This document shows positions 1 through 64,000 of a DNA stretch of 64,000 nt, one piece after another. The stretch comes from Acidobacteriota bacterium. GTDB taxonomy: Bacteria > Acidobacteriota > Thermoanaerobaculia > Gp7-AA8. Every line of letters begins with the position of its first letter. The first letter of the stretch is position 1. The stretch covers positions 1 to 64,000 of the forward strand of contig QHVT01000003.1 of NCBI GenBank assembly GCA_003223645.1, in the 5' to 3' direction. The notes under the pieces were generated by a model. That model saw nothing but the letters and a program-made list of their open reading frames with translations, ran no database searches and had not been told where the DNA came from. The translations under genes were made by a program, and so were the position numbers.

Positions 1-70
1 TTGGGACCAGTCGCATCTGGGCCCGATTCACTTCCACCACTCGCGCTTTCGGCTCTTGCTTCTCGCTCAT
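1..70 (-). CDS. N-terminal fragment of an unidentified protein
   Basis: A reading frame starts with ATG at 70 and runs off the left edge of the window. It encodes 23 residues beginning MSEKQEPKARVVEVNR. The hydrophilic start followed by RAQMRLVP resembles the N-terminus of IS1182-type transposases, but this is too short to identify. No clear ribosome binding site precedes it. It could equally be any cytoplasmic protein. Confidence 0.4.
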   Translation of the reverse strand, partial: MSEKQEPKARVVEVNRAQMRLVP

Positions 71-125
71 GAACCGATGGTACGGTCATTGTCACTTTTC
101 CACAGCACGCGCGAATTCTTCACAC

Positions 126-217
126 CCTCTGAGTCGGCGAAGCGCGACGAAGGATCTCAAAATGCGAATGCCTGCAATCTTGAGATTCTTCGCCGTCTGC
201 GCGGCTCAGAATGACGC
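126..217. repeat. Palindromic repeat, family A
   Basis: Imperfect inverted repeat with arms of the type cattctgagccgcgcagacgg and its complement around a variable loop. Other family A copies lie near 17.5, 34.1, 35.4 and 44.3 kb. The stop codon of the downstream-facing methyltransferase gene (TGA at 208-206) lies inside the element. It could form a terminator-like hairpin. Confidence 0.75.
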
Positions 218-946
218 CCACATCAAGACGCGCTTGTACGTGTAGAAGAACGGCTGCTCGTCGCCGATCGCGGCGAGCAGGCGCGTGCGATAGACGTCGA
301 GATATTCGTCGAAGCGATTGCCGAGGAGTGATTCGTAGTGTGTGAGCAGCGCGCCGCGGACCCACTCGATCACGTCGCCCGAGGACGGCAGCACGTGACC
401 GTACACCTGCATGCGCACGTGCTGTCGCGCGTATCCGAGCCGATGCAATAGCCCCGCGTAGCGCTCGACGGGCAGCACGTAGTCGGGACGTTCGGCGACT
501 CCGAACTCGCGCCCCACCTCGGCCGCGATGCGGTGCGACGCATGGTCGTCGTTCGCCGGCATCTGAATCGCGAGCTGTCCCGTCGCGGAGAGCAGGTTCG
601 TGAGCCGCGCGAAAAGCTTTTCGTGATCGGCAACCCAATGGAACGCGGCGTTGGAGAACATCAGGTCGAACGGACGATCGCTGACGAACGCCTCGATGTC
701 GCCCTTCTCGAAGCGCAGCATTTCATTTTCGAAGTGCCCGCTCTTGAGCAGCATCGTCTCGGAGTTGTCGATGCCGATCGTCTCCAGCGCGCCGAGCGTC
801 TCGTGCAGCTCGCGCGTCAGCTCGCCCGTGCCGCAGCCGAGGTCGGCGACGCGCATGCGCGGACGCTTTTCGACGAGCGCGAGGAGATCAGTGAAAGGCC
901 GTTTGCGCTCGGCTTTGAAGCGTGTGTATTGATCAGGGGACCACAT
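206..946 (-). CDS. tam: Trans-aconitate 2-methyltransferase-like SAM-dependent methyltransferase
   Basis: 246 residues, the usual length for Tam, which methylates trans-aconitate with SAM in the cytoplasm and so relieves inhibition of aconitase. The N-terminus MWSPDQYTRFKAERKRP matches the family start. Motif I is VADLGCGTGELT (about residues 33-44). An acidic post-motif IGIDNSETM and the family-like segment FSNAAFHWVADH follow. A C-terminal IEWVRGALL-type segment agrees with Tam rather than with a generic class I methyltransferase. The stop codon is inside a family A palindrome and an octamer palindrome lies just upstream of the start. The exact substrate is inferred from family resemblance. 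Confidence 0.8.
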   Translation of the reverse strand: MWSPDQYTRFKAERKRPFTDLLALVEKRPRMRVADLGCGTGELTRELHETLGALETIGIDNSETMLLKSGHFENEMLRFEKGDIEAFVSDRPFDLMFSNAAFHWVADHEKLFARLTNLLSATGQLAIQMPANDDHASHRIAAEVGREFGVAERPDYVLPVERYAGLLHRLGYARQHVRMQVYGHVLPSSGDVIEWVRGALLTHYESLLGNRFDEYLDVYRTRLLAAIGDEQPFFYTYKRVLMWASF

Positions 947-947
947 G

Positions 948-1028
948 TTAGTTGCGCGGTTGCGCAGTCACGCGGTCGTTTCTGCCGCGCAACCGCGCAA
1001 CCGCGTAACCGCGCGACCGAGCAACCAT
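948..1028. repeat. Palindrome with tandem 8-bp units (ggttgcgc type)
   Basis: The left arm holds tandem 8-mers such as ttgcgcgg, ttgcgcag and tcacgcgg. The right arm holds the complementary units gcgcaacc, gcgtaacc, gcgcgacc and gagcaacc. It fills the whole gap between the tam start and the response regulator stop. The same octamer type recurs inside a YfhO gene at 42.3 kb and between gvp genes at 63.04 kb. Confidence 0.8.
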
Positions 1029-1029
1029 A

Positions 1030-1734
1030 TCAAAGGTCCAATCCTGTCATTTCTCGCACGTGCGGGCGAAATCTCCGGCTCAGCGTCAGGCGCGTGCCGT
1101 CGTGCAGGACGACGATGTAGTCGCCGCCGTCGCCGCGCTGCATCTCGGCGATGCGGCGCAGGTTCACGATCGTGCTGCGATGGATGCGCACGAACTGCCG
1201 CTTGTCCAAACGCGCTTCGACGGCGGCGATGCCGTCGCGGATGAGATGCGACTGCCCGCGCGCGTGGATGCGCACGTACTTTCCTTCCGCGTCGATCCAG
1301 TCGACGTCGCGCACGGCGACGAGCAGCACTTTGTCGCGTTTGCGCACGGTGAAAAACGCGGACGCGGCTTCTTTCGGACGTCCGCCGCTTTTCTTCGCGC
1401 GCTCGACGGCTTGATCGAAGCGCCGGCGGTCGAACGGCTTGAGCAGGTAATCGACGGCCGCGATGTCGAACGCGCGCAGCGCGTACTCGTCGTGGGCGGT
1501 CACGAACACGACTGCAGTCGTCTCGGGCAACGCGCGCGCGATGTCGAAGCCGTCGCCGCCCGGCATCTGGATGTCGAGGAAGACGAGATCAGGACGCTCG
1601 CTGGTGATCGCGGTCATGGCCTGTTTCACGTTCGCGGCTTCACCGACGATCGTCACGTCGTCGCGCGTCGAGAGAAACGTGCGGATCTTCTCGCGCGACA
1701 AACGCTCGTCGTCGACGATCAGCGCGCGAAGCAT
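1030..1734 (-). CDS. LytTR-family response regulator
   Basis: 234 residues: a receiver domain (about 1-120) followed by a LytTR DNA-binding domain (about 130-230). The receiver has the acidic pair D8/D9, phosphoacceptor D54 in VFLDIQMPGG, and conserved K99 in YLLKPF. The LytTR part shows the typical VDWIDAEGKYVRIH and FVRIHRSTIVNL segments. The ATG at 1734 overlaps the end of the upstream histidine kinase gene by 16 bp, so the two are translated as a pair. It should be phosphorylated by that kinase and act as a transcription factor. Its target genes are not evident; the flanking genes are unrelated. Confidence 0.93.
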   Translation of the reverse strand: MLRALIVDDERLSREKIRTFLSTRDDVTIVGEAANVKQAMTAITSERPDLVFLDIQMPGGDGFDIARALPETTAVVFVTAHDEYALRAFDIAAVDYLLKPFDRRRFDQAVERAKKSGGRPKEAASAFFTVRKRDKVLLVAVRDVDWIDAEGKYVRIHARGQSHLIRDGIAAVEARLDKRQFVRIHRSTIVNLRRIAEMQRGDGGDYIVVLHDGTRLTLSRRFRPHVREMTGLDL

Positions 1735-2792
1735 GGGATCAGCATCTCCACTTCGAAGCCGCCGTCGTAGACGCCGTACGTGAAGCGGTGCCGCTCGCCG
1801 TACAGCGACTTGAGGCGCGCGCGCGTGTTGGCGAGGCCGATGCCTTCGCGCACCTCTTGTGGGGGACCGGCAATCTTGCCTGTCCGGACAGGCGGGATCG
1901 CCTGTCCTCCACCGTTGCGCACGGTGACGCGCAGAAACTCCTCGTCGCGCCGCGCGCGGATCTCGATCGATCCGCCCGCGGAGTTGCGCGCGATGCCGTG
2001 GTGGATTGCGTTCTCGACCAGCGGCTGCAGCGCCAGCGACGGCACGAGCGCGCGCTCGGTGCCGCGCTCCATGTCGATATCGACGTGCAAGCGCTCCTCG
2101 AATCGAATGCGCTCGATCTCGAGATAGCGGCGCACGAAGTCCATCTCCTCTTCCAGCGCGATCTCCTGCTCCGGCGGCAGATCGAGCGTCAGGCGGAGGA
2201 ACTCCGAGAGGCGCGCCAGCATCGCGTCCGCCGCGTCGACGTCGGTGTACATCAGCGACGAGATCGAGTTGAGCGTGTTGAAGAGAAAGTGCGGATTGAG
2301 CTGCATCTTCAGCGCGTCGAGTTGCGCGCGCGAGAGCTGCGACTCCAGCCGCATCGCGTTGCGGTAGTAGACGGCGGCGAGGTAGACGGCGAGGATCAGC
2401 CAGTACGTCGGCAGGCTGCCGTGGAAGTTGATGCGAAACGCGGTCTGCAGATTGTTCGCAAAACCTTCCGTTCGATAAAGCGCTTTGCTGAAGGTCGAGA
2501 GGATCGACTCGGCGATCACGATCTGCGCCGCCGTCAGCAGGAGACTCGCGAGGATGTGGACTCCGAGCGAGCGTTTCCAGCGCTTTGACGGAATCGGGAA
2601 ACGCCGCCCGAGCCAGATCACGACCGGCGTCGAGAGTCCCCACAAGTAGTAATAGACGAGATTGACCTGCAGCACGTCCGCGAGCCGCGGCTTGTAGCGC
2701 AGCGCCGGATTCAGATACGCCTGCGACGCGAAGTAGAGCGCGATCACCGTCCAGACGGCGATGCCGATGAGGATGAGGTGCGCGCGCTTCAC
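1719..2792 (-). CDS. LytS-type sensor histidine kinase with in-frame palindromic insertion
   Basis: About 357 residues from a GTG at 2792; an upstream ATG at 2864 would add an unlikely arginine-rich stretch. Four hydrophobic segments (about 5-22, 43-62, 78-96, 126-143) form a membrane sensor. The His_kinase motif LNPHFLFNTLNS follows with H168, then an HATPase domain with the N-box LVENAIHHGI and the G2 box GIGLANTRARL. Between the G1-like VRNGG and the G2 box sits a foreign 18-codon palindrome (1859-1912) encoding GGQAIPPVRTGKIAGPP, in the variable ATP-lid. The kinase partners the LytTR regulator it overlaps. Whether ATP binding survives the insertion cannot be judged from the sequence. Confidence 0.9.
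   Translation of the reverse strand: MKRAHLILIGIAVWTVIALYFASQAYLNPALRYKPRLADVLQVNLVYYYLWGLSTPVVIWLGRRFPIPSKRWKRSLGVHILASLLLTAAQIVIAESILSTFSKALYRTEGFANNLQTAFRINFHGSLPTYWLILAVYLAAVYYRNAMRLESQLSRAQLDALKMQLNPHFLFNTLNSISSLMYTDVDAADAMLARLSEFLRLTLDLPPEQEIALEEEMDFVRRYLEIERIRFEERLHVDIDMERGTERALVPSLALQPLVENAIHHGIARNSAGGSIEIRARRDEEFLRVTVRNGGGQAIPPVRTGKIAGPPQEVREGIGLANTRARLKSLYGERHRFTYGVYDGGFEVEMLIPCFAR
1859..1912. repeat. 54-bp palindrome, family D, inside the histidine kinase gene
   Basis: Near-perfect 54-bp inverted repeat beginning gtgggggaccgg and ending gcctgtcctccac around a central tgtccggaca. A second copy of exactly 54 bp, about 89 percent identical by eye, lies in a YfhO gene at 42075-42128. 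Both are read in the same frame and give the peptide GGQAI(L/P)PVRTG(K/R)IA(C/G)PP. Confidence 0.85.
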
Positions 2793-2875
2793 GCGCTCGA
2801 TGATACGCGCCGCGCCGCGCACGCTGCAGGCCGCTCGTGACGTGCGGCGCGCCGTTCGTGACAAACGCGCCGCCG

Positions 2876-2934
2876 GTATGGAACAGGCTTTCTAGCCTGT
2901 CATCGGGCGGCAGGCTGGAAAGCCTGCCCCACAC
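2876..2934. repeat. Palindromic repeat, family C
   Basis: Inverted repeat of the type gtgtggggcaggctttccagcctg. The left arm is slightly degenerate (gtatggaacaggctttctagcctg) and the right arm is caggctggaaagcctgccccacac. Other copies are at 26132-26193 and 54571-54632. It sits in the divergent promoter region between the kinase and the hydrolase. Confidence 0.8.
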
Positions 2935-2944
2935 GGAGGCACGC

Positions 2945-4429
2945 ATGATCAGCGCACTCGTTCTCGCCGCCACTCTCTGGGGAGGTCTCGAACCCGGCCC
3001 GCACGCGGTCGGCTTCAAACACATCGAGCGTTACGACGCGTCACGCCCGTATCGCAGCGCGAGGTCGCTCGACGGCACGCCGCGCAGCGGCGAGCGTGCG
3101 CGGCCGATCAACATTTACGTCTGGTATCCGGCGGAGGCATCGCGCGAGACGCCGCTCACGTTCGGCGACTACGTCGACCTCGTCGCGAACGAGACGCGCT
3201 TCGGCGCGATCACCGCGGAAGCGAAGCAGCGCGCCGAGGACTCGCTGTTCGCCGCGCCGCTGCTCAACACCGTGACGCGCGAACAGCGCGCGCAACTGCG
3301 CGCGATTCCGTCATCGGCGGTGCGCGACGCACGTCCGGTCGCCGGAGAATTTCCTCTCATCCTCTACAGCCTCGGCTCCGCCGCGCTCGCGCACGTCACG
3401 CCCGAGTATCTGGCGAGCCACGGCTACGTCGTCGTGCAGGCGCCGCGCGTCGGCGCGTTCGCGGGCTTGCCGGCCGACAATCGCGACGCGCTCGATCTCG
3501 ACACCAAATTGCGCGACATGGACTTCGTCCTCAACGTGGTGCGCGCCGAAGTGAAGCAGGCCGACATGCGCAACATCGGCGCCCTCGGCTTCAGCGCGGG
3601 CGGGCGGTGGGCGCTCGCCGCGGCGATGAAAAATCCGGACGTGCACGCGGTGGTCTCGCTCGACTCGGTGATGCTCTTCAACGATCCCATCAACGAAGCG
3701 TGGAAGCGCCTGCCGTCCTACAACCTCGACGCGGTGAAAGTGCCGGTGCTGCACATGGTGCGCACCGCGTTCGCGAAGCAGGAAGACCCGACGCTGTGGG
3801 AAGCGATGCGCTACGCCGACCGCACCTACATGCTCTTCGAAGAGCCGATGCTCGATCACTGGGACTTCCAGTCGGTCGGCTACGCAACGTCGCTCGCCGG
3901 CGTGCGCGCGAACGACGCGCAAAAAATCGCGACGAACTTCGAGACGTTCAACCGCCTCACCCTCGCCTTTCTCGACGCGAATCTCAAAGGCAAATCGTTC
4001 TCGCCGAAAGACCAGCCCGGGATCAAGGTGACGCATCTCGCGGCCGAGCCCGCACCGATGACCGTCCCCGAATTCCTCGGCGCGATCGACGAAGACGGCG
4101 CCGACGCGGCCATCGCCGCGTATCGCAAATTGTGGAAGTCGCGCGGCACCCCGCCTGTCACCGAAGCGGTAGTCAACGTCGCCGGCTACAACCTCCTTTT
4201 AGGCGGAAGGCCCGCCGAAGGAATGAAACTCCTCGCATTGAACGCCGAGGTCTTCCCCAACTCCGCCAACGTCTACGACAGCCTCGCCGACGCGTATTTA
4301 GCCGCAGGCGATCGCGAAAAAGCGCGCGAGCTCGCGAAGAAAGCGGCGACGTTGCTCGACGCGGATACGACGTTGACGCCGGAACGGCGCGCGGCGATCA
4401 AGACGAGTATTGATACGAAGTTGCAGTAA
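2945..4429 (+). CDS. Secreted alpha/beta hydrolase with C-terminal TPR-like region
   Basis: 494 residues. The ATG at 2945 is chosen because a ggagg ribosome binding site lies about six bases upstream and the protein then opens with a hydrophobic leader (MISALVLAATLWGG). The core is a dienelactone/PAF-acetylhydrolase-type fold with the nucleophile elbow GFSAGG near residue 217 (catalytic Ser), a later Asp in VVSLDS, and a candidate His in LDHWDF. The last 100 residues (YNLLLGG to KKAATLL) form one or two TPR-like helical pairs, an arrangement seen in acidobacterial esterases. Substrate unknown. The stop codon abuts a family B palindrome. Confidence 0.82.
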   Translation: MISALVLAATLWGGLEPGPHAVGFKHIERYDASRPYRSARSLDGTPRSGERARPINIYVWYPAEASRETPLTFGDYVDLVANETRFGAITAEAKQRAEDSLFAAPLLNTVTREQRAQLRAIPSSAVRDARPVAGEFPLILYSLGSAALAHVTPEYLASHGYVVVQAPRVGAFAGLPADNRDALDLDTKLRDMDFVLNVVRAEVKQADMRNIGALGFSAGGRWALAAAMKNPDVHAVVSLDSVMLFNDPINEAWKRLPSYNLDAVKVPVLHMVRTAFAKQEDPTLWEAMRYADRTYMLFEEPMLDHWDFQSVGYATSLAGVRANDAQKIATNFETFNRLTLAFLDANLKGKSFSPKDQPGIKVTHLAAEPAPMTVPEFLGAIDEDGADAAIAAYRKLWKSRGTPPVTEAVVNVAGYNLLLGGRPAEGMKLLALNAEVFPNSANVYDSLADAYLAAGDREKARELAKKAATLLDADTTLTPERRAAIKTSIDTKLQ

Positions 4430-4524
4430 GTGGAGCGGCGGCCGCTTCGGCCGCCGAATCGAAACTGTGCGAATGCCAGATGCGCGTGTTCATTCCGGCG
4501 GCCGAGGGCGGCCGCCGCTCCACT
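4430..4524. repeat. Palindromic repeat, family B
   Basis: The left arm is agtggagcggcggccgcttc and the right arm is its complement ending gcggccgccgctccact, around a roughly 45-bp loop. Other copies lie at 13728-13797 and 60606-60677. It lies between two convergent genes and could serve as a bidirectional terminator. Confidence 0.85.
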
Positions 4525-4526
4525 GA

Positions 4527-7139
4527 CTACCGCAACTTGTCCCAGTTCATCACGGCATTCATCACCAGCGGATACGCCCCCACGGTGTTCATCCTCCACA
4601 TCGGGTTCGTCGCGAAGAGGAGCACGTTTCCTTTGCCTCGCGGCGCGAGGATTACCGCGGGTTTGCCCGCGAGCTCGTCGCCGCCCTCGAGCATTCCCGA
4701 CAGCAACAGCTGGTCGGCTTTTTCGGCGAAGGAGATGATGACGCGCGGGCGGTCGGCTTCGGCGGGCATGATTGCTTCGACGCTCCACGGCGCGTCTTCG
4801 GGCATCGCGAACGGTTCGTTCTTCGGACGTTCGGGCGCTGCGACGAACGGTCGGCCTTGCGGGACGTCGGGGTCGGTTTTGGTTCCGCGTCCGCTGGGAC
4901 GCGTGTCGGGCGGCTGGTCGTCGCGGAGGCCGACGCGCAGCACCGGTGAGCCGGAGAAGTAGAGCGGCACGGTGTCGTCGTAGCCGTTGACGATCACGCT
5001 CTTCTTGTCCGTCACCGCGGCCTGCACGACGGTGCCGGGTGCTTTGAGTTTGTTGGTGTCGACGGCGCGGACCCAGCGCGCGAGTCCGTAGTCGGCGGCC
5101 CACACCGCGGTGTCGCGCGACGTCACCAGGAGTCCGCCGTCTTCGACGAAGTGCGTGAGGTTCTCGACGCCGGTGAGGCCGAGGCCGGGGCGCATGTCGT
5201 CGGTCTCATCGACGGCGAGGTTCGGAGTGAGATCGGTCTTCTTCCATGGCAGCGGCGGCCCGGGCGGGTAGCCGTTCACGATCTCCTGCGACGTCACGCG
5301 TCCGACCGGCGGGAAGAGGATCACGTCGTATTTCGCGTGGAGGTTCGCGTCGCGCGACGCGTCCTGCGTCGAGATGTATTCGTACGGCACGCCCATCGAC
5401 TCGAGCGCGAGCCGCCACCATCCTTCATCCTGCGTCGCCGCCCAGGTGTGCATCAGCGCGATGCGCGGGAACTTTGCGTCGGACGCAAACAGCTTTTCCG
5501 GCGTCACCGCGTCCGATAAATGCATCTTCACTTTGAGCACGTCGGGATTCACGACGCGCGACGCGGTGACGTTGTACAGATACGGCAGCGTCCAGCCGGT
5601 GTCGTCGTACACGCGCTCTTCGCCGCGCACGTACTGCACGTCCATCAGCGTGTCGGCGAGGCGCGAGTACGGCTGATCCATGCGGATGATGTACGAGCCT
5701 TTCGCGAACTTCACCGCGTCCGCCGGTTTCTTGTCAGCCGTTTCTTTAGCAGGCGCAGGCGGCCAGTTCGTCGTGATGGAGAACGCGTCGTCCGCGACGT
5801 GCACTTCGATGCCTTGCTTCTGCAGCAGTGCGATGAGCGCGTGCACCATCTGCGGGCGTTTCTGATCCGCGTTTACGACCCACGCGGCGGGACCTTCGTT
5901 CGACGCCTTCGCGATCGCGCGCTGTCCCATCGTGTAGAAGCGCTCGAGGAAGCGCTCGCGATTGTCGGCCATGTCTTTCAGCGACGTGAGCAGCGCCGAC
6001 TCCTGATAGTTGACGTTGTTGCGCAGCGACCACGTGACGACCGGCAGCGCGGGATTCGGACGGAACCACGCGCGGTCGCTCGCGCCGCGCACGATGCGCT
6101 TCTCGGTCGTCGGCCAGCGGTTGCCGAACGTCTCGTAGAAGCGCGCGATCGTGTTGCGTCCCGCGCCGGCCCAGAACAAATAGTTCGGCGCCCAGCCGTC
6201 CCAGAAGCCGTGCAGCCACACGCCCGGCAGTCCGCGGCGCGCCATCTCATCGACGTTGTTGAGCGCCATGCGATGCCACTCGTTGATCATGATCGGATCG
6301 AGCGCGGGGTTGAACGGACCCGTTCCTGTCGACACGTAGAGGAACGGCACCGACTCGTGCAGGTCGTGCATCACCTGCGGATGAAAGTCGTAGTAGGCCT
6401 TCATGATGTTGCGGCCGAGGTTGAGCGAGAGGCCGATCTGATCGCGGTTGTTGTCGTGTGCGACGTAGTGGCCCCAGTACACGAGCGGCGGCGTCGGCAC
6501 TTTCGGATTCGCCTCGCGGTAGCGCCAGAGATCGACCTGCCGCTCGCGGCCGTCGACTTCGAGCACCGGCGTGATGAGGACGATGATGTTGTTGCGGATC
6601 TCCCGGATGAAGTCGGAGTCCTCGACCGCCAGGCGATACGCGAGCTCCATCAGCATCTCCGGGCTACCGGTCTCCGGCGAATGCAGCGCGCCGGTGGCCC
6701 AGTAGATCGGCTTGCCCTGCGCGATCAGCTGCCGTGCGTCGGCTTCACCGATCTTGCGCGGATCGGAGAGCTTGCGCGTGATGTCGCGATAGAAGTCGAG
6801 ATTCGCGATCGTGTCCTCGTTCGCGATCGCGACGACGATCATCTCGCGCCCTTCTTCGCTCTTCCCGATCGAAAAGACTTTCACGTTCTTCGACGCCGCC
6901 TCGAGCGCGCGCATGTAGCGATGCACATCCGCGGCGTAGGTGAGATGTCCTTCGGCGCCGGCGATGTAGCCGTTGAACTTCAGCGGCGACGGCACACTGT
7001 CGGATGCCGGCAGATGATCGACGAGCTCGGTGAGAAAGCGCGGCTCGGTCGTGAATTTTTTGATGGCGTCGGTGTAGGCGGTGTCGTTTTGTGCGAAGGC
7101 GGAGGTCGCGAGAAGGAGCAGCAGCGCGAATCTCTTCAT
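4527..7139 (-). CDS. Secreted M14-family zinc metallocarboxypeptidase
   Basis: 870 residues from the ATG at 7139, which starts a clean signal peptide MKRFALLLLLATSAFAQ. The M14 catalytic domain occupies roughly residues 50-400. It has the HxxE zinc motif in ALHSPETGSPE (H153, E156) and further M14-type segments ITPVLEVDGRERQ and MHDLHES, the latter a candidate for the third zinc-ligand His. The C-terminal half resembles a glutamine-amidotransferase-like domain (DVILFPPVGR; DGGLLVTSRDTA) common in large acidobacterial M14 proteins. Predicted to act outside the cytoplasm in peptide degradation. The gene is monocistronic and divergent from the next one. Confidence 0.9.
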   Translation of the reverse strand: MKRFALLLLLATSAFAQNDTAYTDAIKKFTTEPRFLTELVDHLPASDSVPSPLKFNGYIAGAEGHLTYAADVHRYMRALEAASKNVKVFSIGKSEEGREMIVVAIANEDTIANLDFYRDITRKLSDPRKIGEADARQLIAQGKPIYWATGALHSPETGSPEMLMELAYRLAVEDSDFIREIRNNIIVLITPVLEVDGRERQVDLWRYREANPKVPTPPLVYWGHYVAHDNNRDQIGLSLNLGRNIMKAYYDFHPQVMHDLHESVPFLYVSTGTGPFNPALDPIMINEWHRMALNNVDEMARRGLPGVWLHGFWDGWAPNYLFWAGAGRNTIARFYETFGNRWPTTEKRIVRGASDRAWFRPNPALPVVTWSLRNNVNYQESALLTSLKDMADNRERFLERFYTMGQRAIAKASNEGPAAWVVNADQKRPQMVHALIALLQKQGIEVHVADDAFSITTNWPPAPAKETADKKPADAVKFAKGSYIIRMDQPYSRLADTLMDVQYVRGEERVYDDTGWTLPYLYNVTASRVVNPDVLKVKMHLSDAVTPEKLFASDAKFPRIALMHTWAATQDEGWWRLALESMGVPYEYISTQDASRDANLHAKYDVILFPPVGRVTSQEIVNGYPPGPPLPWKKTDLTPNLAVDETDDMRPGLGLTGVENLTHFVEDGGLLVTSRDTAVWAADYGLARWVRAVDTNKLKAPGTVVQAAVTDKKSVIVNGYDDTVPLYFSGSPVLRVGLRDDQPPDTRPSGRGTKTDPDVPQGRPFVAAPERPKNEPFAMPEDAPWSVEAIMPAEADRPRVIISFAEKADQLLLSGMLEGGDELAGKPAVILAPRGKGNVLLFATNPMWRMNTVGAYPLVMNAVMNWDKLR

Positions 7140-7185
7140 GGACGCGGAACCTATCACGCCCGGGTTCGGTGTATGATCTTATGAA

Positions 7186-9333
7186 ATGTTATTAAGAGTA
7201 CTGCTCGCTGCGCTCATGACGTTCAGTGCGATGGCGGCCGAGGTGCGCCTCGGGCCGGAGACGCCGCTATCGGCAGAGATTGAGATCGTTCCGGCGGCAC
7301 ACCCGCAATATCCCATCAGCATCGCGCCGAGCGGCAGCGATTTTCTCGCGCTGTGGCAGACCGTCGCCGGCACGCAGCAGACATTCCAGCTCGGACGCAT
7401 CGGCGCGAGCGCGGCCTACTTCATTCCGGGCGCGAGCTCCGCGGTGATGGCCGTGGACGGCGATGAATCGCTCATCGCCTTCGTGAGCGGCTCGACCGTC
7501 TACGTGCAGCGCGCCGGCAGCGACGGCCAGCTCCTCGGCGAGCCGCGCATCGTCACGTCGAAGGTGGTGTCGCCGCAGGTCACGCATCTCCTCTTCGACG
7601 GCTCCGCGTTTCTCCTGCTCGTATTGGACAAGATCGGCATGACGACGGTGCTGGTCGTCGATCGCGAAGGCACGATCGTGCGCGAGCTGGCGCCGTTTTG
7701 GCGCGTGCTGTGGGCGGGCGTGCAGAACGGCGAGTTTGCCGCCATCGACGGGACCGACCTGACGGCTTACGTGCTGCATCGCTTCTCCGCGTTCGAGCCG
7801 CGCACGGACGTTCCGTTGAACCTTCCCAAAGACGACATCTCGTTCGTCGCCGCGTCGCCGAATCACATTTTTGTCGGCGAGCGCGAAACCGCGACGCTTC
7901 TCGAGCTCGACGGCCGGGTTGTCCGGCAGATCGGCAAAATGCCCTGCACTCCCAGCGAGCGGCGTTCGCAGAGCGCCTGGTGGGACGGCATTCATTTCGT
8001 GTCTACCTGCCTCGATGGCTTCGGACGGTTGGATGCGACGCGTTACATGGAAGACGGCACGCTCGACGGCGCCCCGACGTTGTTGTCGTTGACGGCCGAT
8101 CGCGTTCCGCTGTTCGCGACGAACCGAACGGACCAGTTGCTCGTCTGGCCCGATCATCACTTCAGCAGCGAGTCCGACGTGGTCGCGCGCGTCGTGCACG
8201 GGTCCGACAGCGTTGCGCCCGGCGCGGAACTGCAGCTCGTGTCGTATTCGGGACGTCCGCAGCGCGCGGTGCAGATCGCGCGTCGCGGAGAACGTCGCGC
8301 GTCCGCGTGGCGAGACGATACAGCGACGAGAATCGATGTGCTCGTCGACGGAAAGGACAGGATCACGCAGACGTTCGATCATCACATCGGCCGGCCGGCG
8401 ATCGCCGCCGGCGAAACCGCGTTTCTCGAAGCATTCAACGATCCGATTCAGGAACGCCTTTTTGCGCTGCTGATTCCGTTCTCGGGCACGCCTGCGAGCC
8501 CGGTCGACCTCACGAGCTCCGGCGGTTTCGACGACATTCCCGGCATCGTCTATCGCAATCCGCGGTTCAGCGCCGCGATCGGATACCTCGAGCCGAGACG
8601 ATCGACCTACGAAGTTCACGTCGGCAATGTGCGTGAGGACAACGTCGTCCTTCCCGATCAGACGTTCGGAGTTCCGGGCGACTACAGCGCGCCCTATCTG
8701 GTGCTCCCGTTATGGACCGGCGGAGAGCTTCGCGTCGCGATTGCAGGCCTCGGCGGCGGCATGCATTATTCGCCGGGCGTCTTTCCCTATTGGTTCGGCT
8801 TCTCCGTGGCGAGCGCCGGAGTGAATCCGGTCGAGGTGCTCCGCACACAGTGGTTCTATCTCGGCCCCACGATCCGAACCGCGTTCGCGCCCGGCCCCGG
8901 ACGGCTCGCGATCGCGTGGGTCGACGGCGAGCTGCAGTCGCAGCTTCGCTTCGCGCAGATCTTGCCGGATGGATCGCGCGTGCTCACGGACCCGCGACTG
9001 ATCCCGGACGAATCGGCACCGGCCGAAGTCGCAGTCGTGTGGAACGGCACGGAATACGTCGTCGCCTGGAGCGGCCGCGTTGCCGGCGAAACTTCGAATC
9101 GCATCCGCGCGATGCGAGTCGACGTCAACGGACAGCTGCTCGATGCCTCGCCGATCGCGATCTCACCTCTCGGCGCGACGACCGACCGCCCGTCGTTCGC
9201 CGTCACCTCGACGGGAGTCGAGATCGCGTACACACGCTTCGACGAGCAAACCGGCGGTTCACCGCGCGCGTTCGTGCGTTCGCTCGATCGGCTGCCGGCG
9301 CCAATCCTGCGGCGTACGGCGGTGCGCCACTAA
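7186..9333 (+). CDS. Secreted hypothetical protein, repeat-rich, C-terminal AVRH
   Basis: 715 residues with a signal peptide (MLLRVLLAALMTFSAMAAE). The mature part has repeating beta-strand-rich blocks (for example WNGTEYVVAWSG, LAIAWVDGE, FLALWQT) reminiscent of beta-propeller blades in extracellular proteins. No catalytic motif was recognised. The C-terminus is ILRRTAVRH, a tail shared with two other secreted proteins in the window (ends VVRH and AVRH). The last 4 bp overlap the convergent TetR gene. Function unknown. Confidence 0.8.
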   Translation: MLLRVLLAALMTFSAMAAEVRLGPETPLSAEIEIVPAAHPQYPISIAPSGSDFLALWQTVAGTQQTFQLGRIGASAAYFIPGASSAVMAVDGDESLIAFVSGSTVYVQRAGSDGQLLGEPRIVTSKVVSPQVTHLLFDGSAFLLLVLDKIGMTTVLVVDREGTIVRELAPFWRVLWAGVQNGEFAAIDGTDLTAYVLHRFSAFEPRTDVPLNLPKDDISFVAASPNHIFVGERETATLLELDGRVVRQIGKMPCTPSERRSQSAWWDGIHFVSTCLDGFGRLDATRYMEDGTLDGAPTLLSLTADRVPLFATNRTDQLLVWPDHHFSSESDVVARVVHGSDSVAPGAELQLVSYSGRPQRAVQIARRGERRASAWRDDTATRIDVLVDGKDRITQTFDHHIGRPAIAAGETAFLEAFNDPIQERLFALLIPFSGTPASPVDLTSSGGFDDIPGIVYRNPRFSAAIGYLEPRRSTYEVHVGNVREDNVVLPDQTFGVPGDYSAPYLVLPLWTGGELRVAIAGLGGGMHYSPGVFPYWFGFSVASAGVNPVEVLRTQWFYLGPTIRTAFAPGPGRLAIAWVDGELQSQLRFAQILPDGSRVLTDPRLIPDESAPAEVAVVWNGTEYVVAWSGRVAGETSNRIRAMRVDVNGQLLDASPIAISPLGATTDRPSFAVTSTGVEIAYTRFDEQTGGSPRAFVRSLDRLPAPILRRTAVRH

Positions 9334-9950
9334 TCGCGCTTGCAGATCCCGTTGCGCACGATGTCCGCGATCTCGTGGACCATCTGCTCGAACCCTTTTC
9401 CGAACGGATCGGGAACGCCGAAGAGGATCTCCAGCGAGAAGTAGTTGAAGTAGAGCCGCGCGGTGAAGAGCAGCGCGTCGGTCGGCGAGACGTTCGGACG
9501 CAGCTTCGCGCGGACCTCTTCGATCGATCCCTGCTGCTCGAAGAAGCGCGTGAAGCGGTCGGCCATCGCGCCGTAGAACGTCTGGAGGTGCGTGCCGCCG
9601 AACTCGATCACGTCGACGTAGATGAGCGCGAGGTAGTCGCGGAACTGGCGCACGTTCGCGCGCGCCGCGAAGCCGAGCTCCTCGATGTTGTCGGGAAAGC
9701 GCTGGGTGGTGTGCAGCGCGCGCATGAACGGAGAGCGCTGCGTCTCGCTGATCTCGAGATACTCGTCGATCAGCGCGCGGAAGATCGTCTCCTTGTCGGG
9801 GAAGTGATGGTAGACGTTGCCGGTGGAGACGCGCGCGCGGTCGGCGATGTCGCGCACGGTCGTGGCGCGATACCCCTGATGCGAGAACAAATGCAGCGCC
9901 GCATCGAGAACAGCGCGCCGCGATCGCTCTGACTTTTCCTCCCTCTGCAT
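9330..9950 (-). CDS. TetR/AcrR-family transcriptional regulator
   Basis: 206 residues. The N-terminal helix-turn-helix (about 10-56) shows the TetR signature: LDAALHLFSHQGYRATTVRDIADRA..., then STGNVYHHFPDKE. The C-terminal ligand/dimer domain is of the YfiR/TetR_C type. It is divergently transcribed from the MFS transporter gene, the classic arrangement for a repressor controlling an efflux pump. A 12-bp perfect palindrome in the intergenic region (10032-10043) is a possible operator. The inducer is unknown. Confidence 0.93.
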   Translation of the reverse strand: MQREEKSERSRRAVLDAALHLFSHQGYRATTVRDIADRARVSTGNVYHHFPDKETIFRALIDEYLEISETQRSPFMRALHTTQRFPDNIEELGFAARANVRQFRDYLALIYVDVIEFGGTHLQTFYGAMADRFTRFFEQQGSIEEVRAKLRPNVSPTDALLFTARLYFNYFSLEILFGVPDPFGKGFEQMVHEIADIVRNGICKRD

Positions 9951-10031
9951 CCCCGGGCCTGACAGCGGGAGTATATCGGTTGCGCGGTCATGCCGTTAGG
10001 CGCAATGCCCTCCAGCCTGACGCGAGCGGAA

Positions 10032-10043
10032 CAGTTGCAACTG
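10032..10043. promoter_or_regulatory. Candidate operator palindrome
   Basis: Perfect 12-bp palindrome cagttgcaactg in the 164-bp gap between the divergent TetR and MFS genes. The position suits a TetR-type operator, but one short palindrome can occur by chance. The same gap contains a degenerate gatggca-type heptamer palindrome (about 10046-10099). Confidence 0.35.
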
Positions 10044-10114
10044 ATCGATGGCAGATGGTGGCTGGCTGGCCGTCTCGTTCCGCTCTCCGCCATCCGTCGT
10101 ACACTCGCCGCGCA

Positions 10115-11341
10115 TTGACGATCTCGCCGTACGCCTCCCTCCGCGTCCGCGACTTCCGACGTCTTCTCCTCGCGCACGGCACGCTGACCGTCGCGCGCGA
10201 AGCGCAGATCGTCGTCATCGGCTGGCAGGTCTACGAGCTGACGCACGATCCGCTGACTCTCGGCCTCATCGGACTCGCCGAGGCGCTGCCGTTCATCGCG
10301 ATCGCGTTGTATGCGGGGCATCTCGCCGACCGTGCGCCGCGCCGCACGATCGCGATCGGCGGCGCGTTCGCGGTCATGTGCTCCGCGGTTGCGCTGCTTT
10401 TGCTCACGATCACGCCCGGCGCGATCGCGGTGACGCGCGTCTGGCCGATCTACGTCGTGATCTCGCTCAGCGCGATCGCGCGCAGTCTGATGCGGCCGGC
10501 GGTTTTCGCGCTTTCGGCCGAAGTGCTGCCGCGCGAGTTGTATCCGAACGCCGTCGCGTGGCGGTCCTCGACGTGGCATCTCGCGGCCATTGCGGGACCG
10601 GCCGCGGGCGGCGTGTTGTACGGATTCTCGGGACCGGCGCTCGCGTACAGCGTCGTCATCATCGGGATGGCGCTCGGCGTCGCGATCCTTCTTTCGCTGC
10701 AGCATCGCGCGGCACCGGCTGCATCCGACGACGTGCCGATCGGTGAGAGTCTGAAGAGCGGCATTCGTTTCGTAATGAGCGAGCAGGTGTTGCTCGCGGC
10801 GATGACACTCGATCTTTTCGCAGTTTTGTTCGGCGGCGCGGTCGCGCTGTTGCCCGCATTCGCGACACTCCTCGGCTCGGGACCGGAAGGACTGGGCATC
10901 CTGCGTGCGGCGCCGGCGATCGGCTCGATCGGCACCGGCATCGTCGTCGCGCATCGTCCTCCGATGAGGAGCGCCGGCCGCTCCGTGTTCATTGCCGTCG
11001 CGGGCTTCGGCGTCTGCATGATCGCGTTCGCGCTGTCGCGCTCGTTCTGGCTCTCGTTCACGCTGCTCATCGTCAGCGGCGCGTGCGACAACGTGAGCGT
11101 GGTCATCCGCTCGACTCTGTTGCAGACGCGCACGCCGCAGCATCTCCTCGGGCGGGTGTCCGCGGTCAATCAGATCTTCATCGGCTCATCGAACGAGATC
11201 GGCGAGTTCGAGTCCGGTGTCGCGGCACGCCTCCTCGGCGTCGTTCCGTCCGTCATTTTCGGCGGATGCATGACTCTACTCGTCGTAGCGGCCGTCGCCT
11301 GGCGCTCGCCGCAGCTGCGCAAGATGCGCGGCCTAATTTAG
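10115..11341 (+). CDS. MFS transporter (EntS-like)
   Basis: About 408 residues from a TTG at 10115 (LTISPYASLRVRDFRRLLLA). The longer frame from 9980 would add a non-conserved stretch containing repeat-derived sequence. Twelve hydrophobic segments are visible, with the MFS loop motif GHLADRAPRRT between TM2 and TM3. The protein resembles the enterobactin-exporter/EntS branch of the major facilitator superfamily (PF05977-like). Probably exports a small molecule under control of the divergent TetR regulator. The 3' end overlaps the convergent PhoX-like gene by 4 bp. Confidence 0.85.
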   Translation: MTISPYASLRVRDFRRLLLAHGTLTVAREAQIVVIGWQVYELTHDPLTLGLIGLAEALPFIAIALYAGHLADRAPRRTIAIGGAFAVMCSAVALLLLTITPGAIAVTRVWPIYVVISLSAIARSLMRPAVFALSAEVLPRELYPNAVAWRSSTWHLAAIAGPAAGGVLYGFSGPALAYSVVIIGMALGVAILLSLQHRAAPAASDDVPIGESLKSGIRFVMSEQVLLAAMTLDLFAVLFGGAVALLPAFATLLGSGPEGLGILRAAPAIGSIGTGIVVAHRPPMRSAGRSVFIAVAGFGVCMIAFALSRSFWLSFTLLIVSGACDNVSVVIRSTLLQTRTPQHLLGRVSAVNQIFIGSSNEIGEFESGVAARLLGVVPSVIFGGCMTLLVVAAVAWRSPQLRKMRGLI

Positions 11342-12639
11342 TGACGGACGACGCGTCGCCGCGGCGGCGTCAAATGCATCGCCAGTAGTTGTCCACCCTG
11401 GACGACTTCGCCGCTTGCGGGCGTGTGCGTCTGCACGTCGAAGAGAATCCAGCCGTCGCCGAGGATGTCGGATGCGTCGATGACGCCGGACGACTCCTCG
11501 GAGGTCGAGATCGCGCGCGGTCCGTCGAATAGCGCGGGATCGTGTTGCGCGATGAGCTCGAGTTTGTCGGTCGCGGGATCGTAGCGCCAGATCCTCGCGA
11601 CGAGCGGGCCGTCCGGATCTTCCTGGATGATCACGTCGCCGCGCGCGCGCACGACGATGTTGTCCATCATCTTCGGTCCTTCGGTGCCGTCGAGCATGAC
11701 GTCGAGTCGTCCGCCGCGCGCGGGGTCGGCGAGATCGTCGAAGCGCAATCGCCACAATCTCGAGAAGCCGTTGAAGGTGGCAGTGGTGACGAAGTAGAAG
11801 TCGTTGGGATGCGTCGGGTCCCACGCGCCGTCTTCGGTGCGCTCCCACTGCGTGCCGCCCGCGGACGCACTGAGCGCGCGTTGAAAGGCGCCGCCGCTGA
11901 TGTTCGAGAGATTGCCGAGGTTGAGGAGCTGGAACGTGCTGCCGGCGGCGCGGACGACGTAAAGCGAGCCGTTGGTGAGACCTGCGCGCTCGATCGCATT
12001 GCCGGTCGCGCGCTTGTCGCCGATATAGACGTAGAGAAAACCGCCGTTCACGTCGTCGAGCCCGACGACGATCGTCTTGAACGCGGTCGGATGCGGCACC
12101 GCGTTCTCCCACTGAGCGTGACCGAAGCGCGGGAGCTCATATGACGTGCCGTCGAGCAGATGTGCGAACACGCGGCCTTCGAACGTTTCTTCACCGTCGA
12201 AAAAAATGCCGGTCGCGCGATCGAACGTTGCGGAGCAGAGACTCGTGAGCGCGACTCCTTTCGCGGGTGGCTCGTACGAATTCCTGTCGCGATTCCAGAC
12301 CGACACTTGTTGAATCAAATCGCTGCCGGCGATGACGGCGAAGTCGCTCTTGCGGATCGTCCACTTCGAAACGAACCCGCCGCGTGCTCCGTGCGCGTGC
12401 ATTGGCCCGTTCGGCGGCCCGATCTCGTGGTTCATCAGCACGGTGAACGTACCGTCGCCGTTGTCGAACGCGCCGAGTCCGTCGGGCACGCCGACCATCA
12501 CATAGCCGTTCACGCGATCGCCGGCAGTGAGCAGCGAGATCGTGTTGGCGCCGGGCGCAATGGGAAGAACGTATGGCGGCGTGGACGTGCTCGGCCCGGC
12601 CGAGGTCGCCAGCGTGGCCGCGAGAACGTATGCGAACAT
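11338..12639 (-). CDS. Secreted PhoX-like (DUF839) protein
   Basis: 433 residues with a signal peptide (MFAYVLAATLATSAG); a GTG two codons upstream is an alternative start. The sequence resembles the PhoX/DUF839 beta-propeller family: an NHEIGPPNG motif, DGEETFEGR, EDGAWDPTHPNDFYF, and a metal-binding-type EDPDG near the end. PhoX enzymes are calcium/iron-dependent phosphatases, usually exported. A phosphatase function here is inferred from resemblance only. The C-terminal end is PPRRRVVRH, one of three xVRH tails in this window. Confidence 0.75.
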   Translation of the reverse strand: MFAYVLAATLATSAGPSTSTPPYVLPIAPGANTISLLTAGDRVNGYVMVGVPDGLGAFDNGDGTFTVLMNHEIGPPNGPMHAHGARGGFVSKWTIRKSDFAVIAGSDLIQQVSVWNRDRNSYEPPAKGVALTSLCSATFDRATGIFFDGEETFEGRVFAHLLDGTSYELPRFGHAQWENAVPHPTAFKTIVVGLDDVNGGFLYVYIGDKRATGNAIERAGLTNGSLYVVRAAGSTFQLLNLGNLSNISGGAFQRALSASAGGTQWERTEDGAWDPTHPNDFYFVTTATFNGFSRLWRLRFDDLADPARGGRLDVMLDGTEGPKMMDNIVVRARGDVIIQEDPDGPLVARIWRYDPATDKLELIAQHDPALFDGPRAISTSEESSGVIDASDILGDGWILFDVQTHTPASGEVVQGGQLLAMHLTPPRRRVVRH

Positions 12640-12684
12640 CTTCACAGTGTAGATTTTTTTGACGCGCGCGATAGGCTGCCGTTG

Positions 12685-13719
12685 ATGATGAAAGGCCGCG
12701 GCGCCAGCTGGAACCCGCAGAACCGCTTCGAGACGCTCGCATACGCCGTCGACGATGAAGCGGAGCGCGACGAGAACGCGCCGAAGACGCTCTACCTGCG
12801 CGATCCGTCGCGCTCGATCATCGCCACGAACGACAGTCCCGACGTCGGCTTCGACGCCAGCATCAATCCGTATCGCGGCTGCGAGCACGGCTGCATCTAC
12901 TGTTACGCGCGCCCCACCCACGAGTACCTCGGCTTCTCCGCCGGTCTCGACTTCGAGACGAAGATCCTGGTGAAGGAAGACGCGCCGCAACTCCTGCGCG
13001 AAGAGCTCAACAAGAAGTCGTGGGAGCCGAAGACGATCGCGATCAGCGGCGTGACCGATCCTTATCAGCCGATCGAGCGCCGGCTCGGCATCACGCGCGG
13101 CTGCATCGAAGTGCTCGCCGACTTCCGCAATCCGGTCGGCATCATCACGAAGAACGCGCTCGTCACGCGCGACGTCGACGTGCTCGGCGAGATGTCGACG
13201 TGGAACGGCACGCGCGTGTTCCTCTCCGTCACGTCGCTCGACCCGAACGTGCACCGCACGATGGAGCCGCGCACGTCGACGCCGGAGCTGCGCCTCGAAG
13301 CGATTCGCACGCTGAGCGCGGCCGGCATTCCCGTCGGCGTCATGGTCGCGCCGGTCGTCCCCGGCCTCACCGACCACGAAATGCCGGCCATCCTCAAAGC
13401 CGCGCGCGACGCCGGCGCGCAGTGGGCGGGCTTCGTCGTCCTGCGTCTGCCATGGGCCGTCGCGCCGCTGTTCGAGCAGTGGCTCGAAGAAAACTTTTCC
13501 GACCGCAAAGACAAAGTGCTGAACCGCGTGCGCGACTTGCGCGGAGGCAAGTTGTACGACGCGCAGTGGGGCGTTCGCGGAAGAGGCGAAGGCATCTTCG
13601 CCGAACAGATCGAAGCGCTGTTCGACGTCACGTGCAGGAAGCTGGGGTTGAATGAGAAGGACTACGAGCTGAATACGTCGATGTTCAGGAGGCGGACGGC
13701 ACAGGCTTCGCTGTGGTGA
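12685..13719 (+). CDS. PA0069-family (SplB-like) radical SAM protein
   Basis: 344 residues from ATGATG at 12685; the longer upstream frame is antisense to the PhoX-like gene and is not used. The radical SAM cluster motif is CEHGCIYCYA (CxxxCxxC) around residue 70. It is followed by the family-specific PTHEYLGFSAGLDFETKI, GVTDPYQPIE and VGIITKN segments, which identify the Rv2578c/PA0069 group related to spore photoproduct lyase. The substrate of this group is unknown. It is divergent from the PhoX-like gene with a gap of only 45 bp. Confidence 0.9.
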   Translation: MMKGRGASWNPQNRFETLAYAVDDEAERDENAPKTLYLRDPSRSIIATNDSPDVGFDASINPYRGCEHGCIYCYARPTHEYLGFSAGLDFETKILVKEDAPQLLREELNKKSWEPKTIAISGVTDPYQPIERRLGITRGCIEVLADFRNPVGIITKNALVTRDVDVLGEMSTWNGTRVFLSVTSLDPNVHRTMEPRTSTPELRLEAIRTLSAAGIPVGVMVAPVVPGLTDHEMPAILKAARDAGAQWAGFVVLRLPWAVAPLFEQWLEENFSDRKDKVLNRVRDLRGGKLYDAQWGVRGRGEGIFAEQIEALFDVTCRKLGLNEKDYELNTSMFRRRTAQASLW

Positions 13720-13727
13720 GTGCTTCT

Positions 13728-13797
13728 GTGGAGCGGCGGCCGCTTCGGCCGTCGGTTCTCGCGAGGATCGGCGGCCGAGAGCGGCCGCCGCTCCACT
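13728..13797. repeat. Palindromic repeat, family B
   Basis: Arms tgtggagcggcggccgcttc and gcggccgccgctccact with a short loop. It lies 8 bp after the radical SAM stop codon and just upstream of the Nudix gene. Confidence 0.85.
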
Positions 13798-13835
13798 GGT
13801 TTTTCGTGATTAAGTTTCTCGAACGGTGTCGCACC

Positions 13836-14318
13836 ATGAAATCAATCTTCGAAGGCAAGAACATCCTCGTCCTCGAGCGCGATGACTGGGAATTCGTCGA
13901 GCGCAAGAAAGGCAAAGAAGCGGTCGCGGTGATCGCGGAGACGGAAGACGGCGAGCTGATTCTCACCGAGCAGTTCCGGCGCCCCGTGAACGCGCGCGTC
14001 ATCGACTTTCCGGCGGGACTTGTCGAAGACGACGGTCCCGAGGCGACGGCGAAAAAGGAGCTGGAAGAAGAAACCGGCTACACGTGCGACTCCGTCGAGC
14101 TGCTTGCCAAGGGTCCGACCTCACCGGGCATCACATCGGAGATCGTCAGCATTTATCGCGCGCATGGTGTACGGCGGGTGGGGGATGGGGGTGGGGTGGA
14201 CAGCGAGCAGATCACCGTGCATCGTGTTCCACTGCAGGAAGTGCACGCGTGGCTGGAAAAGCAAAACGCGCTGATCGATCTCAAAGTCGGTATTTACTTC
14301 GGTTGTGGTGACCGCTGA
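13836..14318 (+). CDS. Nudix hydrolase (ADP-ribose pyrophosphatase-like)
   Basis: 160 residues from ATG at 13836 (MKSIFEGKNILVLERDDWEF). The Nudix box is present as AGLVED then KKELEEETGY (about residues 66-88). It appears one residue shorter than the canonical GX5EX7REUXEEXGU spacing and has Lys for the usual Arg. The overall pattern (EQFRRPVNARVIDFPAGLVEDD) matches NudF/ADP-ribose pyrophosphatases, which hydrolyse nucleoside diphosphate derivatives. The stop codon lies within the following palindrome. Confidence 0.87.
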   Translation: MKSIFEGKNILVLERDDWEFVERKKGKEAVAVIAETEDGELILTEQFRRPVNARVIDFPAGLVEDDGPEATAKKELEEETGYTCDSVELLAKGPTSPGITSEIVSIYRAHGVRRVGDGGGVDSEQITVHRVPLQEVHAWLEKQNALIDLKVGIYFGCGDR

Positions 14319-14399
14319 CCTCAGCGGTCACAGCGCCGCCTCACGGCGGCCGGCGGCGCGTAGCGCCGCCGCGACCGCTGAGGGCAGCGGTCGCCACAA
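14303..14399. repeat. Compound palindrome between convergent genes
   Basis: Outer arms ttgtggtgaccgctgacc and its complement ending cagcggtcgccacaa enclose a second hairpin (gcgccgcctcacggcggc, then ggcggcgcgtagcgccgcc). It overlaps the Nudix stop codon and ends five bases before the oxidoreductase stop. It may act as a bidirectional terminator. Confidence 0.8.
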
Positions 14400-14404
14400 A
14401 GCCA

Positions 14405-15337
14405 TCAGCTCATCCGCAGCACAATCTTTCCAAAGTGCTGATTCGACGCCATCAGCTGATGCGCTTCGTCCGCGCGCTCGAGCGGGAACACTTTCGAGAT
14501 GACCGGCCGTACGCGTCCCGCTTCGAGATCGGCGCCAAATTGGTCGAGGAATGCGCGCACGATCGCTGCTTTCGATTCGACGCTGCGTGAGCGAAGAGTC
14601 GAGCCGATGATCTGCGCGCGTTTGCCGAGAAGCGTGCTCACATCGACTTCGGCCGTGCGCTGGCCGCCCATGCCGCCGATGATGACGATGCGGCCGTCGA
14701 GTGCGAGCGCGTCGAGGTCGCGGGCAAGGTAGCGCGCGCCGACGTGGTCGAGGATCACGTTCGCGCCGCGCGCTTTCTCGACGAAGTCCTCGGTCTTGTA
14801 GTTGATCGCGACGTCCGCGCCGTGCGCGACGCACTGCGCGCACTTTTCGTCCGAGCCAGCCGTCACGATCACGCGCATGCCGGCGAGTTTGCAGAGCGTC
14901 GTCCCGGCCGTGCCGACTCCGCTGCCGCCGCCGTGTATCAACACGATCTCCCCTCGCTGCGCTCGTGCGAGGAGAAAGATGTTGAGGAACGCGGTGAGAA
15001 ACACTTCCGGAATCGCCGCCGCGTCTTCGTCGCTCAGCGCGTCGGGCACGCGCATCACCGATCCCTTGTGCACCGCGACCTGTTCCGCGTATCCGCCACC
15101 CGCCAGCAGCGCCATCACGCGCTCGCCGCTGTTCGCGTCGACGCCCGCGCATTCGAGGCCGAGGATGTCGGAGGCGCCGGGCGGCGGCGGGTAGTGACCG
15201 TCGCGCTGCAAGAGGTCGGCGCGATTCACGCCGCACGCGCGAACGTTGATGAGAATGTCGTTCGGTCCCGGCGTCGGTGACGGAACGTTTTCGATGTGAA
15301 GAGCTTTGTCGCGAACGACGATGGCGCGCATGGGCAT
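14405..15337 (-). CDS. NAD(P)H:quinone oxidoreductase, zinc-free MDR family
   Basis: 310 residues. The N-terminal GroES-like domain (AIVVRDKALHIENVPSPTPGPNDILINVRACGVNRADLLQR) and a Rossmann domain with IHGGGSGVGTAG place it in the quinone reductase/PIG3 (TP53I3-like) branch of medium-chain dehydrogenases. The zinc-binding cysteine cluster is absent, as expected for this branch. The GxNRADLLQR-GxYPPPPGAS pattern is characteristic. Predicted cytoplasmic NADPH-dependent reductase of quinones or other electrophiles. An in-frame ATG at 15331 is an alternative start. A heptamer palindrome lies immediately upstream. Confidence 0.88.
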   Translation of the reverse strand: MPMRAIVVRDKALHIENVPSPTPGPNDILINVRACGVNRADLLQRDGHYPPPPGASDILGLECAGVDANSGERVMALLAGGGYAEQVAVHKGSVMRVPDALSDEDAAAIPEVFLTAFLNIFLLARAQRGEIVLIHGGGSGVGTAGTTLCKLAGMRVIVTAGSDEKCAQCVAHGADVAINYKTEDFVEKARGANVILDHVGARYLARDLDALALDGRIVIIGGMGGQRTAEVDVSTLLGKRAQIIGSTLRSRSVESKAAIVRAFLDQFGADLEAGRVRPVISKVFPLERADEAHQLMASNQHFGKIVLRMS

Positions 15338-15341
15338 GAAA

Positions 15342-15443
15342 ATAGATCAGAAAGCAGAAAGCAGAAAGGCCAGAAAGAACCTATGCGGATACTGGCTTTC
15401 CAATTTCTGCTTTCTGCTTTCTGCTTTTTGCTTTCTGATCTAT
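15342..15443. repeat. Palindrome with tandem 7-bp units (agaaagc type)
   Basis: The left arm begins atagatcagaaagcagaaagc. The right arm is tttctgc repeated and ends gctttctgatctat. It fills the gap between the divergent oxidoreductase and ABC transporter genes, so any promoters must lie within or beside it. Confidence 0.88.
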
Positions 15444-15455
15444 CTTCTCGCGCGC

Positions 15456-16385
15456 GTGACCGAGAACAGCCCGGCGATCTCCTGCAAGGATCTGAAGAAG
15501 CACTATGACGACGTGAAGGCGGTCGACGGGATCGATCTGCTCGTCGAGCGCGGCGAGTGTTTCGGTCTCCTCGGTCCGAACGGTGCGGGGAAGACGACCA
15601 CGATCGAGATTCTCGAAGGGATCAACACGCCGGACTCCGGCGACGTCAGCATCCTTGGCATGTCGTGGCGCGATCGCCCGCGCGACTTGCGCGAGCGCAT
15701 CGGCATCTCGCTGCAGGAAACGCAGTTCTCCGACAAGCTCACGGTCTTCGAGACGCTGCGTCTGTTCCGCGCGTTTTATCGCGACGGCCACGATCCCGAG
15801 GAGCTGCTGCGCGATCTGTCGCTCGATGAGAAACGCAACGCGCGCGTCGGCAAGTTGTCGGGCGGGCAGAAGCAGCGGCTCGCCGTCTCGTGCGCGCTCG
15901 TCGGGCGACCGGACATCCTCTTCCTCGACGAGCCGACGACGGGACTCGATCCACAGAGCCGTCTGCAGTTGTGGGAAGTGGTGAGCCGCTTTCGTGAAGG
16001 CGGCGGGACGGTGCTGCTCACGACGCACTACATGGAAGAAGCAGAGCGGTTGTGCGACCGCATCGCGATCGTCGATCACGGACATCGCATCGCCCTCGGG
16101 ACGCCGAAAGACTTGATCGCGAAGCTCGAAGCGCCGCACATCATCGAGTTCACGAGCGAGCCGGCGATCGAAGAAAGCGCGTTCAGCGGCGTCGCCGGAT
16201 TTCACGGCGCGACGCCGCGCGGCAACGGCTTCGCGCTGCGCGTCGACTCGCTCGCCGTCGCGGTGCCGCAGGTGCTCGACGTCATCGAGGCGCGCGGTGC
16301 GAAGCTGATCACGCTCACCACGCACGCGGCGACGCTCGAGGATTTGTTCGTGGCGATGACGGGGAGGGAGCTGCGCGATGCCTGA
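15456..16385 (+). CDS. ABC-2 type transporter ATP-binding protein
   Basis: 309 residues from GTG at 15456; the frame further upstream is repeat-derived. Walker A GPNGAGKTT, signature LSGGQKQRLAV, Walker B ILFLDEPTTGLD and the switch His in LLTTHYMEEAE are all intact. A C-terminal DUF4162-like extension (IEFTSEPAIEES...TLEDLFVAMTGREL) is typical of NodI/CcmA-type ATPases that pair with ABC-2 permeases. It overlaps the permease gene by 8 bp, giving a two-gene operon. Substrate unknown; drug, lipid or polysaccharide export are the usual roles. Confidence 0.93.
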   Translation: MTENSPAISCKDLKKHYDDVKAVDGIDLLVERGECFGLLGPNGAGKTTTIEILEGINTPDSGDVSILGMSWRDRPRDLRERIGISLQETQFSDKLTVFETLRLFRAFYRDGHDPEELLRDLSLDEKRNARVGKLSGGQKQRLAVSCALVGRPDILFLDEPTTGLDPQSRLQLWEVVSRFREGGGTVLLTTHYMEEAERLCDRIAIVDHGHRIALGTPKDLIAKLEAPHIIEFTSEPAIEESAFSGVAGFHGATPRGNGFALRVDSLAVAVPQVLDVIEARGAKLITLTTHAATLEDLFVAMTGRELRDA

Positions 16386-17421
16386 GACGCAAATTCGTCA
16401 TCCGCTCGTCGAGCTCACGCTCGCGCGCATCAAGGAGTTCATCCGCGAGCCGGAGGCGATCTTCTGGGTGTTCGCGTTCCCGATCCTGCTGACGATGGCG
16501 CTCGGACTCGCGTTCCGCGAGAAAGCGCCGGACAAGATTCTCGTCGGCGTCGCGGAAGGTCCGATGGCGAAGCAGCGAGCTGCTGCTTTGGCGAAGTCGC
16601 CGGTGCTTCAGCCGCGTGTTTATCCGATCGCGCAGGGGCGCGAAGAATTGCGGCGCGGGAAAATCTCGCTGCTCATCGAAGGCGACGCAACGCCGGTCTA
16701 TCGACTCGACGTCACGCGTCCCGATGCGCGCACCGCGCGCGTCGAAGTCGACGACGCATTGCAGACCGCGGCCGGACGACGCGACGTGATGAAGGCGAAA
16801 GAGGAACACGTCACCGAGCAGGGCTCGCGCTACATCGATTTCCTCGTGCCCGGACTCCTCGGCATGAACCTCATGGGCACCGGCATGTGGGGCATCGGCT
16901 TCTCCGTCGTCAACGCGCGTCTGCGAAAACTTCTCAAGCGTTTGATCGCAACGCCGATGCGCAAGAGTCACTACCTTCTTGCGCAGCTCCTGATGCGCAT
17001 GGCGTTTCTCGTGCTCGAAGTCGGAATCCTCATCGCGTTCGCGTGGATCTTCTTCGGCGTACGCGTCCGCGGCTCGATGCTGCTCTTCGCGCTGATCTGT
17101 TTCCTCGGCGGCTGGGCCTTTGCCGGCATCGGTCTCCTCGTCGCCTCGCGCGCGCGAACGCTCGAAGCGGTGAGCGGCTTGATAAATTTTGTGATGGTGC
17201 CGATGTGGATTTGCTCGGGCGTCTTCTTCTCGTACGAGCGATTCCCCGACGCCGCGAAGCCGTTCATTCGCGCGCTGCCGCTGACCGCGTTGAACGACGC
17301 GCTGCGCGGCGTGATGAACGACGGCTTCACGCTCGCCGGCGTCGCTCCGCAGATCGGAGTGCTCGTCGCGTGGAGTGTCGTTGGCTACGTGCTCGGGTTG
17401 AAGATTTTTCGGTGGCAGTGA
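16378..17421 (+). CDS. ABC-2 type transporter permease
   Basis: 347 residues starting ATG at 16378, overlapping the ATPase gene. One N-terminal membrane segment (AIFWVFAFPILLTMALGLAF) is followed by a soluble periplasmic loop (about 50-150). Five further membrane segments form the C-terminal half, the layout of ABC-2 permeases (PF12698/PF01061). A short cytoplasmic segment NARLRKLLKRLIATPMRKSHY is the typical coupling region. It forms the transporter channel with the preceding ATPase. Confidence 0.92.
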   Translation: MPETQIRHPLVELTLARIKEFIREPEAIFWVFAFPILLTMALGLAFREKAPDKILVGVAEGPMAKQRAAALAKSPVLQPRVYPIAQGREELRRGKISLLIEGDATPVYRLDVTRPDARTARVEVDDALQTAAGRRDVMKAKEEHVTEQGSRYIDFLVPGLLGMNLMGTGMWGIGFSVVNARLRKLLKRLIATPMRKSHYLLAQLLMRMAFLVLEVGILIAFAWIFFGVRVRGSMLLFALICFLGGWAFAGIGLLVASRARTLEAVSGLINFVMVPMWICSGVFFSYERFPDAAKPFIRALPLTALNDALRGVMNDGFTLAGVAPQIGVLVAWSVVGYVLGLKIFRWQ

Positions 17422-17423
17422 TC

Positions 17424-17622
17424 TTTGGACTGCGGCAGCTAACGCTGCCGCTTTCCCACACCGCACGACGCGTAACATCGTCATCCTGAGCTGCGTGAGA
17501 CAGCGAAGGATCTCCAAATACGCAAATGTTTCGCATTTAGAGATCCTTCGGGCGTCTCCGCGCCTCAGGATGACGATGTTTTCTAGGTGTAGAAAAGCGG
17601 CGGCATAGCCGCCGCAGTCCAA
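17424..17622. repeat. Nested palindromes: family A inside another inverted repeat
   Basis: The outer arms (17424-17462 and 17586-17622) match each other in inverted orientation (ggactgcggcagctaacgct against ggactgcggcggctatgccg). Inside them sits a complete family A palindrome (about 17476-17579) beginning acatcgtcatcctgagc and ending ggatgacgatgt. The 202-bp gap contains nothing else recognisable. Confidence 0.8.
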
Positions 17623-17623
17623 G

Positions 17624-18073
17624 TCAGAACGCGATGCGTTCCCTGTCATTCGACATCCACAACCTGAAGCCGCGCTCGTTCGCGTAGTAGTGCAGGATCG
17701 TTTTCCGCAACACGCACTTGCACGGCAGGTCGACGCCGAGGTCTTCGAGGCGGGCGGGATATTCATCGGTGGTTTTGTGGCGTTCGACGATCTGCGCGCG
17801 CACGACGCGTCCGCGCAGCACGCATTCGTCCCAGGCTTTCGCAAACGCGGACTCGCCCCAGCGCAGGCCGGCGAACAGGACGAGTCCCGTCAGGAAAATT
17901 TCGGCGCGGGCCTTCTTTGCGCACAAGGCGAGGACGAACGTCGCAATCGGGATCACGAACCAGAACACGTACTGGACGGGACCGAACTCGCCGCGCTCGC
18001 CCAACGCGAGGCCAAATAAAAACGCCGCGCCGGCGTAGGCCAGCGCGGCGATGATGCGGCTCACGATCACCAC
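17624..18073 (-). CDS. Small membrane protein of unknown function
   Basis: 149 residues with a GTG start at 18073 that shares its first G with the last base of the upstream gene's TAG stop (tagtg), implying coupled translation. Two or three hydrophobic segments (about 4-24, 33-50, 58-70) are followed by a soluble tail containing a CKC pair and YPARLEDLGV, which faintly resembles type IV pilin-like C-terminal segments. No family recognised. It forms a small operon with the outer-membrane barrel gene. Confidence 0.7.
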   Translation of the reverse strand: MVIVSRIIAALAYAGAAFLFGLALGERGEFGPVQYVFWFVIPIATFVLALCAKKARAEIFLTGLVLFAGLRWGESAFAKAWDECVLRGRVVRAQIVERHKTTDEYPARLEDLGVDLPCKCVLRKTILHYYANERGFRLWMSNDRERIAF

Positions 18074-18720
18074 TAAAACGAGAATACCAGACCGAGGTTC
18101 ACTTCTCCCTGGTAGAAATCGCGGTTGTAGTAGTAGTTGCAGAGGCGGCAGTCGTTCGAGTCCTGGAGCGACGTGTAGTAGCCGCGGCCTTCGAAGCGGA
18201 ACGCGACGCTGTCGCTGATCGGCGCCTTGAGGCCGATGCCCGCGGACGCGGAGAAACGCGTCTCATCGGAAACGCCGGCGAGCTGCGGATCGAGATTGGC
18301 GATGCCCGCGCTCACGACGAAGAACGGCGTGATGCTGCGCGATCGCGCGAACGGAATCTGCAGGCCGGCGTGGAGATACGTGACGTTGATGTCGGCGACG
18401 CCGTTCGACGGGTTGAACAAACCGTGCGACGTCTCCAGCTCGGATGACTGGCGATTCGCCATCAACTCGAGCTTCATTCCGCTCTGTCCGACGGGGATGC
18501 CGAGGTTGACGCCGAAGTTGGCGCTCGACTTCACGTCGACATCCTGCGTGAAGACGAACGTCTGATCCGCGAAGATCGTCCCGCCCCAGCGATAGCCTGC
18601 GAACGGCGTGAGCTCGAATCGATCTTCGGCCGGCGTGCGGTATCCACGACGCCAATTCTGAGCGAAGAGCGGAGTGGTGGAAGTGAGGAGAACCAAAACC
18701 ATGAGAGCGTACTTGCGCAT
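18073..18720 (-). CDS. Outer-membrane beta-barrel protein
   Basis: 215 residues from ATG at 18720, which has a ggaggt ribosome binding site. Signal peptide MRKYALMVLVLLTSTTPLFAQ. Alternating hydrophobic/aromatic strands and a terminal aromatic residue (VNLGLVFSF) fit an eight-stranded OmpW/OmpA-type barrel (PF13505-like). The pair CRLC near residue 195 is unusual for a barrel loop. The longer frame upstream is antisense to the exonuclease gene and is not used. Confidence 0.85.
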   Translation of the reverse strand: MRKYALMVLVLLTSTTPLFAQNWRRGYRTPAEDRFELTPFAGYRWGGTIFADQTFVFTQDVDVKSSANFGVNLGIPVGQSGMKLELMANRQSSELETSHGLFNPSNGVADINVTYLHAGLQIPFARSRSITPFFVVSAGIANLDPQLAGVSDETRFSASAGIGLKAPISDSVAFRFEGRGYYTSLQDSNDCRLCNYYYNRDFYQGEVNLGLVFSF

Positions 18721-18762
18721 GTGACCTCCGATTTGAGCCGGGCTGGATACAATCCGCGGACC

Positions 18763-19506
18763 ATGAAAATCGCCACCTGGAACGTCAACGGGATCCGCGC
18801 GCGGCACGAGCAGTTTCCGCAGTGGGCGGGCGAAGCGAAGCCCGATGTGATCTGTCTGCAGGAGATCAAGGCGAAGCTCGATCAAATCCCGCAAAGCTGT
18901 GCAGTGGAAGGATATACGTGCTACTGGCATGGCGCGGGCGGCTACTCCGGCGTGGCCATGCACGTGCGCCGCGACTTTGCCGAAAACGTCACATTTACGC
19001 ACCCCGAGTTCGATCACGAGACGCGCATCGTGGAGGCTCAAATCGAGGACACGGTGTTCACCAGCGTGTACGTTCCCAACGGCGGAAAGGACTTCGACGC
19101 CAAGATCGCCTTCATCCACGCGCTGACCGGCTACGCCGCCGGAATCCGCGCGCGCGGGCTCAAACTCGTCCTCTGCGGCGACATGAACATCGCACGCGCC
19201 GACATCGATGTACATCCGAAAGAGCGCAAGCCGCGAGCGATCGGACAACTGCCGGAAGAACGGGATCTGTTCGAGAAATTGCTGATCGAAGGAGGACTCG
19301 TCGACGTCGGACGAATGCTTTATCCGAACGACGACGGCTACTTTTCGTGGTGGGCGCCGTGGAGACAGATGCGCGAGCGGAACATCGGATGGAGGCTCGA
19401 CTACGTGCTGGCGAGCTCGCAGCTGGCGATGAGAGCGACGTCATGTCCGTCATATCGGGAAGTTGGGACGAGTGATCACGCGCCGGTGGTGGCGACGTTC
19501 GAGTAA
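18763..19506 (+). CDS. xth: Exodeoxyribonuclease III
   Basis: 247 residues, close to the standard length. Motifs of the EEP/ExoIII family are all present: MKIATWNVNGIRAR, CLQEIKA (catalytic Glu), VYVPNG, GDMNIAR (Asp and Asn), WRLDYVLAS and C-terminal SDHAPVV (catalytic Asp-His). The enzyme cuts abasic sites and removes 3' nucleotides in base excision repair. It is divergent from the outer-membrane barrel with a 42-bp gap. The stop codon lies at the edge of a long heptamer palindrome. Confidence 0.95.
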   Translation: MKIATWNVNGIRARHEQFPQWAGEAKPDVICLQEIKAKLDQIPQSCAVEGYTCYWHGAGGYSGVAMHVRRDFAENVTFTHPEFDHETRIVEAQIEDTVFTSVYVPNGGKDFDAKIAFIHALTGYAAGIRARGLKLVLCGDMNIARADIDVHPKERKPRAIGQLPEERDLFEKLLIEGGLVDVGRMLYPNDDGYFSWWAPWRQMRERNIGWRLDYVLASSQLAMRATSCPSYREVGTSDHAPVVATFE

Positions 19507-19633
19507 CCCGAGAACGCAGAGCGCAGAACGCAGAACGTAGAACGAAGAAAAGGCGGGCTTCTAAATTCTTCGTTCTTCGTTCTTCGTTCTGCGTTCTGCG
19601 TTCTGCGTTCTGCGTTCTCGGGTTCTCGGGTTG
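19505..19633. repeat. Palindrome with tandem 7-bp units (gaacgca type)
   Basis: The left arm reads aacccgagaacgcagagcgc and continues with gaacgca, gaacgta and gaacgaa units. The right arm carries seven or more complementary units (cttcgtt, ctgcgtt) and ends gttctcgggtt. It is one of the longest copies. The related gaacgca type also lies in frame in a YfhO gene at 40.28 kb. Confidence 0.9.
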
Positions 19634-19661
19634 AGGGCGCTACCGTTCGCCCTCACCAAAA

Positions 19662-19695
19662 GCAAAAAGCCGACGTGGATACGCCGGCCTTTTGC
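19662..19695. terminator. Bidirectional hairpin terminator
   Basis: Stem gcaaaaagccgacgt pairs with acgccggccttttgc around a ggat loop, with A- and T-runs on either side. It sits 24 bp after the OmpA-like gene end (minus strand). A second small hairpin (gagggcg...cgccctc) lies at 19633-19654. Confidence 0.75.
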
Positions 19696-19718
19696 TCTGC
19701 AACGCTGAAACCGAAGAT

Positions 19719-20333
19719 CTATTCGAGCACGACGAGTACCACCCTGCGGTTCGCTGCGCGTCCCGCTTTGGTTTTGTTCGACTCGACGGGGAGTGTGTCT
19801 CCGTAGGAGATCGTGGACATGCGATTGAGCGGCAGCTGGTGCTGGCGCGAAAGATAAAGGCGCACCGCGTCGGCGCGGCGCTGTCCCAGCTCCTCGTTAT
19901 ATCGCTCGCCGCCGGTGTCGTCGGTGTGTCCCTGGATCTCGATGAAGTACTGGTCGGTCAGCCCCTTGATCTTGCCGGCGAATTCATCGAGCGCCGCTTT
20001 CGCGTTGTCGTCGAGCTCGTACTTGTCGACCTTGAACTTCACGCGGTCTTCGTTGAACGTCTGCTCGAAGACGACCTTGCCCTTCGCCAGCACGCCTGCT
20101 TCCTGCGCGCGCTTGAGCGCTTCCTGCGCGGACTGGCTGAGCTGCTCGAGCTTCACGTCGGTCTGCGTCTGCTTCTGCTGCAGCGTCTCGACCTGTGACG
20201 ACACCGACTCGATTTTCTGATTGTTCTGCGCCTGCGCCGCGGCGATCTTCTGCTCCACGGACTTGTTCGTCGCGCACGCAGACAGAAGTGCGGCCAGCGC
20301 AGTCGCGAATAACGCTCTCGTGTACTTCTTCAT
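19719..20333 (-). CDS. OmpA-family lipoprotein
   Basis: 204 residues. Lipoprotein signal peptide with lipobox LLSAC at about residues 16-20. A coiled-coil region follows (about 30-75, rich in Q/E/K heptads: VEQKIAAAQAQNNQKIESV...). An OmpA C-terminal peptidoglycan-binding domain (about 85-204) has IQGHTDDTGGERYNEELGQRRADAVRLYL. It should anchor an envelope to peptidoglycan. Its ATG overlaps the stop of the upstream VWA gene (ATGA), so the two are co-translated. Confidence 0.92.
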   Translation of the reverse strand: MKKYTRALFATALAALLSACATNKSVEQKIAAAQAQNNQKIESVSSQVETLQQKQTQTDVKLEQLSQSAQEALKRAQEAGVLAKGKVVFEQTFNEDRVKFKVDKYELDDNAKAALDEFAGKIKGLTDQYFIEIQGHTDDTGGERYNEELGQRRADAVRLYLSRQHQLPLNRMSTISYGDTLPVESNKTKAGRAANRRVVLVVLE

Positions 20334-21295
20334 GAACCTTTTTTCCTTTCGTTGCGCTTGGATCCACGCGACGAAGCGCTCAGGACCGGAGGCTCGGTAC
20401 CACGGTAGCCGGCGCGAGCTCGGACGGAGCGGACGCGTCCCGCGAACTTCAGCGAAATGCGGCGGTACTTTACTGTACCTTTCCCTGTTGGCGGAAACCC
20501 TATCAAGTATTGCGCCCGCAACGTGGATTCCATTCCATCCATGGCCTTTGCGATTTGTTCAGGCTGATTGCCGACGAACAGTTTGCCGCCCGTCGCGTTC
20601 GCCAGCTCTCCGAGGAGATCGATATTCGACATCTCCTCGCTGATCGCCGGAACGTTCTTGTATTCGGCCGGCTCGCGAAGGCCGAACGCGTAGATCGGAA
20701 TCGCCACGGCCTCGAGTCGTTTCTGGATCTGCTCGCGCGTCAGCTTCGAGTTGTTGTCGATGCCGTCGCTTAGCAGAATGATCGCGCGCGAGCCGTTGCG
20801 GCCGAGCTCCGTGCGCGCCGGCATCTCCGCGAGCGCGTCGAAGAACGCGGTCTTCCCCCACGGCTTCACGACGTCGAGCGCGCGCGCGATCGCACCGGGA
20901 TTGTCGGTCACCGGCACCATCTCGTTCGCGTGTCCCTCGGAGTCGAACACGTACAGCGCGAAGTCGTCACCCGGACGCTTGCGCGCGATGAGCGCGTTGA
21001 TCGCCGCTTTTGCCGCGTCGATTTTTCCCGCGAGTCCCATCGAGCCGGATCCGTCGAGGAGGATCGTCCACGACACCGGCGCGTTGAACGACACTTCGAA
21101 CATGTCGGTCGCCACCGGTTGTCCGTCGACGAGCAGCGAGACGTCTTTCGCCTTCAAGTCCGTGACCGGCGCGCCGTTCGAGCTGAGCGCGGTGAACGGG
21201 ACCATGACGTAGCTGACGGAAACCTGCTCTTCGTATTGCGCGGACGCGACGGTCGCGCACAGGCAGAGCACGGCTAAGAAAGTGCGTCGGATCAT
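20330..21295 (-). CDS. Secreted VWA-domain protein (acidobacterial VWFA-related type)
   Basis: 321 residues from ATG at 21295 with signal peptide MIRRTFLAVLCLCATVASAQ. A beta-rich leader (about 20-75: YVMVPFTALSSNGAPVTDLKAKDVSLLVDG) precedes a von Willebrand A domain with an intact MIDAS DGSGSM and a later conserved Asp in LLSDGIDNN. This layout matches the VWFA-related domain common in Acidobacteriota (TIGR03436 type). It ends with a basic tail. The 4-bp ATGA overlap with the OmpA-like gene suggests that the two proteins work together in the envelope. Confidence 0.88.
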   Translation of the reverse strand: MIRRTFLAVLCLCATVASAQYEEQVSVSYVMVPFTALSSNGAPVTDLKAKDVSLLVDGQPVATDMFEVSFNAPVSWTILLDGSGSMGLAGKIDAAKAAINALIARKRPGDDFALYVFDSEGHANEMVPVTDNPGAIARALDVVKPWGKTAFFDALAEMPARTELGRNGSRAIILLSDGIDNNSKLTREQIQKRLEAVAIPIYAFGLREPAEYKNVPAISEEMSNIDLLGELANATGGKLFVGNQPEQIAKAMDGMESTLRAQYLIGFPPTGKGTVKYRRISLKFAGRVRSVRARAGYRGTEPPVLSASSRGSKRNERKKGS

Positions 21296-21332
21296 TGCTG
21301 CGTTCAACAAATTCGGTGAGTGTCGAGTTCCA

Positions 21333-21722
21333 CTACCCCATCCTGAGCGGGATGAAGTCCGGATCGCCCTGAAACGTGCGCTCCCACCGCAGGAATTCGT
21401 AGTAGCCGCAGCGCGCGCGCGTCGGATAGTCGTGACACACGCCGGGACGCGCCTCGTAAATCGTGCAGCGCCGCGTTTTCGTGTCGAGAAACATGCAGAC
21501 GCTGCCGTAGATCTCGTCCTGCTGATGGCGCAGCACGATCTTGCCGTTCTTGATCTTCGTGAAGCGGCGCTCGGCGATCTCGGGCTCGACGCCGAAGTGG
21601 CGCGCGAGCCGCTTCAGGTCCCACCGGTCGATGGCGATCTCCTCGTAGCTGCAACAGTACGCCGGACACTTGGCGCAGTCGTAGTGGAGCTTTGGAGATT
21701 CGTCACCGTTGTTGGAAGCCAT
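21333..21722 (-). CDS. YkgJ-family cysteine cluster protein
   Basis: 129 residues. Cysteines in CAKCPAYCC, then VCMFLD...CTIYEARPGVCHDYP match the YkgJ/UPF0153 family, thought to bind zinc or an iron-sulfur cluster. RPGVC near the C-terminus is the family hallmark. Cytoplasmic; biochemical role not known. It lies 37 bp downstream of the VWA gene start region on the same strand and is divergent from the lipoprotein hydrolase. Confidence 0.88.
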   Translation of the reverse strand: MASNNGDESPKLHYDCAKCPAYCCSYEEIAIDRWDLKRLARHFGVEPEIAERRFTKIKNGKIVLRHQQDEIYGSVCMFLDTKTRRCTIYEARPGVCHDYPTRARCGYYEFLRWERTFQGDPDFIPLRMG

Positions 21723-21755
21723 GCGAGTGTTGCGTGCAGTTTACACTCCACGTCC

Positions 21756-22454
21756 GTGAGATACCTCGCTCCGATTGCGATGCTGCTCGCCGGCGCGTGC
21801 TGTTCGACGCTGCCGCACCTCGCGCCGAAGCGCGTCGCGTTTCCCGAGCTGCGGCCGCCGTACCGCGACGTCGTCGAGACGAAAGGAAAGTTTCGCGACG
21901 ACCTGCGCCAGCGCGACATTCCGATTCACACCTACACGCCGATCGGCGCGAAGCCGCCGTTCCCGATTGCGATCTTCTCGCCCGACGCCGGCAAAGACCG
22001 CGACTCCTATCCATACCTCGGACACGCAATCGCGCGCGCCGGCTTCTATACCGTGGTGCTGACGCACGACGGCGATCGCGCGGCGAATCGCGCGCTCGAC
22101 GTCAGCTTCGTCCTCGACAAACTCGCGGAAGACAACCTGCTCGACATGAATCGCGTGGCCATCGTGGGCCACGCCGCGACGGCGCTCGGGTCGCAGCGCG
22201 ACACGCGCGTGAAGGCGATCGTGGCGATGGCGGGGAAGCGCATAGGACTTTTAGGACCTCTAGGACCCATAGGACCTATAGGTCGTATAGGTCGTACCGT
22301 TTCGTTGAAAGACGTGAACGACAAGATGATCGCGACGATCACGGCGGCGTTTCTGCGCGCTTGGTTGTTCGACGACGCGGCGTCGCGGGAGTGGTTCGAC
22401 GACGCCGGATGCGGCGACGTGCTGGGCACGCGCGCCTGTGTCGAGCACAAGTAG
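21756..22454 (+). CDS. Lipoprotein alpha/beta hydrolase-like protein with in-frame repeat insertion
   Basis: 232 residues from GTG at 21756. Signal peptide with lipobox-like LLAGACC at about residues 10-16. A dienelactone-hydrolase-type core follows (IAIFSPDAGKDRDSYPYLGHAIARAGFYTVVLTH, then RVAIVGHAATALG). In the elbow GHAAT the nucleophile Ser is replaced by Ala, so a classical esterase activity is doubtful. A palindromic element at 22241-22299 inserts a glycine/proline-rich peptide (IGLLGPLGPIGPIGRIGR) after VAMAGKR. The C-terminal half is short for the family. Confidence 0.75.
   Translation: MRYLAPIAMLLAGACCSTLPHLAPKRVAFPELRPPYRDVVETKGKFRDDLRQRDIPIHTYTPIGAKPPFPIAIFSPDAGKDRDSYPYLGHAIARAGFYTVVLTHDGDRAANRALDVSFVLDKLAEDNLLDMNRVAIVGHAATALGSQRDTRVKAIVAMAGKRIGLLGPLGPIGPIGRIGRTVSLKDVNDKMIATITAAFLRAWLFDDAASREWFDDAGCGDVLGTRACVEHK
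22241..22299. repeat. Palindrome with tandem 9-bp units inside the hydrolase gene
   Basis: Tandem 9-mers of the type aggacNNat (cataggactttt, aggacctct, aggacccat, aggacctat), then inverted units ataggtcgt. The perfect palindrome gacctataggtc lies at the centre. It is read in frame and encodes a Gly-Pro-Ile-rich peptide. A related element is at 23205-23280. Confidence 0.8.
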
Positions 22455-22481
22455 GCACACTGCACGCAAGTGTGTGCAGCC

Positions 22482-23207
22482 ATGGACCACGCCGTGGCGC
22501 TGGTACAGGCGTATTTGCAGTTGAACGGCTATTTCACGTCCGCCGAATATCCGGTCATCGCCGGCGCGGGACGCAATGGATTTCGGACCGTCACCGACAT
22601 CGACATCCTCGCGTTTCGTTTTCCCGGCGGCGAGCCGATGGCGCGCTCGCGCCGCGCGCCGAAGTTGATCGACACGTCGGAGCTCGATCCCGGCCTCGCG
22701 GTGCCGAAGGAATCGATCGACATGATCATCGGCGAGGTGAAAGAAGGACGCGTCGGCATCAACACCGGCATCCGCGATCCGCGCGTGCTGAAGACGGTGA
22801 TCAACCGCTTCGGCGAAGTCGGCGACGCGGAGCGCGTCGTGCTCGAGCTCCTCAACGCCGGTGACGCGTGCATTCCGCCGACATCCTCGGTGCGTCTTAT
22901 CGCCTTCGGCTCGTTCCCGCCCGGATCGCAGGTCCCGCCGTGCCGCATCATTTCGCTCGGTCACGTGCTGTCGTACCTGCAGGCATACGTGCATCGCCAC
23001 TGGCACATGCTGCGTCACCTGCAGTTCAAGGATCCGGCGTTCGGGTTCCTGATGACGATGGAGAAAGCGCGGCGCGGCGGCGCGGGACGGCGCGGCGAAC
23101 AAGGCGTCGAGGTCGTGCCGCCGAAAAGCGAGGAGCGTGTTCCCAACGGGCGCCGCGCCGGAGAAACCGCGCGACAATTTCCGCCGCGCGTGCGGCGGCG
23201 GCGTTAA
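22482..23207 (+). CDS. Hypothetical protein, possible PD-(D/E)xK nuclease-like fold
   Basis: 241 residues from ATG at 22482; a GTG at 22470 is an alternative. The segment TDIDILAFRFPG followed by IIGEVKEGR resembles the D...ExK signature of PD-(D/E)xK nuclease-like proteins. The opening AVALVQAYLQLNGYFTSAEYPV fits such a helix-strand core. No catalytic activity has been shown for this family to my knowledge. The C-terminal 45 residues are basic and low-complexity, and the TAA stop lies at the first bases of a 9-mer palindrome. Function unknown. Confidence 0.65.
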   Translation: MDHAVALVQAYLQLNGYFTSAEYPVIAGAGRNGFRTVTDIDILAFRFPGGEPMARSRRAPKLIDTSELDPGLAVPKESIDMIIGEVKEGRVGINTGIRDPRVLKTVINRFGEVGDAERVVLELLNAGDACIPPTSSVRLIAFGSFPPGSQVPPCRIISLGHVLSYLQAYVHRHWHMLRHLQFKDPAFGFLMTMEKARRGGAGRRGEQGVEVVPPKSEERVPNGRRAGETARQFPPRVRRRR

Positions 23208-23280
23208 TAGGACGCATAGGACAGATAGGACAAATAGGACAAGTAGGACAGAGGTCCTATCCGTCCTATTTGTCCTATCA
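23205..23280. repeat. Palindrome with tandem 9-bp units (ataggacNN type)
   Basis: The left arm holds taataggac, gcataggac, agataggac, aaataggac and aagtaggac. The right arm holds gtcctat units in inverted order. It occupies the whole gap between two convergent genes and contains the TAA stop of the upstream gene. Confidence 0.88.
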
Positions 23281-23282
23281 GC

Positions 23283-24866
23283 CTAAGCCACCACGCGATT
23301 TCTCCCGCTCCGCTTCGCGTCGTACAGCGCGGCGTCGGCGGCGCGAATGAAATCGCCGGAGTTCGCGCCGTCGCGCGGCGGGACGACGCTGGCGAGGCCG
23401 ATGCTCACGGTCACGCGGCCGAGGGGCGATGCGGGATGCGCGATGTCGAGGGACTCGATGTACTCGCGAATCGACTCGGCGAGCGTGCGCGCGGAGTCGC
23501 CGTCCGTTTCGGGAAGCAGGATCGCGAACTCTTCGCCGCCGTAGCGCGACACGAGATCGGCGGCGCGATGAAGATTTTCGCTCAGTGCCTGCGCGACGCG
23601 GCGCAGACAGTCATCGCCGGCCTGATGTCCGGCGTCGTCGTTGAATGCCTTGAAGTAGTCGATGTCGAGCATCAGCAGCGAGAGCGGCGAACGGCTGCGC
23701 GCGGCGCGTCGCCATTCCAGCGTGAGCGTCTCGTCGAAATGGCGGCGATTGGAAATGCCGGTCAATCCATCCTGCGTCGAGATGCGATGCAGTGACTCGA
23801 TCGCCGCGGCGAGATGCTCGTTCGCCTGTTCGAGCGCGTGCGTTTTCTGTTCGAGCTGCGTCGACGTCTCCGCGAGCCGCGCGTTCACCGACGAGATGTG
23901 AATCGCGCCCGCGACCTGGTCCGCGAATGCTTCGAACGCGAGCACGGTCGCGGGACTGAACACGTCCGGCGACGTGCTCTCGAGATTCAGCACGCCGACG
24001 ATTTTCGATTGAAAGCGAATCGGAATCGCCGCCTCGGAGGTCACGCGCGCGTTGACCGTGATGTATTCCGGATCGGCTTGGACATCGGGCACGATCTGCG
24101 TGACGCCGTGGCGGATGCAGCGGCCGATCACGCCGAGGGAGACCGGCCACGGCGCGGGGGCGGGAGGGAGCATGCCGACGTTCACGGTGCGCACGAATTG
24201 GTCGCGCTCCTGGTCGTACATCACGATCGCGACGATCTCGAGCGGGAAGCGTTCGTGGATGTAGCGCACGATGCGCTGCAGCAGCTCCTCGAGGTCGGTC
24301 GCTTCGAGCGCGGTGCGCGAGACCTCGCTCATCATCTCCATCAGTCGCACGCGGCGCCGCACCTCGTCGTACAACTGCGCGCTGGCGATCGCGCCGGCGA
24401 TTTGATCGGCGACGGTCGTGAGCAGCGGCAGCTTTTCGTGGAATGCGTTGAGCTCCATGCTCTCGATGTTCAGCACCGCGACGAGCCGCCCGTGATGGTG
24501 AACGGGAACGCAGATCTCCGACTGCGCGCCCGGCATCGTGTCGACGTAATTCGGCCAGCCGTGCACATCGTCGATGACGACGGGCCGGCCGGTCGCGGCG
24601 ACTTGTCCGACGACGCCGCTGCCGAGCGTGCGCGTGTAGCCGACGTAGACGGACGTCTCGACGATGCTCGTCATCGCCTCGCACTGAAACTCGTTGAGGT
24701 CACGATCGATGGTGATCAGCGCGACGAACGGCCAGCCGAATTTCTGCGAGAGCGTGTCGGTGATGCGCTGCAGCATCGGCCGCAGTTCGAGATCGAGCGT
24801 CGCGATGCGCGCCACTTCGACGAGGAGCTCGAGCTGCGCCGTGCGTGGATCGGCGGAAGAATCCAT
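23283..24866 (-). CDS. Diguanylate cyclase with two GAF domains
   Basis: 527 residues. Two GAF sensor domains (about 10-170 and 190-335) are followed by a helical linker (about 335-370) and a C-terminal GGDEF domain. The active-site motif is SRYGGEEF with a product-inhibition site RAAD five residues upstream, so active, feedback-regulated cyclic di-GMP synthesis is expected. The ISNRRHFDETL signature opens the GGDEF domain. It is soluble; the GAF ligands are unknown. It lies 18 bp downstream of a REC-GAF protein on the same strand, probably the same signalling unit. Confidence 0.93.
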   Translation of the reverse strand: MDSSADPRTAQLELLVEVARIATLDLELRPMLQRITDTLSQKFGWPFVALITIDRDLNEFQCEAMTSIVETSVYVGYTRTLGSGVVGQVAATGRPVVIDDVHGWPNYVDTMPGAQSEICVPVHHHGRLVAVLNIESMELNAFHEKLPLLTTVADQIAGAIASAQLYDEVRRRVRLMEMMSEVSRTALEATDLEELLQRIVRYIHERFPLEIVAIVMYDQERDQFVRTVNVGMLPPAPAPWPVSLGVIGRCIRHGVTQIVPDVQADPEYITVNARVTSEAAIPIRFQSKIVGVLNLESTSPDVFSPATVLAFEAFADQVAGAIHISSVNARLAETSTQLEQKTHALEQANEHLAAAIESLHRISTQDGLTGISNRRHFDETLTLEWRRAARSRSPLSLLMLDIDYFKAFNDDAGHQAGDDCLRRVAQALSENLHRAADLVSRYGGEEFAILLPETDGDSARTLAESIREYIESLDIAHPASPLGRVTVSIGLASVVPPRDGANSGDFIRAADAALYDAKRSGRNRVVA

Positions 24867-24884
24867 CGGGTTGTACGACGAATC

Positions 24885-25694
24885 TTACGCGCCCGTCTGC
24901 CTTGCCGGTTGTGCGGAAGCCTCTCCTCCCACCAAAGCGGCCGCGGCCTGGGCGATTGCCATCCACGAGCGTTGCTCCGTTTCGCTGAACCGCTGCGCGT
25001 CGCGGAACGTCCACCCTGCCGCGCCGATCACGACTCCGTCGCGCATCACCGGCACGACCGCAAGCGCGCGGCTGCTCTGCTGCTGCCAGACCGCGGCGAG
25101 CAGCGGATACTCCTGCGCCTTCGCCAGCGACGCCATCCAGATCGGTCGCTCGTGCCGCATCGCCGCGCAAAGCGGATAGGGATCGTTCACGGACAGCGGG
25201 AACCACGGATCGACGGCGGCCGGCTCGTAGCCGTAGCTCGTCACGATCACGATCGAGTCTCCCTCGCGGCGGACGAGGATTCCCGACTTCGCGCCGTTGA
25301 TCGCCGACGTGCGCCAGAACATCTCGCACTCGTGCGGCGTGCGGCGCGGACGGTTCGCCGCCGCTTGTGATGCATCGATCACATCGGCGAGCTCGAACGG
25401 CTTGCGGATGACGCGCACGCGGTTCCACTCCGCCTTCATGCGCGCCAACTGCGCCTCGGTCGCCGACGAGAGGATCATCATCCGCGCGAGCGCGTCCTCG
25501 CGATGCTTCGCCAGCCAGGCCGCGACTTCTTCGTCGTCGCTGAGGATGAAGTCGTAGTCGATCCGCTGCAGCAGCGAGATCGCGTCGCCGGTCACGCCGA
25601 TGCGATCGACTTCGTACCCGAAACGTGTCAGCAACACGTCGAGCAGCTTCCTCGTGCCGGCGTCTCGGTCGAGCACCAGAGCGATAGGCTTCAT
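24885..25694 (-). CDS. Receiver-GAF signalling protein
   Basis: 269 residues from ATG at 25694 (MKPIALVLDRDAGTRKLLDVLL). The N-terminal receiver-like domain (about 1-115) has a conserved Asp in FILSDDEE and Lys in VIRKPF; its first acidic pair is reduced to LDRD. The C-terminal half (about 135-265) resembles a GAF domain (SGILVRREGDSIVIV...ALAVVPVMRDGVVIGAAGWTF). No output domain is present, so it may act by protein contact with the GGDEF protein encoded next to it. Confidence 0.8.
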   Translation of the reverse strand: MKPIALVLDRDAGTRKLLDVLLTRFGYEVDRIGVTGDAISLLQRIDYDFILSDDEEVAAWLAKHREDALARMMILSSATEAQLARMKAEWNRVRVIRKPFELADVIDASQAAANRPRRTPHECEMFWRTSAINGAKSGILVRREGDSIVIVTSYGYEPAAVDPWFPLSVNDPYPLCAAMRHERPIWMASLAKAQEYPLLAAVWQQQSSRALAVVPVMRDGVVIGAAGWTFRDAQRFSETEQRSWMAIAQAAAALVGGEASAQPARQTGA

Positions 25695-25772
25695 TGGATC
25701 CCTTTGGACGGGATCAGGATAACGCCGAAGTGCCACCCTTTGGAATTCTTTCCTTATGGGACGCCGGACGGT

Positions 25773-25997
25773 TCAGTCGCTGAGCGTCTTCATCATGTCG
25801 TTCACGCGGTCGTACACGCTCTGCGCGAGGCTCTCGATTGCCAGCTTCTGCGGATCCATGTGGGTCTCCGGGACGCGAACCATGTCGAGGATCTCATCGG
25901 TGGCAAAGAGAATATCGGCGAGCTTGTCGAGAACGCGTTCCGACACCGGCAGGTGGACCGCAGTCATCACGTCGTATTCGATTTCTTTGTCTGTCAC
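25773..25997 (-). CDS. Small hypothetical acidic protein
   Basis: 74 residues with a GTG start (VTDKEIEYDVMTAVHLPVSERVLDKLADIL). Largely helical, acidic, no cysteine and no membrane segment. It is preceded by a short A/T-richer stretch. No family was recognised. Coding is supported by codon pattern and the lack of overlap with other genes, but the evidence is modest. The 206 bp upstream hold no gene, only a family C palindrome and unassigned sequence. Confidence 0.6.
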   Translation of the reverse strand: MTDKEIEYDVMTAVHLPVSERVLDKLADILFATDEILDMVRVPETHMDPQKLAIESLAQSVYDRVNDMMKTLSD

Positions 25998-26131
25998 TCT
26001 GGATAGGAGTGATTTAAGGCACGAAATCCCTACCCCCCTTCGCCGAATTGTTGCAAAAAGCTGAATGCGACCTATTTCTCACACCTTGCGCACTGAGATT
26101 GGTATGACCAATCCTTCGCGGTGTGGGTCTC

Positions 26132-26193
26132 GTGTGGGGCAGGTTTTCCAACCTGCCCCCCCCGGAGCACAGGCTGGAAAGCCTGTGCTACAC
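26132..26193. repeat. Palindromic repeat, family C
   Basis: The left arm is gtgtggggcaggttttccaa and the right arm is its complement ending gcctgtgctacac, separated by a C-rich loop. It lies just after the sugar kinase-like gene end. Confidence 0.82.
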
Positions 26194-26203
26194 CGATCCT
26201 AAT

Positions 26204-27148
26204 CTACGCGGCGCGTCCGGGCCGCGGCGCGCGTGCGGCCTGCATCGCCATGCGTGCGGCACCCCGCACCGGCTCTTCGTGCGGCGGATGAATCGTCGCG
26301 CCGGGCGCGTCGCGATTGAGGCGCATGCGCATCGGATTCAGGAGCAGATCGCCGGCGTGGAACGCGCCGCCGACGTGGGCGACGTCGAACTCGCTGTCGC
26401 TCATGTGCAGCTGGCGCGCGACGGCGAGCACGCACTCCGCGAGCTCGGACCCCGCGCGCGAGAGGATGTCGCGCGCGACTTCGTCGCCGCTCTGCGCGGC
26501 CTCGATCACGAGCTTGCCGTAGCGCGCGATGTCGTCGGCGTGCGTCGTCGTCGCGTAGACGAAGCGCGGCAGATCCTCGGGGCTGCACATGTCGTAGTCC
26601 TCGCAGAGCAGCGATGTCATCAGCGTCGCGAATCCGCGTCCGTCGTGTGCGCGCACGATCGCCGAGAGTCCTTCGCGCGCGATCCAGAATCCGCTTCCCT
26701 CGTCGCCGATCGTCGGCCCCCAGCCGCCCGCCCGCGACTCGTCGTTCGACGCGTTGCGGCCGAACGCGACGGAGCCGGTGCCGGCGATGATCACGATGCC
26801 GGGGCCGAAGCCGACGGCGCCGGTGAGCGCGATGCGGGCGTCGGTGTCGACGATGAAGTTGCCGCGCGGAAAGAAGACGCGCAGCGAGTCGACCACGCGC
26901 TGGTGATGGACGGGATGATCGGCGCCGGCGATGCCGCAGTACGCGTACTCGACGTCGCGGATGGCCACGCCCGCTTCGACGAGCGCCTTGTTGACCGCGC
27001 GCTCGACGTTGCGCGTCGCCTCTTCGATGCCGACGCGCAGGTGGTTCGAGCCGCCCGCGAGTCCCCGTCCATGCGCTTCTCCGTTCTGATCGATCACGAT
27101 CGCATCGGTCTTCGATGCGCCACCGTCCACGCCGATGTAGTACCTCAT
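26204..27148 (-). CDS. BadF/BadG/BcrA/BcrD-type ATPase (N-acetylglucosamine kinase-like)
   Basis: 314 residues from ATG at 27148 (MRYYIGVDGGASKTDAIVID). ASKHA-fold motifs are visible: phosphate-1 GVDGGASKTD, a second phosphate loop AGTGSVAFGR, and GGWGPTIGDEGSGFWIARE, typical of the eukaryotic-type N-acetylglucosamine kinase branch. It lacks the cysteines of benzoyl-CoA reductase activators. Likely phosphorylates an amino sugar during cell-wall recycling or chitin use. A truncated Tat-signal gene starts 22 bp away in the opposite direction. Confidence 0.85.
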   Translation of the reverse strand: MRYYIGVDGGASKTDAIVIDQNGEAHGRGLAGGSNHLRVGIEEATRNVERAVNKALVEAGVAIRDVEYAYCGIAGADHPVHHQRVVDSLRVFFPRGNFIVDTDARIALTGAVGFGPGIVIIAGTGSVAFGRNASNDESRAGGWGPTIGDEGSGFWIAREGLSAIVRAHDGRGFATLMTSLLCEDYDMCSPEDLPRFVYATTTHADDIARYGKLVIEAAQSGDEVARDILSRAGSELAECVLAVARQLHMSDSEFDVAHVGGAFHAGDLLLNPMRMRLNRDAPGATIHPPHEEPVRGAARMAMQAARAPRPGRAA

Positions 27149-27170
27149 CTGCTTGCTACGATATGCAACT

Positions 27171-27269
27171 ATGACGCTCAGCAGAAGAGAGTTGGCCGCC
27201 GCGGCCGCGGCAGGCAGCGTCCTGGTCAAAAATACTCAACACAAGGAACATCGCACTCGCGGTGAGTGA
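27171..27269 (+). pseudogene. Truncated Tat signal peptide gene, cut by a minisatellite
   Basis: An ATG at 27171 opens a textbook twin-arginine leader (MTLSRRELAAAAAAGSVLV). After about 20 codons the frame runs into the 21-bp minisatellite and stops at TGA 27267-27269. No continuation of an exported protein is found on the far side of the array. It looks like the remnant of a Tat-exported enzyme gene whose body was lost or displaced. Confidence 0.6.
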
Positions 27270-27852
27270 CATTGCACTCGCGACGAGGAAACATTGCACT
27301 CGCGGCGAGGAACGTTGCACTCGCGACGAGTGACATTGCATTCGCGGCGAGGACCATTGCACTCGCGACGAGGAACGTTGCACTCGCGGCGAGTGACACT
27401 GCACTCGCGGCGAGGAACATTGCACTCGCGGCGAGGAACGTTGCATTCGCGGCGAGGAGCATTGCACTCGCGGCGAGGAACATTGCACTCGCGACGAGGA
27501 GCATTGCACTCGCGACGAGGAGCCTTGCACTCGCGGCGAGTGACACTGCACTCGCGGCGAGGAACATTGCACTCGCGGCGAGTGACATTGCACTCGCGGC
27601 GAGTGGCATTGCACTCGCGACGAGTGACATTGCACTCGCGGCGAGTGGCATTGCACTCGCGGCGAGTGACGTTGCACTCGCGACGAGTGACGTTGCACTC
27701 GCGACGAGTGACGTTGCACTCGCGACGAGTGACGTTGCACTCGCGGCGAGTGACATTGCACTCGCGACGAGTGACGTTGCACTCGCGACGAGTGACGTTG
27801 CACTCGCGACGAGTGACGTTGCACTCGCGACGAGGAACATCGCACTCGCACG
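27243..27852. repeat. 21-bp minisatellite, about 29 units
   Basis: Tandem 21-bp units of the type gcactcgcggcgagtgacatt. Counting gcactcgc gives starts at 27253 and 27274, then 27296 and every 21 bp to 27842, about 29 units. One unit is 22 bp long. Variation is confined to a few positions: gcggcgag or gcgacgag, gagtgac or gaggaac, cat or cgt. Each unit contains a small palindrome (actcgc-g-gcgagt). Because 21 is divisible by 3, several frames stay open and give 7-residue repeats, which I do not regard as a gene. The non-coding stretch here runs from 27270 to 27913; beyond the array to 27913 I see nothing else. Confidence 0.95.
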
Positions 27853-27913
27853 GCTGGCGCGCGTAAAGTACTCAGGCGTATGCCTGTTATCGCCGTGCGG
27901 CCAGCGCGAAGCG

Positions 27914-29548
27914 CTAAGCCTGCGCGCTGGCGACCGAAGTCGGCGGTGCGAGGTCCGGCTTCACCGGCATTTCGTACTTCGGCCGCGCGATCTTCCACCA
28001 CAGCTTCAGGATGCCGGTCTTCCAGAGGTAATAGCCGACTTTTCCGGTGATGACGGAGAACTCGCCCCAGCGGAGGTGACGGTATCCCTGCAGGAAGAGC
28101 CACGGGAGGCGCACGAGGGTGAGCAGGAGCTTGTAATTTTTCTGCGGCTCGCCGTACGCGTGGGCTTTCTTCAGCATCCAGTCGAACACTTTGCGCGGCG
28201 GCCGATACCACAGCAGGAGGAACATCATCATGTTCGACCAGGTCGGGCGGATGCGCAGGTAGTTCGCGTCGATCAGATCGACGTCGAAGCCTAGGGCCAG
28301 CATCTGCTTCTCGAGCATCGTGTTGGGGATGATGCGCAAGGAGAGGATGTTCATCGTGAACGGCCTCGCCAATCGATAGACGAGCTCCAGGGTATCGAGC
28401 ACGTCCTGCCGCGTCTCCGTCGGGTTGTCGACGATGAAGTCGAACGACGGCGCGAGCTGATATTTCTTGAACTCGGCGATGACTTCGGCCGCGTGCTCGA
28501 CCTTCGGAATCGGGATCGGCCGCTTGTAGAAGTCGAGCATCTTCTCGCTGCCGCTCTGGATGCCCATGCGCACGCGCTGCATGCCGGCCCAGGTGAGCAT
28601 CTCGAATTTCTCGCGATGCACGAGCGTCGGAATGACGCCGTAGACGACGAACTGCACGCCGTTCAATTTCTCGCGCCAGAGCGTCGCGAACTCGAGGATC
28701 TCGCGGTTCGGCATGCCCATGAAACTGTCGTCATTGAAGAGGACCGTCGTCACGTGCGGATGGATCTTCCGGACGTGCTCCACCTCCGCGACCATGTAGG
28801 CCGGGCTGGAGTGGCGGATCTTTTTGTAGTTGGCGTCGTTCTGAATGAAGACCGTGTTCGCGCAGAACGTGCAGTGCAGCGGGCAGCCGATCGTCCAGAT
28901 GGCGTTGTATCCGAGGCCGTTGTTCTGCAGGTAATCGTCGAGCGTGATTTGCGTGAAGCCTTTGTGCTGCCGGAAGAACCACTCTTCGCCGCCGTATTTT
29001 CCAAACGGCAGCGCGTCGAGATCGGCATTCGTCATCAGCGGCAGCAGGCCGTTGCGCTTGATCTGTCCGTCGCGCGACTTGAACCAGAAGTTCTTGATGT
29101 GCGTCCAGTCGCGGCCGTTCTGATAGCAATCGAGCCACTCCTGAAACGCGAACTCCCCCTCGCCCGTGCAGATCGCGTCGACGTCGGCCTGGATGGCGTT
29201 CTCGGGGTAGACGATCGGATGAATGCCGCCCCACATGATGTACGCGTTCTTGTTCATCTGCCGGATGCGCGCGATGACTTCCTTCGTCATGTCGGCGTAG
29301 CCGGTCATGCTGGAGAACGCGACGATGTCGGCGTCGCACAGCGACTCCGCGATCTGGTCGAAGTCTTTGCCGGTGAACTGCGGAGTGTCGCCCAGCGTGC
29401 GGCGGAACGACTTCCACATCGAACGGTACCGCGGCAGTCCGACGTAGTACGTCTTCGTGTCGGGATTGAGCCGCTCCATGTAAGCGGCCATCTTCCGGAA
29501 GCCGAGAGCGATGATCCCGTCTTCCATCGATACCATGTTGATCTTCAT
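27914..29548 (-). CDS. B12-binding-domain radical SAM protein
   Basis: 544 residues. The N-terminal cobalamin-binding-like domain (about 1-150: DIVAFSSMTGYADMTKEVIARIR, MWGGIHPIVYPENAI) precedes a radical SAM domain with cluster motif CPLHCTFC (CxxxCxxC) near residue 220. A C-terminal part is rich in aromatic/basic segments. The layout is that of class B-type (BchE/HpnJ-like) enzymes that methylate or rearrange unreactive carbons in lipids and secondary metabolites. No pathway neighbours identify the substrate. It ends about 60 bp from the minisatellite. Confidence 0.88.
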   Translation of the reverse strand: MKINMVSMEDGIIALGFRKMAAYMERLNPDTKTYYVGLPRYRSMWKSFRRTLGDTPQFTGKDFDQIAESLCDADIVAFSSMTGYADMTKEVIARIRQMNKNAYIMWGGIHPIVYPENAIQADVDAICTGEGEFAFQEWLDCYQNGRDWTHIKNFWFKSRDGQIKRNGLLPLMTNADLDALPFGKYGGEEWFFRQHKGFTQITLDDYLQNNGLGYNAIWTIGCPLHCTFCANTVFIQNDANYKKIRHSSPAYMVAEVEHVRKIHPHVTTVLFNDDSFMGMPNREILEFATLWREKLNGVQFVVYGVIPTLVHREKFEMLTWAGMQRVRMGIQSGSEKMLDFYKRPIPIPKVEHAAEVIAEFKKYQLAPSFDFIVDNPTETRQDVLDTLELVYRLARPFTMNILSLRIIPNTMLEKQMLALGFDVDLIDANYLRIRPTWSNMMMFLLLWYRPPRKVFDWMLKKAHAYGEPQKNYKLLLTLVRLPWLFLQGYRHLRWGEFSVITGKVGYYLWKTGILKLWWKIARPKYEMPVKPDLAPPTSVASAQA

Positions 29549-29669
29549 TCGAAGTGTTCTCCGCGGGCAGGGGCCATTCTCACGATTTTATTGGCGAAAG
29601 CAAATTCAGCCGCCGGCGATCCTGATACGGAACGCAGCGGCAAAACGTCCTATGCCCATGAGATGAGAG

Positions 29670-29755
29670 GCGAATTGAGAATTGAGAATTGAGGATTGAG
29701 ACCAGCTCCTGAGTCCGCTCAATTCACAATTCACAATTCACAATTCTCAATTCCC
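29670..29755. repeat. Palindrome with tandem 7-bp units (gaattga type)
   Basis: The left arm is gcgaattgagaattgagaat and further units. The right arm repeats caattca and ends aattctcaattcccgtc. The TGA stop of the CNNM-type gene (29749-29747) is formed by an aattga unit of the right arm. The same heptamer type recurs at 51814-51901. Confidence 0.9.
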
Positions 29756-31078
29756 GTCTCCTCCCTCTTCTTCCACCACCTCCGTCGCCGGCATCTTCGT
29801 CACCACCATGACCCAGCGGACACGGAAGCGCTCGGCTTCGAGGACGGAGATCGTGAGGTCGCCGAGCTGCACGCGGTCGCCGGGAACGACTTCGCGCCCG
29901 AGGCGCGCGGCGACGTAGCCGCCGACGGTTTCTTCTTCCGGCTCGCCGAGGTCGATCTTCAGGCGGTCGGCGAGATCTTCGATCAGATAGTCGCCGCGCA
30001 CGCGGTAGCGTCCGTTGCCGAGCGGCTCGATCTCCGGACGCTCGCGATCGAACTCGTCCTGAATCTGCCCGAACAACTCCTCGGTGATGTTCTCCAGCGA
30101 CACGATTCCGGACGCGCCGCCGTATTCGTCGACGACGACGGCCATGTGCGTCTTGTTCTCGATGAACTGCTGCAGCAGCTGTTCGACGGTGCTGTTCTCC
30201 GGCACGAACAGAATCTCGCGTTTCAACTGCTCGAGCGTTTTTCCGGGCCCACGCAGTTGCGCGAGCAAAAGGTCTTTCACGTGAATCAGTCCGATCGTCT
30301 GATCGAGCGTGCCTTCACAGAGCGGATAGCGCGTGTGCCGCGTCGTGCGGATGACCTCGAGGTTTTCTTCGATCGTCTTCGTCGTCGAGAGCAGCACGAC
30401 GTCGGTGCGCGGCACCATGATCTGCCGCGCGGTGCGTTTCGAAAACTGAAAGACGCCTTCGATGATCTCGCGGTTTTCTTCGGAGAGGATGCCGGCCTTC
30501 TCCGAGCTCGCGAGGAGCGCGCGCAACTCGTCGACCGAATGCACGCCGCCTTCTGCATCGCTCACGCGGATGCGGAAGAGTCGCAGCGCCCCGTTCGTGG
30601 CGGTGCGCAGCAGCCAGATCGCGGGATAGGTGAGGAGATAGAAGCCGTGCAGGACATGCGACGTCCACACCGCGACGCCGACCGGCTTGTCGATGGCGAG
30701 AAACTTCGGCACCTGCTCGCCGAACACGATGTGCAATGCCGAGATGAGGATGAACGAGATGGTGATGGAGATCGAATGCGCGACCGGTGCGGCGAACACT
30801 CCGAGCGCGGAGAACATCGGGATGAGCAACGGCGCGAACGCCTCTTCGCCGATCCAGCCGAGGGCCAGGGAGGCGAGCGTAATGCCGACTTGCGCCGCGG
30901 CGAGATAAGCGTCGAGACGCTTCATGATCCGCTTCGTCATGCGCGCACGCTTGCTGCCGCGCGACAGCAACTCGGCGAGTTGTGTCGGGCGCACTTTCAC
31001 CAGCGCGAATTCGGTGGCCACGAAGAACGCGTTCGCGAGAATGAACAGCAGCGCCAGGACGAGATAGAAGAGGTCCAT
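29747..31078 (-). CDS. Hemolysin C/CNNM-family transporter (DUF21-CBS-CorC)
   Basis: 443 residues. N-terminal DUF21 membrane domain with four hydrophobic segments (about 2-22, 60-80, 95-115, 130-150). Two CBS domains follow (about 205-330: MVPRTDVVLLSTTKTIEE, FVPENSTVEQLLQQFIENKTHMAVVVDEYGGASGIVSLEN), and a C-terminal CorC_HlyC domain (GRYRVRGDYLIEDL). Family members move or sense magnesium/cobalt. The final residues GGDGN and the stop are encoded at the border of, and within, a heptamer palindrome. Confidence 0.93.
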   Translation of the reverse strand: MDLFYLVLALLFILANAFFVATEFALVKVRPTQLAELLSRGSKRARMTKRIMKRLDAYLAAAQVGITLASLALGWIGEEAFAPLLIPMFSALGVFAAPVAHSISITISFILISALHIVFGEQVPKFLAIDKPVGVAVWTSHVLHGFYLLTYPAIWLLRTATNGALRLFRIRVSDAEGGVHSVDELRALLASSEKAGILSEENREIIEGVFQFSKRTARQIMVPRTDVVLLSTTKTIEENLEVIRTTRHTRYPLCEGTLDQTIGLIHVKDLLLAQLRGPGKTLEQLKREILFVPENSTVEQLLQQFIENKTHMAVVVDEYGGASGIVSLENITEELFGQIQDEFDRERPEIEPLGNGRYRVRGDYLIEDLADRLKIDLGEPEEETVGGYVAARLGREVVPGDRVQLGDLTISVLEAERFRVRWVMVVTKMPATEVVEEEGGDGN

Positions 31079-31097
31079 CGAGGGGTGGGTGGCGATT

Positions 31098-31193
31098 ATG
31101 TCATCCCGAGCGTAGCGAGGGACCTGGGCGGCGGTGGCGCGTAACGCGTGCCTCCCTCCCGCCCAGCTCCCTCGCTCATGCTCGGGATGACAT
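31098..31193. repeat. Palindromic repeat related to family A
   Basis: Arms atgtcatcccgagcgtagcg and its complement ending gctcgggatgacat enclose an internal palindrome. It lies between the CNNM-type gene start and the aroA stop codon, which is only 3 bp away. Confidence 0.8.
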
Positions 31194-31195
31194 CG

Positions 31196-32461
31196 TTACG
31201 TCATCCCTGTGACGCTGTCCAAAGTTCGCCAGAAGCGAGGGTACGACTTGGAGACGACCTGCTCCTTCTCGATCGTCACGTTGCCGCGCGCGAGGCCGGC
31301 GATTGCGAAGGCCATGGCGATGCGGTGATCGTTGTGCGTGTCGATCGTCGCGGGCGCGTCGGTCCAGCCGGGTTGGATGAGCAGCGAGTCCGGCCGCTCT
31401 TCGACATTCACTCCGAGCTTGCGCAGTTCGGACGAAACCGTGGCGAGGCGATCGGATTCTTTGACTCGCAGGTTCGCGACGTTGGTGATCTCGACCGGCG
31501 ACGACGCGAGCGGCGCGATTGCGGCGAGCGTCGGCACGATGTCCGGCGTCGCGTTGCAGTCGAACGTGCCGCCGCGCAACTGCTGCGGTCCGCGGACGGC
31601 GATCGCGTCGGGCGAGACTTCGACTTCGCAGCCCATCGCCGCGAGGATGTCGACAAATCCGGCGTCGCCCTGCGCGGTCGGCACGGCGAGTCCGGTCACG
31701 CGCACGCTGCCCGCGGTCGCGGCGGCAGCGGCGAACCAATGGGATGCCGACGAGTAGTCGCCTTCGACGCGATACTCGCTGCGCTCGAGTTTTCCCGCGC
31801 GCACGACCACGACGTTGCCCGCGCGATGCACGTGCGCGCCGAACGTCGTGAGGATGTCGGCGGTGACGTCGATGTACGGACCCGACGCGATGTTGGCGAT
31901 GCGCAGGGTGATGCCGTCCGGCAGCGTCGCGCCGCCGAGCATCAGCGCGGAGATGAACTGGCTCGACGTCTCGCCCGAGATCGCGACGTCGAATCCGCCG
32001 CGCATTTTCTTCCCTCGGATGCGCAGCGGCGGATACCCCTCGCTCGCGACGTACTCCACTTCCGCACCGATGGACAGCAGCACGTCGACGAGATCGCCGA
32101 TCGGACGCTGATGCATCCGCTCTTCGCCATGCAGCAGAAACCGCCCCGGCGTGAACGCGAGCCAGCCGGTGAAGAAGCGCATCGCCGTCCCGGCGTTGCC
32201 GACGAAGATCGGCACTTCATTCGCCGACATCGACTTGCGCGGCCCGATCACCAGCGCGTTCGCGAACGATCCGGTCGCGTCGTAGCCGAGGGCTTTCAAC
32301 GCCTCGAACGCGTAGCGCGTGTCATCGGCATCGAGGCAGTTCGTGACCGTCGTAACGCCCTCGGACATCGCCGCGAGCAAGAGCGCGCGCACGCTGTACG
32401 ACTTCGATGGAGGCGCCTGTACGGTGGCGTTGATGGGCGGGGACTTTGGGATGACTTTCAT
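31196..32461 (-). CDS. aroA: 3-phosphoshikimate 1-carboxyvinyltransferase (EPSP synthase)
   Basis: 421 residues, standard length. Catalyses transfer of enolpyruvyl from PEP to shikimate 3-phosphate in the chorismate pathway. Hallmarks: the shikimate-phosphate-binding PPSKSYSVRALLLAA near the N-terminus, FVGNAGTAMRFFTG (PEP loop), GDYSSASHWFAAAAA, RVKESDRLA and DTHNDHRIAMAFAIA. All key motifs are intact. It is not clustered with other aromatic pathway genes (tyrA is 11 kb away). The gap to the next gene upstream is filled entirely by a heptamer palindrome, so its promoter may lie inside it. Confidence 0.96.
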   Translation of the reverse strand: MKVIPKSPPINATVQAPPSKSYSVRALLLAAMSEGVTTVTNCLDADDTRYAFEALKALGYDATGSFANALVIGPRKSMSANEVPIFVGNAGTAMRFFTGWLAFTPGRFLLHGEERMHQRPIGDLVDVLLSIGAEVEYVASEGYPPLRIRGKKMRGGFDVAISGETSSQFISALMLGGATLPDGITLRIANIASGPYIDVTADILTTFGAHVHRAGNVVVVRAGKLERSEYRVEGDYSSASHWFAAAAATAGSVRVTGLAVPTAQGDAGFVDILAAMGCEVEVSPDAIAVRGPQQLRGGTFDCNATPDIVPTLAAIAPLASSPVEITNVANLRVKESDRLATVSSELRKLGVNVEERPDSLLIQPGWTDAPATIDTHNDHRIAMAFAIAGLARGNVTIEKEQVVSKSYPRFWRTLDSVTGMT

Positions 32462-32570
32462 TGATGAAGGCAGAAGGCAGAAGGCAGAAGGCAGAAGTGA
32501 GAACGGTACGTAACGCGGCCTGCGCCACTTCTTCGTTCTGCCTTCTGCCTTCTACCTTCTGCCTTCATTC
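32462..32570. repeat. Palindrome with tandem 7-bp units (gaaggca type)
   Basis: The left arm is tgatgaaggcagaaggcaga and further units. The right arm repeats ctgcctt and ends ctgccttcattc. It fills the aroA-MBL intergenic gap, and the MBL stop TGA lies in its first unit (aatgaagg). The same heptamer type is at 38625-38711. Confidence 0.9.
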
Positions 32571-33329
32571 GATCTCCAACACCAGTCCGTCATACGCCAA
32601 CTTCACACCGTCCGGCAAAGTCGCCTCCAACGCGTCGTGATCGACGTCGTGCGTGAGATGAATCAAGTACGTCGTCTTCGCGCCAACTTCGCGCGCGCAC
32701 GCAATCGCCTCGGGGATCGTGAAGTGTGTCGGATGTTTCGGCGCAGGGCGCAATCCGTCGAGCGCGAGCACGTCGACGCCTTCGAGCAGTTTCATCGACG
32801 CCGGCGGGATGCCGTTCGTGTCGGTGATGTAGGCGAAGCCGCCGATGCGGTAGCCGAGGATCGTCCATTCGCCGTGCAGGACGTGGATCGGCGTGACGTC
32901 GATCCCTTCGTGCGTGAACGGCGCGTGCACTTCGTGCAGCTCGAGCTGCGGTTTGCCGCCGCCGATCTGCGTCTGGTCCCAGATGTAGCTGAACGCGCGG
33001 CGGATCGCCTTCGCGGTCGCCGCGTTCGCAAATGCATGGATCGGCTCGCGCTGCCGGAAGTTGAACGGGCGGATGTCGTCGAGTCCCATCAGGTGATCGG
33101 AGTGCGAGTGCGTGTAGAGGATGAAGTCGAGCCTCGGAATCGGATGCTGCAGCAGCTGCAAACGGAGGTCGGGCGTCGTGTCGATGAGGAAGTACTTCCC
33201 GTTCAGCTCGATCTGCACCGACTGCCGCAGCCGCGTATTGCGCGGATTCGTCGACGTGCAGATCGCGCAGCGGCAGCCGACGACCGGGACGCCGGTGGAA
33301 GTGCCGCTGCCGAGGAACGTGACGCGCAT
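32565..33329 (-). CDS. PhnP-like metallo-beta-lactamase-fold hydrolase
   Basis: 254 residues. The zinc-binding HSHSDH motif (YTHSHSDHLMGLDDIRPF) and the extra cysteines VGCRCAICTS near residue 20 place it with PhnP-type phosphodiesterases, which hydrolyse cyclic phosphates. Further metal ligands fit VLHGEW, ITDTNG and LIHLTHD. There is no phosphonate gene cluster nearby, so the natural substrate may differ. The stop codon is part of a heptamer palindrome. Confidence 0.87.
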   Translation of the reverse strand: MRVTFLGSGTSTGVPVVGCRCAICTSTNPRNTRLRQSVQIELNGKYFLIDTTPDLRLQLLQHPIPRLDFILYTHSHSDHLMGLDDIRPFNFRQREPIHAFANAATAKAIRRAFSYIWDQTQIGGGKPQLELHEVHAPFTHEGIDVTPIHVLHGEWTILGYRIGGFAYITDTNGIPPASMKLLEGVDVLALDGLRPAPKHPTHFTIPEAIACAREVGAKTTYLIHLTHDVDHDALEATLPDGVKLAYDGLVLEIE

Positions 33330-33362
33330 GAAGTGGGGGATTCTACGCTGCGCTGAAGCTGA

Positions 33363-33476
33363 AGTTTATGCCGCGCGTAGACGCGGCATCTCCGGTTGCA
33401 CCGCGCAAGAGCTGACCACATGCGACGGTTACTGCCGGTGGATCGGGAGATACCGCGTCTGCGCGCGGGATAAAAC
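33363..33476. repeat. Palindromic repeat, family H
   Basis: The left arm is agtttatgccgcgcgtagac and the right arm is its complement, containing gcgcgcgggataaaact, with a roughly 50-bp loop. A second copy is at 63444-63537. It occupies most of the gap between the divergent MBL and secreted protein genes. Confidence 0.7.
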
Positions 33477-33495
33477 TCATCAAGGGAGGAATTCT

Positions 33496-33546
33496 ATGCT
33501 GGACGCTCCACCACGGCGTTCCGTACCAATCGCATGCGCCGGCTGA
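33496..33546 (+). CDS. Possible 16-codon leader ORF coupled to the next gene
   Basis: A strong ribosome binding site (aagggagga) lies 7 bp before ATG at 33496. The short frame MLDAPPRRSVPIACAG ends with TGA at 33544-33546. That TGA overlaps an in-frame ATG of the following secreted-protein gene (tgatg), the arrangement expected for translational coupling. It could be a regulatory leader or chance. Confidence 0.4.
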   Translation: MLDAPPRRSVPIACAG

Positions 33547-34124
33547 TGCTCCTTCTGTTCATCGCGCTCCCGCTCTCCGCCGGGTGGGTCTTCAACAAAT
33601 CGGAGGTCGTCGTCGAAGTCGGACGGGTCGATGACACTCTTCGCGCCTTCGACGGGAGCTTCGGGATGGGCAACCACGGGACGAACGAATCCCTGCACAG
33701 CGCCGACAACCACATCGCCGTCGCGTGGCAGCTTCAGGACGGTCACTTCGAGATCTACGGCATCTCGCCCGGCGACACGGTCATTCCGCGATCGACCGGC
33801 GGGTACTACGTGAAGATCCACGTCGTCTGCGGCAGCGAGCTGCCGGTGCGCGCGGAACGGCCGGTGATCGCCGGCCGCGCGGGCGAGCCGGTGCAACTGC
33901 GCGTGCTGTCGGAGATCGCGCAACGCACGACGTTCCAGTGGTACGCGGGACACATCGGCGACACGTCGCAGCTGCTCGCCACCGGCGGCGCGGAACTGAC
34001 GTTTACGCCGTTAACTTCTACGAAGCAGTACGTGTGGGTGAGCGCGATCACCCCGTGCTCGTTGAGCACAGCGGAGTTCGAGATCGACGTCCCGCCGGTG
34101 CGCAGTCGCGCGGTGCGGCATTAG
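33534..34124 (+). CDS. Secreted hypothetical protein, C-terminal AVRH
   Basis: 196 residues from ATG at 33534; an in-frame ATG at 33546 coupled to a short leader frame is an equally good start. Signal peptide MRRLMLLLFIALPLSAG. The mature part is beta-rich (FQWYAGHIGDTSQLLATGGAELTFTPLTSTKQYVWV resembles an immunoglobulin-like fold) with two cysteines that could form a disulfide. The tail VRSRAVRH matches two other secreted proteins here. Function unknown. Confidence 0.75.
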   Translation: MRRLMLLLFIALPLSAGWVFNKSEVVVEVGRVDDTLRAFDGSFGMGNHGTNESLHSADNHIAVAWQLQDGHFEIYGISPGDTVIPRSTGGYYVKIHVVCGSELPVRAERPVIAGRAGEPVQLRVLSEIAQRTTFQWYAGHIGDTSQLLATGGAELTFTPLTSTKQYVWVSAITPCSLSTAEFEIDVPPVRSRAVRH

Positions 34125-34227
34125 TGTCATTCCGAGCCGCGCAGACGGCGAGGAATCCCCGGCGCAAGAACGCTTCACGCTCCGTCGGCGGGGGATCCTT
34201 CGCCGTCTACGCGGCTCAGGATGACAC
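34124..34227. repeat. Palindromic repeat, family A
   Basis: Arms gtgtcattccgagccgcgca and its complement ending cggctcaggatgacac, with internal cgaagg-type units. It lies between two convergent genes and could serve as a terminator. Confidence 0.85.
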
Positions 34228-34233
34228 CAGCCA

Positions 34234-34953
34234 CTAAATCACTTCGAACGAAAATTCGCCGCTGTCCGGATCGATCACCATCGCCTCGCCGGTCTCGTAC
34301 CACGGCGGCAGGATCGCGATCGTCGGATCGCCCGGCATCACGGTTTTCTCGTGAAAGTGCCCGAACACGATGTTCGTCACTCCTTCGCGCGCGCGTTTGC
34401 GTCCGAACTCCTGCATCAACTCGACCGGCAGGCGCGACTTGTGTTTGAAGTTGGACTTGGCGAGCTTGCGCTCGACGCTGTCGACGAAGCCGCGCGCGAT
34501 TCGCTTGGGGATGAAGTTCACGCCGAATTTCGTGATCGGGTTCTTCGATGCGCGGCGCCAGAAGCGGTACGCGTAGTCGCGGTCGTTGATGGTGTCGCCG
34601 TGCGTGATGAGGTACTTCTTCGCGCCGGCGGCGATCGCGTATTCGTTGCCGACGTCCGTCACCGCGTCTTCGACGAACGATCCCTTCAGAAAAAAATCGC
34701 GGTTGCCTTCGACGAAGTGGATCGGCACTCCGCGGTCGCGCACGTCGCGAAACTTCTCCATCACTCTGTCGACCGACGACGTGCGGAAGTTGCGGTGCGC
34801 GATCAGGTAGTGAAAGAGATCGCCGTTGAGATACAGCGCGCGCGGTTTCGTCGGGACGAGACGATCGAGCCAGCCGTTGATTTTGATTTCGCTGCCTTCG
34901 CCGAGTCCGATGTGAGAGTCGCCGATGACGACGATCTGCCCGGGGGAAATCAC
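34234..34953 (-). CDS. LpxH-like metallophosphoesterase
   Basis: 239 residues. The five metallophosphoesterase motifs are present: GDSHIGLG, NGDLFHYL, GNRDFFL, THGDTIN and GHFHEK. Spacing and length resemble UDP-2,3-diacylglucosamine pyrophosphatases (LpxH), which act in lipid A synthesis at the membrane, though no other lpx gene is nearby. A more general phosphoesterase role cannot be excluded. Its start overlaps the stop of the macro-domain gene (ATGA), so the two are co-translated. Confidence 0.82.
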   Translation of the reverse strand: MISPGQIVVIGDSHIGLGEGSEIKINGWLDRLVPTKPRALYLNGDLFHYLIAHRNFRTSSVDRVMEKFRDVRDRGVPIHFVEGNRDFFLKGSFVEDAVTDVGNEYAIAAGAKKYLITHGDTINDRDYAYRFWRRASKNPITKFGVNFIPKRIARGFVDSVERKLAKSNFKHKSRLPVELMQEFGRKRAREGVTNIVFGHFHEKTVMPGDPTIAILPPWYETGEAMVIDPDSGEFSFEVI

Positions 34954-35357
34954 CCGCCGAGCTCCGCGAGCGCGTGTTGAAACGTCTCCAGCTCGGCCTG
35001 TCCGAACAGGCAGAACACGGCGCGTTGCAGCGAGCGTGCGCGCGGACGGAACTCGAGCGCGGCGGCGAGCATCACGCGCGCCTGCGTCTGCGCCGCGAAG
35101 CCGGTGCCGATCGGCGGCACTCCGACCGATGCTACGGCCAGCTCCTCGGCGCGCTCGAGCGCGACCGTCGTCGCCTTGCGCAGCTTCGCTTCCGAGTCCG
35201 CTTCGCTCGCTTTCGGGACCTGCACGTGAATCACGAAGCGGCAGAGAAAGTTTCCGCTGCTGACGGCAACCGGCTCGGCGCTGCCGTCTTCCGCGGGGTA
35301 GACGAGCGCGTCGACTTTCAACGAAGTCGTGTCGGCGCGCAGCAGTTGAATTTCCAT
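34950..35357 (-). CDS. Macro-domain-like protein
   Basis: 135 residues, shorter than a typical 160-190 residue macro domain. MEIQLLRADTTSLKVDALVYPAEDGS matches the family opening (I-x-x-GDIT-x-x-x-VDAIVNAAN), and ASVGVPPIGTGFA corresponds to the second ligand loop. The central part appears shortened. Macro domains bind or hydrolyse ADP-ribose derivatives. The shortened form and changed NAAN-equivalent loop make enzyme activity uncertain. Operon partner of the LpxH-like gene. Confidence 0.75.
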   Translation of the reverse strand: MEIQLLRADTTSLKVDALVYPAEDGSAEPVAVSSGNFLCRFVIHVQVPKASEADSEAKLRKATTVALERAEELAVASVGVPPIGTGFAAQTQARVMLAAALEFRPRARSLQRAVFCLFGQAELETFQHALAELGG

Positions 35358-35370
35358 AGGCTCACATTCC

Positions 35371-35461
35371 CGTCATCCTGAGCCGCGAAGACGGCGAAGG
35401 ATCTCAAATCACGAGCGTCGTATTTTGAGACCCTTCGTCGTCTACGCGACTCAGGGTGACG
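35371..35461. repeat. Palindromic repeat, family A
   Basis: Arms cgtcatcctgagccgcgaag and its complement ending gcgactcagggtgacg. The rest of the gap up to 35558 holds a short gccggccgtgccggc hairpin just beyond the DnaJ-like stop and no gene. Confidence 0.85.
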
Positions 35462-35558
35462 TGCCCCTAGAGCTTATAGGAATTCGGGCGCCGAAATGTC
35501 ATTCAGGCGACCATCGCGCCCAAGGCTAGGCCAACCAGCGCTGCCGGCCGTGCCGGCC

Positions 35559-36443
35559 TTATAGCGAGGTTCGCAAATTTGCGCGCGGATTCTCAACGTA
35601 GGCCGCCTCGATCGCGTCGACGGCCTCGACAGGCGCGTTAGGCGGCACGTGCACCTGGATGCGGCAGTATTGATCGCCCGCGCCGTTTTTCTTCTTCACG
35701 CCTTTGCCGCTGAGGCGCATCGTGCGTCCGCTCTGCGTGGCCGCGGGGACGCGCATGCGCACGGTTCCGTAGAGCGTCGGCGCCTCGACCTCCGCGCCGC
35801 GGATCGCTTCGCCGGCGGTGATCGGCAGCTCGATGTAGATGTCGTCGCCGCGCCGCTCGAAGAATGGATGCGGACGGACGTGGACGGTGATCTCGATCGG
35901 CGGCTGTCCTTTGCGCGGCAGGCGGATTTTCTGTCCGTCGCCGATTCCCTCGGGGATCTTGACGCGGATCGATTCGCCGGCGACGGACAGGCTCATCGTC
36001 GTGCCGAGGATCGCGTCGCGGAACTCGATGGTCAGCTCGGCCTGCAGGACCTGCGGCTCCGGCTCGAATCCGCCGCCACCGCCGCCGAACAAGTCGCCGA
36101 AGATGTCGGTGAAGTCGATCCCGCCGCCCTTCCGCCCGTTCGTTCGCGTTCGCGTGCGTCCGCCGCCCCCCATGAATTGCGAGAAATCGAATCCCGCAAA
36201 CGGATTCGCGCCGCCGGGCCCGAATGCCTCGCGTCCGAGCCGATCGTATTGCTCGCGCTTTTCCTTGTCGGAGAGAACGGCGTACGCCTCGGAGATCTCC
36301 TTGAACTTGTTCTCCGCGTTCTTGTCTCCCTTGTGCTTGTCGGGATGCCATTTCTTGGCGAGGTTGCGGTACGCCTTCTTCAGCTCGTCCTCGGACGCCG
36401 ACTTCTTCACGCCCAGAATTTCGTAGTAGTCCTTTTCCGCCAC
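35559..36443 (-). CDS. DnaJ/CbpA-type co-chaperone
   Basis: 294 residues from GTG at 36443; the upstream in-frame ATG lies within a heptamer palindrome and would add repeat-encoded residues. The J domain (about 3-70) has the HPD motif in [10 protein letters not shown] Gly/Phe-rich linker follows (about 75-135). The DnaJ C-terminal substrate-binding domains come next without a cysteine-rich zinc finger, as in CbpA-class proteins. It stimulates DnaK ATPase. No grpE or dnaK gene is in the window. Confidence 0.9.
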
Positions 36444-36454
36444 GGGCGAAGTAT

Positions 36455-36531
36455 AGATGGCCGATGGCGGATGGCAGATGGCGAAACATGGGCTGCGTTT
36501 CTGCCATCCGCCATCTGCCACCCGCCATCCC
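36455..36531. repeat. Palindrome with tandem 7-bp units (gatggca type)
   Basis: The left arm is agatggccgatggcggatgg and further units. The right arm repeats gccatcc and gccatct and ends cgccatcc. It lies between the divergent DnaJ-like and glgC genes. The same heptamer type is inserted in frame in a YfhO gene at 43335-43414. Confidence 0.88.
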
Positions 36532-36585
36532 GGTTTGGTCGCGAATTTGCTTTTCCGCGCGGCAGTAGAAAGAATCCGGCAACCG

Positions 36586-37848
36586 ATGCATCACGCGTTT
36601 TCACGCCGCAACGTGCTCACGATGATTCTCGCCGGCGGAATGGGCGAGCGGCTCTTTCCGCTGACGCGCGATCGCGCGAAGCCGGCGGTGCCGTTCGGCG
36701 GCCGCTATCGCATCATCGACTTCGTCATCAACAACTTCATCAACTCCGGCTTCTTCAAGATCAAAGTGCTCACGCAGTTCAAATCGAACTCGCTCATCGA
36801 GCACATCACGCGCACGTGGCGGCTCGTGCCGGAGATCGGACAGTACGTCGACGTCGTGCCCGCGCAGATGCGCAAGGGTCCGTTCTGGTTCCGCGGCACG
36901 GCGGACGCGGTGTTTCAAAACCTCGAGCTGATCTTCGACGAGCAACCGGAGTACGTCTGCGTGTTCGGCGGCGATCACATCTACAAGATGGATGTGAATC
37001 AGATGCTGCAGGAGCACATCAACAACGACGCCGATCTCACGATTGCGACGGTTCCGGTTCCGGTCGGAGAGGCGCATCAGTTCGGCGTCGTCGAAGTCGA
37101 CGACGACTTCCGCGTCACGGGATTCGTCGAGAAGCCGAAGGAAGGCGCGCGCACGATTCCCGGCCGCCCCGACATGATCCTGGCGTCGATGGGCAACTAC
37201 ATTTTCAAGGCGAGCGTGATGATCGACGTCCTGCAGCGCAACGCGCTGCGCAACTCCGGCGTCGACTTCGGCAAAGAGATCATCCCGGAGATGTATCCGA
37301 AGACGAAGGTGTTCGCGTACGACTTCGGCCAGAACATCATTCCCGGCGAGGACGCGTACAACCAAGGCTACTGGCGCGACGTCGGCACGATCGATTCGTA
37401 CTTTGCCGCGGCGCTCGATCTCGTCGCGGTCACACCGCTCTTCAACCTGTACAACCCGCAGTGGCCGATCGTCTCGGCGCCGAATCACTGGCCGCCGGCG
37501 AAGTTCGTGTTCGCGGACTCGAAGTCGCAGCGCATCGGCGTCGCGACCGACTCGCTCGTCTCCGACGGCGCGATCATCTCCGGCGGCACGATCAATCGCT
37601 GCGTGCTGCATTCGCGCGTGCGCATCAACTCGTACGCGGACGTCGACGAGTCGATTCTCATGGATGGCGTCGACGTCGGACGCCACTCGAAAATCCGCCG
37701 CGCGATCATCGACAAGGGCGTGAAGCTGCCGCCCGGCTCGACGATCGGCTACGACCTCGATCACGATCGCGAGCGGTTCACGGTCACGGACTCCGGCATC
37801 GTCGTCGTGCCGAAAGGGTCGTCGGTCGAAGAGCGGGTGACGGCATGA
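36586..37848 (+). CDS. glgC: Glucose-1-phosphate adenylyltransferase
   Basis: 420 residues from ATG at 36586. Makes ADP-glucose for glycogen synthesis. Motifs: [25 protein letters not shown] (nucleotide-binding and activator region), [25 protein letters not shown], and a C-terminal left-handed beta-helix with hexapeptide-like repeats ([25 protein letters not shown]). Its TGA stop overlaps the rph start (ATGA), so the two are co-translated. glgC with rph is not a standard pairing. Confidence 0.95.
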
Positions 37849-38627
37849 GCGGAAAAACGCGCAAGGACGGCCGCGCGCCCGACGAGCTGCGGCCGGTCAC
37901 GTTCCGGCCGAATTTCATCAAGCACGCGGAAGGCTCGGTGCTGATCGAAGTCGGCGACACGCGCGTCGTCTGCACGGCGTCGGTGCAGGAGAAAGTGCCG
38001 CCGTTTCTCTATCGCAGCGGACGCGGTTGGGTGACCGCGGAGTACGGAATGCTGCCGCGCGCGACGACCGATCGCACGGAACGCGAAGCGGCGAAGGGCA
38101 AGCAGGGCGGGCGCACGATGGAGATTCAGCGCCTCATCGGCCGCTCGCTCCGCGCCGCCGTCAATCCCGAGCTCCTCGGCGAGCGCACGATCTGGCTCGA
38201 CTGCGACGTGCTGCAGGCCGACGGCGGCACGCGCACCGCGTCGATCACCGGCTCGTACGTCGCGCTCGTCCTCGCGCTAGGCCGGCTCTACACCGACGGG
38301 CAGATGCAAAACTGGCCGGTGATCGATTTCGTCGCCGCGATCTCCGTCGGCATGCACGGCGGACAGGCGCTGCTCGACCTCAATTACGAAGAAGACTCGA
38401 AAGCCGGCACCGACATGAACATTGTCGCGACCGACAAAGGCAAGTTCGTCGAGATCCAGGGCACCGCCGAGACCGCGAGCTTCAGCGAAGACGAAATGCA
38501 CGCGATGCTCGCGCTCGCAAAAGGCGGAATCGCGCAGCTGATCGAAAAGCAGCGCGAAGTGCTCACGCCGACGCTGACGCGGGTGGATAACGTCGCGAGG
38601 GACAGACTGAACAAGAAGTTCAGATGA
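37845..38627 (+). CDS. rph: Ribonuclease PH
   Basis: 260 residues. Phosphorolytic 3'-5' exoribonuclease that trims tRNA 3' ends. Hallmarks: [78 protein letters not shown] and [16 protein letters not shown]. All catalytic and phosphate-binding residues of the family look intact. The gene overlaps glgC by 4 bp. Its TGA stop lies in the first unit of a gaaggca-type palindrome. Confidence 0.96.
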
Positions 38628-38711
38628 AGGCAGAAGGCAGAGGGCAGAAGGCAGAGGTGAGAACTGAAACCTTCTTCATTCTGCCTTCTGCCTTCTGCCT
38701 TCTGCCTTCAT
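38625..38711. repeat. Palindrome with tandem 7-bp units (gaaggca type)
   Basis: The left arm is tgaaggcagaaggcagaggg and further units. The right arm repeats ctgcctt and ends cttctgccttcattcc. It provides the rph stop codon on one strand. On the other strand it provides the last ten residues (KAEGRRQKAE type) and stop of the convergent YfhO gene. Confidence 0.9.
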
Positions 38712-41129
38712 TCCAATCACGATCAACACGACAATCGCCAGTCCCGAAACGATTGCTCCATACCTGAACGTCCACGGGTCGTACCACACGTGCACGTCCA
38801 ATTCTCCCGGCGGCACGGCAAACCCGAGGAACGTACCGTTCACGCGAATGGGCTCCACGTTCGCTCCGTTGCGCGACACTTTCCATCCCGGCCACCACGG
38901 GATGCTGCTGACGATGAGCGAGTAGCGCGGCGCTTTGACGTGCAGGCGGTAGCTCGACGGCTTCGCTTCGAGGATCTCCGACGTCGCGAGCGGCGCGCTC
39001 ACGGGACGCGGGCGGAAAAAGTCGTCGTGCATCTGCCGGTTTTCGAGATCGAGCTTGTCGAGGAGCGCGGTCTCGCGCCATTCGTCGAGGTGTTTCAGTT
39101 TTTCGTAGAACGTCGTGTCGTTGAAGTCGATGATCACGTTGCGGACGGGAAAGAATCGCGGCAGCACGTCGCGGTTTTCGTAAATGCGGCCGTCGCGTCC
39201 GTCGTACAGCATCGTGTAGCGCGGCGCGGGCAGCTCCGCGCGCCACGGCGTGATCACGTAGCGCACGTTGAGGTAATCGAGCACGCGCGTGTTGAAGTCG
39301 TTCCAACGCGCGAAGTAGTCCTCCGCGTCGTAATTCGTCACCCACGAAATGAAGCCGATGTAGCGGCCGTAGGCCATCGGATCGTGCGGGCGAATGTCTT
39401 CGTATCCGTAGACGCCGTTGAGGTTCGGGAAAAACGCCGGCCCCGCGCCGACCATGCGCGCGGGATGTTTCGCGACTAGCTCGTCCATCTTCTCGAGGAT
39501 CGGCGTCTTCGGGTACATCCACTTCGCCTCGATCGTGGGGTTCCATTCGTGTCCCGCGCTCCACAACTCCACGATCACCGCGACGAGAATCAGCATCGAC
39601 CAGCGCGGGAAGAACGCGATGACCGCCGCGACGACGAGCACGACGAGACTCGGGAAAATCGCGATCAACGCCGTATCGCGTTGGATCGCGCCGGGAAAGT
39701 TCGTGCGGACGAGAAACGTGAGCAACACCGCGCCCGCGGCGGCGATGCCGATCAGCACGGGCGCGCGTTTGCCGCGCTCGAGCAGATTCACGACCGCCGC
39801 AGTTTGAATCGCGAACAGCATCGCCAGCAGCAATCGCAGTCGCGCGTTCGCGGCGAGGCGGAAGATGAAATGAAACAGCTCGCGCACGCCCGGCCACGAC
39901 ATCACGATTCCGAGCACGAGCAGCGTCATGAAGACGAAGAACGCCTCGCGCGAGCGCCACGACCGCGTGGCGATCACGTGCGCGAGGAGCGCGAACCATG
40001 CGGCGACGCCGAGGAAGCCGGCGAAGCCGGTGATCGACTCGGGATGCGCGGCCGTGCCCCACGCCGGCTCGTTCGGAATGCGGCCGTAAAAATGCGGCTG
40101 CAGCGTCGCGATGAACGACGGCCAGTCGGAGAACGGCACTTCGACGCCCGGCGGATGCGCGCGCAGTTCCTGATAGCGCTTCGATTTGTTGATCGCTTCC
40201 GCGAACGGCGCAAGGAGCGGCGCGGCGATGAGCGCGGCGACGGCGAGCGCGCAGAAGAATGCCGCAAAAAATCGATAGGTAGAACGCGGAACGATGAACG
40301 CAGAACGCAGAGCGAAGAATGAAGAATTGAGAACATTCTGCGTTCTGCGTTCTGCGTTCTGCGTTTTGCGTTCCACCAAGCCAATCCACAGCGCGTACAG
40401 CACTGCAATGAAAAACGTGTGCGCCGCCGTCTCCGGATGTCCGCCGAACAGCAGCACCGCCCACACCACCGCCGCGGTGACGAAGCGTTTGTACGTGACG
40501 CGTTCCGCGAGCAGATCGGTCGCGTACAGCACCGCCGGCAACATGCACGCAGACGTGACGAGCGGAAAGTGCAGCCAGACGATGATGAACGACGAGAGCC
40601 CGAACGCGACCGCGCCGATCGTGCTCGCGAGCTCCGAGTAACCGCGACGCCGGCAAAAAAGAAACGTGAACGTGAATGCGATGAGCAGTTTCATCGCCGC
40701 CTCGGCCGTCATCGCGTGGCCGAGGTCGAGCGGCAGCGCGAGGAGGCGCAGCGGAGAGAGCGCGGACGTTTGTGGATTGCCGAGGAGCGGATAGCCGGCG
40801 GCGGAGAGCTCGTTCCACAGCGGGACGTGCAGCGAGCGCCACGCGTCGCGCACCTGCTGCGCCCACGGCACGATCTGCAGAACGATGTCGTTCATGTAGA
40901 GATTCGAGGCGCGGTGATCGCGCAGGAGATGCGCCCACGGCGGCAGCGTCTTGAGGAAGTCGACGGGAAGATTGACGTAGTCCTGCGTCAGAGGCAGGTA
41001 GAAAAAGACGAAAACAAGCGCGTAGAAAAAAATCGCGATGCGGACGGGGATGGCGGCGTTTGCACGGCGCGCAAGCCAGATTGCGGCGGCATACACGACG
41101 CCGACAAACATCCAGGTCGGATTAAACAC
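38676..41129 (-). CDS. YfhO-family multi-membrane protein with in-frame heptamer insertion
   Basis: 817 residues. About 12-13 hydrophobic segments in the first 480 residues, then a mostly extracytoplasmic C-terminal domain and a final membrane segment. PF09586-type landmarks: FFYLPLTQDYVNLP, WNELSAAGYPLLGNPQTSALSPL, GHPETAAHTFF, DYLNVRYVI and WWPGWKVSRNG. The family is GT-C-like, and YfhO has been linked to glycosylation of teichoic acid in Bacillus; the substrate here is unknown. A heptamer palindrome (40281-40373) inserts about 31 codons (RKTQNAERRTQN...) after IGLVE. The C-terminus runs into another palindrome. It overlaps the upstream paralogue by 8 bp. Confidence 0.85.
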   Translation of the reverse strand: MFNPTWMFVGVVYAAAIWLARRANAAIPVRIAIFFYALVFVFFYLPLTQDYVNLPVDFLKTLPPWAHLLRDHRASNLYMNDIVLQIVPWAQQVRDAWRSLHVPLWNELSAAGYPLLGNPQTSALSPLRLLALPLDLGHAMTAEAAMKLLIAFTFTFLFCRRRGYSELASTIGAVAFGLSSFIIVWLHFPLVTSACMLPAVLYATDLLAERVTYKRFVTAAVVWAVLLFGGHPETAAHTFFIAVLYALWIGLVERKTQNAERRTQNVLNSSFFALRSAFIVPRSTYRFFAAFFCALAVAALIAAPLLAPFAEAINKSKRYQELRAHPPGVEVPFSDWPSFIATLQPHFYGRIPNEPAWGTAAHPESITGFAGFLGVAAWFALLAHVIATRSWRSREAFFVFMTLLVLGIVMSWPGVRELFHFIFRLAANARLRLLLAMLFAIQTAAVVNLLERGKRAPVLIGIAAAGAVLLTFLVRTNFPGAIQRDTALIAIFPSLVVLVVAAVIAFFPRWSMLILVAVIVELWSAGHEWNPTIEAKWMYPKTPILEKMDELVAKHPARMVGAGPAFFPNLNGVYGYEDIRPHDPMAYGRYIGFISWVTNYDAEDYFARWNDFNTRVLDYLNVRYVITPWRAELPAPRYTMLYDGRDGRIYENRDVLPRFFPVRNVIIDFNDTTFYEKLKHLDEWRETALLDKLDLENRQMHDDFFRPRPVSAPLATSEILEAKPSSYRLHVKAPRYSLIVSSIPWWPGWKVSRNGANVEPIRVNGTFLGFAVPPGELDVHVWYDPWTFRYGAIVSGLAIVVLIVIGMKAEGRRQKAE
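40281..40373. repeat. Heptamer palindrome (gaacgca type) in frame inside a YfhO gene
   Basis: The left arm is agaacgcggaacgatgaacg and further units. The right arm repeats ctgcgtt and ends tttgcgttcc. It is about 93 bp (31 codons), without stop codons in the host frame. It falls at the end of a membrane segment, presumably in a loop. Confidence 0.88.
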
Positions 41130-43497
41130 GGCGGCGGATCATAGCGAGGACGCCGACGGTCAACAACGAAACCGCGAGGCCGCCCCAGAACGAAATGGGA
41201 ACGAATCGCACGCGCACCGTTCCGGCGCCCGGCGGAATCGTGAAGCCGAGGAACGCGCCGTAAATGATGCGCGGCCGCAGCGCGCGGCCGTTGTATGTCA
41301 CGCGCCAGCCCGGCCACCACGCGATGCTGCTCGCGACCTCCGCTTCGCGTGGCGCGTCGACGCGCAGCTCGTACGCGTCACCGCTCCACTTCGTGATCGC
41401 GACGTTCGCCTCATGCGAGAAAAAGCGCGGCATCGCGTGCACGTTCTCGAAGATGCGCCCGTCTTTTCCGTCGTACACGAGCCGGAAGCGGGTATTTGGA
41501 GTGGTGCGCGCCTCCGGCGCGCCTGTGGGGGCTGGAGGCGCGCCGGAGCCGCGCACCATTCCAGCAGCCGGCTCCATCAGGATCCAGCGTGCGTTCAGAA
41601 AATCGAGCAGCGGCGAATCCGCGTCGTTCCACTTTTCGTAATACGCGTTCGGGTCCCAGTTGCGCGTCGTACGCAGCAATCGCATGTAGCGGCCGTTCGC
41701 CATCGGATCGTGCGTGCGCACGTCCGCGAGTCCGAACGGCACGTTGAGGTTCGGAAACAGCGGCGCGCCGATGCCGGCGATGCGATACGGCTCCTTCGTC
41801 TGCAGTTTCAGCAGCGCATCGATCATCGGCGTGCGCGGATAGAGCTCCGTGCCGCGCTGCACCGGATTCCACGCCGCCGACGTCGCGAACAACTCGACAT
41901 ACACCGCGAGCGCGATGATCACCGGACGTTTGCGGAACAGCGCGGCGACGACGAGCACCGCCACGCTCGGAATCAACGCGACGAGCGCGAAGTGCCGCTC
42001 GCCCGGATCGGGGAAGTGCGTGCGCAGCATCACGTACGCTAGCGCCGCCGCACCGGCGCCGATCGCGACGAACAGTGGAGGACAGGCAATCCTGCCTGTC
42101 CGGACAGGCAAGATTGCCTGTCCTCCACAGTAATGCACGAGCGCGGCGGCCTGGATCGCGAGGAAGAACGAGAACGGCAGTCGCAATCGCGCGTTGAGCG
42201 CGATCGAGAAGAGATCGCGCAATGGAATGCTGATGATCGGCACGTCCGCGAGCCAGACAAAAAGCACCGCGCTCGCGACGAGATAGAACCACTCGGCTGT
42301 GCGGTTGCTCGGTCGCGCGGTTGCTCGGTCGTCGTTGCCGCGCGACCGCGAAACCGTAAGACCGCGCAACCGCACCACGAGCATGCCGAACCACGCGCCG
42401 ACACCCAGAATCCCGCAGAAGCCCGACACCGCCTCGGTCACCGCCGGCCCCCAGAACACGCCCGGATGCTCGCCGTAGATTCGCGGATGCACGAGCAGCG
42501 CGAGCGACGGAAAATCGGAGAACGCGGTGCCGTTGCGATGCGAGGTGTGCTGCAAATCCTGATAGCGCATCGTCAGCGGCAATGCTTCGATGAGCGGCGC
42601 GAGGATCGGCGCGGCCAGCAGCGCGGACACGATCGCGGCTGCGAGCAATCGCTTCCACGCATGCGGCGCGGTTGCGAGCGCGTACGCGGTCGCGATGAAC
42701 GCGATGTGCGCGACCGATTCCGGATGGCCCTGCGAAAGCAGCAGCGGACCGAGTGACGCGGCGAAGACAAAGCGCGCGAACGTCCGCTTCTCCGCGAGCA
42801 AGTCGATCGCGAAGAGCACGGCCGGCAGAAACGCGGCCGCGGCGCCGATCGGGTAGTGCAGCCAACTGAGGATGAACGTACCGAAGCCGAACGAGATCGC
42901 GCCGATGACGCTCGGCAGTTCGTCGTAGCGCCGGCGGCAATAGAGAAAGGTGAACGTCAGCGCGACGAGAATCTTCATCGCCGCCTCGGCCGCGAGCGAG
43001 TACGTCAGCGGCAGCGGAATCGTGAGGAGACGCAGCGGCGAGAGCGCCGCGCTCTGCATGTTCGCCAGCAGCGGCATCCCGCACCCGGTGAGGTCGTTCC
43101 ACAGCGGCACGTGCAGCGTGCGCCACTGATCGTGCACCTGCTGCATCCACGGCGCGAGCTGGAACATCACGTCCTGCAACTCGAAGTTCGAGACCGAATA
43201 CTTGTCGAATCCCGGCTGCTGCCACGGCCACACCGCCTTGAGGATGTCGGGCGCGACGTTGTTGTACGGCCCCGTCATCGGACGGAAGAGAAACGCCAGC
43301 GTGAGCGCGTAGAAAAGCGCGGCCACGCGCCACGGGATGGATGGCGGATGGCGGACGGCAGATGGCAGAGGCTGTGATTCGTCCGCCGTCTGCGATCTGC
43401 CATCCGCCATCCGCGGAGCCGCCATCGGCGAAGCCCTGCGCACAATCGCAATTGCGATTGCATACAGCGCAGCGACATAGAGCCACGTGAAATTCAC
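41122..43497 (-). CDS. YfhO-family multi-membrane protein with four in-frame palindromes
   Basis: 791 residues from GTG at 43497, whose first bases overlap the tyrA stop (gtga); the longer frame upstream is inside tyrA. Paralogue of the next gene: WNDLTGCGMPLLANMQSAALSPL, GHPESVAHIAFIA, DFLNARWIL and WWPGWRVTYNGR correspond. Some twelve membrane segments precede an extracytoplasmic C-terminal domain. Foreign palindromes are read through at 43335-43414 (after VRRAS), 42301-42374, 42075-42128 and 41497-41563. Each lies in a predicted loop between membrane segments or in the C-terminal domain. Likely a GT-C-type envelope glycosyltransferase or related protein. Confidence 0.85.
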   Translation of the reverse strand: MNFTWLYVAALYAIAIAIVRRASPMAAPRMADGRSQTADESQPLPSAVRHPPSIPWRVAALFYALTLAFLFRPMTGPYNNVAPDILKAVWPWQQPGFDKYSVSNFELQDVMFQLAPWMQQVHDQWRTLHVPLWNDLTGCGMPLLANMQSAALSPLRLLTIPLPLTYSLAAEAAMKILVALTFTFLYCRRRYDELPSVIGAISFGFGTFILSWLHYPIGAAAAFLPAVLFAIDLLAEKRTFARFVFAASLGPLLLSQGHPESVAHIAFIATAYALATAPHAWKRLLAAAIVSALLAAPILAPLIEALPLTMRYQDLQHTSHRNGTAFSDFPSLALLVHPRIYGEHPGVFWGPAVTEAVSGFCGILGVGAWFGMLVVRLRGLTVSRSRGNDDRATARPSNRTAEWFYLVASAVLFVWLADVPIISIPLRDLFSIALNARLRLPFSFFLAIQAAALVHYCGGQAILPVRTGRIACPPLFVAIGAGAAALAYVMLRTHFPDPGERHFALVALIPSVAVLVVAALFRKRPVIIALAVYVELFATSAAWNPVQRGTELYPRTPMIDALLKLQTKEPYRIAGIGAPLFPNLNVPFGLADVRTHDPMANGRYMRLLRTTRNWDPNAYYEKWNDADSPLLDFLNARWILMEPAAGMVRGSGAPPAPTGAPEARTTPNTRFRLVYDGKDGRIFENVHAMPRFFSHEANVAITKWSGDAYELRVDAPREAEVASSIAWWPGWRVTYNGRALRPRIIYGAFLGFTIPPGAGTVRVRFVPISFWGGLAVSLLTVGVLAMIRRRV
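41497..41563. repeat. Palindrome inside a YfhO gene (gtggtgcgcg type)
   Basis: Arms tggagtggtgcgcgcctccg and its complement ending cgcgcaccattcca, with internal ggcgcgcc palindromes. It encodes a Gly/Ala/Pro-rich insert (GSGAPPAPTGAPEART) in the C-terminal domain. I found no second copy in the window. Confidence 0.75.
42075..42128. repeat. 54-bp palindrome, family D, inside a YfhO gene
   Basis: Exactly 54 bp, starting gtggaggacaggcaatcctg and ending with the complement. It is the same element as at 1859-1912 and is read in the same frame, giving GGQAILPVRTGRIACPP between AALVHYC and LFVAIGAG. Confidence 0.88.
42301..42374. repeat. Octamer palindrome (gcggttgctcgg type) inside a YfhO gene
   Basis: The left arm is gcggttgctcggtcgcgcgg and the right arm is its complement ending accgcgcaaccgc. 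Same type as the elements at 948-1028 and 63041-63115. Read in frame it encodes RLRGLTVSRSRGNDDRATAR-like residues between two membrane segments. Confidence 0.85.
43335..43414. repeat. Heptamer palindrome (gatggcg type) inside a YfhO gene
   Basis: The left arm is ggatggatggcggatggcgg and further units. The right arm is gccatccgccatccgc and ends ccatccgc. In frame it encodes RMADGRSQTADE...AVRHPPSI near the N-terminus, between the first and second membrane segments. Confidence 0.88.
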
Positions 43498-44237
43498 TGC
43501 AGCTTCCGCCACAGCCGCTGCGCGCGCTCGAACGCGTCGCTCGCATCGCCGCCGACGATCTCGCGGACGACGCGCGCGAGCTCTTCCGCATGCGGCGCGA
43601 TGTTCGCGCGGTTCGCGTCGATCAGCGGCGCCCACACCGACGCGTCGCTGGCCGCGAGGCGAAGGAACGTCGCGAGTCCGCTGCCCGCGAAGCGGAGGAC
43701 GTCCTCGCGATCGCCGAGGTAGGCGGCGAGTGCGGTCGAGAGAATTTGCGGCAGATGGCTCGTCAGCGCGACCGCCCGATCGTGCTCCGCCGCGTCGACG
43801 ACTTCCGCGACCGCCCCGCAGTCGCGCACGAGCGCTTCGACCGCGTCGTCGTGTGCATCGAGAAACCAGCGCTTCCCTTCGAACAGATCGCCGCGCGCGG
43901 CCGCAAGGCCGCGTTCGTGTGAGCCGGCCATCGGATGGCCGGCGACGAAGCGCGTTTGCGCCACGTCGCGCAGCGGCTGCATCACGCTGCAGACCGACGT
44001 CGTCAAACCGCCGGGTCGATCGCGCAGGATGTCGATCGCGACGTCGACGCTGGTCGCGATCAGAACGAAATCGCCGTCGATGGTCTCCGCGCGCTCGTCC
44101 GCCGCCTCACGTCGACGCGCTTCGTCAACATTGACGTGCGGATCAACATAGCGAACGCGCCAGCCGCGGCGGCGCAGCGCGATGCCGGCGGAGCCGCCGA
44201 TCAGGCCGAGACCGACGATCAGGACTTCGCGTTTCAT
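43494..44237 (-). CDS. tyrA: Prephenate dehydrogenase
   Basis: 247 residues. N-terminal NAD-binding motif GLGLIGGSAGIALRRRG. The dehydrogenase core has GHPMAGSHERG and the HLPQ motif (LTSHLPQILSTAL) typical of TyrA, which makes 4-hydroxyphenylpyruvate for tyrosine. It lacks ACT and chorismate mutase domains, so it is a minimal form. The stop codon overlaps the GTG start of a YfhO gene (gtga), putting tyrA first in an operon with the two YfhO genes. A functional link between them is not obvious. Confidence 0.92.
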   Translation of the reverse strand: MKREVLIVGLGLIGGSAGIALRRRGWRVRYVDPHVNVDEARRREAADERAETIDGDFVLIATSVDVAIDILRDRPGGLTTSVCSVMQPLRDVAQTRFVAGHPMAGSHERGLAAARGDLFEGKRWFLDAHDDAVEALVRDCGAVAEVVDAAEHDRAVALTSHLPQILSTALAAYLGDREDVLRFAGSGLATFLRLAASDASVWAPLIDANRANIAPHAEELARVVREIVGGDASDAFERAQRLWRKLQ

Positions 44238-44264
44238 CGGGTTCTCAGTTTATGACGCGGCAAC

Positions 44265-44359
44265 CGTCATCCTGAGCCGCGAAGACGGCGAAGGATCTCA
44301 AGATGCGAAGAGCCTGCAATTTAGAGATCCTTCGCCGTCTGCGCGGCTCAGGATGACGG
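44265..44359. repeat. Palindromic repeat, family A
   Basis: Arms cgtcatcctgagccgcgaag and its complement ending gcggctcaggatgacg. It lies between the tyrA start and the lipoprotein gene end. Confidence 0.85.
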
Positions 44360-44404
44360 GATTTTTTCACAGGCTCTCAGGATGATGGCTTATGAAACTC
44401 GCGC

Positions 44405-44959
44405 TTACCGCGACATCAAAATCAGCGTCCGGTCCACGACCTGCGACTTCGTCAAGTCGAAGTACGGCCGCTGCACGGTCACGCGCGGACGGTTCGGGCG
44501 TCCCTGGATGTCGGCCGCTTTGTACAGCCCCGTCGCCTTCGAGACGTCGGTCGGCATGTTCATTTTCTTCAGCAGCGGCTCGATGCCCTTGTTGTCGGTG
44601 GCGAGATCGCCGGTGCGGTAGTACGCGGGCGGCTTCGCGGCGTTGAGGTTGTTCGTCATGTCCGGCGCGACGCCGTTGTAGCCGTACTCCTTCGCGTAAT
44701 ACTCCGCCACCTGCTCCATCGGCGCGTCGGTGTCGTAGATCGCCGTCGGCGGCGGCTCCTGTCCCGGATTGATCACTCGGTGCGCGTTCTTCGTCGCCTC
44801 GGTCATCTCGCCGAGGTATTTCGAGCCGGGATAGACGACGAAGCTAAACGCCTCGGGCTCGGAGTAGTTCTCCTCCCGTTTGCATCCGGCGAAAAGGAGC
44901 ATCGCGGCGACGGCCGCGACGAACAATGTACGAATGGGTGTCTTCAAAGAAATCTCCAT
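44405..44959 (-). CDS. Putative lipoprotein of unknown function
   Basis: 184 residues with a lipoprotein signal (TLFVAAVAAMLLFAGC, lipobox LFAGC around residues 22-26). The mature part has no transmembrane segment and is rich in Asn, Pro and Tyr (YYAKEYGYNGVAPDMTNNL). No family was recognised. It is the last gene of a run with queC, queE, methylmalonyl-CoA epimerase and a 111-residue protein, separated from the latter by 22 bp. Probably envelope-attached. Confidence 0.75.
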   Translation of the reverse strand: MEISLKTPIRTLFVAAVAAMLLFAGCKREENYSEPEAFSFVVYPGSKYLGEMTEATKNAHRVINPGQEPPPTAIYDTDAPMEQVAEYYAKEYGYNGVAPDMTNNLNAAKPPAYYRTGDLATDNKGIEPLLKKMNMPTDVSKATGLYKAADIQGRPNRPRVTVQRPYFDLTKSQVVDRTLILMSR

Positions 44960-44981
44960 AAAAAACGTTATCGAGCGCGAA

Positions 44982-45317
44982 TTATACGGACGGCGCGGCG
45001 CCGGCGTCGCCGAGGTACGCGTGGACAGTCATGCCGACGACTTCCTCGAAGCGCTGCGCATAGGACTTGATCGCGCCGGCTGGCTCGTCGAGGAAGATGC
45101 GCTCGACGCGAAACAGCGGGGCGAACATCGTGAACATCACGATCTCCTCTTCTTCGCCGCGCGCGAGCTGGCGGATCCAGTCGTCGAACGAATCGAGATT
45201 GATCGCGCGCATCGTCACGCCTGCTGCAGAGAGCGTACGCAGCAGGCCGAAGAACTTCTCCTTCGGATTGATGAGATTCACGATGACGAGCGACTGCGGA
45301 TCGAATCCTTCGATCAT
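44982..45317 (-). CDS. Conserved-looking hypothetical protein
   Basis: 111 residues, MIEGFDPQSLVIVNLINPKEKFFGLLRTLSAAGVTMRAI... A mixed alpha/beta protein without signal peptide or cysteine. Its ATG overlaps the stop of the methylmalonyl-CoA epimerase gene (ATGA), so it is co-translated with it. I do not recognise the family. The tight coupling suggests a small metabolic accessory or regulator. Confidence 0.75.
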   Translation of the reverse strand: MIEGFDPQSLVIVNLINPKEKFFGLLRTLSAAGVTMRAINLDSFDDWIRQLARGEEEEIVMFTMFAPLFRVERIFLDEPAGAIKSYAQRFEEVVGMTVHAYLGDAGAAPSV

Positions 45318-45715
45318 TCGTGCTTCTCGCTTAGTTCAATCAGCACGCCATTGCCCGCGGCCGGATGCAGAAACGCGACGCGGCATCCGTGCGCGCCCGG
45401 CACCGCGGTCTCGTTGATGAGACGGAATCCTTTTTCTTTCAACTGTGCGAGATGCACGTCGATGTCGTCGACGCGGAAACAGATGTGATGGATCCCTTCG
45501 CCGCGTTTCTCGATGAACTTCGCGACCGGCGAGTCGGGGCCGGTCGGCTCGAGCAACTCGAGATTCGAGTCACCGATGGAGAGGAACGCGGTCTTCACGC
45601 CCTGCGTCTCGACGACTTCGACGTGATCGATCGTCAGGCCGAGGGCTTCGTAGATCTTCGCCGAGTCGAGCGATTTGACGGCGATGCCGATGTGATCGAG
45701 TACCGGTTTGTTCAT
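45314..45715 (-). CDS. mce: Methylmalonyl-CoA epimerase
   Basis: 133 residues from ATG at 45715. A vicinal-oxygen-chelate fold protein: DHIGIAVKSLDSAKIYEALGL, then GDSNLELLEPTGPDSPVAKFIEKRGEGIHHICFRVDDID, and C-terminal VAFLHPAAGNGVLIELSE. The metal-ligand positions His, Glu and His of the family are present. It interconverts (R)- and (S)-methylmalonyl-CoA in propionate and odd-chain metabolism. It overlaps queE by 4 bp upstream and the 111-residue gene by 4 bp downstream. No mutase gene is in the window. Confidence 0.92.
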   Translation of the reverse strand: MNKPVLDHIGIAVKSLDSAKIYEALGLTIDHVEVVETQGVKTAFLSIGDSNLELLEPTGPDSPVAKFIEKRGEGIHHICFRVDDIDVHLAQLKEKGFRLINETAVPGAHGCRVAFLHPAAGNGVLIELSEKHE

Positions 45716-46344
45716 ACTCCGCGAACGTCCGCTCCCCAGATGTGCTTGTGCAGTTGCGTTTGAAAGCGCGCCGGCACGCGATCGGCGAGCATCCATTCGG
45801 CGAGCGACTTCATGTCCATCGAGCCCCACACCGGCGAAAAGAGAACGGTCCAGCGATCGAGCTTCCGCTCTTCGATCATGCGGCGCGCCCAATCGTAATC
45901 GGTGCGATCGGCAATCACGAACTTGATCTCGTCGTGCGGACGAAGATGATCGAGGTTCTCCCATCGATTCTTGTCGACTTCGCCGGAGCCGGGACACTTG
46001 ATGTCGAGGATGATCTTCGCGCGCTTATCCACCGGCGTGATGTCGATCGAGCCCGACGTCTCGATCAGCACTTCGAGGTCCTCGTCGCAGAGCCGTTTGA
46101 TCAACTCGAACGACTCCGCCTGCGCCAGCGGCTCCCCGCCTGTCACTTCCACGAGATCGCAGTCGTAGCGTTTCACGCGATCGAGGACTTCATCGATCGA
46201 CATCCGCTCGCCGCCGGCGAACGTGTACTCCGAGTCGCACCACACACAGCGCAGATTGCAGCCGGTGAGTCGGACGAACACACACGGGCGGCCGGCGTGG
46301 GTGGATTCGCCCTGGATCGAGTGGAAGATTTCAGTCACGCGCAT
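45712..46344 (-). CDS. queE: 7-carboxy-7-deazaguanine synthase (QueE)
   Basis: 210 residues from ATG at 46344 (MRVTEIFHSIQGESTHAGRPCVFVRLTGCNLRCVWCDSEYTFAGG). The radical SAM motif CNLRCVWC (CxxxCxxC), the following EVTGGEPL and the SIQGES opening are hallmarks of QueE in the queuosine/7-deazapurine pathway. It lies downstream of queC on the same strand, separated by a gaaggat-type palindrome. Its ATGA overlap with mce continues the run. An upstream in-frame ATG lies inside the palindrome and is not used here. Confidence 0.95.
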   Translation of the reverse strand: MRVTEIFHSIQGESTHAGRPCVFVRLTGCNLRCVWCDSEYTFAGGERMSIDEVLDRVKRYDCDLVEVTGGEPLAQAESFELIKRLCDEDLEVLIETSGSIDITPVDKRAKIILDIKCPGSGEVDKNRWENLDHLRPHDEIKFVIADRTDYDWARRMIEERKLDRWTVLFSPVWGSMDMKSLAEWMLADRVPARFQTQLHKHIWGADVRGV

Positions 46345-46353
46345 GGCGAGATC

Positions 46354-46464
46354 GTTAGCGATGAAGGATGAAGGATGAAGGATGAAAGATGAAGATGAAT
46401 TCACGCCTTTGACGCCGTTCATCTCTCATCCGTCATCCGTCATCCTTCATCCTTCATCGTTAAC
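46354..46464. mobile_element. Gene-less copy of the gttagcgatgaagg element
   Basis: The left end is gttagcgatgaaggatgaag and further gaaggat units. The right end is the complement, read inwards as gttaacgatgaaggatgaag. Both ends match the termini of the gene-bearing element at 48549-49017 (gttagcgatgaaggatgaag and gttagtgatgaaggatgaag). About 100 bp, no gene inside. It supplies the last residues (TMKDEG) and stop of queC. Confidence 0.8.
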
Positions 46465-47135
46465 GCGCTCGCGTAAATCGTGGGGTCCAAAACCCTGGCC
46501 TCCTCAAATCCTCTTCTTCGCAGGATGCACGAGTCGCAGTGTCCGCACGCGTGTCCCTGCGCGTCAGGGTCGTAGCACGAATGCGTGATCGCGTAGTCGA
46601 CGCCGAGGTCGGTGCCGCGCTCGATGATCTGCGCTTTCGTCATGTGCAGGAGCGGCGCGACGAGGCGCGGCGTGTGATGCTCGACGCCGCTGCGCGTTCC
46701 TTTCCAGATCACGTCCTGGAACGCGTCGATGAAGTCCGGCCGGCAGTCGGGATAGCCGCTGTAGTCGAGCGCGTTCACGCCGATCCAGATCTCTTCCGCT
46801 TCGCGCGCTTCCGCGAAACCCAGCGCGAGCGCGAGGAAGATCGTGTTGCGCGCGGGAACGTACGTGACGGGAATTCCCGGCGCGCCCGCAGAATCTTTCG
46901 GCACCTCGATGTCCGCAGTCAGCGCGCTCGCGCCGAACACGCGCAAGTCGAGCGGCAACACCACGTGCTCCGCAACGCCGACCGCGTCCGCAACGCGCTT
47001 CGCCGCATCGAGCTCGACGCGATGCCGCTGCCCGTACACGATCGACAGCGCGAGGCATTCGCGCTGCTGCTGTTTCGCGATCGCCAACACGGTCGCGGAG
47101 TCGAGGCCGCCGCTGAGAAGAATGACTGCCCTCAT
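46440..47135 (-). CDS. queC: 7-cyano-7-deazaguanine synthase (QueC)
   Basis: 231 residues. ATP-pyrophosphatase loop [15 protein letters not shown] and C-terminal zinc cysteines ([20 protein letters not shown]) are typical of QueC, which makes preQ0 for queuosine. The last residues TMKDEG and the TGA stop are encoded by the gttagcgatgaagg palindrome, so the natural C-terminus has probably been altered slightly. It is followed by queE. An octamer palindrome lies directly upstream of the start. Confidence 0.96.
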
Positions 47136-47140
47136 GTTCA

Positions 47141-47206
47141 GGTCTCCAAGCCTCCGGGCCTCCCGGCCTCCTAGAAACTGGGAGGCTTGGAAGCTAGGAG
47201 GCCAGG
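47141..47206. repeat. Octamer palindrome (ggaggctt type)
   Basis: The left arm is aggtctccaagcctccgggc and further units. The right arm is the complement (gggaggcttggaagctagga). It lies in the divergent gap between queC and pdp. Related elements are at 53672-53783 and 61206-61247. Confidence 0.85.
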
Positions 47207-47234
47207 ACGCTCGGCAGCTATGCTACCGCGCACT

Positions 47235-48548
47235 ATGGCCGACTACTCCGTGTACGAGCTGCTCAACAAGAAACGCCGCGGCGGTCCGCTGGACGCTGCT
47301 GAGATCGAGTTTTTCATCGACGGCTTCACGAAGAGCGCGATCCCCGAGTATCAGATGTCCGCGCTCCTGATGGCAATCGCGATCAACGGCATGACCGCTC
47401 CGGAGATGGCGACGCTCACGCAGTCGATGCTGCGCTCGGGCGAGCAGTGGCACCTGCGCGACAGCTACGACTACTTCGCCGACAAACACTCCACCGGCGG
47501 CGTGGGCGACAAAGTCTCGCTCGTCCTTTCGCCGTGGGTCGCCGCCTGTGGCATCAAGATCGGCATGCTCTCCGGCCGCGGCCTCGGGCACACCGGCGGC
47601 ACGCTCGACAAGCTCGAAGCGATCCCCGGCTTCAACGCGCGCCTGTCGCGCGCCGACTTCGAGAAAGCGGTGGCCGATTGCGGCTGCGTGATCTCGACGT
47701 CGACCGAAGGCATCGCGCCCGCCGACAAAAAAATCTACGCGCTGCGCGACGTCACCGGCACCGTCGAGTCGCTCCCGCTCATCACCGCATCGATCATGTC
47801 GAAGAAGCTCGCGATGGGCGCGTCCGCGCTCATCCTCGACGTCAAGACCGGCAGCGGCGCGTTCATGCGCAACTACTCCGACTCGAAAGCGCTCGCGCAA
47901 AGTTTGATCGCCGCGGCCGCGGGATCGGGCACACGCGTCGAAGCGCTCATCACCGACATGGACCGCCCGCTCGGCATCGCCGCAGGAAACGCAAACGAGA
48001 TCATCGAAACGATCGAATGCGTGAAAGGCAAAGGACCCGCGGACGTGATGGAAGTGACGCGCGCGCAAGCCGTGCGCATCCTCGCCATGTCCGGCCGATT
48101 CGACGACGCATCCGCGGGCAAAGCGCTCCACGACGCGCTCACGTCCGGCCGCGCACTCGAACAAACGCGCAAATGGATCGCCGCACAAGGCGGCAACCCG
48201 AAAATCGTCGACGACTACTCACTCCTCCCTCAGCCCCGCACCGTCATCGAAGTCAAAGCGCCGCGCTCCGGCTACATCACCCACATGGACACCTATCAAG
48301 CCGGCATGTTCACCGTCGACCTCGGCGCCGGCCGCAAGAAAGCCGACGACGTGATCGACTACGCCGCGGGCGTGATGTTCGACAAGCGCAGCGGAGACGA
48401 AGTGAAAGCGGGAGAGGTGATCGCGCGGATTCAGTTGGGCGCGGCGGCACGAGACGAGCGAGAGCTCGTGTCAAGGTTTCTGTCCTTCGTAGAGTTTGGA
48501 GACGACCAGCCGAAGGCGCGGCCGCTTGTACATGAACACCTGACGTAG
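47235..48548 (+). CDS. pdp: Pyrimidine-nucleoside (thymidine) phosphorylase
   Basis: 437 residues from ATG at 47235. Family signature SGRGLGHTGGTLDKLEAIPG, phosphate-binding DKHSTGGVGDKVSLVL, and LILDVKTGSGAFM identify the deoA/pdp family. It splits pyrimidine (deoxy)nucleosides into base and (deoxy)ribose-1-phosphate. The C-terminal domain (KAPRSGYITHMD...GDEVKAGEVIARI) is complete. deoB lies downstream on the same strand, as in nucleoside catabolic operons, but a 470-bp mobile element has been inserted between them. Confidence 0.95.
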   Translation: MADYSVYELLNKKRRGGPLDAAEIEFFIDGFTKSAIPEYQMSALLMAIAINGMTAPEMATLTQSMLRSGEQWHLRDSYDYFADKHSTGGVGDKVSLVLSPWVAACGIKIGMLSGRGLGHTGGTLDKLEAIPGFNARLSRADFEKAVADCGCVISTSTEGIAPADKKIYALRDVTGTVESLPLITASIMSKKLAMGASALILDVKTGSGAFMRNYSDSKALAQSLIAAAAGSGTRVEALITDMDRPLGIAAGNANEIIETIECVKGKGPADVMEVTRAQAVRILAMSGRFDDASAGKALHDALTSGRALEQTRKWIAAQGGNPKIVDDYSLLPQPRTVIEVKAPRSGYITHMDTYQAGMFTVDLGAGRKKADDVIDYAAGVMFDKRSGDEVKAGEVIARIQLGAAARDERELVSRFLSFVEFGDDQPKARPLVHEHLT

Positions 48549-49017
48549 TGTTTCGCGAGAGCAGTTAGCGATGAAGGATGAAGGATGAAGGATGACTCGC
48601 GATTTGTGCGATCGAACTAAAACGTTCGCATTGCGAATCATCAGGCTTTCATCAGCGTTACCGCGGCGTCGTGAGGCGACCGTGATGGCGCGACAAGTGC
48701 TGCGCGCCGGCACGTCTGTCGGCTCTCATTGTCGCGAGGCTTATCGTGCCCGGTCGAATGCGGAATTGGTCAGTAAACTCGAAACCGCCTTGCAGGAACT
48801 CGACGAGACAAGCTACTGGCTCGAGTTGATCAGCGAATCGAACGTGATGCCTACACAACGACTCGCGCCGCTGATCCAAGAAGCCGACGAACTGACGCGC
48901 ATTCTGGTAGCTTCTGTAAAAACGATTAAAGCTAATTCGCAAACGTCATGACTAACCCGCATTCATCTTTCATCCTTCATCCTTCATCCTTCATCACTAA
49001 CGCTTCACGAAACAGCC
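48549..49017. mobile_element. Terminal-inverted-repeat element carrying a four-helix-bundle gene
   Basis: The left end is gtgtttcgcgagagcagtta, then gcgatgaagg and gaaggat units. The right end is the complement: gttagtgatgaaggatgaag preceded by the inverted tgtttcgtgaa. Arms contain three to five tandem 7-bp gaaggat units. The single gene inside encodes a four-helix-bundle protein. The architecture resembles the intervening sequences found in some bacterial 23S rRNA genes, but here the element is between two metabolic genes. A gene-less copy with the same termini is at 46354-46464. Confidence 0.8.
48592..48951 (+). CDS. Four-helix-bundle protein (23S intervening-sequence/Avd type)
   Basis: 119 residues: LCDRTKTFALRIIRLSSALPRR then ATVMARQVLRAGTSVGSHCREAYRARSNAELVSKLETALQELDETSYWLELI. 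This is the typical four-helix-bundle (TIGR02436) pattern of proteins encoded in 23S rRNA intervening sequences, related to the Avd factor of diversity-generating retroelements. The start ATG is part of the left repeat arm, whose gaagg units also provide Shine-Dalgarno-like sequence. Basic, soluble, no catalytic motif. It probably binds nucleic acid or a partner enzyme. No reverse transcriptase or transposase gene lies nearby. Confidence 0.9.
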   Translation: MTRDLCDRTKTFALRIIRLSSALPRRREATVMARQVLRAGTSVGSHCREAYRARSNAELVSKLETALQELDETSYWLELISESNVMPTQRLAPLIQEADELTRILVASVKTIKANSQTS

Positions 49018-49021
49018 GCCT

Positions 49022-50194
49022 ATGAAAAACCGCGCAATCGTCATCGTCTGCGACTCTCTCGGTGTCGGCGAGCTTCCTGATGCCGCCGACTTCGGCGATG
49101 AGGGCTCCAACACCCTCGGCCACGTGCTCGACTCGCAGCACCCGCAACTCCCTACACTCACGCGCCTCGGCCTGCTGCACGCGCTTCCGACGCCGGCAAC
49201 GACGGACAACCCGTCGAGTGCGTACGGGCGGATGGCCGAGGTTAGTGCGGGGAAGGATACGACCACGGGGCATTGGGAAATGATGGGGCTCATCGTGAAG
49301 GATCCGTTCCGCACGTATCCGAACGGGTTTCCCCGCGAGATCATCGAAGAATACGAGCGGCGGATCGGGCGGAAGACGCTCGGAAACAAGCCGGCATCCG
49401 GCACGGTGATCCTCGACGAGCTCGGCGAAGAGCACGTGCGCACCGGATATCCGATCGTGTACACGTCGGCGGACTCGGTGTTCCAGGTCGCGGCGCATGA
49501 GGAAGTGATTCCGGTCGAGGAGTTGTGGCGCATCTGCGCCATCGCGCGCGAATTGATGCGCGGCGAGAACAATGTCGGGCGCATCATCGCGCGGCCCTTC
49601 GTCGGCACGGGGAAGGGTCACTTCAAACGCACGCCGAATCGCAAAGACTTTTCCGTGCGGCCGACGGGCGAGACGGTTGTCGAGCGCGCGCACAACGCGG
49701 GACGGCGCGTGATCGGACTCGGCAAGATCGCCGACATCTTCGATCGCGTCGGCATCGATCAGGAGATCCGCACGGAGTCGAACTCCGACGGCATGCGCAA
49801 GACGATCGATCTCATTCGGCAGTCGAACGCCGATTTCATCTTCACGAATCTGGTCGACTTCGACTCGAAGTACGGCCATCGCAACGATGCCGTCGGCTAC
49901 GCGAAAGCGCTGGAGACGTTCGACACCGAGCTCGCCGCTCTCTTGGACTCGATGCAGCAGGATGATCTCTTGTTCATCACCGCCGATCACGGCTGCGATC
50001 CGACCGACGTCTCGACCGATCACACGCGCGAGTACGTGCCGCTGCTCGTCGCCGGTCCGCGCATCCAGGGCGCGCGCCCGCTCGGCACGCGCTCCACGTT
50101 CGGCGACCTCGGCGCCACGATTTGCGAGTACCTCTCGCTGCCGCAAACCGGCCTCGCGGGAAAGAGCGTCCTTTCGGAACTGGGGGTGGTGTGA
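49022..50194 (+). CDS. deoB: Phosphopentomutase
   Basis: 390 residues, standard length. Alkaline-phosphatase-superfamily metalloenzyme that converts (deoxy)ribose-1-phosphate to the 5-phosphate, the step after pdp. Motifs: [34 protein letters not shown] (metal Asp), [15 protein letters not shown] (catalytic Thr), [12 protein letters not shown] and [10 protein letters not shown]. The start ATG lies 4 bp from the right end of the inserted element, so the native leader has been replaced. The stop TGA overlaps the next start by one base (tgatg). Confidence 0.96.
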
Positions 50195-51129
50195 TGAGGC
50201 GTGTGGTTCTGATTCTGATGTTCCTCTTCGCGGCGAGTGCACTGGCGCAGCCGTCCTCGATAGTTCAGCAAACGCCTTTCGTGCAACAAGTCTCCGACGA
50301 CGCGCTCGTCGTCGATCGCGTCGCCCAAGCGTCGAAGCGCGATCTGCCGCGCGATCTGTTGAAGCGGATCGTCAACGAAGACGTCGATCTGCTTCGCGGC
50401 AAGCGTCCGGACGGCTCGTTTCAATACGCGACGTACGAGCGTTTCGAAGCGGCACGCGCGACGCAGTCATTCTCGGTGCAGCCGCGCAAGGACCAGATGG
50501 AGACGGACGAGGTGAAGGGCTCGTTCATCTATCGCGTCGTGCTCGAAGTGCCGACGCGGCGTCTGCTCGTGCGCAAGAACCTGCCGGTCTGGATCGAGCG
50601 CGTCGACATCGAGATGGTGGCGGAAGGGAAGTCGCAGACGGAGCGCAGCTCGGTCGATGTGAAAGCGTGGATGCAGCCGGGCGACGTCAAGCCGATCGAT
50701 CTCCCGGCCGTAGCCCGGCAGGTGAAGATCGGAATCGTGGCGAACGGCGATCCGAAAGGCTACGGCAATCTCGACGTCGTGCTCGTGCAGGCGCGCATCG
50801 TCGACAACGCCGACAGTCCGTACGCGCAGGCGGTCGCGTCCGCGAAGGCGATGCAGCGCGCGCTCGACAACGGCGACATCCCCTCGCTTCGCGCATCCGC
50901 GCAACGCGTCCGCGACGTGCTCGGCGCGCCTGTGCGACAGGTCGCGGCCGCTCCGTCTCCATCTCCGTCACAGTCGACCATGACGGTTACCGCCGCGCCG
51001 GACGCTGCGGCTCAGGTAGAAATGCAGACCGAACTGCAGCTCATTGAAGACCTGCTCACGGGCAGCGAGGCGGAGCGTCGCGAAGGGCTCGATCAACTAC
51101 ATCAGCTCATCCGGAAAATGCGCCGGTAG
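50194..51129 (+). CDS. Secreted protein of unknown function
   Basis: 311 residues from ATG at 50194 in a TGATG overlap with deoB. Signal peptide [19 protein letters not shown]. The middle region is beta-rich (YRVVLEVPTRRLLVRKNLPVWIERVDIEM). A Pro/Ser-rich linker (APSPSPSQST) precedes a C-terminal helical tail (TELQLIEDLLTGSEAERREGLDQL). No family recognised. Co-transcribed with deoB by spacing but functionally unrelated as far as I can see. Confidence 0.75.
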   Translation: MRRVVLILMFLFAASALAQPSSIVQQTPFVQQVSDDALVVDRVAQASKRDLPRDLLKRIVNEDVDLLRGKRPDGSFQYATYERFEAARATQSFSVQPRKDQMETDEVKGSFIYRVVLEVPTRRLLVRKNLPVWIERVDIEMVAEGKSQTERSSVDVKAWMQPGDVKPIDLPAVARQVKIGIVANGDPKGYGNLDVVLVQARIVDNADSPYAQAVASAKAMQRALDNGDIPSLRASAQRVRDVLGAPVRQVAAAPSPSPSQSTMTVTAAPDAAAQVEMQTELQLIEDLLTGSEAERREGLDQLHQLIRKMRR

Positions 51130-51166
51130 AGCCCGAAAACCTTCGATTTTTATACTTTTTGGTGGT

Positions 51167-51195
51167 TTGACGACACGCGCTCCGTGACGTAGAAT
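51167..51195 (+). promoter_or_regulatory. Sigma-70-type promoter for carD
   Basis: The -35 box ttgacg (51167-51172) and the -10 box tagaat (51190-51195) are separated by exactly 17 bp. An AT-rich stretch (tttttatactttttggt) lies just upstream. It is located about 50 bp before the carD start. Confidence 0.7.
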
Positions 51196-51230
51196 GCCTG
51201 TCCCTCAAGTTGTTGTCTCAGCAATTTCCG

Positions 51231-51246
51231 AAAGGAGCCTCACTTG
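51231..51246 (+). promoter_or_regulatory. Ribosome binding site deciding a TTG start
   Basis: aaaggag at 51231-51237 is 6 bp before TTG 51244. The next in-frame ATG (51253) would be 15 bp away, too far for normal use. This supports the TTG start of carD. Confidence 0.6.
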
Positions 51247-51762
51247 TCGTCAATGAAACTAGGATTCAAGGTCGGGGACAAGCTCGTTTATCCCAACCAT
51301 GGTGTCACGGTCGTGGAGCATATCGGTGAATCACCGATCATGCCCCCGGGGGACAGCTACTATCACCTTCGGCTTCTCGCGACCAACTCGCGGCTGATGG
51401 TGCCGATCATGAACACGGACCGCGTCGGTCTTCGCCGCCTGTATCAGCAGAAGGAGATCAAAGGTCTCCTCAGCCTGCTCGAGCAGAAGCTGGTGAAGAG
51501 CCACACGGACTGGAAAGGCCGTTACCGCGAGAACCTCGAGAAGATGAAGACCGGCCGCCTCGAGGACGTCGCCGAAGTTCTCAAGAACCTCAACGAAGTG
51601 CAGAAGCGCAAGAGCCTCTCCTTCCGCGAGAAGAAAATGTACGACCGCGCCAAGTACCTGCTCGTCAGCGAAGTCGCGATCGTGAAAAACATCCCTGAGC
51701 CGGAGGCGGAGAAGCTCATTCACAAGTGCCTCGAGAAGTCGCTCGCGACGACGGGCCACTAA
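51244..51762 (+). CDS. carD: CarD-family transcriptional regulator
   Basis: 172 residues from TTG at 51244. The N-terminal RNA polymerase-interacting Tudor-like domain (about 5-70: FKVGDKLVYPNHGVTVVEHIGES) is followed by a helical DNA-minor-groove domain (about 75-165). CarD proteins bind RNA polymerase beta and stabilise the open complex, with wide effects on rRNA transcription and stress response. A good promoter and ribosome binding site are visible upstream and a hairpin terminator downstream, so it is a single-gene unit. Confidence 0.94.
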   Translation: MSSMKLGFKVGDKLVYPNHGVTVVEHIGESPIMPPGDSYYHLRLLATNSRLMVPIMNTDRVGLRRLYQQKEIKGLLSLLEQKLVKSHTDWKGRYRENLEKMKTGRLEDVAEVLKNLNEVQKRKSLSFREKKMYDRAKYLLVSEVAIVKNIPEPEAEKLIHKCLEKSLATTGH

Positions 51763-51787
51763 CCTCGGTTACCGCGATCTGTTTGCG

Positions 51788-51813
51788 TGCCGCCTTTGGG
51801 CGGCACTTTTTTA
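51788..51813 (+). terminator. Rho-independent terminator after carD
   Basis: Stem gtgccgcc / ggcggcac with a tttg-type loop is followed by a run of six T residues. It begins about 25 bp after the carD stop. Confidence 0.88.
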
Positions 51814-51901
51814 TTGTGAATTGTGAATTGTGAATTGTGGATTGAGCCGCGAGAGGCTTCTCAATTCACAATCCTCAATCCTCAATTCACAATTCTCAAT
51901 T
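51814..51901. repeat. Palindrome with tandem 7-bp units (gaattgt type)
   Basis: The left arm is ttgtgaattgtgaattgtga and further units. The right arm is tcaattcacaatcctcaatc and more, ending aattctcaatt. It fills the gap between the carD terminator and lipA. Confidence 0.9.
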
Positions 51902-51909
51902 AGCTTCAC

Positions 51910-52770
51910 ATGCTTCCTCCCTGGATCCGCGAGAAAAAACTGAATCTCGCTTCGCTCCGCGAAGTGAAGACGATGCTGCGCGAACGCGAGCTGCACTCCG
52001 TTTGCGAGTCGCTGGCCTGCCCCAATCGCACGGAGTGTTTCTCGCGCGGCACCGCCACGTTCATGATTCTCGGCGATGTCTGCACGCGCTCGTGCGGCTT
52101 CTGCAACGTGACGACCGGACGTCCGTACGCGCCGCCTTCGAAGGATGAGCCGCGCGCGATCGCGGAAACCGCGCGGCGACTCGGATTGCGCCACGTCGTC
52201 GTCACGTGCGTGACGCGCGACGATCTCGCCGACGGCGGCGCGCAGCAGTTCGCGGAGACGATTCGCGAATTGCGCATCGCGCTTCCCGACGCCGCGGTCG
52301 AAGTGCTCACGTCCGACTTTCGCGGGAATCGCGACGCGGTGCGTACGGTGATCGAGGCGAAGCCGGACTACTTCAATCACAACGTCGAGACCGTGCCGCG
52401 GCTGTACGACTTCGTCCGCCCCGGCTCGCGCTTCGAGCGCTCGCTCGCCGTGTTGCGCGAAGCGAAGTCGCTCGACCCGGAAGTCGTGACGAAGTCGGGA
52501 TTGATGCTCGGCCTCGGCGAGCGCCGCGAGGAAGTGATCGAAGTGCTCGAGCGTCTCCTGGAGTCGCAGGTCGAGATCGTGACGATCGGGCAGTACCTCC
52601 AGCCGAAGCGCGAGAAGCTCGACGTCGTCGAGTACGTCCATCCCGACGTCTTCGACGAGTACCGCGCCATCGGCGAAGACCTCGGCTTCCGCGCTGTGTT
52701 TTCCGGTCCCTTTGTGCGAAGCTCGTACATGGCGGATGTGGTGGCCTCATCCAACCATGCGAGAGCCTGA
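51910..52770 (+). CDS. lipA: Lipoyl synthase
   Basis: 286 residues. Inserts two sulfurs into protein-bound octanoyl groups. It has both iron-sulfur cluster motifs: the auxiliary CESLACPNRTEC and the radical SAM CTRSCGFC. The closing RSSYMA serine ligand motif is also present, along with ATFMILGDVCTRSCGFC and GLMLGLGE. The start ATG at 51910 has the family opening LPPWIREK. It overlaps the downstream recombinase gene by 14 bp. Confidence 0.96.
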   Translation: MLPPWIREKKLNLASLREVKTMLRERELHSVCESLACPNRTECFSRGTATFMILGDVCTRSCGFCNVTTGRPYAPPSKDEPRAIAETARRLGLRHVVVTCVTRDDLADGGAQQFAETIRELRIALPDAAVEVLTSDFRGNRDAVRTVIEAKPDYFNHNVETVPRLYDFVRPGSRFERSLAVLREAKSLDPEVVTKSGLMLGLGERREEVIEVLERLLESQVEIVTIGQYLQPKREKLDVVEYVHPDVFDEYRAIGEDLGFRAVFSGPFVRSSYMADVVASSNHARA

Positions 52771-53671
52771 CAAAGAGAAAACGCAGTTCTTCACCACGTA
52801 TCTCCCGATCTACCTCGACTTCCTCGCCGTCGAGAAAGGTCTCGCGAAAAACTCGCTCTCGTCTTACGCGACGGACCTGCGCCGCTTCGGCCACTGGCTG
52901 AGCGATCAGTCCATCGAGATCGAGCGCGTCGAGCGCATTCATCTCGTCAAATACTTTCAGTCGCTGCGCGGCGCCGGCATCTCCGCGCGCTCCGTCGCGC
53001 GGGCGCTCGCGGCGATTCGCGGGATGTTCCGCTTCCTCGTCGCGGAGCGTCATCTGAAGGCGGATCCGACGGAGAACCTCGAGAATCCGAAGCTCTGGTC
53101 GACGCTGCCGAAGTCGATTCTTCCGACGGAAATCGACGCACTGTTAGCCGCGCCCGATCGCACGACCGCGGAGGGACTGCGCGACGCGGCGATGCTCGAG
53201 CTGCTCTACGCAACGGGACTGCGCGTCAGCGAGCTGATCAAAGTGCGAATCGACGATGTGGTGATGGACGCGGGATTCCTGCGCACGATCGGCAAAGGCT
53301 CGAAGGAAAGAATCGTTCCGTTCGGCGACGCCGCGCGCGACGCGATCCTGCGCTATCGCGAGAGCGGACGTTCCGCATTCGATAAGCACGCCGATCCGCA
53401 TCTCTTTTTGTCGCGCCGCGGACGTCCGATGACGCGGCAATCGTTCTGGATGAAGATCGTGCGCTACGCGCGCGTGGCGGGGATCAAGACGCACATTTCG
53501 CCGCACGTGCTGCGCCATTCGTTCGCCACGCACCTCCTCGAAAACGGCGCCGACCTGCGCTCCGTGCAGATGATGCTCGGCCACGCCGACATCTCGACGA
53601 CGCAGATCTACACACACGTTTCGCGGGCTCGTCTGCAGCGGATATATGAGCAGTTCCACCCGCGGGCGTGA
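52757..53671 (+). CDS. xerD: Tyrosine recombinase XerC/XerD-like
   Basis: 304 residues, standard Xer length. The N-terminal SAM-like core-binding domain (about 10-100) precedes a catalytic domain with LLYATGLRVSELIKVR (first Arg), a GKGSKERIVP Lys strand, HVLRHSFATHLLENGADLRSVQMMLGH (HxxR, His) and the nucleophile Tyr in TQIYTHV. All five catalytic residues are visible. Probably the chromosome dimer resolution recombinase. Its start overlaps lipA. It could also act on other sites such as the palindromes nearby, but there is no direct evidence for that. Confidence 0.9.
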   Translation: MREPDKEKTQFFTTYLPIYLDFLAVEKGLAKNSLSSYATDLRRFGHWLSDQSIEIERVERIHLVKYFQSLRGAGISARSVARALAAIRGMFRFLVAERHLKADPTENLENPKLWSTLPKSILPTEIDALLAAPDRTTAEGLRDAAMLELLYATGLRVSELIKVRIDDVVMDAGFLRTIGKGSKERIVPFGDAARDAILRYRESGRSAFDKHADPHLFLSRRGRPMTRQSFWMKIVRYARVAGIKTHISPHVLRHSFATHLLENGADLRSVQMMLGHADISTTQIYTHVSRARLQRIYEQFHPRA

Positions 53672-53783
53672 GTCTGCCAGCCTCCCAGCCTCCTGGCCTC
53701 CAAGCCTCCCAGGAGTGGGCGGGAGGGACTTGGAGGCTTGGAGGCTGGGAGGCTGGGAGGGTGGGAGGGTGGAGGCTGGGAGA
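53672..53783. repeat. Octamer palindrome (gcctccca type)
   Basis: The left arm is gtctgccagcctcccagcct and further units. The right arm is long and rich in gggaggct and ggaggctt units, ending gaggctgggagac. It lies between the recombinase and the transglycosylase, leaving about 50 bp for a promoter. Confidence 0.85.
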
Positions 53784-53831
53784 CCTTTCCCGGGCATAAT
53801 CGTCCCAACCAAGCAGTTGAACCCGATCTCG

Positions 53832-54569
53832 ATGAAACGCGTTTTTCTCGCTCTCGCGATTTGTCTCGCCGCCAACGCGGCGAGCGCGAGCATTGCGGTG
53901 TTCAGCGACGGGCGCAACATGAAGATCGAGGCCTACGCCGTCGAGGAGGACACGATCCATCTCACGTTCGCCGGCGGTGGGAAGATGTCGATGGCGCTGA
54001 CGCGCATCGAGCGCATCGTCGACGACGAAGTCACGACGCCCGAAGTCGTCGAGGAAGTGAAGAAGATCGTCGAAGAAGGCGTCTTCCCGAAGCGTTCGTG
54101 GAAGTACAGCGAAGTGAGTCCGCCGCTCTGGCAGTCGAAGTACAACGAGATCATCGTCGCCGCCGCGAAGAAGTTCGACGTCGACGCCGCGCTCGTCTCC
54201 GCAGTGATCAAAGCCGAATCCGACTACAACCCGCACGAGCTCTCGCACAAAGGCGCCCGCGGTCTCATGCAGCTGATGCCCGCGACCGCGGAGCGCTTCG
54301 GCGTGAAGAACTCGTTCGATCCTGAAGAGAACATCTACGCGGGAGCGCGTTACCTGAAGTGGCTGCTGAAGACGTTCGACGGCAATGCCGATCTCGCCGT
54401 CGCCGCATACAACGCTGGCGAAGGAAACATCTGGAAGTACAACGGCGTCCCGCCGTTCCGCGAGACCGTCAACTACATCAACCGCATCGCGAAGCACATT
54501 CGCAAGGCGATCGATGAGAACGTGATCGCGAGCGCGGAAGTAGCCTCGGCGGCGAGCGTCAATCGCTAA
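53832..54569 (+). CDS. Soluble lytic murein transglycosylase
   Basis: 245 residues from ATG at 53832 with signal peptide MKRVFLALAICLAANAASAS. An N-terminal DUF4124-like beta domain (about 20-85) precedes an SLT domain with the catalytic Glu in VIKAESDYNP, the GLMQLMPATAERFGV motif and AYNAGEGNIWKYNGVPPFRETVNY. It cleaves peptidoglycan glycan strands in the periplasm. Single-gene unit flanked by palindromes. Confidence 0.92.
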   Translation: MKRVFLALAICLAANAASASIAVFSDGRNMKIEAYAVEEDTIHLTFAGGGKMSMALTRIERIVDDEVTTPEVVEEVKKIVEEGVFPKRSWKYSEVSPPLWQSKYNEIIVAAAKKFDVDAALVSAVIKAESDYNPHELSHKGARGLMQLMPATAERFGVKNSFDPEENIYAGARYLKWLLKTFDGNADLAVAAYNAGEGNIWKYNGVPPFRETVNYINRIAKHIRKAIDENVIASAEVASAASVNR

Positions 54570-54570
54570 T

Positions 54571-54632
54571 GGTGTAGCGCAGGCTTTCCAGCCTGCGCCC
54601 CGGGAGGCGGGCTGGAAAGCCCGCCCCACACC
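54571..54632. repeat. Palindromic repeat, family C
   Basis: Arms ggtgtagcgcaggctttcca and its complement ending aaagcccgccccacacc. It lies between two convergent genes. Confidence 0.87.
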
Positions 54633-54636
54633 AGCA

Positions 54637-56601
54637 TCAATCGCTCGTGGCGAGCGCCGGCTCGAGCGCAGCCGCGCTCGCCGTCGCCGTCAGCAAGCTG
54701 TCGAACCGCAACACCATCACCGTGCGGTCGTCGTCCGCCGGGCGCGTGCCGGAGTGCCGCGCGATCGCGGCGAGGATTGCGTCGCGCACCGCCGACGGCG
54801 AGCGGTCCTGCTGGCGCGCGAGCAGGGTCTCGAGCTGATCGAAGCCGAACGGCTCTCCGTCCTCGTCCTGCGCTTCGACGATTCCGTCCGAGAGGTACAC
54901 GATCGTGTCTCCTTCGCGCAGCTGTTCTTCAGCGGTGTGCGTGCGCAATTCGGCGCGCACGCCCAAAGGCAGCGACGGCGACTCGATCGAGATCGGCTGA
55001 TTGCTGTCGCGGCGGAGGAGATACGGATAGAGATGACCGGCGTTCGTGTGGCGGATCGTGCGGCGCTCGAGATCGAAGATCGTAAACGCGAGCGTCATGA
55101 ACGCGCGCCGTTCGGTCGAGCGATAGACCAGTTGGTTGAGTCGCTGAAAGAGGGACGTCTCGTCGGCGCCTTCTTCGACGAGCGTCGTGATCGCGGCTTT
55201 CACCATCGCCATCACCAGTCCGGTCGAGAGGCCGTGTCCCGACACGTCGCCGATCGCGACCGCGAGGCGTGATTTGTCGAGGTTGAAGACGTCGTAGTAG
55301 TCGCCGCCGATCGACGTCGTGGGCTCGAAGTGCGCGGAGAACGAGACACCGCCGAATTGCGGGCCTTCGCGCGGCAACAAATTGCGCTGAATCGTCGCGG
55401 CGATCTCGATCTCGCTCTGCAGCCGCTCCTTCTCCGTCACCGACGCGAGCAGCGACGCGATCGACTCGGTCATGCGATCGAACGATATCGCCATCGCGCC
55501 GAGCTGGTTGTTGCGCTTCATCCGGATGCGATACGAGAAGTCGCCGCGCTCGACCGCGCGCGTGCCTTTCTCGATGCGATTCACCGCGCGCGAGATCGAG
55601 AAGATCAGCACCGCCGCGAATGCCGTCGCAATGAAGTACGCGGCCATCAACGTCGCGGCGAGACCGATGATCACCCAGAAGATGACGTGCATCAGCTGCG
55701 AGTTCGTCGCGCCGCCGAAGTAGTACTCGGAGAGTCTGCGCACCGGATTCGAGATCAGCGTGAAGATCCGCGTCTTCGGATTCGTCGCGCCGTCTTTCCA
55801 GTTGAGGACCGTGCCTTCTTCCGTCGTCTCGAAGAAGTAGATGCGGTTCCACGCGAATCCGCGCTCGCCGAAGTCTTTGAAGTGCGCGTCGGCCGGCTGG
55901 ATGTTGACGCCGTCGCGCTCACGCTCGCCGACCGTCGTCGCGCTGATCATTCCGCCGCGCTCTTCGACCTGCTTCGCGAAACGCTCGTCGATCGGCAGCA
56001 CGAGCACGACCGCGCGCGCGCGGCCGTACTGCCGCGCCGAAACGAGCAGCGGCTGCCGTCCGCGGAGCACGAGACCGCTGTAGGTCTTCATCCGCAGCCA
56101 CGCCGGTAGCTTCGCGCCGCTCGCGTTCGCGGTGTCGTACAGCTCGAGCCCTTCCATGCGCGGCCGCCGTCCCTGAATCGCGTAGTCGGCGTTGAGCGAC
56201 TCGAGATAGCCGAGCATGTTCTGCCGTTCCTGGCGATAGCTGGCCTGGCTCGCGACGCCCGCGATGACATACAAAATCGCGATAAGCAGAATCGCGAAGA
56301 GGAAGAACGGCAGCACGCCGATCATCACGTAGCTGAGGAAGAGCCGCCGCCCGACGGTCCAGAACAGCTTGCGCAGGATCCATCGCGCGGCGATGGCGAA
56401 GCCGTAGATGGTGAGCGAGATGACGAGCAGCCAGGCGAAGAAGGAGAGGAGCGCGAACGGACCGAGGGTGCGGTGGAACCGGTCGAGAACGACGCCGGCG
56501 TAATGGAGGATGATGATCGCGGCCACGCCGCAAAGCCAGACCAGGAACGCGGGCGAGATGCCGCGCCGTTTCGTGTCGGGCGGGACGTCCATCGAAGTCA
56601 T
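54637..56601 (-). CDS. Membrane-anchored PP2C-type (SpoIIE) phosphatase with HAMP
   Basis: 654 residues. Three hydrophobic segments near the N-terminus (about 15-40, 48-75, 90-115), an extracytoplasmic sensor region (about 120-300), and a membrane helix (about 305-335). A HAMP domain (about 335-385) and a SpoIIE/PP2C catalytic domain (about 420-640) follow. Metal-binding Asp residues lie in SIGGDYYDVF, IGDVSGHGLSTGLV and YLSDGIVEAQD. It resembles RsbU-type phosphatases that regulate anti-sigma factor antagonists. No anti-sigma genes lie nearby. Confidence 0.92.
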   Translation of the reverse strand: MTSMDVPPDTKRRGISPAFLVWLCGVAAIIILHYAGVVLDRFHRTLGPFALLSFFAWLLVISLTIYGFAIAARWILRKLFWTVGRRLFLSYVMIGVLPFFLFAILLIAILYVIAGVASQASYRQERQNMLGYLESLNADYAIQGRRPRMEGLELYDTANASGAKLPAWLRMKTYSGLVLRGRQPLLVSARQYGRARAVVLVLPIDERFAKQVEERGGMISATTVGERERDGVNIQPADAHFKDFGERGFAWNRIYFFETTEEGTVLNWKDGATNPKTRIFTLISNPVRRLSEYYFGGATNSQLMHVIFWVIIGLAATLMAAYFIATAFAAVLIFSISRAVNRIEKGTRAVERGDFSYRIRMKRNNQLGAMAISFDRMTESIASLLASVTEKERLQSEIEIAATIQRNLLPREGPQFGGVSFSAHFEPTTSIGGDYYDVFNLDKSRLAVAIGDVSGHGLSTGLVMAMVKAAITTLVEEGADETSLFQRLNQLVYRSTERRAFMTLAFTIFDLERRTIRHTNAGHLYPYLLRRDSNQPISIESPSLPLGVRAELRTHTAEEQLREGDTIVYLSDGIVEAQDEDGEPFGFDQLETLLARQQDRSPSAVRDAILAAIARHSGTRPADDDRTVMVLRFDSLLTATASAAALEPALATSD

Positions 56602-56686
56602 AATGACACAGCCGGCTGCACTGATTTCTACGTGTGGAATTTCCGGCGGTTTCAGGTTTGTCTAAAGCGATTCGAGGTCGTCCGGA

Positions 56687-57085
56687 ATGTCCAAGGTTCG
56701 TATCGCAGCAGTCGTCGTGTCGTTGTTCGCTGCCGCTCAGCTCGCGTCGGGGGCGCAGTGCGTGAACAAGTTCGTCACCACGCGCCAGGGCGTGCGCCAG
56801 GTCGTGACGCTGCTCACCGGCAAGCTCACGTTCCAGGAAGCGCAGGACCTCGCGAAAGCGATCAGCAACAAACAGTCGCCGCCGCTGGAGTGGGTGGACG
56901 ACGGCGGCAAGTCGATCGCGAGGCAAACGGGCCCGCTCCAGGTCATCCGTCCGATGCCGGTCGGCTGCGACGGAAAGACCTCGGGCGTCGTGATGATCGT
57001 TACGTTCGGTGCCGCGATATCGCCGGCGAAGAAGATGAACGTGAAGTTCGACGCGAAGACGACGGTCGCGTTCGAGCAGCAGTAG
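56687..57085 (+). CDS. Secreted hypothetical protein
   Basis: 132 residues with a signal peptide (MSKVRIAAVVVSLFAAAQLASGAQ). Two cysteines (C25, and one in PVGCDGKT) could form a disulfide. The mature domain is alpha/beta with a C-terminal beta stretch (VVMIVTFGAAISPAKKMNVKF). No family recognised. It is divergent from the PP2C gene and its stop codon is directly followed by the end of the convergent hydratase gene. Confidence 0.75.
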   Translation: MSKVRIAAVVVSLFAAAQLASGAQCVNKFVTTRQGVRQVVTLLTGKLTFQEAQDLAKAISNKQSPPLEWVDDGGKSIARQTGPLQVIRPMPVGCDGKTSGVVMIVTFGAAISPAKKMNVKFDAKTTVAFEQQ

Positions 57086-57829
57086 CTATCGCCGGCGCCA
57101 CGCCGCTTTCCGCTTCTCCATGAACGCGACCAATCCCTCGGTCGCATCATCGGTCTTCATCAGCTCTTCGAGATAAAGCCGCTCGACGCGCGCGAGCCGC
57201 TCGTCGAAGTCTTCGGCCTGCGCGATGCGGAACGCTTTCTTCGCGAATCGCAGAGACGACGCGCTTTGTCGATACAAACGCTGCATCCACTCCTCGGCGC
57301 GCGCATCGAATTCGTCGTGCGGAAAGATCGCGTTCGTCATGAGACGAGCGTCCATCGGCTCGCCGGTGAGCATCGCTTCGAGTCCGATGCGCGGAGTGAC
57401 TTGCCGCGACATCTGATACGCCGCCACCGGAGGGAAGACGCCGAGCGTGATCTCCGGCAGCGCGAAGCGCGCGCGATCGGACGCGAGGGCGAAGTCGCAG
57501 GCGCTGGCGAGCTCGCACCCTCCTCCCAACGCAGGGCCGCGAACGAAGGCGACGGTGACGAGGTCGAGACGCGTGAGCGTGCGGAAGCAGTCGTGAAAAT
57601 TCGCGAGCATCGTCGCAACGCGGTCGCCGAGGTGGTCCGGCACGCTCGCGCCGGCAGAGAAGGCCTTGTCGCCGGTGGCGTCGATGATGAGCGCGTGGCG
57701 ATCGTTCGCCACTCGAGCGAGCGCGTCGCGCAATTCGGCGAGCATCGCGACGTCGAGGATGTGCAGCGGCGGATCGTCGAGCGTGATGCGATATGCGTTT
57801 GCGTCGGATGAAAAACGGATCTTCGGCAT
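57086..57829 (-). CDS. Enoyl-CoA hydratase/isomerase-family protein
   Basis: 247 residues. Crotonase fold: an oxyanion-hole segment KAFSAGASVPDHLGDRV and a second segment ALGGGCELASACDFALASDRARFALPEITLGVFP. The ASVPDH insertion, with a short region after it, is reminiscent of cyclohexa-1,5-diene-1-carbonyl-CoA hydratases, but a general enoyl-CoA hydratase is as likely. It acts on CoA thioesters in the cytoplasm. No pathway genes are adjacent. Confidence 0.85.
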   Translation of the reverse strand: MPKIRFSSDANAYRITLDDPPLHILDVAMLAELRDALARVANDRHALIIDATGDKAFSAGASVPDHLGDRVATMLANFHDCFRTLTRLDLVTVAFVRGPALGGGCELASACDFALASDRARFALPEITLGVFPPVAAYQMSRQVTPRIGLEAMLTGEPMDARLMTNAIFPHDEFDARAEEWMQRLYRQSASSLRFAKKAFRIAQAEDFDERLARVERLYLEELMKTDDATEGLVAFMEKRKAAWRRR

Positions 57830-57871
57830 TGGCCGCGCGATTATCGACGGTGTGGGGCCCGCGTTACACCA

Positions 57872-60571
57872 TCAATGCGCCGCCGCGCGTTTCTTGCCGC
57901 CGGTCGCCGGCGGCGCGGCCGTCCAGACTTCGATCGAGTGATCGGTGAGCAGGAACAGGCGGCCGGGTTGTTGCGCGAGCACTCTCACGCTCGACGGCGC
58001 GGCGATTTGTGTGGGTGAGGCGACCCAGCCGACAGTCGAGTAGAGCTGCGGATTTTCCGCGCGGCCGGTGACGACCGCGCAGCTGTCTTCGATCGACATG
58101 TTCGCGGGCGCGGTGGATGCGGAGAGAAATTCGCCCGACTGCACGAACGCCTCGTTGTAGGCGTAGACCTTGTCGGCGATGACGTAGACCGTGCCGCCGG
58201 CGAACGCGATGTCGGTGGCGTTCGCGGGACTCGCCGCCGACATGATCTGCGACGGTTGCAGCGGATTGAGAATGTTGATGACGCGCATGTCGTCCGGCGT
58301 CGAGAAGAGCGCGTACGCGCGCGTCGCGGTGCTGTTCGTGACGACGCGCTTGAAGCCGCCGGTCATCGTCGCGGTGATCGTGAGCGACTGCGGATCGAGG
58401 ACGAGCGTCTTCCGCTCGCACGTGCCGCTCGAGCAGCCCTTTTCGAACGCGACCCACACCGCGTTGCCGACGGTCGCGATCGCGAGCGGCTGCGCGTCCG
58501 GGCCTTCGTTGATGGTGGTCTGCGCGATTGGCGCGCCGGCGGTCGAGTACGCGGTCACAGTGCCGAACGCGCCGAGGGCGAAGAGCGTTTGCGGAAGAGC
58601 GGCGATGTCGATCGTGCCGGGTGCGGCGATGTTGTTGATGAACGTCGGCGCCGCGCCTTTCGCGGTCCAGTACACGTCGACGTGATCGTCGAAGAGATAG
58701 AGGTAGTCGCCCGCGGCGGCTGCTTTTTTGTAGAAGCGGTTGCCGTTGATCGCGGACGGTTTCGGCAGCGTGCCGTTGTACGCGATGGCCATCGAGCCGG
58801 CGCTCGATGCGATGACGGCGACGCCGTTCGCGACGTTCATGCGCTGCGGCGACGCGGGCAGCGGATGCTCGCGCAGGAGCGTGTTGTTCGTCGTGTTCCA
58901 CACCGCGAGCGTCGACGGATCGCCGAGGACGAGAAGGTCGGTGCCGGAAAAGAGCAGTTGCTTCGGGATCGTGCGATTCGATGACGGCAGCACGCGCACG
59001 GCGCCGCTTGCGAGGTCGATGACACTGAGACCACGGAACGTGAAGATCGCCGCGCTCGTGCTGTTCAGCGCGACACCGCCGGTTGCGACGCCGTCGAGAT
59101 TGAACACGCGCGGCGATGCAGTCGTGTCGCCGTTCGCGTAGTAGCGAAGCACCGTGTTGGCGTCGTCGGTGATCGTCGCGAAGATCACGTTCGCGCTGGA
59201 GCGAGCGATCGCGTGCACGGGCGCGCCGGCGTCCACTTGTGTCGGTGCGCCGCCGGCGAGCGCTGCGCGCCACACGCTGTTGTCCACGAGATTCGCGAAC
59301 ACGGCGTTGCTCGTGACGACGGCGGAGCGCACGTTGGCCGGCATCGTTGCAGTGAACGTGGTGGTGGGTGTCTGGCCTTCGACGGACCAGATGCGCACTT
59401 CGGCGGTGCTCGATGCGAGGAGCGACGTTGCGGTCGTGTCGTGCAACGTCGGAGACGGTGTCGTCCACGAGCGCACCGGCGACAGCGAGATCCCGCTGCG
59501 AATGATCGCCGCTTCGGCAATGCCCGCGCTGTCCGCGTAAAACGCGCGGTCGCCGATCGTCAGCGCGCTCCCTTTCGCGCCTTCGCTGTAGCTGACGAGC
59601 GGGCGGGGCGGCGCGAGGCCGGCGATCTCGTACGAGAACAGTCCCATGTCGCCGGCGGCGACGAGGAGCGTGTTGCCGCTGCGCGTCATCGCGAAGATGC
59701 GGTTGCTCGTGCCGCCGACGGCTTGCAGCTGCTGCGCGTACAGCTCCGCGACGCGCGCGATCGTCGTCGTATCGACGGCGCGGAACGTGCGCTGCGGTCC
59801 GGCGGCGAAAAAGCTGTCGGTCGTCAGTGCCGCGTACGCGTTCGTACCGTAGGCGATGCGTCCGATCTTCGTCGTGCTGTTGGGAGCAAAGATGTCGCTG
59901 TTCTGTCCGAGCTCGTCGGACACGATCACGTTGTTGTTCGGCATCGTGTGCACGGCCGACGCGCGCGCGAGCGAGTCGAGCGGCGTCGTGCCTTGCGGCA
60001 GCGTCGTGTTCGCGCCGAGGAAACGTTCGACGGACGAGTCGCCGTCGGCGGCATAGACCGTGGTGCCGGAGACAGTGAGCGATGTGACGTTCGGGCGCGA
60101 CGTGAAGAGGACGACGCTGCTGCGCTCGGGATGCGTCGCGTCGAACAGGAAATAGTGTGCGATGCTGTTCGACGTCGCGACGAACAGGTACGACGTGACG
60201 AGCGCGATGTCGTTGACCGTTCCGCCCGCGTCCATCGAGCTGACGATCGTCAGCTTGTGCCCGTCGCGGCGGACGACGTACAGGCGCGAGCCGCTGCCGA
60301 CGTAGGCGAGGATCCCGTTCAATGCGATGACGCGCGTCGATCCGGGAATCGGCAGCGATCCGACGATCGCGTAGCCGCGCCCGGTGACCGGCTCGAGCAG
60401 TTGCAGGCCGTAGCCGGTCGCAAGCCAGACGATTCCCTCGCCGTCGACGACGACGTCGAAGACGGTCGCGCGAAATTCGCCGCTGTAGCGAAGCGTCCAG
60501 TTGCAGTCAGCGGCGAGGGGAATGGTGGTGAGGAGAAGGGTGAGGAGGAGAGAGAGCGCACGCCCGCACAT
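57872..60571 (-). CDS. Large secreted beta-propeller-like protein
   Basis: 899 residues with signal peptide MCGRALSLLLTLLLTTIPLAADC. The mature protein is built of repeated beta-strand units (VFDVVVDGEGIVWLATGYGLQLLEP, NDIALVTSYLFVATSNSIAHYFLFD, TDIAFAGGTVYVIADKVYAYN) resembling LVIVD/WD-like propeller blades, probably two or more propellers. No enzyme motif. The C-terminal TGGKKRAAAH is basic and ends in His, loosely like the xVRH tails of other secreted proteins here. Function unknown. Confidence 0.8.
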   Translation of the reverse strand: MCGRALSLLLTLLLTTIPLAADCNWTLRYSGEFRATVFDVVVDGEGIVWLATGYGLQLLEPVTGRGYAIVGSLPIPGSTRVIALNGILAYVGSGSRLYVVRRDGHKLTIVSSMDAGGTVNDIALVTSYLFVATSNSIAHYFLFDATHPERSSVVLFTSRPNVTSLTVSGTTVYAADGDSSVERFLGANTTLPQGTTPLDSLARASAVHTMPNNNVIVSDELGQNSDIFAPNSTTKIGRIAYGTNAYAALTTDSFFAAGPQRTFRAVDTTTIARVAELYAQQLQAVGGTSNRIFAMTRSGNTLLVAAGDMGLFSYEIAGLAPPRPLVSYSEGAKGSALTIGDRAFYADSAGIAEAAIIRSGISLSPVRSWTTPSPTLHDTTATSLLASSTAEVRIWSVEGQTPTTTFTATMPANVRSAVVTSNAVFANLVDNSVWRAALAGGAPTQVDAGAPVHAIARSSANVIFATITDDANTVLRYYANGDTTASPRVFNLDGVATGGVALNSTSAAIFTFRGLSVIDLASGAVRVLPSSNRTIPKQLLFSGTDLLVLGDPSTLAVWNTTNNTLLREHPLPASPQRMNVANGVAVIASSAGSMAIAYNGTLPKPSAINGNRFYKKAAAAGDYLYLFDDHVDVYWTAKGAAPTFINNIAAPGTIDIAALPQTLFALGAFGTVTAYSTAGAPIAQTTINEGPDAQPLAIATVGNAVWVAFEKGCSSGTCERKTLVLDPQSLTITATMTGGFKRVVTNSTATRAYALFSTPDDMRVINILNPLQPSQIMSAASPANATDIAFAGGTVYVIADKVYAYNEAFVQSGEFLSASTAPANMSIEDSCAVVTGRAENPQLYSTVGWVASPTQIAAPSSVRVLAQQPGRLFLLTDHSIEVWTAAPPATGGKKRAAAH

Positions 60572-60605
60572 TCAAGAATTATTGTAGCCTCCCGGGCATC
60601 CAGTT

Positions 60606-60677
60606 GGTGGAGCGGCGGCCGCTTCGGCCGCCGACCTCCTGCGAGAATTCGGCGGCTGAGGGCGGCCGCCGCTCCAC
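60606..60677. repeat. Palindromic repeat, family B
   Basis: Arms ggtggagcggcggccgcttc and its complement ending cggccgccgctccac. It directly precedes the second 21-bp minisatellite. Confidence 0.87.
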
Positions 60678-60680
60678 AGA

Positions 60681-61118
60681 TTCATTTGCAACCGGCCTGT
60701 TTTCATTTGCAACCGGCCCGTTTTCGTTTGCGACGGGCCTGTTTTCATTTGCGACGGGCCTGTTTTCGTTTGCAACGGGCCTGTTTTCGTTTGCAACGGG
60801 CCTGTTTTCATTTGCAACCGGCCCGTTTTCATTTGCAACCGGCCCGTTTTCATTTGCAACCGGCCCGTTTTCGTTTGCAACGGGCCTGTTTTCGTTTGCA
60901 ACCGGCCTGTTTTCGTTTGCAACGGGCCTGTTTTCATTTGCAACCGGCCCGTTTTCATTTGCAACCGGCCCGTTTTCATTTGCAACCGGCCTGTTTTCGT
61001 TTGCAACCGGCCTGTTTTCATTTGCAACCGGCCCGTTTTCATTTGCAACGGGCCTGTTTTCGTTTGCAACCGGCCCGTTTTCGTTTGCAACGGGCCTGTT
61101 TTCATTTGCAACCGGCCG
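60681..61118. repeat. 21-bp minisatellite, about 21 units
   Basis: Tandem 21-bp units of the type tttgcaaccggcctgttttca. tttgc occurs at 60685 and every 21 bp to 61105, giving 21 units with no length change. Only a few sites vary: cat or cgt, caac or cgac, ccgg or cggg, cccg or cctg. All frames stay open and encode 7-residue repeats (FSFATGL on plus, KTGRLQM on minus), probably not real proteins. Together with the family B palindrome it makes up the gene-free stretch 60572-61205. A short unassigned sequence follows to 61205. Confidence 0.95.
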
Positions 61119-61205
61119 ATCCGCACGCGCGAACCGGCGATCCGCGCGCGCAAACTGCCGATTCGGAACGTGCGACTTACGCCGTATTACTGCTTTATTG
61201 CCGCG

Positions 61206-61247
61206 CAGGCTCCTAAGAGGCCGGGAGGCTTGGAGGCCTGGAGGCCC
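61206..61247. repeat. Partial octamer element (ggaggcct type)
   Basis: Tandem gggaggct, tggaggcc and tggaggcc units (aggccgggaggcttggaggc). The complementary arm is short or lost. It encodes the last residues (SRPPSLPAS type) and the stop of mutY on the minus strand. Confidence 0.65.
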
Positions 61248-62199
61248 AGATCCGCAGCGCCTTCGCCACGTACGACGGATGTGCGACCGATGACATGCCG
61301 CCGGTGTCCACCCACGCCCACTCCCGCGATGCGCGCACGCGCGCGGTTGCGGTGTAGAGCGCGAACTCGATGCGGCGCGTCGTCACGGTGTGCTTGAACG
61401 TACCTAACAAATCGAGCGTGACGACGGTCAATGGCTTGCCGGACAGCAGCGACGTGTCGCCGTGCGGGAGGTGGTACATCGCGTTCATCAGCGGTCCGGA
61501 CTCGCGGCGCATGAGGACGCGGCCTTTGCGGTCGGTGATGAGGTACAGCGCGATGCGCAGCGCGCGCGTTTCCTTCTTCGGCTTCGCGACCGGCAGTGCG
61601 TCGCTGCGCGTCGCGCAGTCCGTGCGCAACGGACAAACGAGACATGCCGGTTTGCGCGGCGTGCAAATCAGCGCGCCGATCTCCATCAGTCCCTGATTCA
61701 AGTCGCGCGGCGTCTTGCAGGCATCGACGAGTTGCTGCGCGCGTCCCCACGCGTCGTCTTCCGATCCGAAGATCCGCGCGAGCACGCGCGCGACGTTGCC
61801 GTCGACGATCGGTGCTCTTTGGTTGTACGCGATCGACGCGATCGCGCCCGCGGTGTAGCGGCCGACTCCCGGCAGCGTTGTCAACTTCTCTACCGTGCGT
61901 GGGACCACGCCGTTTGCCGCGCGCGCGGCCGCGTGCAGCATGCGCGCGCGCCGGTAGTAGCCAAGTCCCGACCACGCCGCCATCACGTCCTCTTCCGACG
62001 CGGCTGCAAGCGCGCGCAATGTCGGAAAGCGCTTCACGAACTTCTCGAAATACGGCACCACCACTTCCATCCGCGTCTGCTGCAGCATCACCTCGGATAC
62101 CCACACGCGATACGGATCGTAGGTCTCGCGCCAGGGGAGGGGACGTTGATGCCGCGCGAACCATGATTCGATTTTGCGCGCGACGCGGTGGAGGTCCAT
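61213..62199 (-). CDS. mutY: A/G-specific adenine glycosylase
   Basis: 328 residues from ATG at 62199; an in-frame ATG at 62220 is an alternative. Removes adenine opposite 8-oxoguanine. Motifs: LPWRETYDPYRVWVSEVMLQQTRMEVV (catalytic Glu region), helix-hairpin-helix LTTLPGVGRYTAGAI, PIVDGNVARVLAR with the catalytic Asp, and iron-sulfur ligands CTPRKPACLVCPLRTDC (C-x6-C-x2-C-x5-C). A C-terminal NUDIX-like domain recognises the damaged base. The final residues are encoded by a palindromic element. Divergent from the gvp cluster. Confidence 0.94.
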   Translation of the reverse strand: MDLHRVARKIESWFARHQRPLPWRETYDPYRVWVSEVMLQQTRMEVVVPYFEKFVKRFPTLRALAAASEEDVMAAWSGLGYYRRARMLHAAARAANGVVPRTVEKLTTLPGVGRYTAGAIASIAYNQRAPIVDGNVARVLARIFGSEDDAWGRAQQLVDACKTPRDLNQGLMEIGALICTPRKPACLVCPLRTDCATRSDALPVAKPKKETRALRIALYLITDRKGRVLMRRESGPLMNAMYHLPHGDTSLLSGKPLTVVTLDLLGTFKHTVTTRRIEFALYTATARVRASREWAWVDTGGMSSVAHPSYVAKALRIWASRPPSLPAS

Positions 62200-62254
62200 A
62201 GCTTGCAAGGCTGGCAGCATTGTATTCTTCAGGTCGTTCCACGAGAGGACATCG

Positions 62255-63040
62255 ATGGGTGAGCAAGCACAGCCCGAAACAGAGCAGGGCAAATACGTTT
62301 ACTGCATCATCAAAACCGACACGCCGCGCGACTTCGGCGGCGTCGGCATCGGCGGTCGTCGCGATCGCGTCTACACGGTGCACTACCGCGAGTTCGCGGC
62401 CGTGGTCTCGAACTGCCCGCTGATCGTCTTCGATCCTACGCGCGAGAACGCACTGGCCCACGAGCACGTGAACGAACTGGTGATGAAAGACTTCACCGTC
62501 CTGCCGATGTCGTTCGGCACCGTGTTCCGCACCGAGAACGACATCAAAGAGTTCCTCAAGGGAACGTACGAAGCGCTCAGCGATGTGCTGCAGAAGATGG
62601 AAGGGAAGATCGAATTCGGTCTCAAAGTGAATTGGGACAAGGACCAGGTCATCCGCGAGATCGAGACCGAGAACGAAGAGATCCGCAGGTTGAAGGAAGA
62701 GATCTCGTCGAACACGTCGACGTCGACGTACTTTTCGCGCATGCAGCTCGGCCGCGTCGTCGAGTCGGCGCTGCAGGCGAAAGCCGACGCATACGTGACG
62801 GAGATCTACGAGGCGCTGCGCGACGCCGCGATTGCGTCGCGGTCGAACAAACCGATCGGCGACAAGATGATCATGAACGCCGCGTTCCTCGTCGAGCGCG
62901 ACAAAACGAAAGCGTTCGACGACCAGATCTCCGACATCGCGAAAAAGTACGAGAACAAACTGTCGTTCCTCTACACGGGCCCGTGGCCGCCGTACAACTT
63001 CGTCAACATCCGGCTCAAGTTGGAGCGGGCCGAGAGATAA
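62255..63040 (+). CDS. gvpF/L: Gas vesicle protein GvpF/GvpL
   Basis: 261 residues from ATG at 62255 with a gagagg ribosome binding site. GvpF/GvpL-family signature: YVYCIIKTDTP, REFAAVVSNCPL, HEHVNELVMKDFTVLPMSFGTVFRTENDIKEFL, and C-terminal LSFLYTGPWPPYNFVNIRL. GvpF and GvpL are minor assembly proteins of gas vesicles; F contacts the small shell protein GvpA. GvpG follows 78 bp downstream. The structural gvpA gene is not in the window but may lie further right. Confidence 0.9.
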   Translation: MGEQAQPETEQGKYVYCIIKTDTPRDFGGVGIGGRRDRVYTVHYREFAAVVSNCPLIVFDPTRENALAHEHVNELVMKDFTVLPMSFGTVFRTENDIKEFLKGTYEALSDVLQKMEGKIEFGLKVNWDKDQVIREIETENEEIRRLKEEISSNTSTSTYFSRMQLGRVVESALQAKADAYVTEIYEALRDAAIASRSNKPIGDKMIMNAAFLVERDKTKAFDDQISDIAKKYENKLSFLYTGPWPPYNFVNIRLKLERAER

Positions 63041-63115
63041 GTTGCGCGGTTGCGCAGTCGCGCGGTTACGCAGCCCGACCGCCCGCGCAACCGAGCGACC
63101 GCGTAACCGAGCAAC
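63041..63115. repeat. Octamer palindrome (ggttgcgc type) between gvp genes
   Basis: The left arm is gttgcgcggttgcgcagtcg and further units. The right arm is the complement, ending gcgtaaccgagcaac. It fills the gap between the GvpF/L and GvpG genes. Same type as 948-1028 and 42301-42374. Confidence 0.87.
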
Positions 63116-63118
63116 TAT

Positions 63119-63439
63119 ATGGCCTTCATCCTCGACGACATCCTCCTCCTCCCCATCAAGGGGCCGATCGCGGGCTTCCGCTGGATCATGTCGACGATTC
63201 AGACGATGGCGGACGAGGAGTTGATGAACGATCAGCCGTGGAAGGAGCGGCTGATCGAGTTGCAGATGCAGCTGGAGCTCGGCGAGATCAGCGAAGAGGA
63301 CTACGGGCGCGAAGAAGCGGTCGTGTTCCAGGCGCTGCGCGACATCCGCGCGCGGCGCGAGGCGATCGCGCGCGAAATGGCCGCGCAGCAGGGCGAGGAC
63401 GAGGGCGGCATCGGCATTTACACCGGCTACGGTGATTGA
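63119..63439 (+). CDS. gvpG: Gas vesicle protein GvpG
   Basis: 106 residues: MAFILDDILLLPIKGPIAGFRWI is the GvpG hallmark (F-x-x-DD-x-L-x-x-P-x-x-G). A helical region with LIELQMQLELGEISEEDYGREEA follows, with a GGIGIYTGYGD tail. GvpG is a small assembly factor that works with GvpF/L in gas vesicle formation. No ribosome binding site is clear; the octamer palindrome ends three bases before the start, so translation may depend on readthrough. Confidence 0.9.
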   Translation: MAFILDDILLLPIKGPIAGFRWIMSTIQTMADEELMNDQPWKERLIELQMQLELGEISEEDYGREEAVVFQALRDIRARREAIAREMAAQQGEDEGGIGIYTGYGD

Positions 63440-63443
63440 CTCG

Positions 63444-63537
63444 CGGTTCATCCCGCGGCCTTCGGTTTCAGTTCATCCCGCGTAGATCCTGCCGATGTCA
63501 CCAGAGATCCCGCGTCTATGCGCGGGATAAACTGAAA
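63444..63537. repeat. Palindromic repeat, family H
   Basis: Copies of ttcatcccgcg with the complementary arm gcgcgggataaactga. Family match to 33363-33476. It lies between gvpG and the ArsA-like gene. Confidence 0.65.
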
Positions 63538-63542
63538 GAACG

Positions 63543-64000
63543 GTGATCGATGACGAGCTGCGCGCGCTGGCAACGCGGCGAGTAATTCTCTTCGGCGGTA
63601 AGGGCGGCGTCGGGAAAACGACGATCGCGACGCACGCCGCGACGCTGTTCGGCGAGAAGGCGATTCTCTTCTCGTCCGATCCCGCCAACGAGTCGTTCGA
63701 CGCGCACGCGTTGTACCAGCGCTTTCTCGATCAAAACCTCGATCAGTTCCTGGAGATCGGCGACCGCGGGACGTATCTCGACCGCGATGAGCTGCGGCGC
63801 TTCTTCGAGCTGTCGCTGCCCGGCGTCGACGAACTGATGGCGTGGATGCACATCGGCGAATTGGCCGAGAACAATCCCGAAAAAATCATCGTCGTCGACA
63901 CCGCGCCGACGGGACACACGCTGCGCATGCTGTCGTCGTCCGAACATTTCCAGCAGTTCGCGCGCGCGCTCGATGCGATGCAGGCCAAACATCGCGCAAT
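63543..64000 (+). CDS. ArsA/GET3-like ATPase (partial, runs off right edge)
   Basis: At least 152 residues from GTG at 63543. It opens RVILFGGKGGVGKTTIATHAAT with the deviant Walker A GGKGGVGKTT of the ArsA/GET3/MinD type. SDPANESFDAH corresponds to switch I (normally DPAHS) and IIVVDTAPTGHTLRML to switch II. The region between the two is shorter than in typical ArsA. Located directly after gvpG, it may be part of the gas vesicle cluster rather than arsenite resistance. The C-terminus is outside the window. Confidence 0.88.
   Translation, partial: MIDDELRALATRRVILFGGKGGVGKTTIATHAATLFGEKAILFSSDPANESFDAHALYQRFLDQNLDQFLEIGDRGTYLDRDELRRFFELSLPGVDELMAWMHIGELAENNPEKIIVVDTAPTGHTLRMLSSSEHFQQFARALDAMQAKHRA

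Follow-up and report, generated by a model that had tools for sequence, protein, structure and literature searches.

Intervening sequences of 23S rRNA that carry an S23 open reading frame occur in Coxiella and in other bacteria, Leptospira among them. A second comparable system is REPIN-RAYT, in which dispersed gene-less inverted-repeat hairpins coexist with a resident gene that is flanked by the same repeats. The STRR heptamers of cyanobacteria are tandem heptanucleotides located between genes, and we know of no protein partner or inverted layout for them.

In the account of Coxiella given in PMC4990558, the 23S rRNA intervening sequence is described as having a 28-bp stem and an S23 ORF preceded by heptamers. 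For Xcc, GGGAATC arrays are reported in PMC4692102 (84 on the plus strand, 102 on the minus strand and 70 inverted pairs), a study of quadruplexes that nowhere uses the terms "transposase" or "four helix". Abundant heptamers are also described in the genome paper of Geobacter metallireducens, where unidentified proteins are supposed to act at the tandem repeats, and in a Beggiatoaceae paper on TAACTGA heptamers, whose authors ask for a repeat-binding protein. Among open-licence PMC papers, none was found to connect S23 genes with inverted heptamer arrays in general, save the local remark on Coxiella.

The locus described here belongs to a 64,000-nucleotide stretch of an Acidobacteriota genome (the window). 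Positions 48549–49017 form a closed hairpin consisting of an outer stem, a (GATGAAG)n array, an S23 gene, the complementary array and the outer stem again, with the following parts:

48549–49017, no strand: whole hairpin element, between the pdp stop codon (48546–48548) and the deoB start (49022)
48549–48569, plus strand: left outer stem TGTTTCGCGAGAGCAGTTAGC, parts of which recur at the genome's other GATGAAG copies
48570–48595, plus strand: left heptamer array, 3.7 x GATGAAG
48592–48951, plus strand: S23 / 23S_rRNA_IVP four-helix-bundle gene, 119 aa (PF05635, TIGR02436, model pLDDT 96)
48962–48995, minus strand: right heptamer array of 4.9 TTCATCC units that complement the left array
48996–49014, minus strand: right outer stem ACTAACGCTTCACGAAACA

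The element starts one base past the pdp stop codon and ends four bases short of the deoB start, and its paired stem stops at 49014. An earlier, sequence-only reading of this DNA had placed a four-helix-bundle gene between terminal inverted repeats, and the analysis agrees: arm 48564–48595 is complementary to 48970–49001 over 32 nt at 97%, the outer stem is prolonged by TGTTTCG (from 48549) pairing with CGAAACA (up to 49014), and the RNA fold of 48549–49017 reaches -192.9 kcal/mol (z = -8.0), with 0 of 100 shuffles as low. Terminal inverted repeats, as looked for in MITEs and insertion sequences, are thus present at the window S23 element. The same reading was right that the start codon and a GAAGG sequence of the S23 gene lie inside the left array, and that the neighbours are pdp and deoB, which were identified as a pyrimidine-nucleoside phosphorylase (TIGR02644, 1.7e-153) and a phosphopentomutase (3.9e-158). 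Its term "palindromic" does not fit the 7-mers, which are no palindromes in themselves: one arm repeats the other in inverted form. Allowing at most one mismatch, 16 copies of GATGAAGGATGA are present in the window where 0.24 would be expected. The window also contains two long 21-bp minisatellites, at 27248–27849 (28.6 copies) and 60681–61117 (20.8 copies).

The ORF at 48592–48951 (119 aa) matches PF05635 (E 2.2e-20, 73.3 bits against a cut-off of 33.8) and TIGR02436 (E 1.4e-26, 92.8 bits against a cut-off of 24), consistent with the kinship to 23S intervening sequence proteins that the earlier reading had pointed out. Its matches to NF033474 and PF22296 are under cut-off. AlphaFold predicts four helices (pLDDT 96.1), and the closest structural neighbours of the model are 2rld (Z 19.0) and 2gsc (Z 16.5), the latter being XCC0516, the S23 protein of Xanthomonas campestris. 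Both of these solved relatives have five chains per entry, and the title of Lin 2006 refers to five four-helix bundles. Next in the list is Avd, including Avd within the ribonucleoprotein of a diversity-generating retroelement (DGR), with Z 13.5–14.4 and a Foldseek probability of 1.00 (E 0.012); of the suggested relatedness to Avd, an Avd-like fold is supported. Since unrelated four-helix bundles score up to Z 12.9 in the same structural list, the Avd Z value alone is weak, and the likeness leans also on Foldseek and on PMC10053308.

The genome of the window has eight PF05635 matches, seven of which carry inverted arrays of period 7 or 8. Their seven units are CCCAGCA, CCGCGCAA, TGAGCCCA, GAAGGCA, GATGAAG, AATTGTG and GAAAGCA, and the eighth match (L007) is split over two frames with unclear arms. 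A test that compares the 5' flank with the reverse-complemented 3' flank was then fixed for all loci. Inverted tandem arrays were found around other S23 genes as well, passing at 119 of 186 loci from many phyla, plasmids and viral contigs, with period 7 in 110, period 8 in 6 and period 9 in 3. The other 67 are under threshold, and a number of these show weak period-7 arrays. By source, the pass rates are 28/35 for class relatives, 48/78 for the named-genome scan, 8/9 for viral loci, 11/13 for plasmids, 11/24 for twelve named genomes and 13/27 for gammaproteobacteria; 11/21 additional cyanobacterial S23 loci, outside the 186, pass. Random positions passed once in 840, that one being an S23 locus, and positions displaced by ~2.8 kb in the same loci passed once in 122. 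Mismatched flanks passed in 23 of 621 cases, some of them flank pairs sharing a unit.

The 186 loci, which are phylogenetically non-independent, are best-scoring matches, with at most the 30 best per whole-genome search; 17 of the listed plasmid records were taken and 13 of these counted. The named-genome scan covered the best 80 of 567 relatives, which by record title fall into ~18 phylum-level groups, and further loci came from class relatives, viral contigs, plasmids, the twelve named genomes and 80 gammaproteobacterial genomes. Left out were near-copies (L186, L188, L189, L191), repeats of earlier loci (L218, L220, L221, L222, L229, L231), contig-edge or partial loci (L262, L277, L280) and four loci with less than 80 bases of flank. 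The viral near-copies L150/L151 and L155/L156 were both counted. Phage records gave no match to one canonical S23 protein used as query.

Rfam found no match in the window and none in 20 further S23 loci. An S23 element inside 23S rRNA was accordingly rejected for this locus, given the Rfam result and its position between pdp and deoB, and an rRNA match at L143 (1 match from five short 23S rRNA motifs) was not upheld by Rfam.

Four PF05635 matches lie in a row in Candidatus Laterigemmans baculatus (G045:C63:10644-13661), and the class relative G033 has 25 PF05635 matches, with many short or weak ones among them. The Calothrix NIES-22 plasmids L185 and L186 have a segment in common, on which lie the same S23 gene and a gene of the phage integrase family. 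On the Planktothrix agardhii plasmids L187, L188 and L189, the S23 element follows drmD in a DISARM/restriction neighbourhood, and its heptamer copy numbers differ between strains. In the Pseudanabaena galeata plasmid L241, the S23 gene is located between csx2 and cas1.

The paired arms at S23 loci have a median length of 33 nt (quartiles 31–37), similar to the arm length of 29 gene-less hairpins; of 87 arms on the 5' side, 76 are rich in purines. The arms are complementary in register. For 68 heterogeneous arm pairs, the true unit order gives 43.8 against 35.2 for permuted orders (Wilcoxon 1e-11), and it equals or exceeds every permutation tried in 47 of the 68. Position 1 of the unit is G in 74/81, position 2 is A in 70/81 and position 3 is A in 52/81, values that arise partly by construction because units were rotated to GAA; the triplet GAA is present in the unit in 41/81 against ~26 expected. 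Among period-7 arrays, GAA was found at 45/70 loci of the YW type (the window-type protein motif (E/D/Q)(A/S/T)x(Y/F/N)W) and at 8/38 of the EG type (IAEG), with a Fisher value of 1.9e-5, and GTG was found at 3/70 and 13/38, respectively; p values are only a guide since the loci are non-independent. Judged from these sequence comparisons, the unit varies between loci and follows the S23 protein subfamily.

The window contains 14 inverted hairpins per 64 kb, 13 of them gene-less, against 0 in a reversed-only control. The corresponding count in G001, a genome of the same genus, is 3 in 80 kb with 1 in its control. The proposal that gene-less members of the family are dispersed over the window is upheld by these 13 hairpins, but only the one at 46360–46458 has the GATGAAG unit and the others differ. 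Those with units of period 7 or 8 are:

46360–46458, no strand: GATGAAG hairpin with GTTARC ends at the queC/queE junction, absent in G001
63041–63115, no strand: 8-mer hairpin GTTGCGCG, the unit of S23 locus L002, with a clean empty site in G001
32466–32566, no strand: GAAGGCA hairpin, the unit of S23 locus L004
38626–38709, no strand: GAAGGCA hairpin, the unit of S23 locus L004
15348–15437, no strand: CAGAAAG hairpin, the unit of S23 locus L008
29672–29753, no strand: GAATTGA hairpin, a unit variant found in the arms of S23 locus L006
51813–51901, no strand: ATTGTGA hairpin, the unit of S23 locus L006, with a different array there in G001
19511–19618, no strand: AGAACGC hairpin, a unit seen at S23 locus L058 of G001
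40281–40373, no strand: AGAACGC hairpin, gene-less
36455–36530, no strand: AGATGGC hairpin, gene-less
43339–43426, no strand: GGATGGC hairpin, gene-less
53677–53782, no strand: 8-mer hairpin CCAGCCTC, gene-less

Period-9 hairpins of the AATAGGACA / GTCCTATTT type, with loops of 3–9 nt, were seen at 23206–23279 of the window, at 12238–12344 of L209 and at 10613–10698 of L201, and may belong to a distinct repeat family that has no link to S23.

Seven of the 13 gene-less hairpins have a unit or unit variant in common with an S23 locus of their own genome, and the units of the other six were unseen at any S23 gene of that genome. From 17.6 to 64 kb the window is collinear with G001, and 10 of the 13 were compared there (those at 15348, 23206 and 29672 being the exceptions). 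At nine of these ten places no hairpin was detected in G001, and the tenth (51813) has a different array. The cleanest empty sites, 46360 and 63041, are both at gene junctions, and the flanks at 19511, 32466, 36455, 38626 and 40281 are too diverged in G001 for exact joins. The copy at 46360 provides the end of the queC frame and precedes a conserved queE start. When 11 paired GATGAAG copies were examined, including the S23 copy, 10 were found by eye to share outer-end parts near GCATCGCGAGAGCNGTTARC on at least one side. At L026 the outer stem of the GATGAAG copy is of another sequence, though it too is complementary to itself.

The pdp-deoB site itself was followed through relatives. An S23 gene with heptamer arms is located there in three other genera (G007, G008, G011), with mainly the unit GATGAAC on both sides. 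The site is empty in G006 and G004, and G001 has a different reading frame at the junction. In G012 the junction (L166) holds a direct 7-mer array with no S23 gene and no inverted partner; that genome has 290 matches of the GATGAANGATGAANGATGA pattern against only 3 PF05635 matches. The sequence-only reading had looked to relatives for an empty pdp-deoB junction and for a target duplication. The former exists in two genomes, but no target-site duplication is evident at copy ends, where the nearest relative is mostly too diverged for exact joins. No case of the gene kept in place without repeats, which would have spoken against a mobile element, was seen at pdp-deoB; the repeats stay where the S23 gene stays.

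The four pdp-deoB S23 proteins are 61–78% identical, with pN/pS of 0.17–0.35 and pS near saturation. By this measure the gene is under purifying selection and the protein is kept. Since S23 and its arms are retained in G007, G008 and G011, the pdp-deoB copy looks like an old insertion rather than a recent move, with both arms altered together. A single gain at this site was not upheld: the deoB tree is unresolved, with 3 changes, and is compatible with one origin or several.

Heptamer arrays were also counted in other genomes. Regions of S23-positive genomes that were not chosen for hairpins gave 30 period-7 arrays in 480 kb (7/24 regions), and sampled S23-free genomes gave 0 in 346 kb (0/20 regions). 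From these counts L299 was dropped, as it holds an S23 gene, and some regions are short (L196 with 223 bases and L310 with 731). Periods 5, 6 and 9 differ little between the two sets. The S23-positive regions sampled are richer in arrays of periods 8, 10, 11 and 12 as well, so that part of the contrast may be genome composition.

If the published Xanthomonas unit belonged with S23, an S23 gene with GGGAATC arms would be expected. Three tandem perfect GGGAATC copies were found in only one of 369 gammaproteobacterial genomes (G418), and there a partial PF05635 gene (profile 1–64) lies between GGGAATC and GATTCCC arrays. The gene is positioned, by eye, between accB-like and accC-like sequence, and G418 has gene-less GGGAATC hairpins as well. 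A reversed GGGAATC control pattern matched only G206 among the 369, which has an S23 gene too, with arms of the near unit AGGGCCA/AGGGCTG. Because PF05635 is present in 21/80 gammaproteobacterial genomes searched, S23 presence alone counts for little in G418 and the unit match is the point. The expected arrangement thus occurs in one genome, G418 (n = 1).

In Scytonema and Planktothrix, S23 genes are flanked by GGGGA(C/T)T, the unit published for Nostoc. The equivalent expectation for TAACTGA failed. This unit was found in 3/116 cyanobacterial genomes, with 18 matches in G516 and one each in G044 and G526, and the array-rich G516 has no PF05635 gene whereas G044 and G526 do. Heptamer arrays can therefore exist without S23. 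With the reversed pattern as control, AGTCAAT arrays were found in G506 and G526, where the S23 arms are TTAGTCA, AATTCAA and GGGGACT.

The reading that we favor, and consider fairly probable, is that of a widespread class of small hairpin elements without a transposase of their own, existing as S23-bearing full copies and gene-less short copies, in which an S23 pentamer would bind its own repeat and act in trans. Each of the two arms is a tandem array of a 7-nt unit, ~33 nt long, and one array is the reverse complement of the other. In full copies the loop carries the S23 gene; short copies have no more than the arms, joined by a loop of some 8 to 100 bases. The S23 protein, probably a pentamer, would bind its own repeat as an RNA or single-stranded DNA hairpin. 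TRAP, in binding its triplets, offers a model for one repeat unit per subunit. Since the solved S23 relatives have five chains and the arms have four to five units, perhaps one 7-nt unit would be bound per S23 subunit. The start codon and ribosome site lie inside the arm, so S23 binding could regulate S23's own translation. Spread or retention of the hairpins would further depend on S23 acting in trans, and the chemistry of movement would be supplied by enzymes of the host or of another source. On this view, a classical intervening sequence of 23S rRNA would be the same element inserted into rRNA. A bolder version remains tentative, and we lean slightly against it as a whole: that S23 proteins found a transposase-less hairpin class over many phyla, with a pentamer that recognizes on its own hairpin arms a phased code of five triplets such as GAA, set 7 nt apart, and that acts in trans to spread or maintain gene-less copies, and that this accounts for much of the heptanucleotide excess and for the origin of 23S intervening sequences.

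Alternatively, the hairpins may be immobile, having arisen locally by polymerase slippage and hairpin template switching and been kept as terminators, RNase III sites or regulator sites, with S23 genes there because they are regulated by, or tolerant of, such hairpins. Array length does differ between Planktothrix plasmids, slippage at 7 nt is proposed for the heptamer excess in PMC4692102 and PMC4679880, and no target duplication is seen at copy ends. However, copies at separate sites share units and parts of ~20-nt outer ends, nine of the ten window copies compared are missing at syntenic G001 sites, and 346 kb of S23-free genomes contain no period-7 array, making a local origin unlikely.

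Another possibility is that a Y1 (RAYT/IS200-like) transposase moves the DNA hairpins in trans, as for REPINs, with S23 as cargo or accessory. The gene-less paired inverted repeats look like REPINs, and Y1_Tnp is found in 24/27 relatives with a PF05635 match and in 8/13 without. Against this, the hairpin-rich genome of the window has one weak Y1 match (E 3e-7, contig C4) and G001 has none, yet both have hairpins; the Y1-bearing, S23-free genomes G022, G028, G035 and G037 show no period-7 array in the sampled regions; and the unit follows the S23 subfamily. Movement by Y1 is thus distinctly unlikely.

The sequence-only reading had considered a trans-acting reverse transcriptase. In such a scheme, a host enzyme, from a DGR or a group II intron, would reverse-transcribe the hairpin RNA and S23 would partner it in the manner of Avd, in line with the Avd-like fold (Z 13.5–14.4; Foldseek probability 1.00) and with three RVT_1 matches in the genome of the window, which are on contigs C42, C22 and C37 with none on C21. 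The relatives do not support it. RVT_1 occurs in only 7/27 of those with a PF05635 match and in 2/13 of those without, and G004, G007, G012, G015, G017 and G018 have 3 to 7 PF05635 matches each with no RVT_1 match. Lacking any such association, reverse transcriptase was rejected as a required S23 partner, and with unrelated bundles reaching Z 12.9 the Avd Z value is weak as support. This route is highly unlikely.

That S23 is a toxin, defence or other host gene, with the hairpin serving only as its control region, is very improbable: several plasmid copies do lie in DISARM, CRISPR or DNA-methylase neighbourhoods and PADLOC gave a weak AbiEi profile match (E 1.3e-4), but that match was judged chance and PADLOC gave no other, gene-less copies with the same units exist, and other S23 copies adjoin genes as unrelated as pdp/deoB, accB/accC-like sequence (by eye) and ribonucleotide reductase.

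With the S23-bound hairpin class again in mind, three questions may meet at one point: what the widespread small S23/IVP family does, how rRNA intervening sequences originated, and why 7-mer tandem repeats are in excess between bacterial genes. If the link between S23 and heptamers is true, this would be a mobile-element class without its own transposase, and S23 would be a candidate for the proteins supposed at the Geobacter metallireducens heptamers. For the Beggiatoaceae TAACTGA heptamers, the sole array-rich TAACTGA genome encountered (G516) has no S23 gene.

Compared with the described systems, the window element resembles the 23S intervening sequences in having an S23 gene in the loop of a hairpin made from terminal inverted repeats, and it resembles that of Coxiella in the tandem heptamers adjoining the S23 ORF, as these are presented in PMC4990558. 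Unlike them, it is outside rRNA, between protein genes, and has many gene-less relatives; its units differ from copy to copy, and tandem 7-mer arms are present at most S23 loci tested. What it shares with REPIN-RAYT is the dispersal of non-autonomous paired inverted repeats, but the gene between the repeats encodes an S23 four-helix bundle (PF05635) rather than a Y1 transposase, and the arms are tandem heptamers. Like the GGGAATC heptamers of Xanthomonas, reported in PMC4692102 as intergenic and often in inverted pairs, the arms are intergenic tandem 7-mers, and the Xanthomonas and Nostoc units themselves flank S23 genes, in G418 (GGGAATC) and in Scytonema and Planktothrix. The S23 four-helix-bundle fold is shared with Avd of diversity-generating retroelements (Z ~14; probability 1.00), but no reverse transcriptase adjoins the window S23 gene. 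The S23 hairpin is akin to the intervening sequences but lies outside rRNA, with a real chance of forming a class of its own, and the recurrence of its layout at most S23 genes tested across bacteria, with gene-less copies nearby, suggests that a type of small dispersed element has been missed.
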